Part shown: positions 1-45,441 of the stretch, piece by piece
Layout: every line of letters begins with the position of its first letter
Numbering within the stretch: position 1 is the stretch's first letter
NCBI GenBank assembly: GCA_018267055.1
Contig: JAFDZF010000122.1
Coordinates: 1-45,441 of the forward strand
Direction of reading: 5' to 3'
DNA: 45,441 nucleotides
Source of the DNA: Bacteroidota bacterium
GTDB taxonomy: Bacteria; Bacteroidota; Bacteroidia; Flavobacteriales_F; PHOS-HE28
Made by a program: the position numbers and the translations under genes
The notes under the pieces: model-generated
Databases searched by the model: none
Told to the model about the DNA's origin: nothing
What the model saw: the letters and a program-made list of their open reading frames with translations, nothing else

Positions 1-1
1 G

Positions 2-805
2 GTGACCGACGAATGCGGCAACCAGGCGGACACCACGGTGATGGCCGTGGTGCTGGACCATGATCCGCTGGCGCTGACCTGGTCGAACGACACCATCGTA
101 TGCCCGGGCGAGCCGGTGCCCCTGTGGGTGACCATCACCGGTGGCGCAGGCAGCTACGTGGTGCAGTGGCCGGGGATCGGCAGCGGGCCGGCGGTGACCT
201 GGACGGCGGGCCATGAAGGGATCGTGGCCGGAGTGAACGTGACGGACCTGTGCGGGACCACCGCCTCGGGCGCGGTGAACGTGCTGGTGTATCCGGCCGG
301 TGCGTCCATCCATGCCACCCAGCTGACCGAGGTGCAGTGGCAGTTCCGGGCCTCCACGGTGCCCACCACGGGCGTGGACATCGAGTGGGACCTGGGCGAT
401 GGCACCACCTCCACCGCCCCCACGGTGGTGCACCAGTACACGGACTACGACGCACATTGGGTGGTGCTGCAAGTGACCACCCCCGAGGGCTGCGTGGTGC
501 TGGACAGCATACGGACCCGTCCGCCGGCCGGCACGATCTACTTCCCCAATACGTTCACCCCCGATGGCGATGGGATCAACGAGACCTTCGGCGGCGAAGG
601 ACGGCTGATCACCACCTATGAGCTGCTGGTGTTCGACCGCTGGGGAAGCATCCTCTTCGAGAGCCACGAGATGCCCTACCGCTGGAACGGCCGCTTCTCC
701 AACGGTGAGGAAACGCCCCAGGGGGTGTACCAGTACCGTTACCGGGTGCAGGGCCAGGACCTCCCCATGCGCCAGGGGTTCGGCCACGTGACCCTGCTGC
801 GGTAA
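2..805 (+). CDS. Large surface protein, C-terminal part, gliding/T9SS type B sorting domain (5' end outside window)
   Basis: The reading frame is open to the left edge, so only the last 267 residues are visible. Residues about 105-170 form a PKD-like Ig fold with the typical W-D-x-G-D-G-T pattern (near 129-135). From about residue 179 comes the gliding-motility-associated C-terminal domain, recognised by YFPNTFTPDGDGINE followed by the F-D-R-W-G strand and the W-N-G-R turn. In known family members this domain directs export through the outer membrane by T9SS and is then processed at the surface. The protein is therefore probably a cell-surface or secreted adhesin-like protein made of repeated Ig-type modules. 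Cysteines at intervals (for example C34, C84, C164) fit the 'CxG' modules seen in such proteins. The ligand cannot be told. The gene ends 33 bp from the convergent DinB-like gene. Confidence 0.9.
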   Translation: MTDECGNQADTTVMAVVLDHDPLALTWSNDTIVCPGEPVPLWVTITGGAGSYVVQWPGIGSGPAVTWTAGHEGIVAGVNVTDLCGTTASGAVNVLVYPAGASIHATQLTEVQWQFRASTVPTTGVDIEWDLGDGTTSTAPTVVHQYTDYDAHWVVLQVTTPEGCVVLDSIRTRPPAGTIYFPNTFTPDGDGINETFGGEGRLITTYELLVFDRWGSILFESHEMPYRWNGRFSNGEETPQGVYQYRYRVQGQDLPMRQGFGHVTLLR

Positions 806-838
806 AGGCCGCTCAGCCGCCGCGATGGACCGCCGGGA

Positions 839-1336
839 TCACCGGCTGGCGGAATCGTCCTTCGGGCCCCGGGCGCCTGCATGGATCTGCCGGATGGCAC
901 CGAGGTGGTAGGCCAGGTGCACCACGCTGCCGATCATGCCGCTGAGCTCGATCCCGGCCACCTCGCGCGGCTGGCGCAGCGCTTCCTGCCAGCGCATCAC
1001 CTCCTCGCGCAACCCGAGGCGGATCCCTTTCCACTGCGCATCGTCCACGGCGGTGATCATCCAGGCCTCGTACCAGCGCGCGCCCGCGAAGGGGTTGCCG
1101 CCTTCGGTGGCCCAGCGGTTCATCAGCGACAGGCCGAACCGCAGGTGGGCGGCGTGCGCCGCGATGGGAGCACCGTCCAGCGCCGCGCGCGAGGCGTCCG
1201 CAGCGGACAGCTTGTCCAGCGAAGCCAGCAGGCCGGCGTCACCGCCGTTGAGGACGAAGCCGCCGGTGTGCGGCGTACCCGTGGTGATCTCGGCGAAGAT
1301 GCCGGCCAGGGCGGGACCGAAGGGCAGGGTGTTCAT
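839..1336 (-). CDS. DinB/YfiT-like metal-binding four-helix protein
   Basis: A 165-residue protein rich in helix. H61/H64 and an H-x3-H pair at H140 and H144 match the spacing of the metal-binding histidines of the DinB/YfiT superfamily. Members bind a divalent metal and several are thiol (bacillithiol or mycothiol) transferases or stress proteins; the substrate here is unknown. I chose ATG 1336 and not the longer frame starting with TTG at 1345, because that TTG lies inside a TAACTTGG promoter box (1342-1349) that ends 5 nt before ATG 1336. The gene is convergent with the surface-protein gene to its left. The family call is moderately sure, the enzymatic role is not. Confidence 0.75.
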   Translation of the reverse strand: MNTLPFGPALAGIFAEITTGTPHTGGFVLNGGDAGLLASLDKLSAADASRAALDGAPIAAHAAHLRFGLSLMNRWATEGGNPFAGARWYEAWMITAVDDAQWKGIRLGLREEVMRWQEALRQPREVAGIELSGMIGSVVHLAYHLGAIRQIHAGARGPKDDSASR

Positions 1337-1341
1337 GCGGA

Positions 1342-1349
1342 CCAAGTTA
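1342..1349 (-). promoter_or_regulatory. Putative -7 promoter box of the DinB-like gene
   Basis: TAACTTGG on the minus strand, 5 nt before ATG 1336. It matches the Bacteroidota TAnnTTTG-type element. No -33 TTTG box is evident. The position predicts a leaderless or nearly leaderless transcript. Confidence 0.55.
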
Positions 1350-1415
1350 CCCCCGGTGCCCGCATCGCCTCCGTGGAGCGCTCGCGCGAACGGCGGCGCG
1401 TGAACGCCTGATCGA

Positions 1416-1976
1416 TCAGCCCCGGACCTTCCCCGCCAACCGTCCGAAATGCAGCGAGTCCAGGAACACGTCGTTCACGCGGATGTTCTCCCGGAAATGC
1501 CCCTCGCGCACGAACCCGCCCTTCTCCAGCACGCGGATCGACCCCGCGTTCCGGGGGCTGGTGACCGCCTCGATCCGGTGGAACCCGAGCGTGCGGAAGC
1601 CGAAGTCCACCGCGGCCTCCACCGCCTCGCTCATGAGGCCCCGGCCCCAGTGCTCCTGCGCCAGCATGTAGCCGAGCTCCGCCAGGTGGTGCTCCTTCAC
1701 GATGCGCCAGAAGCCGATCAGCCCGATGAGCGTGTCATCGCCCTTCCGGGTCATCGCCCACTGCACGGCGTCGTTCGCCGCCACCATGGAGGTGATCAGG
1801 TCGATCAAGGCGGTGGCGTCGGCCAGGCCCGTGGCCAGGGGGCGCGAAACGTGATGCATCACCCGCGGGTCGGAGCGCATGGCGAACACCGGCTCCGCGT
1901 CCGAAGGCCGCAGCGCACGCAGCACCAGCCGCTCGGTGGTAAGCACGGGGAAGGCGGGCAGGTGGAGGGTGAGCAT
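1416..1976 (-). CDS. GNAT family N-acetyltransferase, RimJ/RimL type
   Basis: A 186-residue acetyltransferase. The start of the domain, TERLVLRALRPSDAEPVF (from residue 14), is typical of the RimJ/RimL/Acetyltransf_3 branch. The acetyl-CoA loop is H-W-G-R-G-L-M-S-E-A (109-118), and N-A-G-S-I-R-V-L-E-K-G-G-F (143-155) is the second hallmark. Members transfer acetyl from acetyl-CoA to an amino group, for example a ribosomal protein N-terminus or a small molecule; the acceptor cannot be predicted. The frame is open upstream to 2159, but ATG 1976 sits right at the conserved N-terminus and the extra segment overlaps the divergent DUF1801 gene, so the short start is chosen. A GATCTTTG box lies 13 nt upstream. 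Confidence 0.85.
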   Translation of the reverse strand: MLTLHLPAFPVLTTERLVLRALRPSDAEPVFAMRSDPRVMHHVSRPLATGLADATALIDLITSMVAANDAVQWAMTRKGDDTLIGLIGFWRIVKEHHLAELGYMLAQEHWGRGLMSEAVEAAVDFGFRTLGFHRIEAVTSPRNAGSIRVLEKGGFVREGHFRENIRVNDVFLDSLHFGRLAGKVRG

Positions 1977-1989
1977 GGGCGTGGCCGGC

Positions 1990-1997
1990 CAAAGATC
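1990..1997 (-). promoter_or_regulatory. Putative -7 box of the GNAT gene
   Basis: GATCTTTG on the minus strand (one mismatch to TAnnTTTG), 13 nt before ATG 1976. It shares a 70-bp divergent intergenic region with the DUF1801 promoter. Confidence 0.4.
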
Positions 1998-2034
1998 GCC
2001 GCGACCCGGCTTGCCGCCGATCGGCCGCCATCCC

Positions 2035-2042
2035 GACCTTTC
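2035..2042 (+). promoter_or_regulatory. Putative -7 box, N4 before ATG 2047
   Basis: GACCTTTC ends exactly 4 nt before ATG 2047. It belongs to the box-N4-start class found repeatedly in this window. Confidence 0.4.
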
Positions 2043-2046
2043 GGCC

Positions 2047-2535
2047 ATGGCCACCTCCCCCAACCGTCCCCGCAAGCCGACGAAGGCCGCCGGGAAGACC
2101 GCGGCCAAGCGGCCCGGCAGCCCCCAGGCCACGGAGCCCACGCTGCTGTCCGGCGGCAATCCGCGGATCGCGAAAGGCGATGGCGACGGACCCGTGCAGG
2201 CCTACATCGCGGCCATGCCGGGCTGGAAGCAGGCCGTCGGCCGCTGGCTGGACGACCTGATCGTGCGCACGGTGCCCGGGGTGCGGAAGGCCGTGAAGTG
2301 GAACACGCCCTTCTACGGCCTGCCCGACCAGGGCTGGTTCCTGGGCTACCACTGCCTGACGACGTACGTGAAGGTGGCCTTCTTCCGCGGTGCGGCACTG
2401 CAGCCGCCACCGCCCGGCGCCAGCAAGCAGCGGCACGTGCGCTACCTCGACATCCGCGAAGGCGATACCCTGGACGAAAGGCAAGTGGCCGGCTGGATCG
2501 CGCAGGCGGCGGCCCTGCCCGGTGAAAAGCTGTAG
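2047..2535 (+). CDS. DUF1801 domain protein
   Basis: A 162-residue protein. The first ~45 residues are Lys/Pro/Thr-rich and probably disordered (K-P-T-K-A-A-G-K). The rest is a DUF1801/YdhG-like domain: 'VQAYIAAMPGWKQAV', then R-K-A-V-K-W-N-T-P-F-Y-G and the Y-V-K-V-A-F-F strand. The family is common in Bacteroidota and Actinobacteria and has no firmly known biochemical role. ATG 2047 is chosen because it is preceded by a promoter-like box and by the start of the divergent GNAT gene. The gene ends 58 bp before a small AraC-type gene in the same direction. It is one of three DUF1801-type proteins within 11 kb (with 3917-4498 and 12542-12919). Confidence 0.8.
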   Translation: MATSPNRPRKPTKAAGKTAAKRPGSPQATEPTLLSGGNPRIAKGDGDGPVQAYIAAMPGWKQAVGRWLDDLIVRTVPGVRKAVKWNTPFYGLPDQGWFLGYHCLTTYVKVAFFRGAALQPPPPGASKQRHVRYLDIREGDTLDERQVAGWIAQAAALPGEKL

Positions 2536-2581
2536 CGGCCCGACCCACCCGGCACCGGAGGAGCATACCCGGGGCGCTCCC

Positions 2582-2589
2582 GAACTTCG
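2582..2589 (+). promoter_or_regulatory. Putative -7 box, N4 before ATG 2594
   Basis: GAACTTCG followed by ctcc and ATG 2594. The spacing of 4 nt is the same as at 7099, 11360, 13310 and others. Confidence 0.4.
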
Positions 2590-2593
2590 CTCC

Positions 2594-3028
2594 ATGGAGC
2601 CCTACCCCAAGGCCTACCTGTACCGCCGCATCGTGCAGGCCAAGCGCCTGATGGACGAGCGCTTCATGGAGCCGATCGATGGGGAGCTGATCAGCGGGGA
2701 GGCCGCGTTCTCGCAGTCGCACTTCATCCGGCTCTTCAAGCAGGTGTACGGCGTGGTGCCGCGCACATACCTGAGCGACCTGCGCCTGGAGCGTGCGCGC
2801 CAGCTGCTGGACGATGGCGTATCCGTGACGGAGGCGTGCTTCACCGTGGGCTTCCGCAGCCTGCCCACCTTCAGCCGGGCCTTCAAGCGCCGGACGGGCA
2901 GCGCGCCGGCCGCGTACCGCGCCGCACGGGCCGAGCGCGCGCGCCACATGGCCGCGGAGCCGATGGAGCACATCCCCTCGTGCTACGCCATCTGGCTGGG
3001 CTGGCCGCAGATGCGCGATCCGGGATAA
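2594..3028 (+). CDS. Small AraC-type transcriptional regulator (HTH only)
   Basis: A 144-residue protein that consists almost wholly of an AraC/XylS double helix-turn-helix domain: first HTH around residues 25-55 (F-S-Q-S-H-F-I-R-L-F-K), second around 75-105 (V-T-E-A-C-F-T-V-G-F-R-S-L-P-T-F-S-R-A-F-K). There is no N-terminal sensor domain, so the signal is not visible in the protein. The C-terminal ~35 residues are poorly recognisable. It lies between a DUF1801 gene and a VOC gene, all on the plus strand, and may control these. ATG 2594 is supported by a box ending 4 nt upstream. Confidence 0.85.
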   Translation: MEPYPKAYLYRRIVQAKRLMDERFMEPIDGELISGEAAFSQSHFIRLFKQVYGVVPRTYLSDLRLERARQLLDDGVSVTEACFTVGFRSLPTFSRAFKRRTGSAPAAYRAARAERARHMAAEPMEHIPSCYAIWLGWPQMRDPG

Positions 3029-3050
3029 GTACGCCGGGTACGGGGCGCCC

Positions 3051-3058
3051 TTCCTTTG
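3051..3058 (+). promoter_or_regulatory. Putative -7 box, N4 before ATG 3063
   Basis: TTCCTTTG, then cccc, then ATG 3063. One mismatch to TAnnTTTG. Confidence 0.4.
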
Positions 3059-3062
3059 CCCC

Positions 3063-3491
3063 ATGATCGCACGCATCACCCACCTCTCGGTCTACGTGCT
3101 GGACCAGGACCGCGCCCTCGACTTCTACGTGGGCAAGCTCGGCTTCAAGAAGCACACGGACATCCCCATGCACGGCGGTGGGCGCTGGCTTACCGTGACG
3201 GCGCCGGAACAGCCCGAGCTGGAGGTGGCGCTGATGCCGACCACCCCGTGGGGCACCTGGACCGCGGAGAACGCCGCCACCATGCGCGGCCTGGTGGAGC
3301 AGGGCCTGTTCGGGTTCGCCGCCTTCAAGTGCACCGACGTGCGGGCCACCTACGAGGAGCTCAGCGCCAAGGGCGTGGAGTTCCCGATGCCGCCCACGCA
3401 GCAGCCCTTCGGCATCATCGCCGTGCTGAAGGACGACAGCGGCAATACCTTCAGCTTGTCCGAACTGGAGCCGAAAAAACGCACCCGCTGA
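3063..3491 (+). CDS. VOC (glyoxalase/bleomycin-resistance fold) family protein
   Basis: A 142-residue protein with two beta-alpha-beta-beta-beta halves. It begins 'ITHLSVYVLDQDRALDFY' with a candidate metal ligand H7, then L-G-F-K; the second half has A-F-K-C-T-D-V-R-A-T-Y-E-E-L and ends with D-D-S-G-N-T-F-S-L-S-E-L, where the Glu is the usual last metal ligand. VOC proteins are lyases, dioxygenases or binding proteins; many similar small ones are annotated only as glyoxalase-like. The substrate is unknown. It is followed 10 bp later by the DoxX-like gene, likely in the same transcript. Confidence 0.88.
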   Translation: MIARITHLSVYVLDQDRALDFYVGKLGFKKHTDIPMHGGGRWLTVTAPEQPELEVALMPTTPWGTWTAENAATMRGLVEQGLFGFAAFKCTDVRATYEELSAKGVEFPMPPTQQPFGIIAVLKDDSGNTFSLSELEPKKRTR

Positions 3492-3501
3492 AGCCGCACC
3501 G

Positions 3502-3906
3502 ATGAGCAAACGGAACAGGATCATCTACTGGGTCGCCACCCTTTGGCTGGCCCTGGGCATGACGGCCACGGGGATCCAGCAGCTGCTGCACCTGCCCCTG
3601 GAAGGCGCCCTGGCCCCACCGGGCGTGTACGGCATCACGCAGCTGGGCTACCCGGTGCATTTCCTCACCCTCATCGGCATCTGGAAGCTCCTGGGCGTGG
3701 TGGCCCTGCTCATCCCGCGCTTCCCTTTGCTGAAGGAATGGGCCTATGCGGGCTTCTTCTTCCTGACGACCGGGGCCGTGTTCGCCCACCTCGCCGTGGG
3801 CCATGCCGCAGCGGAGCTGCTGCCCGCCCTGCTCCTGCTGGTGCTGACCCTGCTCTCGTGGTACTTCCGCCCGGCGGACCGGAAGGTGGCCCCGGCACGT
3901 CCGTAA
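3502..3906 (+). CDS. DoxX-like family membrane protein
   Basis: A 134-residue protein with four predicted membrane helices (about residues 7-25, 47-72, 74-96 and 98-120). The start I-I-Y-W-V-A-T-L-W-L-A-L-G-M-T-A-T-G-I-Q-Q-L-L and the G-I-W-K-L-L-G motif fit the DoxX-like Pfam families. It sits in the inner membrane. The family is linked to quinone or redox functions in some systems, but for such small orphans the role is not established. It lies 10 bp after the VOC gene, so the two are probably co-transcribed. Its stop codon TAA (3904-3906) is inside the promoter-like box of the next gene. Confidence 0.8.
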   Translation: MSKRNRIIYWVATLWLALGMTATGIQQLLHLPLEGALAPPGVYGITQLGYPVHFLTLIGIWKLLGVVALLIPRFPLLKEWAYAGFFFLTTGAVFAHLAVGHAAAELLPALLLLVLTLLSWYFRPADRKVAPARP

Positions 3907-3911
3907 CTTCA
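3904..3911 (+). promoter_or_regulatory. Putative -7 box that contains the doxX stop codon
   Basis: TAACTTCA, 5 nt before ATG 3917. The first three bases are the stop codon of the DoxX-like gene. Confidence 0.4.
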
Positions 3912-3916
3912 GCGGC

Positions 3917-4498
3917 ATGGACCCCAAGGTCGACTGGTTCTTCGACAAGCCCACGCCCTGGCAGGAGGCCTATCGGCAGCTGCGCACGATCGTCCTGGAC
4001 TGCGGGCTGACCGAGGAGCTGAAGTGGGGCGTTCCGTGCTACACGTACCGGAAGAAGAACGTCGTGCTCATCCACGGCTTCAAGGACTATTGCGCGCTCC
4101 TCTTCCACAAGGGGGCCCTGCTGAAGGACGACCACGGCCTGCTGGTGCAGCAGACGGCGAACGTGCAGTCGGCGCGGCAGATGCGGTTCACCAGCGTGCG
4201 GGAGATCAAGGAGCTGGCCCCCATCGTGAAGGCCTATATCCACGAAGCCGTGGCGGTGGAGAAGGCCGGGCTGAAAGTGGCGCTCAAGGGAGCGGCGGAG
4301 TTCCCCCTGCCCGCAGAGTTCGAGCGGAAACTGAAGGCGATGCCGGCCTTGAAGAAGGCCTTCCAGGCCCTGACGCCGGGGCGGCAACGCGGCTACCTCC
4401 TCCACTTCGCTTCGGCCAAGCAGGCCAGGACCCGGGAGGCCCGGATCGAGAAGCACCTGGAGCGGATCCTCGACGGGAAAGGGCTGGACGATCAGTAG
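3917..4498 (+). CDS. DUF1801 plus YdeI/OmpD-associated domain protein
   Basis: A 193-residue two-domain protein. Residues ~10-115 are DUF1801-like (L-K-W-G-V-P-C-Y-T-Y near 36-45, then G-F-K-D-Y-C-A-L-L-F-H-K-G-A). Residues ~125-190 match the OmdA/YdeI domain: F-E-R-K-L-K-A-M-P-A-L-K-K-A-F, then L-T-P-G-R-Q-R-G-Y-L-L-H-F and S-A-K-Q-A-R-T-R-E-A-R-I-E-K. YdeI-like proteins have been linked to envelope stress and to protection against peptides in enterobacteria; whether that applies here is unknown. Its last 7 bp overlap tail-to-tail with the convergent SDR gene, which ends at 4492. Confidence 0.85.
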   Translation: MDPKVDWFFDKPTPWQEAYRQLRTIVLDCGLTEELKWGVPCYTYRKKNVVLIHGFKDYCALLFHKGALLKDDHGLLVQQTANVQSARQMRFTSVREIKELAPIVKAYIHEAVAVEKAGLKVALKGAAEFPLPAEFERKLKAMPALKKAFQALTPGRQRGYLLHFASAKQARTREARIEKHLERILDGKGLDDQ

Positions 4499-5133
4499 AA
4501 CGACGGCTTGTCGCCATCGGTGCCCGGCTTGTCGATGCCGATGCTGGCCCGTACGTCCTTGTCCGGATGGGCCACCAGCTCGGCCACGTAGGCGCCCACG
4601 CTCTTCCGGGAGACCTCGGTCCCCTTGAACGGCTCCCCTTTCCGGGTCAGCTCATACGCCACCTCCTCGTTGTCGGTGAGCCAGGCTGGGCGGATGATGG
4701 TGTAGTCCAGGCCGGACGCCTCGATGGTCGCCGCGGCCTTGCTGTACCGCACCAGGTCGGCGCCGATCATTTCCTTGTTCCACCGGCCGAAGGCCCCCGG
4801 GATCTCATCGTGGATGCCCAGGGCGGCGATGAAGATCAGCCGCTTCACCCCGTTGGCCTCCATGGCCGCCACGATCGCTTTCGCCATGCGGTCCACGGGG
4901 CCGGCCAGGTTCGCATAAACGAGGTCCTGCCCCTGCATGGCGGCGTCCAGGGCCTTCTCCTGGAGCACATCGCCTTCCACGATGCGCACGTTCGGGCCGG
5001 CGAAGCCCTTGACCTGGGCGCCGTCCCGGAGGAACAGCGTCAGGTGCGTGTTCTTTCGGCCCTTCAGGAAGCCGATGGCGTGCCGGGCAATCTGGCCACC
5101 GGCGCCGAGGATGAGGATGTGCTGCTGTTCCAT
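4492..5133 (-). CDS. NAD(P)-binding SDR/NmrA-like oxidoreductase
   Basis: A 213-residue Rossmann-fold protein. The dinucleotide loop is I-L-G-A-G-G-Q-I-A-R (8-17), followed by the R-D-G loop of an NADP-type enzyme, 'VEGDVLQ' at the second strand and Y-T-I-I-R-P-A-W-L later. There is no Y-x3-K catalytic pair in the usual place, as in atypical SDRs of the NmrA/HSCARG group, which act as oxidoreductases or as redox sensors. It lies downstream of an AraC regulator and of a 25-codon ORF on the same strand, which suggests that the AraC protein controls it. A TACCTTGA box lies 55 nt upstream of ATG 5133. Confidence 0.85.
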   Translation of the reverse strand: MEQQHILILGAGGQIARHAIGFLKGRKNTHLTLFLRDGAQVKGFAGPNVRIVEGDVLQEKALDAAMQGQDLVYANLAGPVDRMAKAIVAAMEANGVKRLIFIAALGIHDEIPGAFGRWNKEMIGADLVRYSKAAATIEASGLDYTIIRPAWLTDNEEVAYELTRKGEPFKGTEVSRKSVGAYVAELVAHPDKDVRASIGIDKPGTDGDKPSFY

Positions 5134-5188
5134 GGTGCAGGGATGGCTCCTGTGCGGGCACCCGGGAAGGCGCCCGTACGGGGAACGT

Positions 5189-5196
5189 TCAAGGTA
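5189..5196 (-). promoter_or_regulatory. Putative -7 box of the SDR gene
   Basis: TACCTTGA on the minus strand, 55 nt before ATG 5133. It would overlap the end region of the small ORF at 5205-5282. Confidence 0.35.
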
Positions 5197-5204
5197 TGCC
5201 GGGC

Positions 5205-5282
5205 TTACAGGTGCTTCTGGAAGAAGGCGGACATCGTGATGCCGCGGTCGTTGGGGTTGGTGAAACGGATCTTCTGTGCCAT
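5205..5282 (-). CDS. Possible 25-residue peptide between araC and SDR genes
   Basis: The frame from ATG 5282 encodes a peptide beginning MAQKIRFTNPNDRG and ending S-A-F-F-Q-K-H-L. It is not recognised. The amino acid mix (Lys, Asn, Phe, Ile) is unlike the Arg/Pro/Ala-rich shadow frames of this GC-rich DNA, and a GACCTTTG box lies 26 nt upstream. It could be a real small protein, a regulatory leader peptide of the SDR gene or the surviving N-terminus of a decayed gene. I cannot decide between these. Confidence 0.3.
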   Translation of the reverse strand: MAQKIRFTNPNDRGITMSAFFQKHL

Positions 5283-5308
5283 GGTATGCGTCGTTCTCAG
5301 TGACGGCA

Positions 5309-5316
5309 CAAAGGTC
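5309..5316 (-). promoter_or_regulatory. Putative -7 box upstream of the 25-codon ORF
   Basis: GACCTTTG on the minus strand, 26 nt before ATG 5282. One mismatch to TAnnTTTG. Confidence 0.35.
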
Positions 5317-5382
5317 CCCCGCCCCTTGCCGCGGCAGGAGAACAAAGCCCGGGAAGGATGGAACAGAACACCGGGGCCCGCC

Positions 5383-6240
5383 CTACTGGCTGCGGAACAC
5401 CGTGGGCGTGATCCCCGTCTCCTTCCGGAAGAACCGGGTGAAGTAGGTCGGGTACTCGAAGCCCAGGCTGTAGGCAATCTCGCTCACCGTCCGCTGCGAA
5501 TGGCGCAGCCGCGACTTGGCGAGCTGGATGATGTGCTGGTGGATGTGGTCCTGGGGCGAGCTGCCGGTGTAGTGCTTGATCAGGTCGCCGAAGTAGTTCA
5601 CGGAAAGGTTGGCCTGCTGCGCGAAATGGGTGACGGTGGGCAGCTGGGCCACGTCCCCATCGGCGTTGAAGTACTGCTCCAGGCGCCCATAGAAGTCGGC
5701 CACCACGCGGTTGTACAGCTTGCTCCGGAAGGCGAACTGCCGCTCGTAGAACGTCCGCGCGTAGGAAAGCATCAAGGTGGCGTAGGAGACCAGGATCTCC
5801 CGCGAGGGCCCCTCCTTCCCGAACTCCGCGTGCGCCTTCCGGAACAGGTCCAGCAGCACGGCCCGCTCGTCCTTCGTCAGGTACAGCGCTTCGTGCGCGC
5901 TGTAGTCCAGGAAGCCATAGTCCTTGGCGTGCTTGCCCAGGAGCTCTCTGTTCACGAGCAATGCATACCCGACGAAGGGCACGGCGAAGTCCCACTCCAG
6001 CGTATTGCCCGGGCGGTCGAGGAACACGTACGCGTCCGACATCCCGTCCACCGCATGCCGGCCCCCCAGGTTCTCCTTGATGGAGATGAAATAGAAACCG
6101 ATGCGCACCGGTGCGGACCGCAGCCGGAGGTCCGCGTGCTCCTCGTAGCGGATGACGTGGACCTCATCGTCCTTGGGCCCTTGGACGCCCATGTAGTCCA
6201 GGAATTCCGCCGGTCCGTACGTCTTTTCCCCTCGGCCCAT
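5383..6240 (-). CDS. AraC family transcriptional regulator
   Basis: A 285-residue protein. The N-terminal ~150 residues form a cupin-like sensing region (V-H-V-I-R-Y-E-E-H-A-D-L, then R-I-G-F-Y-F-I-S-I). The C-terminal ~100 residues are the double HTH: F-A-Q-Q-A-N-L-S-V-N-Y-F-G-D-L-I-K-H-Y-T-G and T-V-S-E-I-A-Y-S-L-G-F-E-Y-P-T-Y-F-T-R-F-F-R-K-E-T-G, a strong family match. Many Bacteroidota AraC genes of this type lie next to a small SDR/NmrA oxidoreductase, and here the SDR gene follows on the same strand, so that gene is the probable target. The frame is open to 6408, but ATG 6240 fits the family and has a TACTTTGC box 21 nt upstream. Confidence 0.92.
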   Translation of the reverse strand: MGRGEKTYGPAEFLDYMGVQGPKDDEVHVIRYEEHADLRLRSAPVRIGFYFISIKENLGGRHAVDGMSDAYVFLDRPGNTLEWDFAVPFVGYALLVNRELLGKHAKDYGFLDYSAHEALYLTKDERAVLLDLFRKAHAEFGKEGPSREILVSYATLMLSYARTFYERQFAFRSKLYNRVVADFYGRLEQYFNADGDVAQLPTVTHFAQQANLSVNYFGDLIKHYTGSSPQDHIHQHIIQLAKSRLRHSQRTVSEIAYSLGFEYPTYFTRFFRKETGITPTVFRSQ

Positions 6241-6261
6241 CGCGCAGCGCTGTTCGCGCGG

Positions 6262-6269
6262 GCAAAGTA
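6262..6269 (-). promoter_or_regulatory. Putative -7 box of the AraC gene
   Basis: TACTTTGC on the minus strand, 21 nt before ATG 6240. Confidence 0.4.
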
Positions 6270-6347
6270 AGTCCGCCGGGTACGGGCGCGGATGGAACAT
6301 CCGACGGGTCCGCTGGCACGATCCACTGGTCGCGCGAGCGCAGGCCG

Positions 6348-7094
6348 TCACCGGGCGTTCTCCGGCCGCAGTTCGAACGCCTCCACCACCCGCGTCCCGG
6401 CCGGCCACGTCCGCTCCTCGAAGTACACCCGCCCGCCCACATCCACCAGCACCACGCTGGAGCAGCGGGTCCCGTACCCATCGGTCCGGATGAAGATGGA
6501 CGAGATGGCGCGCTCCAGGTCCAAGGGCAGGCCGGTATCCGGCAGGCGGTCGTCCGGGGCCACGGCATCGTTCGCCAGCAGGGCGAAGAGGCCGGGGACC
6601 AGCCGCTCGTCCGGAGCGGCCAGCAGGTCCTGCACCCCTTGCTTGGCGTGTTCCACCTTGGGCCAGGGCGTGTCCAGGAAGTGGTTGCTGAGCCCATGGA
6701 CACCGGGCGTCAACGGCACATCGGTGGGCTGCTCATTGGTGTGGTAGCGCAGCGTATCGACGGAGCCGTACAGCAGGTTGAAGCCCTCATACGCCGACGT
6801 GGCCCCGGGGTCGAAGTCGCCTTCCAGGGCCTGGCGCACGAGCAGCCCCCGCGAAGGGCCTTGTTTGCGGGGCCGGTGCAGATCGCGGTAGTTGGTGAGG
6901 GCGGCGAAGCGTCCGGAGCGGGTGATGCCCATCCAAGTGCCGCCTGCGCGGAGGTCGCGTCCGGCCAGGAGGTCCGGGGCATCCGCCCAGAAGCGGGCGG
7001 GAGCGGCGGGGCGGTCGTGGAACTCGTCGCGGTTGGCGGCGAACAGCAGCGGATACCGCGGGTGGACCCGGTAGGCCAGCACGATCAGGCACAT
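6348..7094 (-). CDS. NRDE (TANGO2-like) family protein
   Basis: A 248-residue protein that begins MCLIV and carries A-N-R-D-E-F at residues 19-24, the motif that names the family. Further hallmarks are G-G-T-W-M-G-I-T near 51-58, L-T-N-Y-R-D near 66-71 and G-L-S-N near 134. Cys2 is conserved in the family. The eukaryotic member TANGO2 is linked to Golgi organisation, lipid and heme handling; the role of bacterial members is not settled. Length is normal for the family. ATG 7094 is supported by a TACCTTCG box ending 4 nt upstream. The gene is monocistronic as far as can be seen. Confidence 0.92.
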   Translation of the reverse strand: MCLIVLAYRVHPRYPLLFAANRDEFHDRPAAPARFWADAPDLLAGRDLRAGGTWMGITRSGRFAALTNYRDLHRPRKQGPSRGLLVRQALEGDFDPGATSAYEGFNLLYGSVDTLRYHTNEQPTDVPLTPGVHGLSNHFLDTPWPKVEHAKQGVQDLLAAPDERLVPGLFALLANDAVAPDDRLPDTGLPLDLERAISSIFIRTDGYGTRCSSVVLVDVGGRVYFEERTWPAGTRVVEAFELRPENAR

Positions 7095-7098
7095 GGTC

Positions 7099-7106
7099 CG
7101 AAGGTA
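7099..7106 (-). promoter_or_regulatory. Putative -7 box, N4 before ATG 7094
   Basis: TACCTTCG, then gacc, then ATG 7094 on the minus strand. It is one of the clearest leaderless-type promoters here. Confidence 0.6.
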
Positions 7107-7137
7107 CCGTCCCGTATGCTGGGCCCGGCGACCCCGT

Positions 7138-7476
7138 TCAGGCCTTCCGCACGTAGATGGACTTCAGCGCCATGGCCCCGAAGCCCTCGATCTTGCAGTC
7201 GATGTTGTGGTCGCCATCGGTGAGGCGGATGTTCTTCACCTTGGTGCCGGCCTTCACCGGCTTGGGCGCGCCTTTCACGGGCAGGTCCTTGATCACCACC
7301 ACGTCGTCGCCGTCCTGCAGCACGTTGCCGTTGGCGTCCTTCACCGCGGCCGCAGCCTCTTCCGCCGCCAGCTCCTCCGGGTTCCACTCGTGGCCGCACT
7401 CCGGGCACATCCAGGAGGTACCTGTGGGGTAAGCGAAGGACGAGCGGCAGTTGGGACAGGCCTGCGAGTCGGTCAT
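7138..7476 (-). CDS. yjdM: YjdM (PhnA) zinc-ribbon family protein
   Basis: A 112-residue protein. The N-terminus has a zinc ribbon, C-P-N-C at 7-10 and C-P-E-C at 23-26, followed by H-E-W. The C-terminal part ([18 protein letters not shown]) is the SH3-like PhnA domain with the ending [20 protein letters not shown]. Despite the old name 'alkylphosphonate utilisation protein PhnA', the family is not required for phosphonate breakdown and its function is unknown. ATG 7476 is chosen because the longer frame has no homology and a canonical TAACTTTG box lies 24 nt upstream. Confidence 0.93.
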
Positions 7477-7500
7477 CGGGGATAGGAGGGGAAAAGGCCG

Positions 7501-7508
7501 CAAAGTTA
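7501..7508 (-). promoter_or_regulatory. Canonical -7 box of yjdM
   Basis: TAACTTTG on the minus strand, a perfect match to TAnnTTTG, 24 nt before ATG 7476. Confidence 0.6.
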
Positions 7509-7559
7509 GCCGCCTTCCCGACCATGCCGGGGCAGCGTTCCCGGTGCGCGATCCGTCGA

Positions 7560-7567
7560 TACCTTCG
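7560..7567 (+). promoter_or_regulatory. Putative -7 box of the ABC exporter operon
   Basis: TACCTTCG, 22 nt before ATG 7590. It is divergent from the yjdM promoter. Confidence 0.5.
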
Positions 7568-7589
7568 GCAGAGCCCAACGGAGCCCGCG

Positions 7590-8567
7590 ATGACCCATGC
7601 GATAGAGACCCATGCGCTGGTGAAGTCCTTCGGGGCCACGCGCGCCCTGGACGGGGTGGACCTGCGGATCCGGCGCGGGTCCGTTTACGGGCTGCTCGGC
7701 CCCAATGGAGCCGGCAAGACCACCACGGTGCGCATCCTGTCCACGCTGCGCAAGCCCGATGCGGGCACCGCCACGGTGCTGGGCCACGATGTGGTGCGCG
7801 AGGCGAAGCTGGTGCGGCAGAAGGTGAGCCTCACCGGGCAGTACGCCTCGGTGGACGAGGACCTGACGGGCCAGGAGAACCTGGTGTTGGTGGCGCGCCT
7901 GCTGGGCTTTTCGTGGACACAGGCGCGTGCCCGCGCCACGGAACTGCTGGAGGCCTTCGACCTCACGGACGCCGCCCGCCGGCAGGTGTCCACCTATTCC
8001 GGCGGCATGCGCCGCCGCATCGACATCGCCGCCAGCCTGGTGGCCATCCCGGAGGTGCTCTTCCTGGACGAGCCCACCACGGGCCTGGACCCGCGCGCCC
8101 GCAACGAGGTCTGGGACCTGGTGCGCCGCATCGCGGCCGAAGGCACCACCGTGCTGCTCACCACCCAGTACCTGGACGAGGCCGACCGCCTGGCCGAGCG
8201 CATGGCCGTGATCGACCACGGCCGGGTGATCGCCGAAGGCACCAGCCGCGACCTGAAGGCCTCCGTGGGTTCCAACGCCCTGCACCTGCGGCTGGCCCGG
8301 GCGGACCAGCGGGCCCTGGCCCAGGAGCTGATCACCCGCGTGTTGGGCGACGGGCTCCTCCCCTCCACCGACCCCACGGAGGTGGCCGCACGGCTGGGCG
8401 ACACCGGGCAGGCGGTGGAGGTGCTGGGCGCCCTCGCCGCCGGCCGCATCGACGTGGCCGAGTTCTCCGTGGGCACGCCCAGCCTCGACGAGGTCTTCCT
8501 GGCCTTGACCGGGAAGCCGGCCGAGCCCGTGGCCAGCACGAACGGAACGGAAAAAGCGACCCGATGA
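7590..8567 (+). CDS. ABC exporter ATP-binding protein, daunorubicin-resistance (DrrA) type
   Basis: A 325-residue ATPase. Walker A is G-P-N-G-A-G-K-T-T (36-44), the Q-loop region is [15 protein letters not shown] (75-89), the signature is Y-S-G-G-M-R-R-R (~133-140), Walker B is [12 protein letters not shown] (~153-164), and the H-loop is replaced by Gln (T-T-Q-Y-L-D-E-A), as is usual in DrrA-like ATPases. The ~90-residue C-terminal extension is the DUF4162-like domain. It powers a two-component exporter with the membrane protein encoded next, whose ATG overlaps this stop codon (ATGA at 8564). DrrAB-like systems export drugs or lipids; the substrate here is unknown. Confidence 0.93.
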
Positions 8568-9391
8568 GCACCGACGCCCTCCCCTCGGTCGACCGCACGC
8601 ACGGGCTGCTGAAGGGGCATCCACGGCCCCGGCCCGCATCGGCGCTGTCCTCCGTGGCCACCCTGGCCTGGCGCGCCATGCTCAAGATCAAGCACGTGCC
8701 GTTCCAGCTGTTCGACGTGACGGTGATGCCGATCATGTTCACGCTGCTGTTCACCTACATCTTCGGCGGGGCGCTGGCGGGCACGCCGCGCGAGTACATC
8801 CAGTACTTGCTGCCGGGCGTGCTGGTGCAGACCATCATCTTCATCACGGTATACACCGGCATGGGGCTGAACACCGACATCAACAAGGGGCTGTACGACC
8901 GGTTCCGCTCGCTGCCCATGTGGCAGGGCTCGCCCGTGTTCGGTGCGCTCGCCGGCGACGTGTTCCGGTATTCCGTGGCCTCCACGCTCATCATCGTCAT
9001 GGGCCTCATCCTCGGTTTCCGGCCGGAGGGCGGCGTGCTGGGCGTGCTGCTGGCGGTGGCGCTGGTGCTCACCTTCGGCTTCGCGCTCTCCTGGCTGTGG
9101 ATCATCGTGGGCATGCTGGTGAAGACCCCGGAGTCGGTGATGACCACCAGCTTCGTGCTGCTGATGCCGCTCACCTTCGCCAGCAACATCTTCGTCGACC
9201 TCTCCACCATGCCCGACTGGCTGCGGGCCATCGTGGGGCACAACCCGGTGACCTACCTGGCCAATGCCTCGCGCGGGCTGATGCACGGGCGGGCCCAGGC
9301 CTCCGACGTGGTGTGGGTGCTCATCGCTTCCGCGGCGATCGTGCTGGTATCCGCCCCCATCGCCCTGCGGCTGTACCGCAAGGAGCGGTAA
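8564..9391 (+). CDS. ABC-2 type exporter permease (DrrB-like)
   Basis: A 275-residue inner-membrane protein with six predicted helices after an N-terminal cytosolic stretch of ~50 residues. The pattern [32 protein letters not shown] and the ending [15 protein letters not shown] fit the ABC2_membrane family of daunorubicin-type transporters. It pairs with the ATPase just upstream; the 4-bp ATGA overlap implies translational coupling. The pair is the only complete transporter in the window. No regulator of the TetR or PadR type is adjacent. Confidence 0.92.
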
Positions 9392-9422
9392 GCCATTTCC
9401 CCCGACCGATCCCATCCATCCA

Positions 9423-9430
9423 TACGTTCC
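9423..9430 (+). promoter_or_regulatory. Putative -7 box, N4 before ATG 9435
   Basis: TACGTTCC, then tccc, then ATG 9435. Confidence 0.4.
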
Positions 9431-9434
9431 TCCC

Positions 9435-9869
9435 ATGCCCCCGACCTCCGCCCCCGCCCGCATCACCGTATCGGCCCACGTAGCCAAGCCCGTGGCCAGC
9501 GTCTGGAACGCCTACACCGAGCCCCGGCACATCACGCAATGGAACGCCGCCTCGGACGACTGGCATTGCCCCAGCGCCGAGAACGACCTGCGCGTGGGCG
9601 GCCGCTTCAGCTCCCGCATGGAGGCCCGCGACGGCAGCTTCGGCTTCGACTTCGGCGGCACCTACACCGCGGTGGCGCCCCTGCAGCAGCTCGCCTACAC
9701 CATGGACGATGGCCGCACCTGCGAGGTGCGTTTCACCGCCGACAGCGAAGGCACCCGGGTGACCACCACCTTCGACGCCGAGGGCGAGAACCCGGCGGAG
9801 ATGCAGCGCCAGGGCTGGCAGGCCATCCTGGACCGGTTCAAGGCGTACGCGGAATGCACCCCAGCATAA
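9435..9869 (+). CDS. SRPBCC/AHSA1 domain protein (first of two)
   Basis: A 144-residue START-like protein. The pattern V-A-K-P-V-A-S-V-W-N-A-Y-T-E-P then I-T-Q-W-N, C-P-S-A-E-N-D-L-R-V-G-G-R-F, and the C-terminal helix M-Q-R-Q-G-W-Q-A-I-L-D-R-F are typical of the AHSA1 (activator of Hsp90 ATPase homologue 1-like) branch. These bacterial proteins bind hydrophobic ligands in a deep cavity and are mostly uncharacterised. A similar protein is encoded 150 bp downstream (10019-10510), so this is probably a diverged tandem pair. Confidence 0.9.
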   Translation: MPPTSAPARITVSAHVAKPVASVWNAYTEPRHITQWNAASDDWHCPSAENDLRVGGRFSSRMEARDGSFGFDFGGTYTAVAPLQQLAYTMDDGRTCEVRFTADSEGTRVTTTFDAEGENPAEMQRQGWQAILDRFKAYAECTPA

Positions 9870-9877
9870 GCGCGCCG

Positions 9878-9919
9878 CGGTGCCGCCGACCGGCACCGTT
9901 CCCCGGCCCCCTGCCGGGG
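9878..9919 (+). terminator. Two small GC-rich hairpins after the first AHSA1 gene
   Basis: An 8-bp stem (cggtgccg / cggcaccg, loop of 5, at 9878-9898) is followed by TT and then by a 7-bp stem (ccccggc / gccgggg at 9901-9919). They could act as a terminator between the two AHSA1 genes, but there is no T-run. In DNA this GC-rich such stems can also arise by chance. Confidence 0.25.
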
Positions 9920-10018
9920 CATGCGGTCCACACCGCACGGCCCGTGTTCCCGCGCCCATCGCACCCGGCCTCCTCCGGCACCCTCCTTGCGGCCCCGCTC
10001 CTCCCGACCCGACGACCG

Positions 10019-10510
10019 ATGAGCCCCCCAGCCCCTGTCCGGACCGAAGCCGTCCGCATCACACGCAGCTTCAATGCCCTCGTGGGCACCGTATGGAAGG
10101 CGTGGACGGAGCCCGACCTGTTCAGGCGCTGGTGGGCACCGAAGGACGTCACCTGCCCGAGCGCGCGGCTGGACGTGCGCGTGGGCGGCACCTACCTGGC
10201 GGCCATGCGCGACACGAACGGGAAGGAGGTGTGGAGCACCGGCACATACCGCGAGGTGGTGCCGGGCGAGCGGCTGGTCTACACCGACTTCTTCGCCGAT
10301 CCGGACGGCCGCATCATCACCCCGCAACAGGCGGGCTTCACCGGCGACTGGTCCGGAACGCTGGTGGTGACGGTGGTGTTCCGCGCCGAACACGGCGCCA
10401 CGGTGATGGACCTGACGCACGAAGGCTTCCCGCCCGGGATGGTGGCCGACTGCACGCAGGGCTGGAACGAGTGCCTCGACAAGCTCCAGGCGGTGGTGGA
10501 GGGCCGCTGA
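10019..10510 (+). CDS. SRPBCC/AHSA1 domain protein (second of two)
   Basis: A 163-residue AHSA1-type START-fold protein: F-N-A-L-V-G-T-V-W-K-A-W-T-E-P near the start, R-W-W-A-P-K-D-V-T-C-P, D-V-R-V-G-G-T-Y, then L-V-Y-T-D-F-F-A-D. The ending G-W-N-E-C-L-D-K-L is the usual C-terminal helix. It shares the T-E-P, C-P-S-A and R-V-G-G anchors with the gene at 9435-9869. The role is unknown; similar proteins are often called 'toxin or polyketide cyclase-like'. No clear -7 box lies upstream, so transcription may come from the upstream gene. It converges on the esterase gene, 8 bp away. Confidence 0.9.
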   Translation: MSPPAPVRTEAVRITRSFNALVGTVWKAWTEPDLFRRWWAPKDVTCPSARLDVRVGGTYLAAMRDTNGKEVWSTGTYREVVPGERLVYTDFFADPDGRIITPQQAGFTGDWSGTLVVTVVFRAEHGATVMDLTHEGFPPGMVADCTQGWNECLDKLQAVVEGR

Positions 10511-10518
10511 CCGCCCGC

Positions 10519-11355
10519 CTACTTCGCCGGCGCGGGCTTGCCCATCAACTCGAACGCCTTGTACACCGCGCGGTGCAGGAGGGTGGCGTGGCTCTCCTCG
10601 GGGAAGGGCACGTACCACCAGGTGAACGGGGCGCGGGTGTGGGCCCGGAAAGCGCCCACCAGCTTGTCCGTGCCGCGCTGCATGTCGTCCCCCTCGGTCC
10701 CCAGTGCGACGAACACCTGCTTCGGCAATGTGGCATGCGCGGCCGCCCAGGCATCCGCAGCATCGGCGAGCGAATCGTTGTCCCACCACAAGCTGGGGCT
10801 CACCAGGATGTACCGGTCGAACAGGTCGGGCCGCTGGAAGAGGACCTCCACGCCCAGCAGACCGCCGAGCGACTGGCCGATGAAGGTGCGCGGACCTGCG
10901 GTGCGGTAGTGCCGCTCCACGAAGGGCTGCACCTCCCGCTGGAGGAAATCGATGAAGGCGGCGGACCCGCCGCTGGTGGGCAGCCGCACCCGATCGCTGT
11001 CGTTCCGGCTGGGGAACGTGAAGTCGTGGTAGCGGTCCACGTTGGCGATGCCCACCACGATGCTCCTGGGCAGCAGGTCATACATGTTCATGAACTGCGC
11101 CAGCCCGGCGATGTGCGGGAAGTCCTCGTTCCACGATCCGTCCAGCACGTAGATGACCGGATAGCGCAGCGTGGTGTCGGCATATCCCTCGGGCAGGTAC
11201 ACGTTCAGCGTGCGTTCCTGGCCGAGCACCTGCGACCGGAACGTATGCACCGCACCGAACACGAAGGGTCCGTCCACGGAAGCGGTGGGCTGCGCGGAGG
11301 CGGGAAGGGAAAGGAGCAGGCCGAGCAGCGGCAGCAGGCGAAGGGGCCGGAACAT
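10519..11355 (-). CDS. Exported alpha/beta hydrolase (esterase D/Fes-like)
   Basis: A 278-residue protein with a Sec signal peptide (hydrophobic 8-18, cleavage expected after A-S-A before Gln22). The fold is the putative esterase family related to the siderophore esterase Fes and esterase D: L-N-V-Y-L-P-E-G-Y, P-V-I-Y-V-L-D-G near 66-73, the nucleophile elbow G-Q-S-L-G-G near 164-169 with Ser166, and S-H-A-T near the end as the catalytic His. It probably hydrolyses an ester in the periplasm or outside. The substrate is unknown. ATG 11355 is preceded at 4 nt by a TAACTTGG box. Gln at +1 after the cleavage site follows the Bacteroidota pattern. Confidence 0.88.
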   Translation of the reverse strand: MFRPLRLLPLLGLLLSLPASAQPTASVDGPFVFGAVHTFRSQVLGQERTLNVYLPEGYADTTLRYPVIYVLDGSWNEDFPHIAGLAQFMNMYDLLPRSIVVGIANVDRYHDFTFPSRNDSDRVRLPTSGGSAAFIDFLQREVQPFVERHYRTAGPRTFIGQSLGGLLGVEVLFQRPDLFDRYILVSPSLWWDNDSLADAADAWAAAHATLPKQVFVALGTEGDDMQRGTDKLVGAFRAHTRAPFTWWYVPFPEESHATLLHRAVYKAFELMGKPAPAK

Positions 11356-11359
11356 GGTC

Positions 11360-11367
11360 CCAAGTTA
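11360..11367 (-). promoter_or_regulatory. Putative -7 box, N4 before ATG 11355
   Basis: TAACTTGG, then gacc, then ATG 11355 on the minus strand. Confidence 0.55.
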
Positions 11368-11407
11368 CCCCGGAGGGCCACGCGCACGGGCGGGAAAGGA
11401 ACGCGCT

Positions 11408-11815
11408 TCAGGGGGCCTTGCGCAGCAAGGGCACCAGCACGCACAGCGCCGCAAGAAGGCTCATGGCCGCGGCGAACGGGAAGAAGTGCGTCAGCTCGAT
11501 GAGGCCGAAGCCCAGCAACAGCAGGGCCAGGGGCCAGAGCAGCACCCGGTCGAGCACCGGCCGCGCGGCCAGCACCCACAGCCACACCGCGGACACGGCC
11601 AGCATCAGCACCACGAACCAGCTGAAGCCGACGTAGTAATCGGCCATGCTGCGCTCCACGCCCATGAAGGGGAAGCGATAGCCCACCATCGCCTTGATCA
11701 CGGCCTGCGCACCGGGGTCGGGCGTGTCCTTCCACAGGAAATGGCCCCAGGTATGGCCCAAGAAGTGGATGAGCATGCACACCGCGGCGATGCGCAGGAA
11801 AAGGCGGTGCTTCAT
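11408..11815 (-). CDS. Four-helix membrane protein, unknown function
   Basis: A 135-residue integral membrane protein with four hydrophobic segments (about 7-27, 61-84, 92-112 and 115-131). An H-F-L-G-H-T-W-G-H cluster at the end of helix 1 and the E-L-T-H-F-F stretch near helix 3 put several histidines at the membrane face, which could bind a metal or heme. I recall similar short proteins in Leptospira and Bacteroidota that are only annotated as hypothetical. It is a single gene, 49 bp from the divergent methyltransferase. Confidence 0.75.
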   Translation of the reverse strand: MKHRLFLRIAAVCMLIHFLGHTWGHFLWKDTPDPGAQAVIKAMVGYRFPFMGVERSMADYYVGFSWFVVLMLAVSAVWLWVLAARPVLDRVLLWPLALLLLGFGLIELTHFFPFAAAMSLLAALCVLVPLLRKAP

Positions 11816-11819
11816 CCTT

Positions 11820-11827
11820 CAAGTATA
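11820..11827 (-). promoter_or_regulatory. Putative -7 box, N4 before ATG 11815
   Basis: TATACTTG, then aagg, then ATG 11815 on the minus strand. Confidence 0.5.
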
Positions 11828-11849
11828 CGGACCGGACGAGCGGGACCCG

Positions 11850-11857
11850 CACCTTCG
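11850..11857 (+). promoter_or_regulatory. Putative -7 box of the methyltransferase gene
   Basis: CACCTTCG, 7 nt before ATG 11865. One mismatch to the TAnCTTCG form. It is only 22 bp from the divergent box at 11820-11827. Confidence 0.35.
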
Positions 11858-11864
11858 CAGCACC

Positions 11865-12497
11865 ATGGACCGCACCGACATCGCCATCCGTCTCTTCGAC
11901 CGTGCCGCCGCGGACTATGCGGCCAAGTACATGGATGTGGGGCGTTATGCCGCCGCCCTCGACCGGCTCTGCACGGCCCTTCCCCCGGACGCGGGCGTGC
12001 TGGAGATCGCCTGCGGGCCGGGCAACATCACGCGGTACCTGCTGGACCGGCGGCCCGACCTGCGCATCCTGGGCACCGACCTGTCGCCCCGCATGCTGGA
12101 ACTGGCCCGCGCCAACAATCCCGAAGCGGCGTTCGCGCTCCTGGACGCCCGCGACCTGGGCCGATCGGCCGCCACATACGACGGCATCGTGTGCGGCTTC
12201 GGCCTGCCGTACCTATCGCCTGAAGAAGCGGACCGGCTGATCGAAGCCGCTGCCGCTGTGCTCCGGCCCGGCGGCCTGCTTTACCTCAGCACCATGGAAG
12301 GGGATCCCGAGCGGTCGGGGCCCCAACGTTCGAGCTCCGGCGAAGGCGAGGCGCTGCACATCCAGTACCACCGCGCCGATCGGCTGACGGCCACGCTCGT
12401 CCGGCACGGCTTCACGATCGTGGACCTGCAACGCGCGGAGTACCCCGCGCCCGACGGCTCTCCCGTCATCGACCTGATGGTGGTGGCGCAACGGTGA
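11865..12497 (+). CDS. Class I SAM-dependent methyltransferase
   Basis: A 210-residue protein. Motif I is V-L-E-I-A-C-G-P-G-N-I-T-R (45-57), motif II is I-L-G-T-D-L-S-P-R-M-L-E-L-A (69-82), and L-L-D-A-R-D-L (near 95) is the post-II acidic loop. It ends with a typical G-G-L-L-Y-L-S-T-M-E-G strand and the Y-H-R-A-D region of the Methyltransf_25/ubiE-like group. It methylates an unknown acceptor using S-adenosylmethionine. The gene stands alone, 44 bp before a DUF1801 gene that has its own promoter box. Confidence 0.88.
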   Translation: MDRTDIAIRLFDRAAADYAAKYMDVGRYAAALDRLCTALPPDAGVLEIACGPGNITRYLLDRRPDLRILGTDLSPRMLELARANNPEAAFALLDARDLGRSAATYDGIVCGFGLPYLSPEEADRLIEAAAAVLRPGGLLYLSTMEGDPERSGPQRSSSGEGEALHIQYHRADRLTATLVRHGFTIVDLQRAEYPAPDGSPVIDLMVVAQR

Positions 12498-12514
12498 ACG
12501 GGTGCCGCACCCGC

Positions 12515-12522
12515 TACCTTCA
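12515..12522 (+). promoter_or_regulatory. Putative -7 box of the DUF1801 gene
   Basis: TACCTTCA, 19 nt before ATG 12542. Confidence 0.45.
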
Positions 12523-12541
12523 TCGTCGCCGAACGGCCGCC

Positions 12542-12919
12542 ATGCCCCCGCCCAAGCCCGCCGACATCGACGCGTACATCGCCGCCGCCCCGGAGCAGGC
12601 GCAAGCAGCGCTGGGACAGCTCCGCGCGGCCATCCGCAAGGCCGCGCCACAGGCCACGGAGGGCATCTCCTACGCCATCCCGGCCTTCCACCTGGATGGC
12701 GGCTACCTGATCTACTTCGCCGGCTACCGGCACCACGTCAGCCTGTACCCGCAGCCCAAGGGCGACGCCGCGCTGCTGGAGGCGCTGGGGCCCTACCGCG
12801 CGGGGAAGGGCACGCTGCAGTTCCCGCTGGACCGGAAGCTCCCGCTGGCCCTCATCACCCGGGTGGTGAAGGCACGGCTGAAAGAGCACGCGGAAAAAGC
12901 GAAGGGCAGGAAGACGTAG
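12542..12919 (+). CDS. DUF1801 (YdhG-like) protein
   Basis: A 125-residue single-domain protein: 'DIDAYIAAAPEQAQAAL' at 8-24, G-I-S-Y-A-I-P-A-F near 42-50, Y-L-I-Y-F-A-G-Y-R-H-H-V-S-L-Y-P near 55-70, and the C-terminal K-G-T-L-Q-F-P-L-D-R motif. It is the classic form of DUF1801, related to yeast frataxin-like folds and to B. subtilis YdhG. Function is not established. The C-terminus is Lys-rich. It is convergent with the NTF2-like gene, 2 bp away. Confidence 0.9.
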   Translation: MPPPKPADIDAYIAAAPEQAQAALGQLRAAIRKAAPQATEGISYAIPAFHLDGGYLIYFAGYRHHVSLYPQPKGDAALLEALGPYRAGKGTLQFPLDRKLPLALITRVVKARLKEHAEKAKGRKT

Positions 12920-12921
12920 GC

Positions 12922-13305
12922 CTATGCCTCCTCCTGGAGCACGACCACGCCGCCGCCGATCACCTGCCAGCGGTCGCCGGTCCGCTTCCACACCCGGATG
13001 TAGCGGCAACGGACATCGAGCGCCTGGCCCAGGTACAGGCCCTGGAGCGCCACGGTGACCGCCACCACGGCGTTGTCGCCGATCACGCGGATGGTGCGGT
13101 CGCTGGCTTCCACCGTACGGAGGGCGATGCCGCCCGAGCGGTAGTTGGTCACATCCATGGCCTTGGTGGCCGTAGCGCCGGTGGGGCCGTTGAAGAGCAG
13201 GTCGTCGTGCAGGAGCGTCGCCAGCAGGTCCGCGTCGCTGGTGCGCATGGCCCGCAGGAGCGCCTCCTCACAGGCGATGATGCGGGCCTCGTCAGTGCTG
13301 TCCAT
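12922..13305 (-). CDS. NTF2-like (SnoaL/DUF4440) family protein
   Basis: A 127-residue protein with the NTF2-like cone fold: an N-terminal helix 'EEALLRAMRTSDADLLATLL', H-D-D-L-L-F-N-G-P, the middle strands V-R-V-I-G-D-N-A-V-V-A-V-T-V, and the final R-Y-I-R-V-W-K-R-T-G-D-R-W-Q-V strand. Such proteins are small ketosteroid-isomerase-like enzymes or ligand-binding proteins; the ligand is unknown. The open frame runs further upstream to 13467, but ATG 13305 is at the domain start and has a TATCCTTG box ending 4 nt upstream. Confidence 0.88.
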   Translation of the reverse strand: MDSTDEARIIACEEALLRAMRTSDADLLATLLHDDLLFNGPTGATATKAMDVTNYRSGGIALRTVEASDRTIRVIGDNAVVAVTVALQGLYLGQALDVRCRYIRVWKRTGDRWQVIGGGVVVLQEEA

Positions 13306-13309
13306 CGCC

Positions 13310-13317
13310 CAAGGATA
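13310..13317 (-). promoter_or_regulatory. Putative -7 box, N4 before ATG 13305
   Basis: TATCCTTG, then ggcg, then ATG 13305 on the minus strand. Confidence 0.5.
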
Positions 13318-13390
13318 CGCACGCCGGGCATCGCCGACCGCGGGCCAGCGGTCCGGACGATCATCGGGGGCGATCCAGCGGCCGGCTCCC

Positions 13391-13398
13391 GAACTTCG
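13391..13398 (+). promoter_or_regulatory. Putative -7 box, N4 before ATG 13403
   Basis: GAACTTCG, then gccc, then ATG 13403. It is nearly identical to the box and spacing at 2582-2594. Confidence 0.45.
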
Positions 13399-13402
13399 GC
13401 CC

Positions 13403-14095
13403 ATGCCCTCCCCCGTCCGCATCGACCGCAGCACCCTCGCCTTCCTCGCCGACCTCGCCCGGCACAACGACCGCGACTGGTTCCAGGGGCAGCGCGACCG
13501 CTATGCGGCAGCACAGGCCGACATGCACGCCTTCGCGGACGCCCTGATCGAGCGCATGCGGCGCCACGACCGCATCGCCACCGCATCGGGCCGCGAAAGC
13601 CTGATGCGCATCTTCACCGACCAGCGCTTCCACAAGGACCGCCCGCCGTTCAAGCCGCGCTTCGCGGGCGGCCTTTCCCGCGTGAAGCCGGCCTTGCGCG
13701 GCAGCTACTTCTACCACATCGAGCCGGGGCGGTCCTTCGTGGCCTGCGGGTTCTTCGGCCCCGAACCGGCCGACCTCAAGCGCATCCGCACCGACATCGC
13801 GCAGGACCCCGCCCGGTGGAAGCGCCTGCTGGGCACGAAGACGGTCCGGACGAACTTCGGCGCGCTCATCGGCGACCAAGTGCGCACGGCCCCGCGCGGC
13901 TACCCGGCGGACCATCCGGCCATCGACCTGTTGCGCCGCCGGCAGTTCCTGCTGAAGCATGCGTTCAGCGACGAAGAGGTGCTCGCCGCGGACTTCCTGG
14001 ACCAGGTAGTGGCCCTTTACCGCAGCGTGCGCCCCTTCTTCGACCACATGAGCGAGGTGCTCACCACCGACGCGAACGGGGATCCGCTGCCGTAG
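13403..14095 (+). CDS. DUF2461 (TIGR02453) family protein
   Basis: A 230-residue protein. It starts 'LAFLADLARHNDRDWFQGQRD' and contains 'IFTDQRFHKDRPPFKP' near 71-86, the most conserved stretch of the family, then S-Y-F-Y-H-I-E-P-G and R-T-N-F-G-A-L-I-G. The length is normal. The biochemical role is unknown; the family is common in Bacteroidota and Actinobacteria. ATG 13403 fits the family and has a promoter-like box 4 nt upstream. The TAG stop at 14093-14095 lies in the promoter box of the cupin gene. Confidence 0.92.
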   Translation: MPSPVRIDRSTLAFLADLARHNDRDWFQGQRDRYAAAQADMHAFADALIERMRRHDRIATASGRESLMRIFTDQRFHKDRPPFKPRFAGGLSRVKPALRGSYFYHIEPGRSFVACGFFGPEPADLKRIRTDIAQDPARWKRLLGTKTVRTNFGALIGDQVRTAPRGYPADHPAIDLLRRRQFLLKHAFSDEEVLAADFLDQVVALYRSVRPFFDHMSEVLTTDANGDPLP

Positions 14096-14100
14096 CTTCG
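14093..14100 (+). promoter_or_regulatory. Putative -7 box containing the DUF2461 stop codon
   Basis: TAGCTTCG, 7 nt before ATG 14108. The TAG is also the stop codon of the preceding gene. Confidence 0.45.
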
Positions 14101-14107
14101 GGGACCG

Positions 14108-14671
14108 ATGCGCCGCCGCCGTTTCCTCCTGGGCACGCTGGCCGCCGCGATCACCGCTGCGACAGCGAAGGCCGCCGTGCTGCTCCCGCAGGGTCCACGC
14201 AAAGGCTTCAAGGTGGCCGCGGGCGAAAGCCGCCCCGACGGGCACATCCGCATGATGGGCGTCACCGCCAACGTGCTCGACATCAAGATCAGCGGCGCGG
14301 ACACCGACGGCCGGCTGAGCGTGCTGGAGCAGACCGGCCACACGCTGAACGGCGGGCCGCCGCTGCATGTCCACCCGGACCAGGACGAGCTCTTCTTCGT
14401 GCTGGAGGGCCGCTACAGCTTCCAAGTGGGCGATGACCGTTTCGAGCTGGGCGCCGGTGACACCCTCTTCCTCCCGCGCGGGGTGCCGCATGCGTTCCTC
14501 CAGCGCACCGAGCAGGCACGCACGGTGGTGGCCTACCAGCCCAGCGGGCGGATGGAGGACTTCTTCCGCCAGAGCGCCCGCTTCACCGCCCCGCCCACCG
14601 CCGAGGAAGTGGCACAGCTCTTCGCCCACCATGGCATGCAGGTGGTGGGGCCGCCGCTGAAGGCCGAATAA
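14108..14671 (+). CDS. Exported cupin-domain protein with Tat-like signal
   Basis: A 187-residue protein. The N-terminus M-R-R-R-R-F-L-L-G followed by an Ala-rich stretch to about residue 22 looks like a twin-arginine signal peptide. The cupin has P-L-H-V-H-P-D-Q-D-E-L-F-F-V near 83-96 and V-P-H-A-F near 130, giving the His-His-Glu-His metal site. It is a single-domain cupin of the quercetinase-like or mannose-isomerase-like kind; the reaction is unknown. A Tat signal fits a protein that takes up its metal in the cytoplasm. It lies 13 bp after the DUF2461 gene. Confidence 0.87.
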   Translation: MRRRRFLLGTLAAAITAATAKAAVLLPQGPRKGFKVAAGESRPDGHIRMMGVTANVLDIKISGADTDGRLSVLEQTGHTLNGGPPLHVHPDQDELFFVLEGRYSFQVGDDRFELGAGDTLFLPRGVPHAFLQRTEQARTVVAYQPSGRMEDFFRQSARFTAPPTAEEVAQLFAHHGMQVVGPPLKAE

Positions 14672-14690
14672 GCGGATCCGCGCGATCCGT

Positions 14691-14698
14691 TATCTTGG
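14691..14698 (+). promoter_or_regulatory. Putative -7 box of the lamin-tail protein gene
   Basis: TATCTTGG, 17 nt before ATG 14716. The form TATCTTGn recurs at 23040, 32993 and 39857. Confidence 0.5.
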
Positions 14699-14715
14699 AG
14701 GTAAAGCCACCCCGC

Positions 14716-15564
14716 ATGCGTGCATCTTTCCTCCTGCTGTCCGCCTTCCTTACCGCACCGGGCTTCGCCCAGCTCGTGATCAATGAGGTGGACTACGACC
14801 AGCCCGGCACCGATGCCACGGAGTTCCTGGAGCTGAAGAACGTCAGCGACCTGCCGTACCCCCTGTCGAGCCTCCGGGTGGCGATGGTGAACGGCGAGGG
14901 CGGCACGCCCGTGATCTACCGCACCTACTCCGCCGCATGGTGGCCCTCCCTGGCCCCCGGCGACTACTTCGTGCTCTGCGGCAACAGCCTGGCCACGGCG
15001 AACTGCAACGACACCCTTTCGCCGGCCACCAATGCCATCCAGAACGGGGCCACCGACGCCATCGTGCTGCTCTCCATGCCCGACAGCACGGTGATCGACC
15101 AGCTCAGCTACGAAGGCACGCTGCCCGGGTACAGCGAGGGCGATGGCACCAGCGCCGCCGATGACAACGTGAACACGGACCGCAGCATCGGCCGCTTCCC
15201 CGACGGCGCGGACAGCAACGACAACGACGCCGACTTCATCGTGATGTGCTCCACCCCCGGGACCGCGAACTCCGACGACATCTCCGGGTGCAGCGTCGTC
15301 ACGTCGGTGCAGGAACGCCCGGCGGCGCCCGCCTTCACCGTGCTCAGCGACCCGGCGAACGCCCTGGTCTGGATGCGCTACGACGGCCCGCCCGCAGGCG
15401 ACCTCACCTTCGAGGTGTTCACGCTGGACGGCTCGCTGATCGCCACGCGCACCACCGGACGGACCTCCTGGGCCTGGCCCACCGGCGGGCGGCAAGGCTG
15501 CCTCCTGCTGGTGCGGGCGAGCACCGCGGGCACGAGCGTGACGAAGCGGATCGTGCTGCCCTGA
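14716..15564 (+). CDS. Lamin-tail domain surface protein with probable T9SS type A tail
   Basis: A 282-residue exported protein. Signal peptide: hydrophobic 4-15, cleavage after G-F-A before Gln19. The lamin-tail Ig-like domain starts at once: L-V-I-N-E-V-D-Y-D, then A-T-E-F-L-E-L-K-N-V-S, and L-A-P-G-D-Y-F-V-L-C-G near 75-90. The C-terminal ~80 residues (from about 205) form a beta-rich T9SS type A-like sorting domain ending T-S-V-T-K-R-I-V-L-P. It is probably displayed on the cell surface or secreted. The start ATG 14716 is preferred over an ATG 21 bp upstream because it gives a clean signal peptide. Confidence 0.85.
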   Translation: MRASFLLLSAFLTAPGFAQLVINEVDYDQPGTDATEFLELKNVSDLPYPLSSLRVAMVNGEGGTPVIYRTYSAAWWPSLAPGDYFVLCGNSLATANCNDTLSPATNAIQNGATDAIVLLSMPDSTVIDQLSYEGTLPGYSEGDGTSAADDNVNTDRSIGRFPDGADSNDNDADFIVMCSTPGTANSDDISGCSVVTSVQERPAAPAFTVLSDPANALVWMRYDGPPAGDLTFEVFTLDGSLIATRTTGRTSWAWPTGGRQGCLLLVRASTAGTSVTKRIVLP

Positions 15565-15568
15565 GCGC

Positions 15569-16588
15569 TCAGAACCCGGACATGCGCTGGTAGACCGCGC
15601 CGGACAATGCGCCGATCGCCTCCGGCAGCTTGGCCACATCGGGGCCCTTGGTGAGGATGGTGATCGCGTAGGGGTTGTTCTGCAGGTAGACGATGCCGGA
15701 ATCGTGCAGCTGCATGCTGGTGCCGTCGCTGTACTCGCCGAACTTATGCGCCACGTCCGTGCTCTCCGGCACGCCGCGGCGCAGGCCGTCGTTGAAGTCG
15801 GTGTGGCGCAGGAGCGACATGGCGAACTCCGAATTGTGGATGCTGAGGTAGGTGGAGTTGAACAGGGCCTTCATGAAGACCGAGTAGTCGCGGGCCGTCA
15901 TCGGGTGGCGGGAGGCGTTCAGCTCCGGCGCGGCCAGGCCCAGCTCCAGGTAGGTGCGCTTGTAGGCCTTCTCGTCCACGTGCTGCATCAGCAGCGTCAC
16001 GGCCAGGTTGTCCGACCGTTCGATCCCGAACCGGAGGAGCTCCTCCACGGTGTATTCCTTGCCGGTGGTGATCTGCTGGGAAGGCGGGAAGATGGGCCGG
16101 GGCATGCGCGGGTCCACCTTCCAGAGCGTGTAGCGGCGGGAGAGCACCGAGGGGTCGTCCTCGGCCATGCGCAGGTAGGTGAGCATCAGGGGCACCTTCA
16201 GCAGCGACCCCGGATCGAACTGCTCCCCGTCGTTGAAGGAGGTCCACTCGCCCTTGCGGAAATCGCGGACATAGACCGCCGCGGAGGTGAGCACGCCGCT
16301 GCTGCGGTACTGCTCCACCACGGTGGCGATGTCCTGCTTCATGTCGGCATAGCGGGCGGCCTCGCACTCCGGCTCACTGAGGATCAGGGGACGGATCCCT
16401 TCGTAGCCGGAGAGGCGCACGGTGCGGTAGCTGCACGTCCGGGGCGCCTCGGCGGTCCGGGCGGGCGTGGGGGCCGGCGCAGGCGTCGACGCGAGCTCGG
16501 GAAGCTCGCGCATGGCCAGCAGGGCGAGCGCCAGGACCACGATGGCCGTGACGAAGAGGTAATAGGCGGGAATGCGGTGGCGAAGCAT
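15569..16588 (-). CDS. Membrane-anchored class A beta-lactamase-fold serine hydrolase
   Basis: A 339-residue protein. A single N-terminal membrane helix (8-26) is followed by a Pro/Ala-rich linker (35-50) and a periplasmic domain. Catalytic motifs of the penicillin-binding/beta-lactamase fold are visible: S128-L-L-K131, S192-D-N194, and K282-F-G in place of the third K-T-G motif. The family includes class A beta-lactamases and small DD-peptidase-like enzymes; the K-F-G variant and the anchor make a cell-wall or unknown hydrolase more likely than a classical beta-lactamase, but resistance cannot be excluded. The frame is open upstream to 16885, but ATG 16588 places the membrane helix at the N-terminus. 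It is divergent from the epimerase gene. Confidence 0.85.
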   Translation of the reverse strand: MLRHRIPAYYLFVTAIVVLALALLAMRELPELASTPAPAPTPARTAEAPRTCSYRTVRLSGYEGIRPLILSEPECEAARYADMKQDIATVVEQYRSSGVLTSAAVYVRDFRKGEWTSFNDGEQFDPGSLLKVPLMLTYLRMAEDDPSVLSRRYTLWKVDPRMPRPIFPPSQQITTGKEYTVEELLRFGIERSDNLAVTLLMQHVDEKAYKRTYLELGLAAPELNASRHPMTARDYSVFMKALFNSTYLSIHNSEFAMSLLRHTDFNDGLRRGVPESTDVAHKFGEYSDGTSMQLHDSGIVYLQNNPYAITILTKGPDVAKLPEAIGALSGAVYQRMSGF

Positions 16589-16665
16589 GAGAGTGGTCGC
16601 AAGGCCTGGGAGAACAGGCTTGCGAATTGACAAAAGAACGGACCTCGACGTTGCCCGGTATCGTT

Positions 16666-16673
16666 TAGTCTTG
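16666..16673 (+). promoter_or_regulatory. Putative -7 box of the epimerase gene
   Basis: TAGTCTTG, 15 nt before ATG 16689, in the 100-bp region divergent from the serine hydrolase gene. That region is AT-richer than its surroundings (around 16620-16680). No clear box was found for the serine hydrolase. Confidence 0.4.
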
Positions 16674-16688
16674 CAAGAGCTTCGACCA

Positions 16689-17390
16689 ATGCACGATCCC
16701 GGACCACGTTCCTTGCGGGTGATCCTCACCGGGGCTACGGGCATGGTGGGCGAAGGCGTGCTGCACGAATGCCTGCACAGCCCGCTGGTGTCCGAGGTGC
16801 TGCTGCTGGGCCGGCGGCCGGCGGGCATCGACCACCCCAAGGTGCGCGAGGTGGTGCGGCCCGACCTGATGGACCTGGCGCCCATCGCAGGGCAGCTGAG
16901 CGGCTACGATGCCTGCTTCTTCTGCCTGGGCGTATCGTCCATCGGGATGAAAGAGCCCGCGTACACCCGGCTGACCTACGACCTCACCCTGGCGGTGGCC
17001 ACGGTGCTGGTGCGGGCGAACGCGCCCGAGGTGACCGGCCGGGCGGGCATGACCTTCTGCTACATCTCCGGGGCCGGAACGGACAGCACCGAACGCGGCC
17101 GCACCATGTGGGCCCGGGTGAAGGGCCGCACCGAGAACGCCCTGATGAAGCTGCCCTTCGCCCACGTGTACAACTTCCGGCCGCCCTTCATGCGCCCCAC
17201 GCCCGGCCTGAAGAACACCCTTTCCCTCTACCGCTACCTCGGTTGGCTCTATCGCCCCGGGCGCGCCCTGTTCCCGAAGGGCTTCATCACCCTCAGCGAG
17301 CTGGGCCGCGCCATGATCGCCGCCGCCGCCCATGGCGCGCCCCGGCCGGTGTTGGAGCCCCTGGACATCGTGGCCCTGGCCCGCTCCTGA
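16689..17390 (+). CDS. NAD(P)-binding epimerase-like SDR protein
   Basis: A 233-residue Rossmann protein. The nucleotide loop is L-T-G-A-T-G-M-V-G-E-G-V (13-24), then L-L-L-G-R-R-P as in NADP-dependent extended or atypical SDRs, and D-A-C-F-F-C-L-G-V-S-S near 74-84. The region C-Y-I-S-G-A-G-T-D-S-T-E-R-G then A-R-V-K-G-R-T-E-N-A-L carries the conserved Lys, without the usual catalytic Tyr four residues earlier (Trp in its place). Proteins of this kind are often annotated 'epimerase' without known substrate. It is followed 12 bp later by a YjbR-like gene, probably in one operon. Confidence 0.86.
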   Translation: MHDPGPRSLRVILTGATGMVGEGVLHECLHSPLVSEVLLLGRRPAGIDHPKVREVVRPDLMDLAPIAGQLSGYDACFFCLGVSSIGMKEPAYTRLTYDLTLAVATVLVRANAPEVTGRAGMTFCYISGAGTDSTERGRTMWARVKGRTENALMKLPFAHVYNFRPPFMRPTPGLKNTLSLYRYLGWLYRPGRALFPKGFITLSELGRAMIAAAAHGAPRPVLEPLDIVALARS

Positions 17391-17402
17391 CCCCGCCGCG
17401 CC

Positions 17403-17744
17403 ATGGACGCCGCGACCGCCCGCGACCTCGCCCTGTCGATCCCCGGCACGGTGGAGGGCGACCACTTCGGCAACCCGAGCTACCGCGCCGAAAGGCCGGC
17501 CACGGCCGGACGCAAGGCGAAACCCGGCCGCATCTTCATGACGCTGCAGATCGAACAGCTCACCGCCACCCTGCTGCTCGACCGCGAACAGCAGGCCGAC
17601 CTCTGCGCACGCCACCCGTTGGTCTTCGAGCCGCTGCCGAACAAATGGGGCGAGAAAGGCGCCACCCGCGTGCGGCTGGACGCCGCCGCCCCGCGCGAGC
17701 TCAGGCCCGCCCTGATGACGGCCTGGGAGAACGCCGTGCGCTGA
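17403..17744 (+). CDS. MmcQ/YjbR family protein
   Basis: A 113-residue protein that matches the YjbR fold: 'LALSIPGTVEGDHFGNPSYR' at the start, then I-F-M-T-L, and a C-terminal P-N-K-W-G-E-K-G-A-T-R-V stretch in which Trp-Gly is conserved. YjbR has a CyaY/frataxin-like or 'double-wing' DNA-binding fold and no settled function. It follows the epimerase gene closely and has no visible promoter of its own. It converges on the methyltransferase gene, 10 bp away. Confidence 0.88.
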   Translation: MDAATARDLALSIPGTVEGDHFGNPSYRAERPATAGRKAKPGRIFMTLQIEQLTATLLLDREQQADLCARHPLVFEPLPNKWGEKGATRVRLDAAAPRELRPALMTAWENAVR

Positions 17745-17754
17745 TCGCGCGCGT

Positions 17755-18282
17755 TCATCCCCGGCGCAGGCGGACCGCATAGATCCGGGCGTGCCCGAAG
17801 ACCGACGGCCGCTCCCCGAGCCGCTCCGCCTGCGTGAAGCCCGCCCCGGCGGCCAGCGTCACCAAGGCCTCGAAGCCCAAGGGATATGGCACCCAGGGCG
17901 GGCGCGGCACGTCCGTGTCGTACTCCACCACGATCCATTGGCCGTCCGGCTGCAGGTGGGTGGCGGCCCGTTGCAGGAGCGCCGGCCGGTCGGGCACGAA
18001 ATGCAGCACGTTGGCCCAGAGCATTCCGTCCAGCGGCGGCCAGGGCCAGGGATCCCGGACCAGGTCGCCCAGGAGCGGCCGGATGTCCACCCCGTGCGCA
18101 CGGGCCGGCAGGGCACGCAGGGCCTGCGGATCGCGGTCCATCGCGTGGATGGTGCTCCCCGCAGGAAGTCGGTGCGCCAGCGCGCGGGTGAAGGTGCCGG
18201 TGCCGCAGCCCAGGTCGGCCCAGCGCTGCGGCCCGGTGCCGATCGGTCCGCCCAGGAGGGCGATCGCGTCCGCGGGATCCAT
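17755..18282 (-). CDS. Class I SAM-dependent methyltransferase
   Basis: A 175-residue protein. Motif I is W-A-D-L-G-C-G-T-G-T-F-T-R-A-L (21-35), motif II is I-H-A-M-D-R-D-P-Q-A-L (45-55), and P-L-D-G-M-L-W-A-N-V-L-H-F-V near 82-95 is the motif IV strand. W-I-V-V-E-Y-D-T-D follows as motif V. The acceptor substrate is unknown. The frame is open to 18354, but ATG 18282 stands directly before the conserved domain and has a GACCTTTG box ending 4 nt upstream. It is divergent from an AraC-type regulator, which may control it. Confidence 0.87.
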   Translation of the reverse strand: MDPADAIALLGGPIGTGPQRWADLGCGTGTFTRALAHRLPAGSTIHAMDRDPQALRALPARAHGVDIRPLLGDLVRDPWPWPPLDGMLWANVLHFVPDRPALLQRAATHLQPDGQWIVVEYDTDVPRPPWVPYPLGFEALVTLAAGAGFTQAERLGERPSVFGHARIYAVRLRRG

Positions 18283-18286
18283 CCCG

Positions 18287-18294
18287 CAAAGGTC
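18287..18294 (-). promoter_or_regulatory. Putative -7 box, N4 before ATG 18282
   Basis: GACCTTTG, then cggg, then ATG 18282 on the minus strand. Confidence 0.45.
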
Positions 18295-18310
18295 ATGCGC
18301 GGGCACGTCC

Positions 18311-18318
18311 CATCTTCG
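18311..18318 (+). promoter_or_regulatory. Putative -7 box, N4 before GTG 18323
   Basis: CATCTTCG, then cggc, then an in-frame GTG at 18323. It is 16 bp from the divergent box at 18287-18294. It suggests that the AraC gene starts at GTG 18323 and not at ATG 18371. Confidence 0.4.
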
Positions 18319-18370
18319 CGGCGTGCCCGCCGCCATACCACGCCTGCGGCACACGCCGCGTCAACAGGTC

Positions 18371-19258
18371 ATGCCGCATCCCGCCATCCCCGTGCACCAC
18401 CTGCCCGCCCAGGGCGTGCACACCGTGCGCGTGGAGCGGATCCAGCCCGCGCGCGGCACGGTCCAGAACGAGGTGCACCGGCACGACTTCCACGAGGTCT
18501 TCTTCTTCCTCACCGGCACGGGCGAGCACATGATCGACCTGGAGCCGGTGCCCCTGCAGCCGCCCTGCGTCCACCTGGTGGCCCCGGGGCAGGTGCACCA
18601 GCTCACGCGCTCGGCGGATGCCACGGGCATCGTGGTGATGTTCGGCGAAAGCGCGCTGATGGCCACGGGACAGGCCTCGCCGGTGCCGGCGCTGTTCAAT
18701 GGGGAGGCCCGGCACCGCGCCTTCGCGCTCACTCCCGCGATGCTGGCGGAGGTGCAGGGGCTGGCGGGCTCGATCGAGCGGGAGCTGGAGCAGGCCGAGG
18801 GCCTGCCTGCCGAACAGGCGGGACCGGTGGACGGCGTGGTGCTGAACTACCTCGGCATCCTGCTGATGAAAAGCGCGCATTGGCGCCAGGCCGCCCTGCC
18901 GAAGGGGGCCGCGCCGATGGACCAGGCCGACCCCGTGCAACGCTTCGTGCGGCTGGTGGAGCGCAATTTCCTGGAGGAACGGCAGGTGGCCGCGTACGCG
19001 CGCGACCTGGCCTTGAGCGCCGGGCGCCTGAACGAGCTGGTGAAGAAGCGGCTGGGCAAGAGCGCGAGCGAGGTCATCCAGGACCGGCTGCTGCTGGAGG
19101 CGAAGCGCCTGCTGCTGCATGCGGACCTCAGCATGAAGGAAGTGAGCTATGCCCTGTGGATCCAGGACCCGGCCTACTTCAACCGCCTGTTCAAGAAGGC
19201 CACCGGCCTGACGCCCGCCGAGTACCGGACGCAGGTCCGCGAAAAGTACAAGCGCTGA
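18371..19258 (+). CDS. AraC family regulator with cupin sensor domain
   Basis: A 295-residue regulator (311 if it starts at GTG 18323, which has a promoter-like box 4 nt upstream). The N-terminal cupin has H-R-H-D-F-H-E-V-F-F-F near 37-47 and C-V-H-L-V-A-P-G-Q-V-H-Q-L near 70-82, as in AraC-type ligand-binding domains. The C-terminal double HTH is clear: L-S-A-G-R-L-N-E-L-V-K-K-R-L-G-K and M-K-E-V-S-Y-A-L-W-I-Q-D-P-A-Y-F-N-R-L-F-K-K. The inducer is unknown. Likely targets are the divergent methyltransferase gene or the gene itself. The downstream surface protein has its own promoter-like box. Confidence 0.92.
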   Translation: MPHPAIPVHHLPAQGVHTVRVERIQPARGTVQNEVHRHDFHEVFFFLTGTGEHMIDLEPVPLQPPCVHLVAPGQVHQLTRSADATGIVVMFGESALMATGQASPVPALFNGEARHRAFALTPAMLAEVQGLAGSIERELEQAEGLPAEQAGPVDGVVLNYLGILLMKSAHWRQAALPKGAAPMDQADPVQRFVRLVERNFLEERQVAAYARDLALSAGRLNELVKKRLGKSASEVIQDRLLLEAKRLLLHADLSMKEVSYALWIQDPAYFNRLFKKATGLTPAEYRTQVREKYKR

Positions 19259-19294
19259 CCGGGTCCGTCCATTGCCGGGCCTGCGCAGTGCCCG

Positions 19295-19302
19295 GACCTT
19301 TG
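19295..19302 (+). promoter_or_regulatory. Putative -7 box of the T9SS cargo gene
   Basis: GACCTTTG, 24 nt before ATG 19327. Confidence 0.4.
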
Positions 19303-19326
19303 GAGGAGCGAACCCCTTCCTTGGAC

Positions 19327-20340
19327 ATGACCGCTCTCCTCCCCCTTCCGTTCCGCGCCCTGCCGTTCGTGCTGGCCGCCGGCTACTGCCTGTCCGCCCG
19401 GGCACAATCCCCCTGCGACGCCCTGGTCATCGATGACGTGCTCTACGGCGCGTTCGACGACACCACCATCATGGTGGACGTCACCAACACCAGCGTGGAC
19501 CTCATCTTCGGTTACCCGCGGTTCCTGCTGATCGATACCGAGGGCGATACCCTGACCGAGGAAACCATGAGCTTCTTCGGCATCAGCAGCGGCGGCCAGA
19601 CCCACCGCATGGACCTGCGCCCGGGGCGGAGCATGCCGAACACCCCCTTCACCGGCACGCTGGTGCTGATGTACATGGACGGTGAGAACCCCGACCCCAC
19701 CTGCACCTTCACGCTGACGGACCACCCGCTGTGCCCGCCCCCGCCCTGCGCACCGGTCGCCCTGTTCCTCCAGGCCAGCGCCTTCCCCACGGTGGATGCA
19801 TCGTTCACCTGGTCGCTCTCCGACGCGAACGGCGATACCGTGGACGCGGGCCAGTTCACCATCGATGCGGAAGGCGGCGGCTCGGACATCCAGGAAACGT
19901 GCCTGCCCCCCGGCGATTTCACGCTCCACGTGGCCCGGCCGTTCGGCACGGAAGGCCAGTTCGTGTTCGGCGCCAGCCGCAATGGGTACGTGAACGGACC
20001 GATCGCCCCGTTCATCCAGCAGGGGGATCCCACCATCACCACCGACCTGCCCTTCCGCTTCTTCCCGCTGTGCCTGGAAAGCGCCAACAGCGTGGAGGAG
20101 GTTCGCCCGGAAAGCCCGCTGGTGACGATCACCGGCGAAGGCCTGCGCATCGCCACCACCGACGGCCGGGCCGTGGGCATGCTGGAAGTGACCGACATGG
20201 CCGGCCGACCGGTGCGGCGCCTGGACGTGCGCGCATCCTCGGCCATCCTGCCCCTCTCCGGCCTGGCCCGCGGCGCCTACCTGCTGCGGTCCATCGGCGG
20301 CGGACGGCCCTTCCCCACACAACGGTTCGTGATCCCCTGA
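19327..20340 (+). CDS. Exported protein with T9SS type A-like tail, unknown function
   Basis: A 337-residue protein. The signal peptide (hydrophobic 8-19) ends A-R-A before Gln28. Cysteines at about 31, 121, 132, 137 and two later ones suggest disulfides outside the cell. The body is beta-rich and Asp/Thr-rich (for example D-D-T-T-I-M-V-D-V-T-N-T-S) without a recognised catalytic domain. The last ~80 residues (from about 255, S-V-E-E-V-R-P) look like a T9SS type A sorting domain, with the M-A-G-R-P-V strand and the L-A-R-G-A-Y-L-L-R motif near the end. The next gene, an exported intradiol dioxygenase, starts 10 bp later, so the two are probably co-transcribed and both secreted. Confidence 0.8.
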   Translation: MTALLPLPFRALPFVLAAGYCLSARAQSPCDALVIDDVLYGAFDDTTIMVDVTNTSVDLIFGYPRFLLIDTEGDTLTEETMSFFGISSGGQTHRMDLRPGRSMPNTPFTGTLVLMYMDGENPDPTCTFTLTDHPLCPPPPCAPVALFLQASAFPTVDASFTWSLSDANGDTVDAGQFTIDAEGGGSDIQETCLPPGDFTLHVARPFGTEGQFVFGASRNGYVNGPIAPFIQQGDPTITTDLPFRFFPLCLESANSVEEVRPESPLVTITGEGLRIATTDGRAVGMLEVTDMAGRPVRRLDVRASSAILPLSGLARGAYLLRSIGGGRPFPTQRFVIP

Positions 20341-20350
20341 CCCCTTCGCC

Positions 20351-21298
20351 ATGGAACGGAAGAACCCCTCCGATGCCGCGGGCCTCGACCGCCGCCGCTT
20401 CCTGAAAGCCGGCTCCCTGCTGGGCCTGGGCTCCCTCCTGCTCCCGCGCCTCGCCTTCGGGGAACGCGCCGAAAGCCCCGCCGGCGGCGGGGAATGCCTC
20501 CCCACCACGGACGACATCCTCGGGCCGTACTACCTGCCCGGCTCGCCCAACACCACGCAGGTGGCCCAGCCCGGTGAGCCCGGCACGCGGCTCTTCCTCT
20601 CCGGCACCGTGCTCTCCGCGGATTGCGTGACGCCGATCGCCGGCGCCATGATCGAGGTGTGGCAGGCCAATGCCGCCGCGGTGTACGACACGTCCCCCGC
20701 CTTCAACCTGCGCGGCACCCTGCTCAGCGATGCGAACGGGCACTATGCCTTCGAGACCATCGTACCCGGGGCCTACCTCAACGGCGCCCAGTACCGGCCC
20801 AAGCACATCCACTACAAGGTGACCAAGCCCGGGTTCCCGGACCTGATCACGCAGTTGTACTTCGAAGGCGACCCGTACATCGCCGCCGATCCCTGGGCCT
20901 CGCAGCCCGACGCGGCCCTGCGCATCATCCCCCTCAACGAGATCGGCGAGGACCAGCGGGAAGGGCTCTTCGACATCGTGCTCGACGGCACGGTGGGCAT
21001 CAAGCCCAACCGCTTCGGGCTGGACGGCGACCTGCTTCCGCCCTATCCCAACCCCAGCGCCGACCGCACGAGCATCCACTTCAACGTGTTCCACGAGGCG
21101 GCCGTGCAGGTGACGGTGACCGACCTCGACGGCCACGAAGTGGTGACGCTGATCGCGCAACGCATGGCCCAGGGCCGGTACACCACGCAATGGGACGGCC
21201 GCTCGGCCGCGGGCACCACGGTGGCGCCGGGCCTCTACCTGGCGCACCTGCGCATGGACGGCCGCACCATCAAGAGCCACCGCATCGTGCGGCAGTGA
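20351..21298 (+). CDS. Exported intradiol ring-cleavage dioxygenase with Tat signal and T9SS tail
   Basis: A 315-residue protein in three parts. Residues 12-38 form a twin-arginine-like signal (D-R-R-R-F-L-K-A-G then a hydrophobic run). Residues ~48-220 are an intradiol dioxygenase: M-I-E-V-W-Q-A-N-A-A-A-V-Y (Tyr ligand), P-G-A-Y (second Tyr ligand), and P-K-H-I-H-Y (two His ligands), so all four Fe(III) ligands of the protocatechuate/catechol dioxygenase family are present. Residues ~232-315 are a T9SS type A sorting domain (P-P-Y-P-N-P-S-A-D-R-T, D-L-D-G-H-E-V, G-R-Y-T-T-Q-W-D-G-R). Established family chemistry is cleavage of a catechol ring between the hydroxyls; the substrate here is unknown. 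A similar fusion is encoded at 37857-38867. Confidence 0.9.
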   Translation: MERKNPSDAAGLDRRRFLKAGSLLGLGSLLLPRLAFGERAESPAGGGECLPTTDDILGPYYLPGSPNTTQVAQPGEPGTRLFLSGTVLSADCVTPIAGAMIEVWQANAAAVYDTSPAFNLRGTLLSDANGHYAFETIVPGAYLNGAQYRPKHIHYKVTKPGFPDLITQLYFEGDPYIAADPWASQPDAALRIIPLNEIGEDQREGLFDIVLDGTVGIKPNRFGLDGDLLPPYPNPSADRTSIHFNVFHEAAVQVTVTDLDGHEVVTLIAQRMAQGRYTTQWDGRSAAGTTVAPGLYLAHLRMDGRTIKSHRIVRQ

Positions 21299-21323
21299 GC
21301 CGGGCGCCCGGAAGGGACCTTCC

Positions 21324-21977
21324 TTACGCCGTCTCGCGCTTGAGCTGGGGCTGCGCGGTATAGCGCAGGTAGGGCTTCACGGCGCGGTAGCCGCCGGGGA
21401 AGCGCACCTCCGCCTCGGCATCGCTCACCGCAGGGGTGATCACCACCTCCTCACCGGGCTTCCAATCGGCCGGCGTGGCCACGCCCCATTCCGAGGTGAG
21501 CTGCAGGCTGTCGATCACCCGCAGGACCTCCTGGAAGTTGCGGCCCGTGCTGGCAGGATAGGTGATGGTGAGCTTCACCTTCTTGTCCGGCCCGATGATG
21601 AAGAGCGAGCGCACCGTGGCCTTCTCGCTCGCCGCGGGGTGGATCATGTCGTAGGCCAGCGCCACCTTGCGCTCGGGGTCGGCGATCAGCGGGAAATCGA
21701 CGGTGGTCCGCTGCGTCTCCTCGATGTCGCGCACCCAGTCGTGGTGGGCCGGCAGCGGGTCCACGCTCACGGCGAGCACCTTCACGCCGCGGCGGGCGAA
21801 CTCGTGCTTGAGCTTGGCGGTGGCGCCGAGCTCGGTGGTGCACACCGGCGTGAAATCGGCGGGATGCGAGAAGAGCACGCCCCAATCGCTGCCGAGCCAT
21901 TGGTGGAAGTGGATGGTGCCTTCGGTGCTGTCGGCGGTGAAATCGGGGGCGATGTCGCCCAAACGGAGGGTGGCCAT
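21324..21977 (-). CDS. Peroxiredoxin, Prx6 (1-Cys) type
   Basis: A 217-residue protein. It starts L-R-L-G-D-I-A-P-D-F and has S-H-P-A-D-F-T-P-V-C-T-T-E with the peroxidatic Cys at about 46. The C-terminal arm (P-A-D-W-K-P-G-E-E-V-V-I, G-G-Y-R-A-V-K-P-Y-L-R-Y) is typical of the long Prx6/AhpE-like 1-Cys group. It reduces peroxides in the cytoplasm with an external thiol as reductant. The gene follows an Rrf2 regulator and a thioesterase on the minus strand (47 bp after the thioesterase), which fits redox-controlled expression. The frame extends upstream to 22031 but the family start is ATG 21977. Confidence 0.94.
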   Translation of the reverse strand: MATLRLGDIAPDFTADSTEGTIHFHQWLGSDWGVLFSHPADFTPVCTTELGATAKLKHEFARRGVKVLAVSVDPLPAHHDWVRDIEETQRTTVDFPLIADPERKVALAYDMIHPAASEKATVRSLFIIGPDKKVKLTITYPASTGRNFQEVLRVIDSLQLTSEWGVATPADWKPGEEVVITPAVSDAEAEVRFPGGYRAVKPYLRYTAQPQLKRETA

Positions 21978-22024
21978 GGATGAAAGGGGTTGATGGATGT
22001 CAGGATGCTCCGGGAAGGGATGGT

Positions 22025-22477
22025 TCAACACGAGGACTGCGGCACGAGCAGCTCTTCGGGCACCACGGCGGCCGCGCCGTGCCGCCGGCGCACGGTCTCG
22101 CCGATGGGCGTGGGCGTGCCGTCGTCGTCGATGCGGACGAAGGTGACCGAGGTGGTGCAGATCGGCGTCTCCTCGCCGCTGTAGAGGTTGTACTTGCGCG
22201 CCTCCACCGCCAGGGTGATCGAGGTGGTGCCCAGGCGGACGACCTGGCCGAAGAGGCGCAGGTGGTTGCCGGCCTTCAGCGGGCGCTTGAAGATGAACTG
22301 GTCCACCTTCACCGTCACCATGTTGGGCGTGCAGCAGTACTCGGTGGCGTAAGCGGCCGCGGCCTCATCGATCCACGCCATGAGCGTGCCGCCGAAGAGG
22401 TTGCCGTGGATGCCGATGTCCCGTGCCATCACGATCTTCTTCGCGATGAGCTGCATGTGGTTCCGCGCGTCGCGCAT
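22025..22477 (-). CDS. Acyl-CoA thioesterase, hotdog fold
   Basis: A 150-residue hotdog protein. 'IHGNLFGGTLMAWIDEAAA' (about 23-41) is the conserved helix with the active-site Asp/Asn region of YciA/BACH-like acyl-CoA thioesterases, followed by T-V-K-V-D-Q-F-I-F-K-R-P-L-K-A-G. It cleaves acyl-CoA to free acid and CoA; chain length is unknown. The start at ATG 22477 is preferred over an upstream TTG at 22510, which would overlap promoter-like sequence. It sits between rrf2 and the peroxiredoxin gene on the same strand. Confidence 0.92.
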   Translation of the reverse strand: MRDARNHMQLIAKKIVMARDIGIHGNLFGGTLMAWIDEAAAAYATEYCCTPNMVTVKVDQFIFKRPLKAGNHLRLFGQVVRLGTTSITLAVEARKYNLYSGEETPICTTSVTFVRIDDDGTPTPIGETVRRRHGAAAVVPEELLVPQSSC

Positions 22478-22498
22478 GGTGTCCTTCGCTTTGCGGTC

Positions 22499-22533
22499 GC
22501 GAAGTAACAAAACCCTATCGGATAAGTAGGATT
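22499..22533 (-). promoter_or_regulatory. AT-rich inverted repeat and -7-like box before the thioesterase gene
   Basis: On the plus strand AACCCTA (22511-22517) and TAGGATT (22527-22533) form an imperfect inverted repeat with 9 nt between. TATCGGATA lies inside as a smaller palindrome. A TACTTCGC box on the minus strand (22499-22506) lies 22 nt before ATG 22477. The repeat sits where an Rrf2-type regulator could block or guide RNA polymerase. Confidence 0.4.
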
Positions 22534-22987
22534 ATTTTTTCCGCACGCTTGTGCGACGCTTCCGCAAGCGCTGCTCACGCTGGAGCAGGTCGGCCAGGGT
22601 GGCGGCCTGGAGCATGTCCACGGTGGCCACGCGGATGGCGAGGAAGACGTCGCGGATGGCGCAGGTGGCCTCATCCACGCATTCCTCGCAGCGGGCGTAG
22701 AAGTTGAGCGACACGCAGGGCACCAGGGCGATGGCCCCGCTGAAGAGGCGCACCACTTCGGCGGTCGCGATGCGCTCGGGCGGCTGGCGCAGCCAGTGGC
22801 CGCCGCCCCGGCCCTTCCGCGAGCCCACCAGGCCCGCCTTGCGCAGGTCGAGCAGGATGGCCTCGAGGAACTTCACCGGCACCCGCGCCCGTTCCGCGAT
22901 CACCGCGGCGGACAGCGGTCCCTCCTCCTGCGCACGCGCCAGCACGAGCAGGGCGTTGAGGCCGTACTTGGTGCGCATGTTCAGCAT
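22532..22987 (-). CDS. Rrf2 family regulator with cysteine cluster
   Basis: A 151-residue winged-HTH protein. The start M-L-N-M-R-T-K-Y-G-L-N-A-L-L-V-L-A-R and the G-R-G-G-G-H-W-L beta-wing are diagnostic of Rrf2. A Cys cluster C-x8-C-x2-C-x5-C near residues 91-109 resembles the Fe-S-binding loop of IscR/NsrR/RsrR-type members, so it probably senses redox state, nitric oxide or Fe-S status (inference). It is the first gene of a minus-strand run with a thioesterase and a peroxiredoxin. ATG 22987 has a TATCTTTC box 4 nt upstream; ATG 22978 (M-R-T-K-Y-G) is an alternative. The C-terminus is Arg/Lys-rich. Confidence 0.9.
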   Translation of the reverse strand: MLNMRTKYGLNALLVLARAQEEGPLSAAVIAERARVPVKFLEAILLDLRKAGLVGSRKGRGGGHWLRQPPERIATAEVVRLFSGAIALVPCVSLNFYARCEECVDEATCAIRDVFLAIRVATVDMLQAATLADLLQREQRLRKRRTSVRKK

Positions 22988-22991
22988 GGGG

Positions 22992-22999
22992 GAAAGATA
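22992..22999 (-). promoter_or_regulatory. Putative -7 box, N4 before ATG 22987
   Basis: TATCTTTC, then cccc, then ATG 22987 on the minus strand. Confidence 0.5.
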
Positions 23000-23039
23000 G
23001 CGGGACGGCCCGCGGCCTCCCTGCACCACATGCGCCGGC

Positions 23040-23047
23040 TATCTTGC
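23040..23047 (+). promoter_or_regulatory. Putative -7 box of the acyltransferase gene
   Basis: TATCTTGC, 15 nt before ATG 23063. It is divergent from the rrf2 promoter. Confidence 0.5.
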
Positions 23048-23062
23048 CCGGGCCACCACCGC

Positions 23063-24139
23063 ATGAAAGGCATCACGCACTTCCCCGGGCTCAGCGGCAT
23101 CCGGGCGATAGCGGCCCTGACCGTGGTGCTGTGCCATACGGACCAGTTCACCAAGCTCTTCGGGCTGCCCGCGCTGGGCTTCCACCGCACCGGCGTGGCC
23201 GCGAACGCGGTGGACCTGTTCTTCGTGCTGAGCGGGTTCCTGATCACCTACCTGCTGCTGCAGGAGAAGGAGGCCCATGGCGCCATCGCCGCCGGGCGGT
23301 TCTACCTGCGGCGCATCCTGCGGATCTGGCCCGCCTACTACCTGGCCATGGGGCTCGCGCTCGTGCTCGCCGCCGTGGGCTGGGCGCCCTGGCCGGCCGA
23401 CACCTGGACGGCGGTGGCCTTCTACCTCCTGCTGGCCGCCAATGCCGGCTATGTGCTGGGGCACGTGCTCAAGGCGGCGGTGCCCTTGTGGTCCGTGGGT
23501 GTGGAGGAGCAGTTCTACCTGCTCTGGCCCCACGTGGTGGGACGCGTGCGGCGCACCGACCGGGCGATCATCGCCGTGATCCTGCTCTACTTGGGCGTGA
23601 AGCTCGCCGTCCATACATATGCGGGCCCGGGCTCGGCGGCCTACGAGTTCCTGTACCTGACCCGCATCGACATCCTGGGCCTGGGCGCCCTGGGAGCGTA
23701 TTGGGTGCATACCGACCACCGCATCCTCCGCCCGCTCTTCCACAAAGGGGTACAGGCGCTGGCCTGGGTGCTGCTCGCCGGCATGCTGCTGGTCCGCCCG
23801 GCCCACCTTTACTCCTTCATCGACCCGGAGGTGAACGCCTTGGTGCACCTGGTGCTCATCCTGAACGTGGCCGCGAACCCGGGGACGCTCCTGCGCCTGG
23901 AGCATCCCGTGCTGCGCTACCTAGGCCGCATCTCGTACGGCATCTACCTCTACCACATGATCGTAATCCACGCCCTGGCCGCGCTGGCCGCGCGCTGGGG
24001 GCTGCCGGTCACGCATGCGGCCATCTACCTCACGGTGGTGCCGGGGACGCTGCTCGTCGCCCACCTTTCCTACACCTACTACGAGTCGATCTTCCTGCGC
24101 TGGAAGCACCGCTATGCGGTGGTCCCTTCCACGGCCTGA
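23063..24139 (+). CDS. Membrane acyltransferase, acyltransferase-3 (OafA-like) family
   Basis: A 358-residue inner-membrane protein with about ten helices. Family hallmarks are F-P-G-L-S-G-I-R-A-I-A-A-L near the start with V-L-C-H, then V-D-L-F-F-V-L-S-G-F-L-I-T near 52-64, the R-R-I-L-R-I-W-P-A-Y-Y basic stretch near 85-95, and 'LWSVGVEEQFYLLWP' near 144-158. Such enzymes O-acylate surface polysaccharides, lipids or peptidoglycan using acyl groups carried across the membrane. The acceptor is unknown. It is convergent with the nucleotide-sugar epimerase gene only 4 bp away, which also points to surface glycan work. Confidence 0.93.
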   Translation: MKGITHFPGLSGIRAIAALTVVLCHTDQFTKLFGLPALGFHRTGVAANAVDLFFVLSGFLITYLLLQEKEAHGAIAAGRFYLRRILRIWPAYYLAMGLALVLAAVGWAPWPADTWTAVAFYLLLAANAGYVLGHVLKAAVPLWSVGVEEQFYLLWPHVVGRVRRTDRAIIAVILLYLGVKLAVHTYAGPGSAAYEFLYLTRIDILGLGALGAYWVHTDHRILRPLFHKGVQALAWVLLAGMLLVRPAHLYSFIDPEVNALVHLVLILNVAANPGTLLRLEHPVLRYLGRISYGIYLYHMIVIHALAALAARWGLPVTHAAIYLTVVPGTLLVAHLSYTYYESIFLRWKHRYAVVPSTA

Positions 24140-24143
24140 CGCC

Positions 24144-25115
24144 TCAACGGAGGTGTTCCACGTACCACGGCACCGCCCGATCCAGGCCGTCCGCCAGGCT
24201 GTAGCGGGGAACATAGCCCAGCAGGTCGCGCGCCTTGGTGATGTCGGCCAGGGAGGCCCGGACATCGCCCGGACGCTCGGGCGCATGCTCCACGCCCACG
24301 GCGGCCACGGCCGGGTCGCCCACCGCCAGGCGCTCGCGCAACCGGTCCACCAGCGTGAGCAGGTCGCAGCTGGTCCCGCAGGCGATGTTGAACACCTCGC
24401 CGGCCGCCGCGAGCGGGGCGTCCAGGGCGCAGCGCACCGCGTCCACCGCATTGCCCACATAGGTGAAGTCGCGCGTCTGCCGGCCGTCACCATGGATGCG
24501 GGGCGGCTCGTGCCGCAGGAACGCGCGGATGAACTTGGGGATGGCCGCGGCGTACGGCCCCTCCGGGTCCTGGCGCTCGCCGAAGACGTTGAAGAAGCGC
24601 AGCCCCACCACCTCGGTGCCGTGCATGCGGTGGTAGAGGTTCGCATAGGCCTCGTCCATGCTCTTGGTCACCGCGTAGGGCGAGAGCGGGCGGCCCTCCG
24701 TGCCCTCCTTCTTCGGCAGCACGGGACTGTCGCCGTACACGCTGCTGCTGCTGGCGTACACGATGCGGCGGACGCCTGCGGCGCGGGCGGCCTCGAGCAG
24801 GCCCAGGAAGCCGGCCAGGTTGGTCGCTTCGCTCTCCAGCGGCGTGGCGATGGAGCGCGGCACACTGCCTAAGGCGGCCAGGTGCGCTACGTCCCGCACA
24901 CCGTCCAGCGCCGCCCGCAGGTCGGCCATGGCGCGGATATCGCCTTGGATGAAGGTGAAGCCGGGCCGGCCCTCCAGGTGCGCGATGTTGGCCCGCTTGC
25001 CGGTGACCAGGTTGTCGAAGCAGCGCACCGGCCGCCCCGCGGCCACAAGGGCATCGCAGAGGTGCGAACCGATGAAGCCGGCCCCACCGGTGACCAGGAT
25101 GGGAGGATGCGCCAT
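24144..25115 (-). CDS. UDP-sugar 4-epimerase-like extended SDR
   Basis: A 323-residue protein. The NAD loop is V-T-G-G-A-G-F-I-G-S-H (8-18), S-S-S-S-V-Y-G-D near 122-129 and Y-A-V-T-K (catalytic Tyr and Lys, near 146-150) follow, then F-F-N-V-F-G-E-R-Q and R-D-F-T-Y-V-G-N. This is closest to the WbpP/GalE-type UDP-N-acetylglucosamine or UDP-glucose 4-epimerases. It supplies sugars for surface polysaccharides. The longer open frame to 25550 overlaps rny and is rejected. No -7 box was seen; it lies 68 bp after rny on the same strand and may be read from the rny operon. Confidence 0.92.
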   Translation of the reverse strand: MAHPPILVTGGAGFIGSHLCDALVAAGRPVRCFDNLVTGKRANIAHLEGRPGFTFIQGDIRAMADLRAALDGVRDVAHLAALGSVPRSIATPLESEATNLAGFLGLLEAARAAGVRRIVYASSSSVYGDSPVLPKKEGTEGRPLSPYAVTKSMDEAYANLYHRMHGTEVVGLRFFNVFGERQDPEGPYAAAIPKFIRAFLRHEPPRIHGDGRQTRDFTYVGNAVDAVRCALDAPLAAAGEVFNIACGTSCDLLTLVDRLRERLAVGDPAVAAVGVEHAPERPGDVRASLADITKARDLLGYVPRYSLADGLDRAVPWYVEHLR

Positions 25116-25183
25116 CGGTCCGGTGCAGGAGACGGACGCGGGGCAGGGCGATGCGCTTCCTGCTCCTGCGCCTCCCCTGCGTG

Positions 25184-26731
25184 TTACTTCGCCACGGCCA
25201 TCGAGCGCTTCTCGCGGATCACCACGATCTTCACCTGGCCGGGATAGGTCATTTCGTTCTGGATGCGCTCGGCGATGCTCATGCTCATGGCATCGGCCTG
25301 CTGGTCGGTCACGCGCTCGCTCTCCACCATCACGCGCAGCTCGCGGCCGGCCTGGATGGCGAAGGCCTTGGTGACGCCCTGGTAGCTCATCGCCAGGCCC
25401 TCGAGGTCCTTGAGCCGCTGGATGTACTGTTCCACCGCCTCGCGCCGTGCGCCGGGGCGTGCGCCGCTGATGGCGTCGCAGGCCTGCACGATGGGCGAGA
25501 GCAGGGTGGTCATCTCGATCTCGTCGTGGTGGGCGCCGATGGCGTTGCACACGTCGGGCTTCTCGCCGTACTTCTCGGCCAGCTTCATGCCCAGCAGGGC
25601 GTGCGGCAGCTCGGGCTCCTCGTCGGGCACCTTGCCGATGTCGTGCAGCAGGCCGGCGCGCTTGGCCGCCTTCACGTTGAGGCCCAGTTCGGCGGCCATG
25701 GTGGCGCTGAGGTTGGCCACCTCGCGGCTGTGCTGGAGCAGGTTCTGGCCGTAGCTGCTGCGGTAGCGCATGCGGCCCACCATGCGGATCAGCTCACCGT
25801 GCAGGCCGTGGATGCCCAGGTCGATGCAGGTGCGCTTGCCGATCTCCATGATCTCCTCCTCGAGGTGCTTCTTCGTCTTGGCCACGATCTCCTCGATGCG
25901 GCCCGGGTGGATGCGGCCGTCCTTCACCAGCTGGTGCAGGGCCAGGCGGGCCATCTCGCGGCGCACCGGGTCGAAGCAGCTGAGGATGATGGCGCCCGGG
26001 GTGTCGTCCACCACGATCTCCACGCCGGTGGCCTCCTCCAGGGTGCGGATGTTGCGGCCCTCGCGGCCGATGATGCGGCCCTTCACGTCGTCGTTGTCGA
26101 TCTGGAAGGTGCTCACCGAGTTCTCCACGGCGTGCTCGGTGGCCACGCGCTGGATGGTCTGGATGACGATGCGCTTGGCCTCCTTGTTGGCGCTGAGCTT
26201 GGCCTCCTCGGTGACCTCCTTGATGTGGGCCATGGCGGCGGTGCGGGCCTCATCGCGCAGGCTGTCCATGAGCTGCTTCTTGGCCTCCTCGGCGTTCAGC
26301 CCGCTGATCTTCTCCAGCTGCTGCACCTGCTTCTCGTGGTTCTTCTCCACCTCCTCCTTGCGGCGGTCGATGCCCTGCATCTTCTGCTCCAGGTCGCGCT
26401 TGAGGCCGTCCAGCTGCTTCTCCTTGTTCGCGATGTCCTGCTGCTGGCGGCTGAGCTGCTGCTCGCGCTGCTTGCTCTTCTCCAGGCCCTGCTGGATGCG
26501 CTTGTCCTTCTCGCGGGCCTCGCGCTCATGCTCTTCCTTGAGCTGGAGGAACTTCTCCTTGGCCTGCACCATCTTCTCCTTCTTGAGGGCTTCGCCTTCG
26601 GCCTCGGCCTCGTGGAGGATGGCCTCCCGGCGTTTCTTCATCAGGTTGTTGAGCAGGACGTACACGATGGCGCCGCCGGCGACGAGGCCGACGACCGCTC
26701 CGATCAGGGTCGCGATGATGTCAAGATCCAT
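25184..26731 (-). CDS. rny: Ribonuclease Y
   Basis: A 515-residue membrane-anchored endoribonuclease that starts decay of mRNA. Order of parts: one N-terminal helix (about 7-28), a long charged coiled coil (about 30-190), a KH domain with [12 protein letters not shown] near 220-231, and an HD domain with the metal-binding H-S-R-E-V and H-D-I-G-K pairs (around 335 and 365) followed by G-A-H-H-D-E-I-E. The length is normal. It lies 57 bp after zapA on the same strand, as part of a cluster with a coiled-coil protein; rny next to zapA is common in Bacteroidota. No promoter was seen directly upstream, so it is probably transcribed from upstream of 27405. Confidence 0.97.
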
Positions 26732-26788
26732 TGTCCACTGTTTTTTTCAGCGGACCATGCGGTGCTCCGGGAGCGAAGGGGGATGGAC

Positions 26789-27094
26789 CTAGCCGTTGAG
26801 CTCGTTGAGGAGGCGATCCAACTCGTCGAGGACCTCCGCGTCGGCGGGGGGAGGCTGTGGCCGGGCCGCGTTGAGGGCGCGGGTGGTCACTTCCAGGGCC
26901 GCCATGGCCAGCAGGTCCTGCTTGTCGGTCATGGGGTACCCCGACCGCAAGCGAGCGATGCTCTCATTGATCTCTTGGGCGGCCAGACGGATCTGTTCCT
27001 CCTCATCGGGATGGATGGTGAGGGGGTAGGCCCGTCCGGCCAGTTCGATCCTGATCGATAGTTCGTCCATGGTGGAGGGGGATGCCGCGGTCAT
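26789..27094 (-). CDS. zapA: Cell division protein ZapA
   Basis: A 101-residue FtsZ-associated protein. It has the globular head with S-I-R-I-E-L-A-G-R-A-Y-P-L-T-I followed by E-E-Q-I-R-L-A-A-Q-E-I-N-E-S-I and D-K-Q-D-L-L-A-M-A-A-L-E. The C-terminal part is a coiled coil that forms tetramers. ZapA bundles FtsZ filaments at midcell. I chose ATG 27094, because it overlaps the stop codon of the upstream gene as ATGA (translational coupling); ATG 27070 (M-D-E-L) is the alternative. It is followed by rny. Confidence 0.92.
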   Translation of the reverse strand: MTAASPSTMDELSIRIELAGRAYPLTIHPDEEEQIRLAAQEINESIARLRSGYPMTDKQDLLAMAALEVTTRALNAARPQPPPADAEVLDELDRLLNELNG

Positions 27095-27405
27095 GCGTTC
27101 AACAGCGCCAGACAGCGGTCGATCTCGTTCACCAGTTCGTCGATCCGTTCCTTCGTTCCTGAACGGTCTACGGCCACCGGGGGGGCGGCCTTCACCGAGC
27201 GGAGGACCTCGTTCTCCCGTTCCAGCTCGGCGATGCGGGCCTGCAGCACGTCCGCAGCACGCTGACGGTCACGCAGTTCGGTCTCCAGGGAGGTGACCGA
27301 GGCCTGCGCACGCGCCCGCTCGCGCTGCAACACCTGCACCTGGGTGCGGGCGGTACGGATGCGTTCGGCCAGTTCGCTCATGGCTGGGTGGGAAGACACG
27401 GACAT
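27091..27405 (-). CDS. Small coiled-coil protein upstream of zapA (ZapB-like position)
   Basis: A protein of 104 residues (96 if it starts at ATG 27381). Almost the whole chain is a predicted coiled coil (A-E-R-I-R-T-A-R-T-Q-V-Q-V-L to I-A-E-L-E-R-E-N-E-V-L). It ends I-D-E-L-V-N-E-I-D-R-C-L-A-L-L, which resembles the end of ZapA and of short Bacteroidota division-associated coiled coils. The ATGA overlap with zapA suggests that it works with ZapA in cell division; that is inference. A TATATTTG box lies 10 nt before ATG 27405, so ATG 27381 with a 25-nt leader is equally possible. Confidence 0.78.
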   Translation of the reverse strand: MSVSSHPAMSELAERIRTARTQVQVLQRERARAQASVTSLETELRDRQRAADVLQARIAELERENEVLRSVKAAPPVAVDRSGTKERIDELVNEIDRCLALLNA

Positions 27406-27415
27406 GGTCCGAGGC

Positions 27416-27423
27416 CAAATATA
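27416..27423 (-). promoter_or_regulatory. Canonical -7 box of the coiled-coil/zapA/rny cluster
   Basis: TATATTTG on the minus strand, a perfect TAnnTTTG match, 10 nt before ATG 27405 and 34 nt before ATG 27381. Confidence 0.6.
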
Positions 27424-27545
27424 GCGGCGTCCATGAACGCAGCATGCCGTTTGTTTGAACGCTGCGCTGTTGATCGAGGCCGGGGGCCGGGCGATCGGGT
27501 GCCGGAACGCCGCGGGTAGCTTGCGGCCCACCGCGTTCGGACACG

Positions 27546-27553
27546 CATCTTGA
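27546..27553 (+). promoter_or_regulatory. Putative -7 box of the M23 peptidase gene
   Basis: CATCTTGA, 21 nt before ATG 27575. One mismatch to TAnCTTGn. Confidence 0.35.
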
Positions 27554-27574
27554 ACCGGTGGATCAACGGAAATA

Positions 27575-29161
27575 ATGCTTGGATCGAACACGAACATCCT
27601 CCTGATCGGCAGCCTTTTGTTCGCCATCAGCTCATCCGCTCAAAAAAACCCCTCTCCCCCCGCCTTCCTGCCGCCGATGGACCTGCCCATCGAACTGTCG
27701 GGCAACTTCATGGAGCTGCGGTCGGACCATTTCCACTCCGGGCTGGACATGAAGACGCAGGGCCGGGAGGGCTTCCCCGTGAAGGCCGCGGGTGACGGCT
27801 GGGTGAGCCGCATCAAGATCAGCCCCTGGGGCTATGGCAAGGCGGTGTACATCGACCACCCGAACGGCTATACCACGGTGTACGGTCACCTGCGCGACCT
27901 GGCCGGGCCGGTGGCCGAAGCCGCCCTGGACGCCCAGTACAAGGCCCACAGCTTCGACGTGGACCTGCCTTTCGAGCCGGGCAAACTGCCCGTGACGGCC
28001 GGACAGGTGATCGCCCACAGCGGCAACACCGGCGGCTCCTCGGCCCCGCACCTGCACTTCGAGGTGCGCCGCACCAGCGACCAGCATGCCCTGGACCCCG
28101 AGGCCTACGGGATGGAGGTGCCGGACAAGGTGCCCCCGACGATCCTGGGGGTGCGCATCGACCCGCTGGACAGCGCCGCCCGCACCAGCCCCTACCCCGC
28201 CGGCGCCAAAGGCTTCGCCGTGGCCGCGAAGAACGACACCACCTACCTCCTCAAGGCGGGATCGCTCCCCGCGGCCTTCGGCACGGTGGGCCTTTCGGTG
28301 AACGTGATCGACCGCTACAGCAACAGCGCGAACGCCTGCGGCATCCGCCACCTGGAGGTGAGCGTGGACGGCACGCCGGTGTTCAGCGCGCACCTGGACG
28401 AGGTGGACTTCGGCCTACAGCGGTATGCCGACGCCTACATGGACTACCGGCTGTTCAAGGCCAACGACATGAACTACAACCGCTGCTACAAGCTGCCGAA
28501 CAACAAGCTGGCGCTCTACGGCAACGAGCCCGCCCAGGGCCGCATCGCGGTGACGCCCGGCAAGGACCATGCGGTGCAGGTGCGCGCCACCGACGCCAAC
28601 GGCAACAGCAGCACCCTCACCTTCGTGCTGCACGGGGCCACCGCGGCGGAGGCGAAGGCCTGGGCCCCGCGGCCCGCCGGGGGCGAGCTCTTCCGCTACG
28701 ACCGGGAGAACGTGCTGGCCAATGCCGACCTGCGGTTCACGCTGCCGCCCAACGCCCTCTATGCCGATGAGCGCATCACCTACGTGCATGCCGCAGGCCC
28801 CGAGCGGGCGCTTTCGCGCGTGCACCACCTGCACACCCCGTTCACCCCGCTGCACGTGGCGGGCGAACTGAAGCTGCGCGCCGTCACCGCCCCGCCCAAA
28901 GGCCTGGAAAGCAAGGCGCTCATCGTCCGGCTGGACGAGAAGGGCCGGCCCACCGCCATCGGGGGCAACTACGCCGACGGCTGGGTGACCGCCAAGGTGA
29001 AGGCCTTCGGGAACTACACGGTGATGCTGGACACGGTGCCGCCCACCATCGTGGACCTGGACCTGAAGGCGGCCATGGCCGGACGCCCCAGCTTCCGGCT
29101 GCGCATCGGCGACGACCTGTCGGGCGTGGACCAGTGGGCGGGCAAGCTGGACGGGGAGTAG
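27575..29161 (+). CDS. Exported M23 (LytM) peptidase, C-terminus cut by an in-frame TAG
   Basis: A 528-residue protein with a signal peptide (hydrophobic 8-20, cleavage after S-S-A before Gln24). The M23 domain at about 45-175 has a complete LytM zinc site: H-S-G-L-D near 55-59, the later G-H-L pair near 108, and A-P-H-L-H-F-E near 160-166. It should cut peptidoglycan cross-bridges or act as an outer-membrane or envelope lytic factor. The rest is several beta-sandwich domains of the kind found in the Bacteroidota M23 family. Translation stops at TAG 29159-29161, yet the same frame continues with family-like sequence to a second TAG at 29306. The catalytic domain is intact, so the truncated protein may still work. 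Confidence 0.9.
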   Translation: MLGSNTNILLIGSLLFAISSSAQKNPSPPAFLPPMDLPIELSGNFMELRSDHFHSGLDMKTQGREGFPVKAAGDGWVSRIKISPWGYGKAVYIDHPNGYTTVYGHLRDLAGPVAEAALDAQYKAHSFDVDLPFEPGKLPVTAGQVIAHSGNTGGSSAPHLHFEVRRTSDQHALDPEAYGMEVPDKVPPTILGVRIDPLDSAARTSPYPAGAKGFAVAAKNDTTYLLKAGSLPAAFGTVGLSVNVIDRYSNSANACGIRHLEVSVDGTPVFSAHLDEVDFGLQRYADAYMDYRLFKANDMNYNRCYKLPNNKLALYGNEPAQGRIAVTPGKDHAVQVRATDANGNSSTLTFVLHGATAAEAKAWAPRPAGGELFRYDRENVLANADLRFTLPPNALYADERITYVHAAGPERALSRVHHLHTPFTPLHVAGELKLRAVTAPPKGLESKALIVRLDEKGRPTAIGGNYADGWVTAKVKAFGNYTVMLDTVPPTIVDLDLKAAMAGRPSFRLRIGDDLSGVDQWAGKLDGE

Positions 29162-29308
29162 ATCCTGCTGGAGTACGAGCCGAAGTCGCGGACCCTGACC
29201 CACACCTTCGACCGGTACAGCAGCAAGCCGGGCAAGCACACCTTCACCCTGGAGCTGGCGGACGAGCGGGGGAACCGGCGCACGTTCACGCAGGCGTTCA
29301 CGCGCTAG
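29162..29308 (+). pseudogene. In-frame continuation of the M23 peptidase after the premature stop
   Basis: 48 codons in the same frame as the M23 gene encode I-L-L-E-Y-E-P-K-S-R-T-L-T, then F-D-R-Y and G-K-H-T-F-T-L-E-L-A-D-E-R-G-N-R, ending A-F-T-R and TAG. I recall that family members end with a strand of the form 'D-G-x-W-(I/V)-L-x-E-Y'. The stop TAG is one base from TGG (Trp) at just the Trp position. So it is a nonsense change, a sequencing error or readthrough. Confidence 0.7.
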
Positions 29309-29435
29309 CAGATCCCTGATCCTGAAGGGGTCGGACCGCGGACGGCCATCGCGTTCCCTGGACCACCCGGCCGGGAAGCCGGGGGACGCAACCGTTCGCC
29401 CCGGGGGTGCGTAACAGCCTCCCGACCGAACGCAT

Positions 29436-30149
29436 ATGCCATACCGCCCCTTCCCCGCAAGGCCGACGATGGCTCTCCCCCTCCTCGTACTGCTGACCGG
29501 CGGCTGCGGCCATTCCCTGCTGCAGCGCCGGGTGACCGAAGGCGTGATCGAATACGCCATCACCTTCCCGGACTACGACCCCAACGGCCTGATGGCCGGC
29601 ATGCTGCCGGAGAAGACCACCCTGAGCTTCAACGAGGAGCGGCAGGCGGTGGACCTGAGCGCCGGCATGGGCATCTTCCGCACCAGCATGGTGGTGAACA
29701 CCCCCGAGAAGGTGATGGACTACCACATGAGCGTGATGAGCAAGCGGCTGGTGGCCGAACTGCATCCGCGCGACCTGCAGGCCTTCAACAAGGAGTCGCA
29801 GGCCCTCACGATCCTCTACACCAACGAGGTGGACACCATCGCGGGCTACCCCTGCAAGAAGGCCGTGGCCGTGTACAACGGCATCGGCCAGCCGGAGGTG
29901 GAGCTGTGGTACACCGATGCCATCGAGATGGACGCCCCGAACTGGTACGGCCCCTTCAGCGAGATCCCCGGCGTGCTGCTGCGCTATGAGATGATCCAGT
30001 ACGGCATCCGCATGCAGCTGAACGCCACCTCGGTGACCCCCGGCCCGGTGGACGCCAGCAAGTTCGCCCTGAAGGAGGACCACGAGAAGGTGGCCCCCGA
30101 GGTGCTCCACCACGAGCTGGAGGAGGTGCTGGGCACTTTCACGCATTAG
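29436..30149 (+). CDS. Putative lipoprotein, DUF4412/GLPGLI-like
   Basis: A 237-residue protein. The N-terminus has a hydrophobic run ending L-T-G-G-C (Cys24 from ATG 29436), a lipobox, so it is probably a lipoprotein of the outer membrane or inner membrane periplasmic face. The body starts V-T-E-G-V-I-E-Y-A-I-T-F-P and has I-A-G-Y-P-C-K-K-A-V near 145-154 and V-E-L-W-Y-T near 163-168, which is the pattern of DUF4412 and GLPGLI proteins of Bacteroidota ('x-G-Y-x-C-K-K-A' followed by the 'W-Y-T' strand). Function is unknown. ATG 29469 is an alternative start. The 127 bp before it hold no clear promoter box. Confidence 0.82.
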   Translation: MPYRPFPARPTMALPLLVLLTGGCGHSLLQRRVTEGVIEYAITFPDYDPNGLMAGMLPEKTTLSFNEERQAVDLSAGMGIFRTSMVVNTPEKVMDYHMSVMSKRLVAELHPRDLQAFNKESQALTILYTNEVDTIAGYPCKKAVAVYNGIGQPEVELWYTDAIEMDAPNWYGPFSEIPGVLLRYEMIQYGIRMQLNATSVTPGPVDASKFALKEDHEKVAPEVLHHELEEVLGTFTH

Positions 30150-30295
30150 GCCCACTGCGGTCACGCGCCACCGAGCGCGGCAGGACGACACGGCCATCCG
30201 GTCACGCCGGGCCTGCGGGAGCAGGGCTTCCCCAAGCACAGACCGCTGTTGATAATAGGAGGCGCGGGCCGCCCGTTGCTCCCTGGCCCCCCGGG

Positions 30296-30303
30296 TAGTT
30301 TTG
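30296..30303 (+). promoter_or_regulatory. Putative -7 box of ftsK
   Basis: TAGTTTTG, a perfect TAnnTTTG match, with TTG at 30276-30278 as a possible -33 element (17 nt spacer). It leaves a leader of about 85 nt before ATG 30396. The other ~145 bp of the gap 30150-30295 show nothing else. Confidence 0.45.
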
Positions 30304-30395
30304 GCCATCCCGGCCCCGGATACGACCGTGGGCGGGCGCAATCCCCTTCCCCTTTGGCCAGCGAACGCAAGAACAAGGTCCGCGAGGAGCCCGTC

Positions 30396-32975
30396 ATGGA
30401 CGAGCCGAAGCGCAGGAGCCGTCCATCCACGTCCAGCAAGCGCGGCAGCGCACCGGGCGCGGGCAGATGGGCGCGCTTCAAGGCGTTCCTGGGCGACGAG
30501 CGCACGCACAAGGTCACGGGCCTCTTCCTCATCCTCTTCGCGGCCTACCTGCTGGTGGCCTTCACCAGCTACCTCTTCACCTGGCGCATCGACCAGGACC
30601 TGATGAGCCGTCCGTGGGGCGAGATCTTCAGCCCGGCGGTGCGCGTGGACAATTGGCTGGGCAAGATCGGGGCGCTCATCAGCCACCAGTTCATCTTCCA
30701 GTGGTTCGGCCTGGCGGCCTTCGCCTTCGTGCTGTGGAGCTTCCTGGCGGGCGTCCGCCTGGTGCTGAACACCTGGCTGCTGCCTCCCGGCAAGACCTTC
30801 CGCTGGAGCCTGATGGCCCTCTTCTGGCTGCCCACGCTGCTGGGCTTCGCCACCTTCACCCTGCCTGAGCTGCAGTTCCTCGGCGGCGGCATCGGCCATG
30901 CCATCAATGCGCAGCTGGTGGGCTGGCTGGGCGCGTTCGGCGCCGGCGCCTTGATCCTCTTCGCGGCAGGCGCCTTCGTGGTGGCCACCTTCAACCCCTC
31001 GTTCGCCTTCGTGAACGAATGGCTGGAGCGGCGCAAGGAGGCCCGATCGGCCGCAGCGGTGGCCGGTGAGGACGATGCCGCTGAGGACGACGAAGCCGGG
31101 AAGATGAACCATGTCCGCGAGGACGAGGCCGATACCGACGTGACCGAGGAGGAAGAAGAAGAGGTCGCGGAAGAAGCGGAAGAGGCTGCGGAAGAAGCCG
31201 AGGGAGAGAGCGAAGAGGAAGAAGAGGAGAAGGTGGTCGCGGACGTCCCTGAGCTGGACATGGAGGTGACCGCCCCGGTGGTGCCCTTCGAAGCGGCCGC
31301 CCCCCCCTCCCCCACCCTGCCGCCGGTCGCTGCGACCATCGACACCGAGGCGATCAATGCGGAAAGCAACGGCTTCCAGGTGCAGGTGGCCAAGACCGAA
31401 GAGACGCTGACCGAGGCGCAGATCGATGCCAAGCTGCAGGAGTTCGGCGAGTACGACCCCACGCTGGACCTCGCCAGCTACGAGCTGCCGCCGCTGGACC
31501 TGCTGGTGGACCACGGCACGGGCGAGCTCACCGTGAGCCGCGAAGAGCTGGAGGCCAACAAGAACCGCATCGTCGAGACGCTGAGCCACTACAACATCGG
31601 CATCGATAAGATCAAGGCGACCATCGGTCCCACGGTGACGCTGTACGAGATCATCCCGCAGGCGGGGGTGCGCATCAGCAAGATCAAGAACCTGGAGGAC
31701 GACATCGCGCTGAGCCTGGCCGCCCTCGGCATCCGCATCATCGCGCCCATCCCGGGCAAAGGCACCATCGGCATCGAAGTGCCCAACAGCAAGCCGCAGG
31801 TGGTGGGCATGCGCGGGGTGATCGCCAGCGAGCGGTTCCAGAACGCGCCCATGGACCTGCCCTTGGTGCTGGGCAAGACCATCACCAACGAGACCTTCGT
31901 CACCGACCTGACCAAGATGCCCCACCTGCTGATGGCCGGTGCCACGGGCCAGGGCAAATCGGTGGGCCTGAACGCCATCCTCGTCAGCCTGCTCTACAAG
32001 AAGCACCCCAGCCAGATCAAGTTCGTGCTGGTGGACCCGAAGAAGGTGGAGCTGACGCTCTTCAACAAGATCGAGCGGCACTTCCTGGCCAAGCTGCCCG
32101 GCGAAGGCGATGCCATCATCACCGACACCAAGAAGGTGGTGGCCACGCTGAACAGCCTGTGCATCGAGATGGACGAGCGCTACGAGCTGCTGAAGGACGC
32201 GCAGGTGCGGAACATCAAGGAGTACAACGCCAAGTTCATCCAGCGCCGCCTGAACCCCGAGAAGGGCCACCGCTTCCTGCCCTACATCGTGCTGGTGGTG
32301 GACGAGTTCGCCGACCTGATCATGACCGCGGGCCGCGAGGTGGAGACGCCCATCGCCCGCCTGGCCCAGCTGGCCCGCGCCATCGGCATCCACCTCATCA
32401 TCGCCACGCAGCGCCCCAGCGTCAACATCATCACCGGCACCATCAAGGCCAACTTCCCCGCCCGCATCGCCTTCCGCGTCACCAGCAAGATCGACAGCCG
32501 CACCATCCTCGATGCCGGCGGCGCCGACCAGCTCATCGGCCGCGGGGACATGCTGCTCAGCACCGGCAACGACCTCATCCGCATCCAGTGCGCCTTCGTG
32601 GACACGCCGGAAGTGGACAAGATCTGCGACTTCATCGGCGCGCAACGCGGCTACCCCGATGCCCTCCTCCTGCCCGAAGTGCCGACCGAGGACGGCGGCG
32701 AGCTGGAGGTGGACGACGGGGACCGGGACAGCATGTTCGAGGAGGCCGCCCGCGTCGTGGTGCAGACGCAGCAAGGCAGCACCAGCCTGATCCAACGCAA
32801 GCTGAAGCTGGGCTACAACCGCGCCGGCCGCATCGTGGACCAGCTGGAGGCCGCAGGCGTGCTCGGCCCCTTCGAGGGCTCCAAGGCACGGCGCGTGCTC
32901 ATCCCCAACGAGGCCGCACTGGCCGCGCACCTGAACGGGGGCGTGCCCGCAGGGCCGGGGATGGGGGGATTCTGA
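30396..32975 (+). CDS. ftsK: DNA translocase FtsK
   Basis: An 859-residue protein that pumps DNA at the division septum during chromosome segregation. N-terminal: a basic stretch (3-25), then four membrane helices (about 44-65, 105-127, 140-160 and 172-200). Then an unusual linker of about 60 residues, almost all Glu/Asp (around 225-285), and a Pro-rich part. The motor has the FtsK alpha/beta domain with Walker A G-A-T-G-Q-G-K-S-V-G (about 515-524), Walker B V-L-V-V-D-E-F-A-D-L and A-T-Q-R-P-S. The winged-helix gamma domain (L-K-L-G-Y-N-R-A-G-R-I-V) is at the end. ATG 30396 is chosen as the first ATG before the basic segment; the open frame runs further upstream without homology. Confidence 0.96.
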   Translation: MDEPKRRSRPSTSSKRGSAPGAGRWARFKAFLGDERTHKVTGLFLILFAAYLLVAFTSYLFTWRIDQDLMSRPWGEIFSPAVRVDNWLGKIGALISHQFIFQWFGLAAFAFVLWSFLAGVRLVLNTWLLPPGKTFRWSLMALFWLPTLLGFATFTLPELQFLGGGIGHAINAQLVGWLGAFGAGALILFAAGAFVVATFNPSFAFVNEWLERRKEARSAAAVAGEDDAAEDDEAGKMNHVREDEADTDVTEEEEEEVAEEAEEAAEEAEGESEEEEEEKVVADVPELDMEVTAPVVPFEAAAPPSPTLPPVAATIDTEAINAESNGFQVQVAKTEETLTEAQIDAKLQEFGEYDPTLDLASYELPPLDLLVDHGTGELTVSREELEANKNRIVETLSHYNIGIDKIKATIGPTVTLYEIIPQAGVRISKIKNLEDDIALSLAALGIRIIAPIPGKGTIGIEVPNSKPQVVGMRGVIASERFQNAPMDLPLVLGKTITNETFVTDLTKMPHLLMAGATGQGKSVGLNAILVSLLYKKHPSQIKFVLVDPKKVELTLFNKIERHFLAKLPGEGDAIITDTKKVVATLNSLCIEMDERYELLKDAQVRNIKEYNAKFIQRRLNPEKGHRFLPYIVLVVDEFADLIMTAGREVETPIARLAQLARAIGIHLIIATQRPSVNIITGTIKANFPARIAFRVTSKIDSRTILDAGGADQLIGRGDMLLSTGNDLIRIQCAFVDTPEVDKICDFIGAQRGYPDALLLPEVPTEDGGELEVDDGDRDSMFEEAARVVVQTQQGSTSLIQRKLKLGYNRAGRIVDQLEAAGVLGPFEGSKARRVLIPNEAALAAHLNGGVPAGPGMGGF

Positions 32976-32992
32976 GGATCCGCCATCACCAT

Positions 32993-33000
32993 TATCTTGA
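32993..33000 (+). promoter_or_regulatory. Putative -7 box of the T9SS propeller-like gene
   Basis: TATCTTGA, 23 nt before ATG 33024. Confidence 0.5.
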
Positions 33001-33023
33001 TCGGCGGCCCGCCCGTCGATCAC

Positions 33024-34460
33024 ATGCAACACCCCCGACAAGGAACCCGGATCCTGAGGCCGATCCTACTGCTCGGCACATGTATGCTGGTGCTGGAGGT
33101 CGGCGCTCAGAAGCAGGCGAACGTCTGGTATTTCGGCGGAGGTGCCGGTCTTACGTTCAATACGGACCCACCCACGGCGATAACAGGAGGACAGACCTAT
33201 TACCCGACACCTGCCCTATGGAACGAGGGCACAAGTTCCATTTGTGACAGCGCCGGCGCCTTGCTCTATTATTCCAACGGCGCGCAGGTCTGGGATCGTA
33301 CACATGAGGTCATGCCGAACGGGGCGGACCTGATGGGCCATCCCTCTTCCACACAAGCTGCGCTGATCATCGCAAGGCCGGGCAGCGACCGGTACTTCCA
33401 CATTTTCACCACGGACGGTTCAGAGCACGGGTTCGACAACGGCTTACGCCATTCGGTCATTGATGCCTGCCTGCGGAACGGCCTGGGGGACGTCCTGCCG
33501 GACCAGAAGAACATGCTGCTCCATGGTGATATGGCGGAGAAGCTTGCCGCCGTTCAACATGCCAATGGGCAGGATTATTGGATCGTGGGGCATGAATTCG
33601 GGACGAACATCTTCCACCTCTATCTGCTTACCGAAAGCGGCATAACCGACTCGCTCTCCATCGGCATCGGCCCGAGCGAGATCACCGGTTGGGGAGGCCA
33701 GATCGTCCTCAGTCCGGACGGGACCACACTGGCCTATGCCTCCGCCACGTTGCAGGGCTTTCTCGCCCTGTTCGACCTCAACACATCCACCGGGCTTCTG
33801 AGCAATGAACGGGTATGGATGAGCTCGATGTCCCGCATGCCTTGGGGACTGGCCTTCAGCCCGAACGGGAGCAAACTATACTTCACCACCACCAACCAGG
33901 GAAGCATACGGCAATTGGACCTATCGGCAGGCGATTGGCCGGACGTACAGGCTTCCGAGATCACGCTCGGAACGATCATGCCCGATCTCTGGCGAGACCT
34001 GAGGCTTGGTCCCGATGGCTCGATCTATGTGGCCCATGCGCAACACCCCTCATTGGGCATCATCGCATTCCCTGATGCGCCAGGGCCCGCCTGCCAATTC
34101 CAGGACGATGCGCTGAGCTTGACGGCCGATTGCTCGTTCGGCCTGCCGAACGTGGTCTGCGGGTATGCCTATCACAACGATGTCCACCCGTGTGCGGAAC
34201 CGGCAGGGATCGAAGAACCGATGATGCGTATCACGCTGGGGCCCAACCCAGCGACCGATCGGGTCGACCTGCGCTGCGAGGGCTGCCTGTTCGGCGATCT
34301 CGTCGTATGCGACGTTCTCGGAAGACAGGTCCATCGGAACGAAGGCAGGACCACGTCCTCGCTGACCTTGGACGTCGGTCCATGGTCGGCGGGATGCTAC
34401 CTGGTCACGGTATCGGGTGGTGGACACCGGCTGTTCCAGGGGCGTCTGATCAAGCAATAG
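33024..34460 (+). CDS. Secreted beta-propeller-like protein with T9SS type A tail
   Basis: A 478-residue exported protein. Signal peptide with hydrophobic 13-24, cleavage after V-G-A before Gln30. The start of the mature part N-V-W-Y-F-G-G-G-A-G-L-T-F is typical of a family in Bacteroidota that continues with W-D-R-x-H-x-V-M-P-N-G and several YVTN/WD40-like repeats (V-L-S-P-D-G-T-T-L-A-Y-A, L-A-F-S-P-N-G-S-K-L-Y-F). The last ~75 residues form a T9SS type A sorting domain (L-G-P-N-P-A-T-D-R-V). Base composition is clearly lower in G+C (about 53-60% in sampled lines) than ftsK. ATG 33024 is used; the upstream TTG at 32997 lies in the promoter box. Confidence 0.87.
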   Translation: MQHPRQGTRILRPILLLGTCMLVLEVGAQKQANVWYFGGGAGLTFNTDPPTAITGGQTYYPTPALWNEGTSSICDSAGALLYYSNGAQVWDRTHEVMPNGADLMGHPSSTQAALIIARPGSDRYFHIFTTDGSEHGFDNGLRHSVIDACLRNGLGDVLPDQKNMLLHGDMAEKLAAVQHANGQDYWIVGHEFGTNIFHLYLLTESGITDSLSIGIGPSEITGWGGQIVLSPDGTTLAYASATLQGFLALFDLNTSTGLLSNERVWMSSMSRMPWGLAFSPNGSKLYFTTTNQGSIRQLDLSAGDWPDVQASEITLGTIMPDLWRDLRLGPDGSIYVAHAQHPSLGIIAFPDAPGPACQFQDDALSLTADCSFGLPNVVCGYAYHNDVHPCAEPAGIEEPMMRITLGPNPATDRVDLRCEGCLFGDLVVCDVLGRQVHRNEGRTTSSLTLDVGPWSAGCYLVTVSGGGHRLFQGRLIKQ

Positions 34461-34614
34461 CCCTCTGGTAGAACGGGTGCCTTCGCTCATATCCCTTCCT
34501 CGTGCACGACCACATCGCGGATGAACGATACGCTCGCAGCACTCGCCCAAAACATCCTTTATCTGGCGCGCACATCCACGCTCGTATATCTGAAATGCCC
34601 CCCTTCCCGCCGCT

Positions 34615-34622
34615 TAACTTGC
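34615..34622 (+). promoter_or_regulatory. Putative -7 box, N4 before ATG 34627
   Basis: TAACTTGC, then cgtc, then ATG 34627. It supports the small membrane-protein gene. Confidence 0.5.
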
Positions 34623-34626
34623 CGTC

Positions 34627-34749
34627 ATGTGGCGCTGGCTGGCCCGTATCTCCACCACGATCGCCCTTGGCCTGTGGGGGGTGATCCTGATCGCCGGGGC
34701 GGCAGTGGTCCTCTATGGGCTCTGGCTGCTGTATCAGTTCGGAGCATAA
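34627..34749 (+). CDS. Predicted 40-residue membrane protein
   Basis: A 40-codon ORF from ATG 34627 to TAA 34747-34749. It has a basic start (M-W-R-W-L-A-R) and one long hydrophobic helix (about 10-37) with two Gly/Ala patches (L-I-A-G-A-A). A TAACTTGC box ends exactly 4 nt before the ATG. I do not recognise it. It could be a small single-pass membrane protein or a type I toxin-like peptide; there is no visible antitoxin RNA. The 166 bp from 34461 to 34626 hold nothing else that I can support. Confidence 0.55.
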   Translation: MWRWLARISTTIALGLWGVILIAGAAVVLYGLWLLYQFGA

Positions 34750-34785
34750 GGCGGCCTTCATCCTTGGTCACGGGAAGCGAATGCG

Positions 34786-34793
34786 TAGTTTCA
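34786..34793 (+). promoter_or_regulatory. Putative -7 box of the exported VCBS-like protein gene
   Basis: TAGTTTCA, 17 nt before ATG 34811. Confidence 0.45.
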
Positions 34794-34810
34794 ACCGTCC
34801 CCACTTCCGC

Positions 34811-35506
34811 ATGCGCGCCTTGTCCGCCCTCCTGCTCTGGCCGGTCGCCTTCCTGACCTCGGCCCAGCCGGATGTGCGCCCATCGTCCCCCCCTTTCGCC
34901 TACCCGGTCCTCCCGCCCCACGTGGCCACGGACAGCGCAGCCGCGCCCGAAGGCTGGCACGTGATGCGGATCGCCCGGGGCGACCTGGACCGGGACGGCC
35001 GCGTGGACTTCGCCATCGCCCTCCAGTTCCGCGATACGGTGCCGCACCTGCGGCCGGACAGCGATCTGTCCAACACGCCCCCGCGGATCCTGGCCGTGTA
35101 CCGGCGCACCTCCGCCGGGCCGTACGCCTTGGTGACGCAGAGCAATTCCTTCCTGCTACGGGACGACGAAGGCGGCATGACCCCGCCGGAGCTGGAGCTG
35201 CGGTTCGCCCAGGACACCCTGCACGTGCTGTTCCAGTTCCTCCGGGGCAACATGGACTATGGCTTCCGCTACCAGGACGGCCAGCTGGCCTGCACGGCGT
35301 TCGAGAACGTCGGCGTGGTGGTCGACCGCATTGATGAAATGCACATGGACCTCGTGCGGAACCTGGCCGTGCATCGCCAAGGTCCGGTCGACCAGGACAC
35401 CTACACGACCGAGGAGCGGATCGCCATCCCGCCGCATCCGCCGCTCACGCTCGAACGGCTGGCGATGCCGATGCGCACGGATCTCGGCGCGGGCCTTCGG
35501 CTCTAG
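34811..35506 (+). CDS. Exported protein with a VCBS/FG-GAP-like Ca-binding motif
   Basis: A 231-residue protein. The signal peptide (hydrophobic 4-15) ends T-S-A before Gln20. Around residues 57-69 there is G-D-L-D-R-D-G-R-V-D-F-A-I, a D-x-D-x-D-G calcium loop as in FG-GAP/VCBS repeats. The rest (for example L-D-L and Y-R-R-T-S-A-G-P-Y near 97-105) has no firm family. It ends L-G-A-G-L-R-L without a T9SS tail, so it is probably periplasmic. Role unknown. ATG 34811 is chosen because it gives the signal peptide. Confidence 0.78.
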   Translation: MRALSALLLWPVAFLTSAQPDVRPSSPPFAYPVLPPHVATDSAAAPEGWHVMRIARGDLDRDGRVDFAIALQFRDTVPHLRPDSDLSNTPPRILAVYRRTSAGPYALVTQSNSFLLRDDEGGMTPPELELRFAQDTLHVLFQFLRGNMDYGFRYQDGQLACTAFENVGVVVDRIDEMHMDLVRNLAVHRQGPVDQDTYTTEERIAIPPHPPLTLERLAMPMRTDLGAGLRL

Positions 35507-35563
35507 GTCGCGCCTCCCCGTACGAACGCCGCTTTTGTCCAAAGGACCGTTCCGTTCCTCCGG

Positions 35564-35571
35564 TACATTCG
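35564..35571 (+). promoter_or_regulatory. Putative -7 box of the PhnB-like gene
   Basis: TACATTCG, 20 nt before ATG 35592. Confidence 0.45.
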
Positions 35572-35591
35572 TTCCATCCCATCCCTTTCCC

Positions 35592-36020
35592 ATGAACACC
35601 CCCACCCCCTACCTCAATTTCCCGGGCACCTGCGAAGAAGCCTTCACCTTCTACAAGCAGGTCTTCGGCGGTGCGTTCGACTTCCTCGGCCGCTTCAAGG
35701 AGATGCCGCCGGAAGTGCCGGTGCCGAAAGGCTTCGAGGACAAGCTGATGCACATCTCCCTGTCGGTGGGCGGCACCCCGTTCCTGATGGGCAGCGATGC
35801 GCCCGAGGGCTATGGCGATCCCTTCAACGCCGGCAACAACGTGCACCTCTCGATCAACCCCGCCGATGAAGCGGAAGCGAAGCGGCTCTATGAGGCCTTG
35901 CGTGAGGGCGGCAAGGTGACCATGGAGCTGGCCCCCACGTTCTGGGCGAAGCTCTTCGCCATGGTGCGCGACCGTTACGGCATCCACTGGATGATCTCGT
36001 TCGGCGAGCCCGGGAAATAG
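35592..36020 (+). CDS. PhnB-like VOC family protein
   Basis: A 142-residue protein of the PhnB/DUF1428-like glyoxalase group: L-N-F-P-G-T-C-E-E-A-F-T-F-Y near 8-21, V-F-G-G near 24-27, D-K-L-M-H-I-S-L-S-V-G-G near 50-61, and the C-terminal F-W-A-K-L-F-A-M-V-R-D-R-Y-G-I-H-W, the best-known signature of the group. The group is misnamed after a phosphonate gene and the function is unknown (metal and substrate not defined). It is a single gene; the 206 bp that follow (36021-36226) contain only a promoter-like box near the end. Confidence 0.93.
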   Translation: MNTPTPYLNFPGTCEEAFTFYKQVFGGAFDFLGRFKEMPPEVPVPKGFEDKLMHISLSVGGTPFLMGSDAPEGYGDPFNAGNNVHLSINPADEAEAKRLYEALREGGKVTMELAPTFWAKLFAMVRDRYGIHWMISFGEPGK

Positions 36021-36198
36021 GACAAGCACCCGCGCTCGTCGATCGAAGAGGCCAGGGGTCTGGCGGGCACCGGCCGTTCGTACCGCCGGTACCGCACGAC
36101 CTGGCATGGTATGCACATGGGCGTACCGGCCGGCGGAGCGCCCGTCCACCGAACGGACGTCCCGGGAATTCGGGATGAAGCCCAGGGGAGCGGCCACG

Positions 36199-36206
36199 GA
36201 CCTTTG
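36199..36206 (+). promoter_or_regulatory. Putative -7 box of the delta-60 protein gene
   Basis: GACCTTTG, 20 nt before ATG 36227. The remaining intergenic sequence from 36021 shows nothing else that I can name. Confidence 0.4.
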
Positions 36207-36226
36207 GGATCGCCAATTCCCGACCC

Positions 36227-37753
36227 ATGAAAGCAGCCCTGCCCTTCGCCTTCCTGCTCACCCCGCTCGCCGCATTCGCCCAACCCGGAACGCTCGACCC
36301 CGCGTTCGGCAGCAATGGAAGAGCAGTGGCCATGGTGACGGGTAACTATAGCTCGGGCGAAGCGATCACCGAGCAGACCGATGGCCGGATCATCGTGGGC
36401 GGAGCCACACCCGGTTCCGCGCTGCTCGTGCGCTTCCTTTCCGATGGCACCCTGGATGCGGGCTTCGGCAACAATGGGTTCGTGCTCACCGACGTGGACG
36501 CGGGCAACGACTTCGTGGGCAGCGTGGCCATGCGATCCGACGGCAGGATCGTGGCCGGAGGCGTGCGCTTCAGCTCTTCCGCCGTGGGCCAGGCCATCGT
36601 GATGCGGCACCTGTCCAACGGCGCCCTGGACAACAGTTTCGGGACGGGCGGCATCCGCACCATCACCTTCACGGGTCCCGGCAGCAGCTTCATCAAGGGC
36701 CTGGTGCTGCAGCCGGACGGCCGCATCGTGGCCTGTGGCGAGCGCTACACCGGCAGCGCATGGAGATCGTTCGTGCTGCGCCTGGGAACGGACGGCACCA
36801 CCGACAGCGGCTTCGGCATCGTGGAGCTGGACGTGAACGCCACCGGCGACGACAATGCCACCGACATCGCCCTGCTTGATGATGGGCGCATCGTGGTGTG
36901 CGGCAGCACGACGGGCCAGGCGGGCGGCGGCATGTTCGTGGTGCGGCTCAATGGCAACGGCACCTTCGACAGCAGCTTCGGCACGGATGGCCGGAAGGTG
37001 CTCGACATCGGGGGCGGCGGAAGCGACAAAGGCAACAGCGTGCGCGTGCAGCCCGACGGCAGGATCCTCGTGTGCGGCGTGATCGATGGGGACAGCGGCT
37101 ACCGCGTCGGCGTGGCAAGGCTGATGACGGACGGCACGCTCGATCCGTCCTTCGCCACGAGCGGCGCCGCGCAGTTCGACCTGGGCGTGGACGGTCAGGC
37201 GACGCCTTCGCTGGCCCTGCAACCCGACGGCCGGATCCTCCTCAGCGTGGCCGACAACACCGCCAGCGCACCGCGCGTGAAGGTGGTCCGGCTATCGGGC
37301 GATGGCACGCCCGATCCCACGTTCGGCACCAACGGCATCGGTACCAGCGATGCCACCAGCGGCAACAACGAAGAGGCCGCCGTCCGCACGCTCTTCCTCG
37401 CCGATGGCGGCATCGCGGTGGTGGGGACCGTGGACACGCCGAACAACATCCAGGTGGCCGTCTGGAAATTCCGCAGCGGATGGAGCATGGGCATCGCCGG
37501 GCCGCTCTCCAAGGGATCGATATCCGCAGCGCCCAACCCGGCGCTCGACTTCGTGGTCCTCACAAGCACGGCACCGTTGGATATCCGAGGAAAGGTGATG
37601 CTCCACGATGCGGCGGGTACGGCCCTGGAAGCCGACGTGATCCGTTCGGCGCAGGGCCTGCGCGTGGATACGCGCAGGCTGGCGCCGGGCGCCTATACCC
37701 TCTCGTTCACCACCGCTGAAGGGGTCGCCACCGCACGGTTCATCAAGCAATGA
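36227..37753 (+). CDS. Delta-60 repeat surface protein with T9SS type A tail
   Basis: A 508-residue protein. The signal peptide ends F-A before Gln19 (A-F-A-Q-P). Seven delta-60 repeats are visible by their G-x-x-D-x-x-F-G core: at about 22, 74, 127, 185, 241, 298 and 360 (for example G-T-L-D-P-A-F-G and G-T-F-D-S-S-F-G). Between them are D-G-R-I-(V/L) strands of a propeller. The last ~75 residues (from about 430, I-S-A-A-P-N-P-A) are a T9SS type A sorting domain ending A-R-F-I-K-Q. Such proteins are surface-exposed or secreted; the ligand is unknown. The gene ends about 100 bp before the second intradiol dioxygenase gene. Confidence 0.9.
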   Translation: MKAALPFAFLLTPLAAFAQPGTLDPAFGSNGRAVAMVTGNYSSGEAITEQTDGRIIVGGATPGSALLVRFLSDGTLDAGFGNNGFVLTDVDAGNDFVGSVAMRSDGRIVAGGVRFSSSAVGQAIVMRHLSNGALDNSFGTGGIRTITFTGPGSSFIKGLVLQPDGRIVACGERYTGSAWRSFVLRLGTDGTTDSGFGIVELDVNATGDDNATDIALLDDGRIVVCGSTTGQAGGGMFVVRLNGNGTFDSSFGTDGRKVLDIGGGGSDKGNSVRVQPDGRILVCGVIDGDSGYRVGVARLMTDGTLDPSFATSGAAQFDLGVDGQATPSLALQPDGRILLSVADNTASAPRVKVVRLSGDGTPDPTFGTNGIGTSDATSGNNEEAAVRTLFLADGGIAVVGTVDTPNNIQVAVWKFRSGWSMGIAGPLSKGSISAAPNPALDFVVLTSTAPLDIRGKVMLHDAAGTALEADVIRSAQGLRVDTRRLAPGAYTLSFTTAEGVATARFIKQ

Positions 37754-37844
37754 CCTCCCATCCCGCGACCTACGTCGCGCGCGCCGGGGCATCGGTCGAA
37801 TAGCCCGGGGCGCAGGGCGCGCGTGGCGCAACTTCGTTCCATCC

Positions 37845-37852
37845 TAGCTTCT
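37845..37852 (+). promoter_or_regulatory. Putative -7 box, N4 before ATG 37857
   Basis: TAGCTTCT, then tccg, then ATG 37857. Confidence 0.5.
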
Positions 37853-37856
37853 TCCG

Positions 37857-38867
37857 ATGGACAAGCGCGAATTCCTCCGGACCGGCGGCCTATTGGGCAT
37901 GGCCGGGCTGCTGCCCTTACCCAAGTTGTTCGCCGGCGATCCGCCCGCCCAGCGGGCGGCGGGCGGCTGCGTGCTCATCCCCTCCGAGACCGCCGGACCG
38001 TTCCCATTGGACCTCACCGACAACACCTACTACTTCCGCCAGGACATCCGGGAGGACCGGACCGGCGCGGCCCTGCGGATGCGGCTCCGCATCATCGGGC
38101 TGGAGAACTGCCTGCCCATGGCCAACGTGCGCGTGAACATCTGGCACTGCGATGCCGATGGGGTCTACAGCGGCTACCCGAACCAGCAGGGCGGGCTGAA
38201 CACGACCGGGCAGACCTTCCTGCGCGGCTACCAGCTCGCGGATGCCAACGGTGAAGTGGAGTTCCTGACCATCTTCCCGGGCTGGTACAACGGCCGGGTG
38301 TGCCACATCCACTTCCAGGTGCATGTGAACTCCAGCTACTCCGCCGTATCGCAGCTCACCTTCCCCATCGTGGAGAAACAGGCGGTCTACACATCCGAAC
38401 CGGCACTCTACCCGAACGGGACGGACCCGCTGACGCCCTCGCAGGACGGCATCTTCAGCGATGGCTACCAGTACCAGGAGGCCACCCTCACGCTCAACGA
38501 CCAGACCGCGGAGTACGCGTCCTTCCTGGAGGTGGCCGTGCAGGGGGCCGGCGTCGTCACCGGATTGCAGGAAGTGCGCAACGCGGAGCAGTTCACCCTG
38601 GGCCAGAACCAGCCGAACCCATTCGCGGACCGCACCGTGGTGCCCATCGTGCTGAAACAGCCCGGCGACCTGCTGCTGGAGCTGTACGACCTCCAGGGCC
38701 ATAAGGTGGCGAGCGTGCAACGCAACGGCCTGCCCGCGGGCGAGCACCGGATCGCACTGGAGCTGGAAGCCCTGGGCCTGCGCACGGCCGACTACGTGTA
38801 CCAGGTGCAGGTGACCAACACGAACGGTGCGTGGCGCACCTGCAAGCGGATGACCGCCTTGCGCTAG
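37857..38867 (+). CDS. Exported intradiol ring-cleavage dioxygenase with Tat-like signal and T9SS tail
   Basis: A 336-residue protein. The N-terminus K-R-E-F-L-R-T-G followed by a hydrophobic run to about residue 27 is a Tat-like signal with Lys-Arg in place of Arg-Arg. The intradiol domain follows: V-N-I-W-H-C-D-A-D-G-V-Y (first Tyr ligand), P-G-W-Y (second) and C-H-I-H-F (two His ligands), so the iron site is complete. From about residue 250 a T9SS type A sorting domain follows (Q-N-Q-P-N-P-F-A-D, L-Y-D-L-Q-G-H-K-V, L-P-A-G-E-H). It is clearly related to the gene at 20351-21298 in plan but well diverged. Catechol-type ring cleavage outside the cytoplasm is the likely chemistry; the substrate is unknown. 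Confidence 0.9.
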   Translation: MDKREFLRTGGLLGMAGLLPLPKLFAGDPPAQRAAGGCVLIPSETAGPFPLDLTDNTYYFRQDIREDRTGAALRMRLRIIGLENCLPMANVRVNIWHCDADGVYSGYPNQQGGLNTTGQTFLRGYQLADANGEVEFLTIFPGWYNGRVCHIHFQVHVNSSYSAVSQLTFPIVEKQAVYTSEPALYPNGTDPLTPSQDGIFSDGYQYQEATLTLNDQTAEYASFLEVAVQGAGVVTGLQEVRNAEQFTLGQNQPNPFADRTVVPIVLKQPGDLLLELYDLQGHKVASVQRNGLPAGEHRIALELEALGLRTADYVYQVQVTNTNGAWRTCKRMTALR

Positions 38868-38884
38868 GGCCGGCCAGGGAGGAA

Positions 38885-38925
38885 GAACGAAGAAGCCCGG
38901 AGGGATCCTCCGGGCTTCTTCGTTC
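38885..38925. terminator. Bidirectional terminator hairpin between convergent genes
   Basis: The left arm 38885-38903 and the right arm 38907-38925 pair perfectly as a 19-bp stem with a 3-nt loop. It lies between the convergent dioxygenase (ends 38867) and OmpA (ends 38947) genes. No long T-run follows on either strand, but position and stem strength make a shared terminator very likely. Confidence 0.8.
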
Positions 38926-38946
38926 AAAACGATGGGCGACCCAAGG

Positions 38947-39834
38947 TCATTGATCCGCCTCGGAGGCCTGTTTCAGCCCATCCTCGATCATGTTGTAGAA
39001 CTGGTCCATCTTGGGCAGGATCACGATGCGGGTGCGGCGGTTGGCCGACTTGTGCTCGGGCGTGTCGTTGGCGAACAGCGGCACGTACTGGCCGCGGCCG
39101 CCGGCCGTGATGCGCGAGGGCGCCACGCCGAGCTGCTGGGTGAGCACGCGGGTGATGGCCGTGGCCCGCAGCACGCTGAGGTCCCAGTTGTCCTTGATGC
39201 AATCCTTGCTGATGGGCACATCGTCGGTGTGGCCCTCCACCAGCACTTCCATGTCGGGCTTGTCGTTCACCACCTTGGCCACCTTGCCCAGCACTTCGTT
39301 GGCGCGCTCGGAGATGGTGGTGCTGCCGCTCTTGAAGAGCATCTTGTCGCTGAGGGAGATGAACACCACGCTCTTCTCCACGTTCACGGTCACGTCGGTG
39401 TCGTTGAGGTTGCCGAGGGAGCTCTTGAGGCTGACCACCAGGGCGAGCGTGACGGAATCCTTCTTGTCCAGCGCGTCCTGCATGCGGCGGATCTGCAGGT
39501 CCTTCTCCTTGATGCTTTCCAGCGACTTCTCCAGGTTGGCGGCCTCCTTGGCGGAAAGCGTGGCCATGTTACCCACATTGTTGAGCAGCGCGGCGTTGGT
39601 GGTGCTCAGCTCGCCCACCTGGTCCTTGAGGTGCTGGTTGCTCAGCTCCAGGCCCGCCACCTTGGATTCCACCGTGGCCTTCGCACTGTTGCAGAGGTCG
39701 AGGTCACGGCGCAGCATGTCCATTTTGTCCAGCAGGGTCTGGTTGGAGGCTTGCAGCGCGGTGTACTTCTTCTTGGAGACGCAGGAAGGGAGCAACGCGA
39801 GGAGGAGCAGGGCGCAGAGTATCGGACGTGCCAT
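38947..39834 (-). CDS. OmpA-family lipoprotein with coiled coil
   Basis: A 295-residue protein. The signal ends L-L-P-S-C (Cys18), a lipobox, so it is an outer-membrane lipoprotein. Residues ~25-130 are a coiled coil (L-D-K-M-D-M-L-R-R-D-L-D-L). The last ~120 residues are an OmpA C-terminal peptidoglycan-binding domain: V-E-G-H-T-D-D-V-P, N-W-D-L-S-V-L-R-A-T, then N-R-R-T-R-I-V-I at the end. It tethers the outer membrane to peptidoglycan, as do similar Bacteroidota proteins. ATG 39834 gives the proper signal; a TATCTTGG box lies 22 nt upstream. The longer open frame to 39897 is not supported. Confidence 0.93.
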   Translation of the reverse strand: MARPILCALLLLALLPSCVSKKKYTALQASNQTLLDKMDMLRRDLDLCNSAKATVESKVAGLELSNQHLKDQVGELSTTNAALLNNVGNMATLSAKEAANLEKSLESIKEKDLQIRRMQDALDKKDSVTLALVVSLKSSLGNLNDTDVTVNVEKSVVFISLSDKMLFKSGSTTISERANEVLGKVAKVVNDKPDMEVLVEGHTDDVPISKDCIKDNWDLSVLRATAITRVLTQQLGVAPSRITAGGRGQYVPLFANDTPEHKSANRRTRIVILPKMDQFYNMIEDGLKQASEADQ

Positions 39835-39856
39835 GGCCGGAGGGTTTGGATCCGGG

Positions 39857-39864
39857 CCAAGATA
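39857..39864 (-). promoter_or_regulatory. Putative -7 box of the OmpA lipoprotein gene
   Basis: TATCTTGG on the minus strand, 22 nt before ATG 39834. Confidence 0.5.
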
Positions 39865-39917
39865 CGGCCGTGCGTTACGCGGGCCGCGATCGGGCATTGG
39901 GAAGGCAAAGCCCGCGC

Positions 39918-40595
39918 ATGTTCACCGCCTCGATCTTCCTTCCCCTGGCCCTGCTCGTCGGCACCCCGCCAACGACGTATCCGGCGCTCAAGTCGGCCAT
40001 CGAGGCCCGGCGCACCGCGTTCCAGCGTTCCTATGAGCACGCCGACAGCACCGCACGGCAAGCGGTGATCGACAGTGCCCGGGCGTACCTGTTCGACCGC
40101 AGCACACTAGATCTTCTCCCCGCCTGGTACGGCACGCCCTGGGACTTCAACGGCACTACGCGCACGCCGCGGCAGGGCACCATCGCCTGTGGCTACTTCG
40201 TGAACACGGTGATGCAGGACGCCGGCTTCCGGCTGCCGCGGGTCGCCTGGTCGCAACGGGACGCGGAGGGGATCACGCGGGCCCTGGCGGGCCGGGTGGA
40301 ACGGTTCCGCGACCGGCCGGTGAGCGACGTGACGGCCTGCCTCGAAAAGCAGGGTGATGGCCTCTACGCCGTAGGGCTCGACCACCACGTGGGCTTCCTT
40401 GTGCGGCGGGACGGGGTCTCGCGGTTCGTGCACAGCAATTACTACCGCCCGAGCGAAGGCGTGATGAGCGAGCCGCTGGACGGCGACAACCCGTTGGCGC
40501 ATTCGCGCTACCGCATCGTGGGCACCCTGCTCACCGACGAGCTGATGCGGGCCTGGGTCACCGGGGCGGACCTGGCGGGCCGTCAGCGGCCATGA
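39918..40595 (+). CDS. Exported Cys/His peptidase-like protein, NlpC/P60-like
   Basis: A 225-residue protein with a short hydrophobic N-terminus (3-15), probably a signal peptide. The middle contains P-W-D-F-N-G-T-T, then G-T-I-A-C-G-Y-F-V-N-T-V (about 91-102), followed by Y-A-V-G-L-D-H-H-V-G-F-L-V about 60 residues later and F-V-H-S-N-Y-Y. The order Cys, then His-x-Gly, is what one expects of an NlpC/P60-type papain-fold peptidase or amidase, but the match is weak and I cannot name a family with certainty. It could act on the cell wall. It is divergent from the OmpA gene and 104 bp before the JmjC-like gene. Confidence 0.65.
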   Translation: MFTASIFLPLALLVGTPPTTYPALKSAIEARRTAFQRSYEHADSTARQAVIDSARAYLFDRSTLDLLPAWYGTPWDFNGTTRTPRQGTIACGYFVNTVMQDAGFRLPRVAWSQRDAEGITRALAGRVERFRDRPVSDVTACLEKQGDGLYAVGLDHHVGFLVRRDGVSRFVHSNYYRPSEGVMSEPLDGDNPLAHSRYRIVGTLLTDELMRAWVTGADLAGRQRP

Positions 40596-40633
40596 TCAGT
40601 GCATCCGATCCCCACGCCGGTCCCGGATCGCCC

Positions 40634-40641
40634 TAACTTGG
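40634..40641 (+). promoter_or_regulatory. Putative -7 box upstream of the JmjC-like gene
   Basis: TAACTTGG, 57 nt before ATG 40699. Confidence 0.4.
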
Positions 40642-40698
40642 GAGGACCGGCCCGGACGCCTGCCCGGAACGCCGGACGTTCTTCCCACCACAGGCGCC

Positions 40699-41574
40699 AT
40701 GGAAAAGCTTGCTCAGTTCCGGAACGGCAGTGTTCCGGTGGATCGCCGCGAAGGGCTCAGCCCGCGGGAACTCCTGCATGAATACGACCTGCGGGGCCGC
40801 CCCGTGATCGTGGATCACGCACGGCCCTGGCCCGCCCTGCACCGATGGTCCTTCGAGCTGTTCCGCACCCGGTACGGCCACCTCACGCGCACGGTCGGGG
40901 GCCGCACGATCACGCTGGCGGAGCAGATCGACCGCATCCACACCTCCACCGAGGAAGACCCGGCCCCCTACCCCTTCAACTTCGACCTGCGCGAGAGCTT
41001 CCCGGAGCTGCTCCAAGACCTGCGCCCCCGCCTCTCCTACGGCCGGCGCGACCGCACGGAACACGCCCTGGTGCCGCGGCCGCTGCTGAACGGCACCACG
41101 GTGCACGAGCTCTTCTTCGGCGGACGGGGCTCGTTCTACCCCGTGCTCCACTACGACCTGCTGGGCATGGCCACGCAGATCACGCAGATCCGCGGCGACA
41201 AGGAGTTCTTCCTCTTCCCCCCGGACCAGACACCGCTTATCTATCCCCGGACCGACAACCCGCGGCTCTCGCAAGTGGGCAACGCCTTCGCGCCGGACCT
41301 GGAGCGGTTCCCGCTCTACCGCTATGTGAAGCCGCACTATGCCCGCGTGCGCGAAGGGGAAACGCTGTTCTTCCCGCCCGGGTGGTGGCATGCCACGTGG
41401 ATCGACGGCCCCTCGATCACCTACGGCCGCACCGTGCTGAACGCGGGGAACTGGCGGCGTTTCGCCCGGGAGAAGTACACCAACTGGAGACGGAGCAACC
41501 CCATGCTGGCCCTGCCCGCCTTCGCGGCCTGCCGGGCGCTGGGCCTCATGCTGTCGTTCACCGAGCTGCTCTGA
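40699..41574 (+). CDS. Cupin-like (JmjC/Cupin_8) putative 2-oxoglutarate oxygenase
   Basis: A 291-residue protein. The pattern P-V-I-V-D-H-A-R-P-W-P-A-L near 34-46 is the usual start of the Cupin_8 domain. The iron site is H-Y-D (about 152-154) with the downstream H in F-F-P-P-G-W-W-H (about 225-232). Q-I-R-G-D-K-E-F-F-L-F-P-P near 164-176 matches the conserved strand. So it is likely an Fe(II)/2-oxoglutarate-dependent hydroxylase of a protein or small molecule; the substrate is unknown. A C-terminal hydrophobic stretch (~270-288) could dock to a partner. Confidence 0.85.
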   Translation: MEKLAQFRNGSVPVDRREGLSPRELLHEYDLRGRPVIVDHARPWPALHRWSFELFRTRYGHLTRTVGGRTITLAEQIDRIHTSTEEDPAPYPFNFDLRESFPELLQDLRPRLSYGRRDRTEHALVPRPLLNGTTVHELFFGGRGSFYPVLHYDLLGMATQITQIRGDKEFFLFPPDQTPLIYPRTDNPRLSQVGNAFAPDLERFPLYRYVKPHYARVREGETLFFPPGWWHATWIDGPSITYGRTVLNAGNWRRFAREKYTNWRRSNPMLALPAFAACRALGLMLSFTELL

Positions 41575-41599
41575 GCGCCCGGAAGGAGAAGGATGCATC

Positions 41600-41637
41600 G
41601 CGCGGTGGACAGGATCCGCGAGGGAACCGTTTTTTTT
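41600..41637 (+). terminator. Possible terminator after the JmjC-like gene
   Basis: A run of eight T (41630-41637) follows a weak stem (tcgcg / cgcga, loop about 15). The run is on the plus strand 55 nt after the stop codon of the JmjC-like gene. The stem is poor, so the call is tentative. Confidence 0.35.
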
Positions 41638-41695
41638 CGTGGTCGGCCAACACGGGGGCGGTGATCCAACGTCCTAGCGCAAGAACCTTCCCACC

Positions 41696-43192
41696 ATGGA
41701 ACCACGGACCGTCCTACCCCACCCCGGCGCACGCTTCGCGCTGACCGGCCTGCTGGCCGCGGTCCTGGTACCCCTCCAGGGGCAGACGGTGACCAACGGC
41801 TCGGTGACCGGGCCGGTGGGCAACAGCATGGTGTGGGCCCTGCCGGGCTGGACGGCGTGCAGCCAGCCATCGAACAATTCACCGGACGTGCTGGACATGA
41901 GCTTCGCCTCGTGGAACGGCTCCACCACGGTGACGCCCACGGCATCGCCCGACGGCGGCTCGTGGCTGGGGCTGGCCAACGGCGTGGACCCCGTGGAGCA
42001 GGAATGCGTGAGCGGCGCCATGACCGGCTTGACGGTGGGCAGCTCCTACCAGCTGCGCTTCTGGGGTGCCTGCTTCGGCAGCGGCCCGGGCAGCTATGCC
42101 AACGGCAGCCCGGTGGTGCTCACCCTCACGATCGGCACCAGCCAGCAGGAGTTCATCATCCCGATGGCGGCCGGCACGTGGCTGCCGCTGGCGATGTGCT
42201 TCACGGCGGACGCCACCGAGATGGACTTCACCATGCAGACCTTCTCCGGCGGCGGCTACGGCAGCTTCGACGGGTTCACCGTAGGGCCCAGCAACGGGAA
42301 CACCGACGTGCTGCCGGACACCGTGCTCTGCCTGGGCGGTACGCTGCTGCTGGACCCGGGCCTGGCCAACGCCGCCTATATATGGCAGGACGGCTCCACG
42401 GACGGGACCTTCCTGGTGGACGCCCCCGGCACGTACTGGGTGGACATCACCACCGCCTGCGGCACGGGCCGAGACACGATCGAGGTGACGGGCGTGACGC
42501 CCGGCCAGCTGGACCTGGGCCCCGACACCACGCTCTGCACCGGGACCACCTGGACCATCGCCCCGGGCCTGCCGGGCGCCTATGAATGGCAGGACCATTC
42601 CACGGCCCATGCCTATACCGTGACCACGGCCGGCACCTATTCCGTGGCCATCGACGGGAGTTGCGGGCTGCTGCGCGATACCGTGGAAGTGAGCGTGGCG
42701 CCCCCGCCCGCCGTGGACCTGGGGCCCGACACCCTGTTCTGCGCGGGCGGCGTGTTCCTCCTGGACGCCACGCTGGCGAACGCCAGTTACCATTGGCATG
42801 ATGGCTCCACCAGCGCCGCCTTCCCCGCCACGCAGGCGGGCCTCCATTGGGTGGCGGTGACGGTGGACGGCTGCAGTGCGCGCGATTCGATCCTGCTGGC
42901 CACCGAGGAATGCGGGGTGCTGGTGGACATGCCCAACATCTTCTCCCCCAACAGCGACGGGCACAACGACCGGTTCATACCGGTGACGCTCCGGGGCGTG
43001 TCCACCTCCGCGCTGACGATCTACAACCGCTGGGGCCAGGCGGTGTACGAGACCGACGACGTGCGGCAGGGCTGGGACGGCCGGGTGGCCGGCACGGCCT
43101 GCGCCGAGGGCACCTACTTCTGGTGCATCCGCTACCGGAGCACCCTGGACGTGGCCGCCACGCAGAGCGGGCACGTGCTGGTGGTCCGCTGA
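41696..43192 (+). CDS. Surface adhesin-like protein with T9SS type B (gliding) sorting domain
   Basis: A 498-residue exported protein. Signal peptide hydrophobic 13-25, cleavage near L-Q-G before Gln30. Residues ~30-200 form a carbohydrate-binding-like jelly-roll (M-V-W-A-L-P-G-W near 45, W-G-A-C-F-G near 121, F-T-V-G-P-S near 197). Three Ig-like modules follow with the repeated core D-T-x-x-C-x-G-x-x-x-L-D near 209, 280 and 345. From about 405 the gliding-type domain (P-N-I-F-S-P-N-S-D-G-H-N-D, I-Y-N-R-W-G, W-D-G-R) ends the chain. Likely attached to or released from the cell surface by T9SS. Confidence 0.9.
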   Translation: MEPRTVLPHPGARFALTGLLAAVLVPLQGQTVTNGSVTGPVGNSMVWALPGWTACSQPSNNSPDVLDMSFASWNGSTTVTPTASPDGGSWLGLANGVDPVEQECVSGAMTGLTVGSSYQLRFWGACFGSGPGSYANGSPVVLTLTIGTSQQEFIIPMAAGTWLPLAMCFTADATEMDFTMQTFSGGGYGSFDGFTVGPSNGNTDVLPDTVLCLGGTLLLDPGLANAAYIWQDGSTDGTFLVDAPGTYWVDITTACGTGRDTIEVTGVTPGQLDLGPDTTLCTGTTWTIAPGLPGAYEWQDHSTAHAYTVTTAGTYSVAIDGSCGLLRDTVEVSVAPPPAVDLGPDTLFCAGGVFLLDATLANASYHWHDGSTSAAFPATQAGLHWVAVTVDGCSARDSILLATEECGVLVDMPNIFSPNSDGHNDRFIPVTLRGVSTSALTIYNRWGQAVYETDDVRQGWDGRVAGTACAEGTYFWCIRYRSTLDVAATQSGHVLVVR

Positions 43193-43322
43193 TCGCGGAC
43201 CATCGGGAAACGCCGCGGGCACGGCGCTGCATGCATGGCTTTCGGCCTTCTGAATGTACTGATCAAGTGCGGATCGAGGTCGTGCCTACTGAGCGATCAC
43301 AATGCCGGAGCGGCCGCAGCCA
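43193..43322. other. Intergenic region between convergent surface-protein genes
   Basis: 130 bp without a recognised gene. A weak stem (cgccg / cggcg around 43212-43227) is the only fold seen. No promoter box or T-run stands out. Confidence 0.5.
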
Positions 43323-45441
43323 TCACGGCACCTGACCGTTGCGCACCTGTGTGGGCAGACCTCCGCCGATGCTCTGGAGGATGGGATCGCGGTCGTTCCC
43401 GGCCCCCGTGTACTTGATCATGGCGTCCATGTTCACATCGGCGGATGAATAGACCCCATTGACCACCTGGGTGGGTACCGACCCACCGATGGCCACCAGG
43501 ATGGGGTCGCGGTCATTGCCAGCGCCGGTGTAGGCGATGCGTGCATCCCGATGCACGTCACCCGTCCACAGCAATGCGCGCCCTCCCACCACCTTGCGCG
43601 CATCCACGCCATAGGCCATGGTCGTGGTCAGCGAAAGGTCGATCATCGTGGAGGCGGTGCCCACCGCGACCGCAGAGGCCGTCATCGCCCCCAGGTGGTT
43701 ACGGTGCTGGATAGCGATGTAATAGCTGCCCGCCGAGGCCGGCAAGCGCACCGGGGAAACGCCGTCCGTGCCCACCACGTCACCATCGCGCTGGAGCAGC
43801 GCGCAGGTCGAGGCAACGACCAGACCGGGCTGCGATGGATGGTGCAGCTCCACCACCACCCAATCCACGATGGCATTGGGGCCGGTGGCGGCCAGCACGG
43901 CGGAGGTCGTGGCCTCCCCGCCGCTTGAAGCATGGTCGTAGCCGAGCGCGGTATAGGGCTCGGTGAGCGGCACCAGCCCGGCCGTGCGCAGCGCATCGCT
44001 CATCAGGCCGGAAGCACTGTCGTAGGGACCATCGAGCAGCACTTTCGGGCGCAACTGCACCTGGTCCGCGCTGGCCACCGGGGTGTATTCCCACATGTCA
44101 TGGGTGCACGATGTCGTTCCGATCTCGCCGGCTCCTACATAAGCCTTGTTCCCCGCCACGAAGGCGAACGCCTGATCGCGCGGCACACCCCCGAAGTCCG
44201 CCTTCTGCGTCCAGGTGTCGGTGGCTGGATCATACTCCCAGAGGTCCTTGCGGTAGGCCCCATCATAGCCAGTGGCGATGTAGCCCTTGCCCCCGATGGT
44301 GAACGCGACCGCACCATAGCGCGCCGTGCCACCGAAATCGGCCTTTTGCGTCCATGTATCGGCCATGGGGTCATATGCCCACATGTCACGGTACACGACG
44401 CCCGCACCCACACCTGTGCCCACGTATACCTTGCCGCCGATGCGGAAGGCCACGGACTTTTGCCTGGCCCCTCCCGGGAAGGTGGCTTTCTGCGTCCAGG
44501 CATTGTTCGCGGGGTCGTATTGCCAGAGGTCGTTCTTCAGGGTGTTCGCATACGCGAGCCCCAGCCCCACATAGCCCTTGCCATTGGCGCTGAACCCCAC
44601 TCCCCAAGCGCGTCCGCCCGCGCTCGTGGGCATCGCAGCGGCGAACGACCACAGGTCGGTCCCCGGGTTGTAGCGCATGTTGTAATTGAAGTAGGACAGC
44701 ACGTCGCGGTAAACCCCACCCACTTTGTAGGCCTGTGTGCCGATGGTGAAGGTGGCCGATGCGTCGAAGTTGTACTCCGTTCCCGTACGCTTGGTCCACT
44801 GGCCCGTTGCGGGATCATACTGCCAGGCTTCCTGGGTGGGCCGGTTGATGCTTTGGGAACCCGCCACGAAGAAGCCCTTGCCCCCCATGCTGAACGCCCC
44901 GCAATCGCGCAGGTCCATGCCGCCCAGGTACTGCCGCGGCGTAAAGCTCGTGGTGGCCGGATCGAAGCACCAGAAATCATAGTAAGTCTTGGACCAATCG
45001 GAGTACAGATGTCCGCCGCCGATGTAGCCCTTGTTGCCGATCGCCAGCGCAAAGCCCCAATCGCGCCCACTGGTGTCGCCGAAACCGCCCATGTTGGTCC
45101 ACGTGTTGGCGACCGGATCGTAGGCATGGATGTTCCGGCTGATGTTGAACCCTTCCGCCCCGCATCCGGCGTATCCTTTCGATCCGATAGCGAAGGATAC
45201 CATGCGCATCCTCGCGCCCGGGAAATTGGCGCACGCCGCCCAGGTGTTCGTGGAGGGATCGTATCCGTAGGTCGTGTTCGTATACGTGTTGTCACCGGAA
45301 CCAACGGATGTGATGCCACCGGCCACATACCCCTTGCCGCCGACGGAGAAGGCCGCTGCCCGGGCGCGTGGTCCGGGCATGTCCGCCAGCTGCGTCCACG
45401 CGTTCGCCACCGGGTCGAACGACCAGAGGTCCTTCTTGTAC
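43323..45441 (-). CDS. Kelch-repeat surface protein with duplicated C-terminal module (5' end outside window)
   Basis: The frame is open to the right edge, so the start is missing; about 706 residues are visible. At least nine kelch-like repeats, each with Y-D-P-x-x-x-x-W and G-x-K-x-Y-x-x-x-G, form one or more propellers. They are followed by a domain with 'LLDGPYDSASGLMSD', 'DWVVVELHHPS', L-L-Q-R-D-G-D-V-V-G and A-I-Q-H-R-N-H-L-G, which I recognise from many long Bacteroidota surface proteins. The last ~60 residues hold two copies of a Y-T-G-A-G-N-D-R-D-P-I-L module with an S-A-D-V-N-M-D-A stretch before the second. No ordinary T9SS tail follows, so this ending may itself be the anchoring signal. 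Base composition is lower in G+C than most of the window. Confidence 0.85.
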   Translation of the reverse strand, partial: YKKDLWSFDPVANAWTQLADMPGPRARAAAFSVGGKGYVAGGITSVGSGDNTYTNTTYGYDPSTNTWAACANFPGARMRMVSFAIGSKGYAGCGAEGFNISRNIHAYDPVANTWTNMGGFGDTSGRDWGFALAIGNKGYIGGGHLYSDWSKTYYDFWCFDPATTSFTPRQYLGGMDLRDCGAFSMGGKGFFVAGSQSINRPTQEAWQYDPATGQWTKRTGTEYNFDASATFTIGTQAYKVGGVYRDVLSYFNYNMRYNPGTDLWSFAAAMPTSAGGRAWGVGFSANGKGYVGLGLAYANTLKNDLWQYDPANNAWTQKATFPGGARQKSVAFRIGGKVYVGTGVGAGVVYRDMWAYDPMADTWTQKADFGGTARYGAVAFTIGGKGYIATGYDGAYRKDLWEYDPATDTWTQKADFGGVPRDQAFAFVAGNKAYVGAGEIGTTSCTHDMWEYTPVASADQVQLRPKVLLDGPYDSASGLMSDALRTAGLVPLTEPYTALGYDHASSGGEATTSAVLAATGPNAIVDWVVVELHHPSQPGLVVASTCALLQRDGDVVGTDGVSPVRLPASAGSYYIAIQHRNHLGAMTASAVAVGTASTMIDLSLTTTMAYGVDARKVVGGRALLWTGDVHRDARIAYTGAGNDRDPILVAIGGSVPTQVVNGVYSSADVNMDAMIKYTGAGNDRDPILQSIGGGLPTQVRNGQVP

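Follow-up and report, generated by a model that had tools for sequence, protein, structure and literature searches.

The kelch protein encoded at the end of the window, by which we mean the whole stretch of 45441 bases analysed here, finishes in a conserved module of about 250 residues with a predicted X-module-dockerin fold. We give about an even chance to the explanation that this X-dockerin-like dyad is a portable C-terminal label for sorting or anchoring, used in place of a type A, B or C domain of the type IX secretion system (T9SS). Overall, our analysis supports the predicted fold, the tandem of loops, the C-terminal position, the many unrelated cargos, the company of SprA and the exchange with type A signals.

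The kelch protein lies on the minus strand at 43323..45440, an open reading frame of which we have the C-terminal 705 residues; since the window spans contig G000:C25 from end to end, the frame is cut at its 5' end by the contig end and the N-terminus falls outside the data. Its cargo part is formed by kelch repeats (44136..45371, minus strand; residues 24-435), recognised by Pfam Kelch_1 (2.4e-37) and several kelch models. An earlier note on this DNA had claimed a tandem repeat at the C-terminus of the protein, and the repeat is real: YTGAGNDRDPIL is present twice, with a spacing of 40 residues, within the C-terminal 69 residues, the fuller forms of the two copies being YTGAGNDRDPILVAIGGSVPTQVVNG and YTGAGNDRDPILQSIGGGLPTQVRNG. 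The identical 12-mers are located at 43497-43532 (copy 1) and 43377-43412 (copy 2) on the minus strand, and their DNA is identical at 29 of 36 bases, with the same codon at 5 of the 12 residues and silent differences at the other 7, which argues that the likeness is maintained at the protein level. SADVNMDAMI stands directly before copy 2, as had been described, and a corresponding loop, GDVHRDARIA, stands before copy 1, so that both copies are loop-plus-helix units. The likening of the D-x-N-x-D loop to dockerins and EF-hands agrees with the predicted fold and with weak profile matches. The proposed unit, a pair of modules in about 60 residues, has to be redrawn: the conserved unit is about 250 residues long and includes an upstream beta-domain, and the two copies are the two halves of one dockerin-like domain.

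The alignment of 16 tails from the same genome shows the layout of these roughly 250 residues, which runs from an upstream domain with an HRNH motif through the tandem to a closing Q-x-P. On the minus strand of the window, the whole X-dockerin-like C-terminal module has 248 residues at 43326..44069, as delimited by alignments, the AlphaFold model and fold matches. Predicted secondary structure and conservation place the X-like beta-domain with the HRNH motif at 43572..44069 (module residues 1-166, the boundary being approximate), and the alignment and the model place the dockerin-like tandem at 43326..43571 (residues 167-248). The first loop-helix unit, which includes copy 1, is found by alignment at 43497..43559 (residues 171-191; helix 188-193 in the model), and the second, which includes copy 2, at 43377..43439 (residues 211-231; helix 227-233). 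The terminal Q-[LVIM]-P, QVP in the window, occupies 43326..43334, with P in all 79 aligned members and Q in 78. N185, D186, R187, D188, D226, R227 and P248 are invariant in the 79 aligned module sequences, showing that the tandem is not due to chance. Loop 1 has D or N at positions 171 and 175 in 79 of 79, and loop 2 has D211 in 79, N213 in 69 and D215 in 73. With these conserved acidic or asparagine positions and a model helix after each, both loops are of the EF-hand type.

AlphaFold, applied to the window module with 78 homologues, predicts a beta-domain followed by two loop-helix units (mean pLDDT 96.6, pTM 0.93). The top eight PDB entries in VIA-align all contain X-module-dockerin dyads, with rmsd 3.8-4.1 and Z 8.8-10.2, which is higher, though not hugely, than the best Z of 7 to 8 described as common in the guidance for this method. 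These matches align 144-151 residues, from model residue 1 or 3 to 244 or 248, and are followed by SleC (Z 5.4) and then by transthyretin-like domains (Z 4.6 and below). The top PDB match in Foldseek is likewise an X-dockerin, 4wi0_B (E 6.8e-3, probability 0.98, TM 0.37 of the query), and ranks 1, 2, 4 and 5 are of this kind with TM about 0.37-0.39 of the query; nothing in the PDB matches the whole module at E<=0.001. Modelled separately, the tandem has a pLDDT of 84.8, and its single VIA-align row with Z>=2 is the dockerin 4fl4_A (Z 3.2), Foldseek retrieving no dockerin and no useful match with this model. On the whole, the predicted module matches the order of beta-domain and two-helix dockerin seen in the X-module-dockerin dyad.

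The relation is faint in sequence. In the window protein, Pfam and NCBIfam matches are confined to the kelch repeats, no model covering the module; over the 16 own-genome tails they give stray matches to single members (best E 0.01 and 0.049), and Dockerin_1 (PF00404) matches none of the 16, window module included. Profile A1, built from these 16 tails, finds nothing at E<=10 among PDB sequences. The wide profile A3, built from 30 members across Bacteroidota, gives weak matches to 22 different PDB sequences (E<=10), the best being 5lxv_B (0.0038), followed by the CipA X-dockerin 2b59_B (0.0051) and 2vn5_B (0.0063); the names of several include dockerin or cellulosomal scaffolding protein, and others are dockerin constructs. 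Dockerin_1 matches 8 of the 30 A3 members at E<=0.1, all weakly (best 9.4e-4), and Pro_racemase also matches 3 of the 30 with a slightly better best value (2.3e-4), presumably by chance. Members of the wide family resemble ordinary dockerins, for example with DVNQDGFVNSTDLNLVYSQNI in tails of the L241 type, and by eye their loops have the usual dockerin form. The loop of the genus form is about 4 residues longer than the usual 12-residue, Asp-ended loop, the extra residues being placed before the conserved NDRD; this longer YTG..NDR loop is not restricted to the genus, similar ones being found in L099, L101, L102, L108 and L112 from other families. A search of plasmid records with one wider member gave no match. 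A signal of sortase or exosortase type was considered and rejected, as neither the window protein nor the 16 own-genome tails have a hydrophobic segment with a basic tail. The ending had been called possibly undescribed, and this stands in that no Pfam or NCBIfam model falls on the window module, but the fold has a known relative in the X-dockerin dyad. Among the papers listed on T9SS-linked dockerins and further T9SS signals (including PMC12618676, PMC11285876 and PMC11969387), none describes the module, as judged mostly from titles and the openings of abstracts and otherwise from passages.

We then present the distribution of the module. With the last 125 residues as query, 18 places are matched in its own genome (3.86 Mb, 203 contigs), 16 of them strongly (E 2.4e-78 to 3.0e-31) and two weakly (E 0.3-0.6), and all 16 copies finish within 5 residues of the stop. 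Each of the 45 genomes examined in the genus carries the module, with 4-48 copies per genome. A contig scan for relatives found 353, and the titles of the best 80 name Bacteroidota, Bacteroidetes, Flavobacteriales or Chryseobacterium; these best 80 yield 79 module loci, a selected set, and in 79 of 79 the module ends exactly at the stop codon. For the phylum, inspection of 29 loci by eye shows that in 26 the protein and the module end no more than a few residues apart, two (L100, L127) have about 30 residues extra, and one (L104) is interrupted by a stop. Among 75 further phylum matches, counted without own-genome rows, nine weaker fragment rows and the rows for which loci already existed (L157-L186), the distance to the end of the model is at most 8 residues in 56 and 9-34 in 14, making 70 of 75 within 34 residues of the stop; copy numbers in the phylum scans with A1 and A3 are lower bounds, at most 6 candidates being scored per genome. 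The C-terminal position claimed for the module is thus found at all three scales, and the module is not mostly internal, the exception being a few weak matches inside proteins of about 2100 residues. Such partial, weak matches to the wide module occur in L258-L261, within proteins of about 2000-2150 residues from several genomes. Another weak match, L257 (E 1.3e-5), is followed by an apparent type A end, possibly giving a dockerin-like and a type A part in one protein. Two own-genome tails at contig ends (L003 166-540 and L012 3-281) have 3 differences in their last 93 residues, and represent either a recent duplication or variants of one gene from different strains.

It is of interest to compare this distribution with that of the T9SS. 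In a survey of 395 genomes, all Bacteroidota, SprA is present in 303, and the module is detected in 52 by A1 and in 54 by A3; the 54 genomes belong to 23 families and are all SprA-positive. The naive probability of this co-occurrence is 1.8e-7 with kinship ignored, and the co-occurrence is weak evidence because 14 of the 20 SprA-lacking genomes listed belong to one family. In this sample the module keeps company with SprA, no genome having the module without it, which is in line with the suggested tie to T9SS genes. In the own genome, SprA is found on two contigs, and the ends above the cut-off number at least 147 for type A (150 of 208 candidates scored), 56 for type B and none for type C. 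The models for types A, B and C (TIGR04183, TIGR04131 and NF033708) match elsewhere in this genome than the module tails, and give no match to the 16 own tails at E<=1 or to the 30 wider members at E<=0.1, so that the absence of a type A or B domain is confirmed and identity of the module with type A, B or C was rejected. The idea of a third kind of sorting domain is overtaken by the type C signal (ChiA) described in PMC10202324, in the passages concerned; the module would be a fourth class, not a third. The same contig has type B ends (539-802 and 42926-43186) and type A ends (21044-21295, 34242-34457 and 37529-37750) on its plus strand, and with these five proteins three kinds of ending stand side by side. 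On another contig, four tail-bearing genes are consecutive (L004, L007, L009 and L013; G000:C91:4541-15479), and the gene next to them has a type A end; tail-bearing and type A-ended genes are mixed in a similar way at L045 and L073.

The module is carried by diverse, apparently secreted proteins. A start resembling a signal peptide, by a rule of our own, is detected in 58 of 64 complete tail-bearing ORFs and in 16 of 325 internal stretches; the same rule is positive in 194 of 374 neighbour ORFs, showing that it is lax or that the neighbours are also secreted. The cargo scan took 61 of the 64 complete ORFs, leaving out L030 (start unclear), L094 and L097, and these 61 proteins form 25 clusters, the largest having 20. 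They include reprolysin-type peptidases (9), PKD (9), glucose/sorbosone dehydrogenase (6), lysyl oxidase (6), MAM (6), M36 (3) and subtilase (2). Among the 451 ORFs at the 79 loci, 18 have no tail and a cargo homologous to that of a tail-bearing ORF. Eight of the 18 were scanned, and all eight end in TIGR04183, seven at or over the cut-off of 23 bits (L092 38.5; L059 32.7; L045 29.4 and 23.1; L073 28.3 and 26.8; L062 25.0) and one below it (L054 22.0); by eye, several of the other 10 are interrupted where a contig stops, and L058 has a tail that is truncated. The pairs with a type A end and a module end, respectively, include kelch proteins (L045 and L026, 27% over 563 residues), sortilin-type propellers (L092 and L039, 27% over 862), DUF5122 proteins (L062 and L022, 29% over 418) and PKD proteins (L054 and L085, 53% over 541), and two of the eight type A homologues share merely 120-153 residues with the tail-bearing ORF. 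Homologous cargo of these four kinds therefore ends in either the module or a type A signal, which supports interchangeability; on the simplest reading, cargo of one kind can be served by either ending, with the module acting in the role of the type A signal.

We explain the ending as follows. The signal peptide would direct the protein to export by Sec. The module, predicted as a beta-domain with two EF-hand-type loop-helix units closed by the conserved Q-x-P, would then take the place of a type A, B or C domain, directing the protein through the outer membrane via the T9SS, holding it on the surface, or both, the hold being a calcium-dependent contact with a receptor other than a Pfam-recognised cohesin. 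The fold suggests docking, and the lack of any further T9SS signal on proteins that start with a signal peptide suggests export. Several results weigh against this explanation: no cohesin over the cut-off, modest Foldseek scores, a weak dockerin match of the tandem by itself, no PDB sequence found by A1, longer loops in the genus form, weak co-occurrence with SprA and a signal-peptide rule that is often positive in neighbours. In addition, no conserved neighbour that could be a partner gene was found among the 451 ORFs at the 79 loci. The module is probably calcium-dependent; calcium binding, dependence on the T9SS as export route, the receptor, and a role in export, anchoring or both are what we infer. 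A bolder version, held tentatively and with clearly less than an even chance, makes the module a fourth class of T9SS signal on the X-dockerin fold, calcium-loaded and freely swapped with type A, by which enzymes and adhesins, dozens of them in each genome, would cross the outer membrane and then dock to a receptor that is not a cohesin.

The module may instead serve docking only, the dockerin-like half pairing with a diverged cohesin-like domain of a surface scaffold, with no role at the outer membrane and the protein leaving by another exit route or riding with a partner. This is possible though rather unlikely in our judgement. The X-dockerin fold and the varied enzymes carried, as in cellulosomes, speak for it, and so do the near-symmetric halves, with a mean identity of 73% over 21 columns (alignment A4, 55 of the 79 genus-set sequences; L054, with an insert, was left out of A2), as in the dockerins with two binding faces treated in part of PMC5301203. 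Moreover, W168 (75 of 79) and P248 (79 of 79) are reminiscent of the Trp-Pro clasp known from dockerins, as passages of PMC5934362 describe, and may form such a clasp by analogy. However, cohesin PF00963 is absent from the own genome at E<=1, and reaches the Pfam cut-off in none of the 45 genus genomes, with weak matches in four (E 0.03-0.06), so a docking receptor would be new or diverged. Docking alone also leaves unexplained how proteins without a type A, B or C signal exit, and why type A signals take the module's place on homologous cargo. A structural cap or adhesion domain, that is, a calcium-stabilised end piece of secreted proteins with no sorting role, would account for the calcium-loop look, the N- to C-terminal clasp residues and the many beta-rich proteins that carry the module, and a fixed C-terminal proline would follow without any sorting role if W168 and P248 make the clasp; we consider it improbable, as it does not explain why all 79 modules stand at the extreme C-terminus or why there is exchange with type A signals. 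That the module is a diverged signal of known type is scarcely credible, for although it is C-terminal in SprA-bearing genomes and its beta-domain weakly resembles a T9SS C-terminal domain, that of mirolase (8qb1, Z 3.4, 77 aligned), many unrelated beta folds equal this Z and the type A, B and C models give no match.

A genome may have as many as 48 secreted proteins, including metallopeptidases and oxidases, with an ending that Pfam and NCBIfam do not name, and because of this current pipelines would leave them out of a list of T9SS cargo. The way in which different signals are recognised by the T9SS, and whether their destinations differ, is put forward as an open question in PMC10202324, and the module would answer part of it should it prove to be a sorting signal. 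If it is a docking module, it would be a cohesin-free counterpart of the cellulosome in these bacteria, and if the fourth-class reading is true, cellulosome-style docking and type IX secretion would be combined in one domain.

Compared with known systems, the module is like T9SS types A (TIGR04183), B (TIGR04131) and C (NF033708) in its extreme C-terminal position, its many cargos and its SprA-bearing Bacteroidota hosts, and unlike them in being unmatched by their models and in having a different predicted fold with two loop-helix units. Dockerin_1 (PF00404) shares its D-x-N-x-D-G loops with the wider module family, whereas the window module has no Dockerin_1 match; the Bacteroidetes genomes examined in PMC5831590 and PMC6247017 are stated, in passages of these papers, to be without dockerins. 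The closest comparison is with the X-module-dockerin dyad of clostridial scaffoldins (CipA, ScaA; type II; PDB 2b59, 4u3s, 4wi0, 5g5d). In contrast to that dyad, the module has an upstream domain nearly twice as long, has loops about 4 residues longer in the genus, and occurs in outer-membrane Bacteroidota at 4-48 copies per genome with varied cargo and without a Pfam cohesin over the cut-off. The two have in common the order of a beta-domain and a two-loop dockerin, the C-terminal position and a fold match over the whole module, and the known X-dockerin dyads attach to the cell surface through a calcium-mediated contact with cohesin, as passages of PMC12484212 describe.
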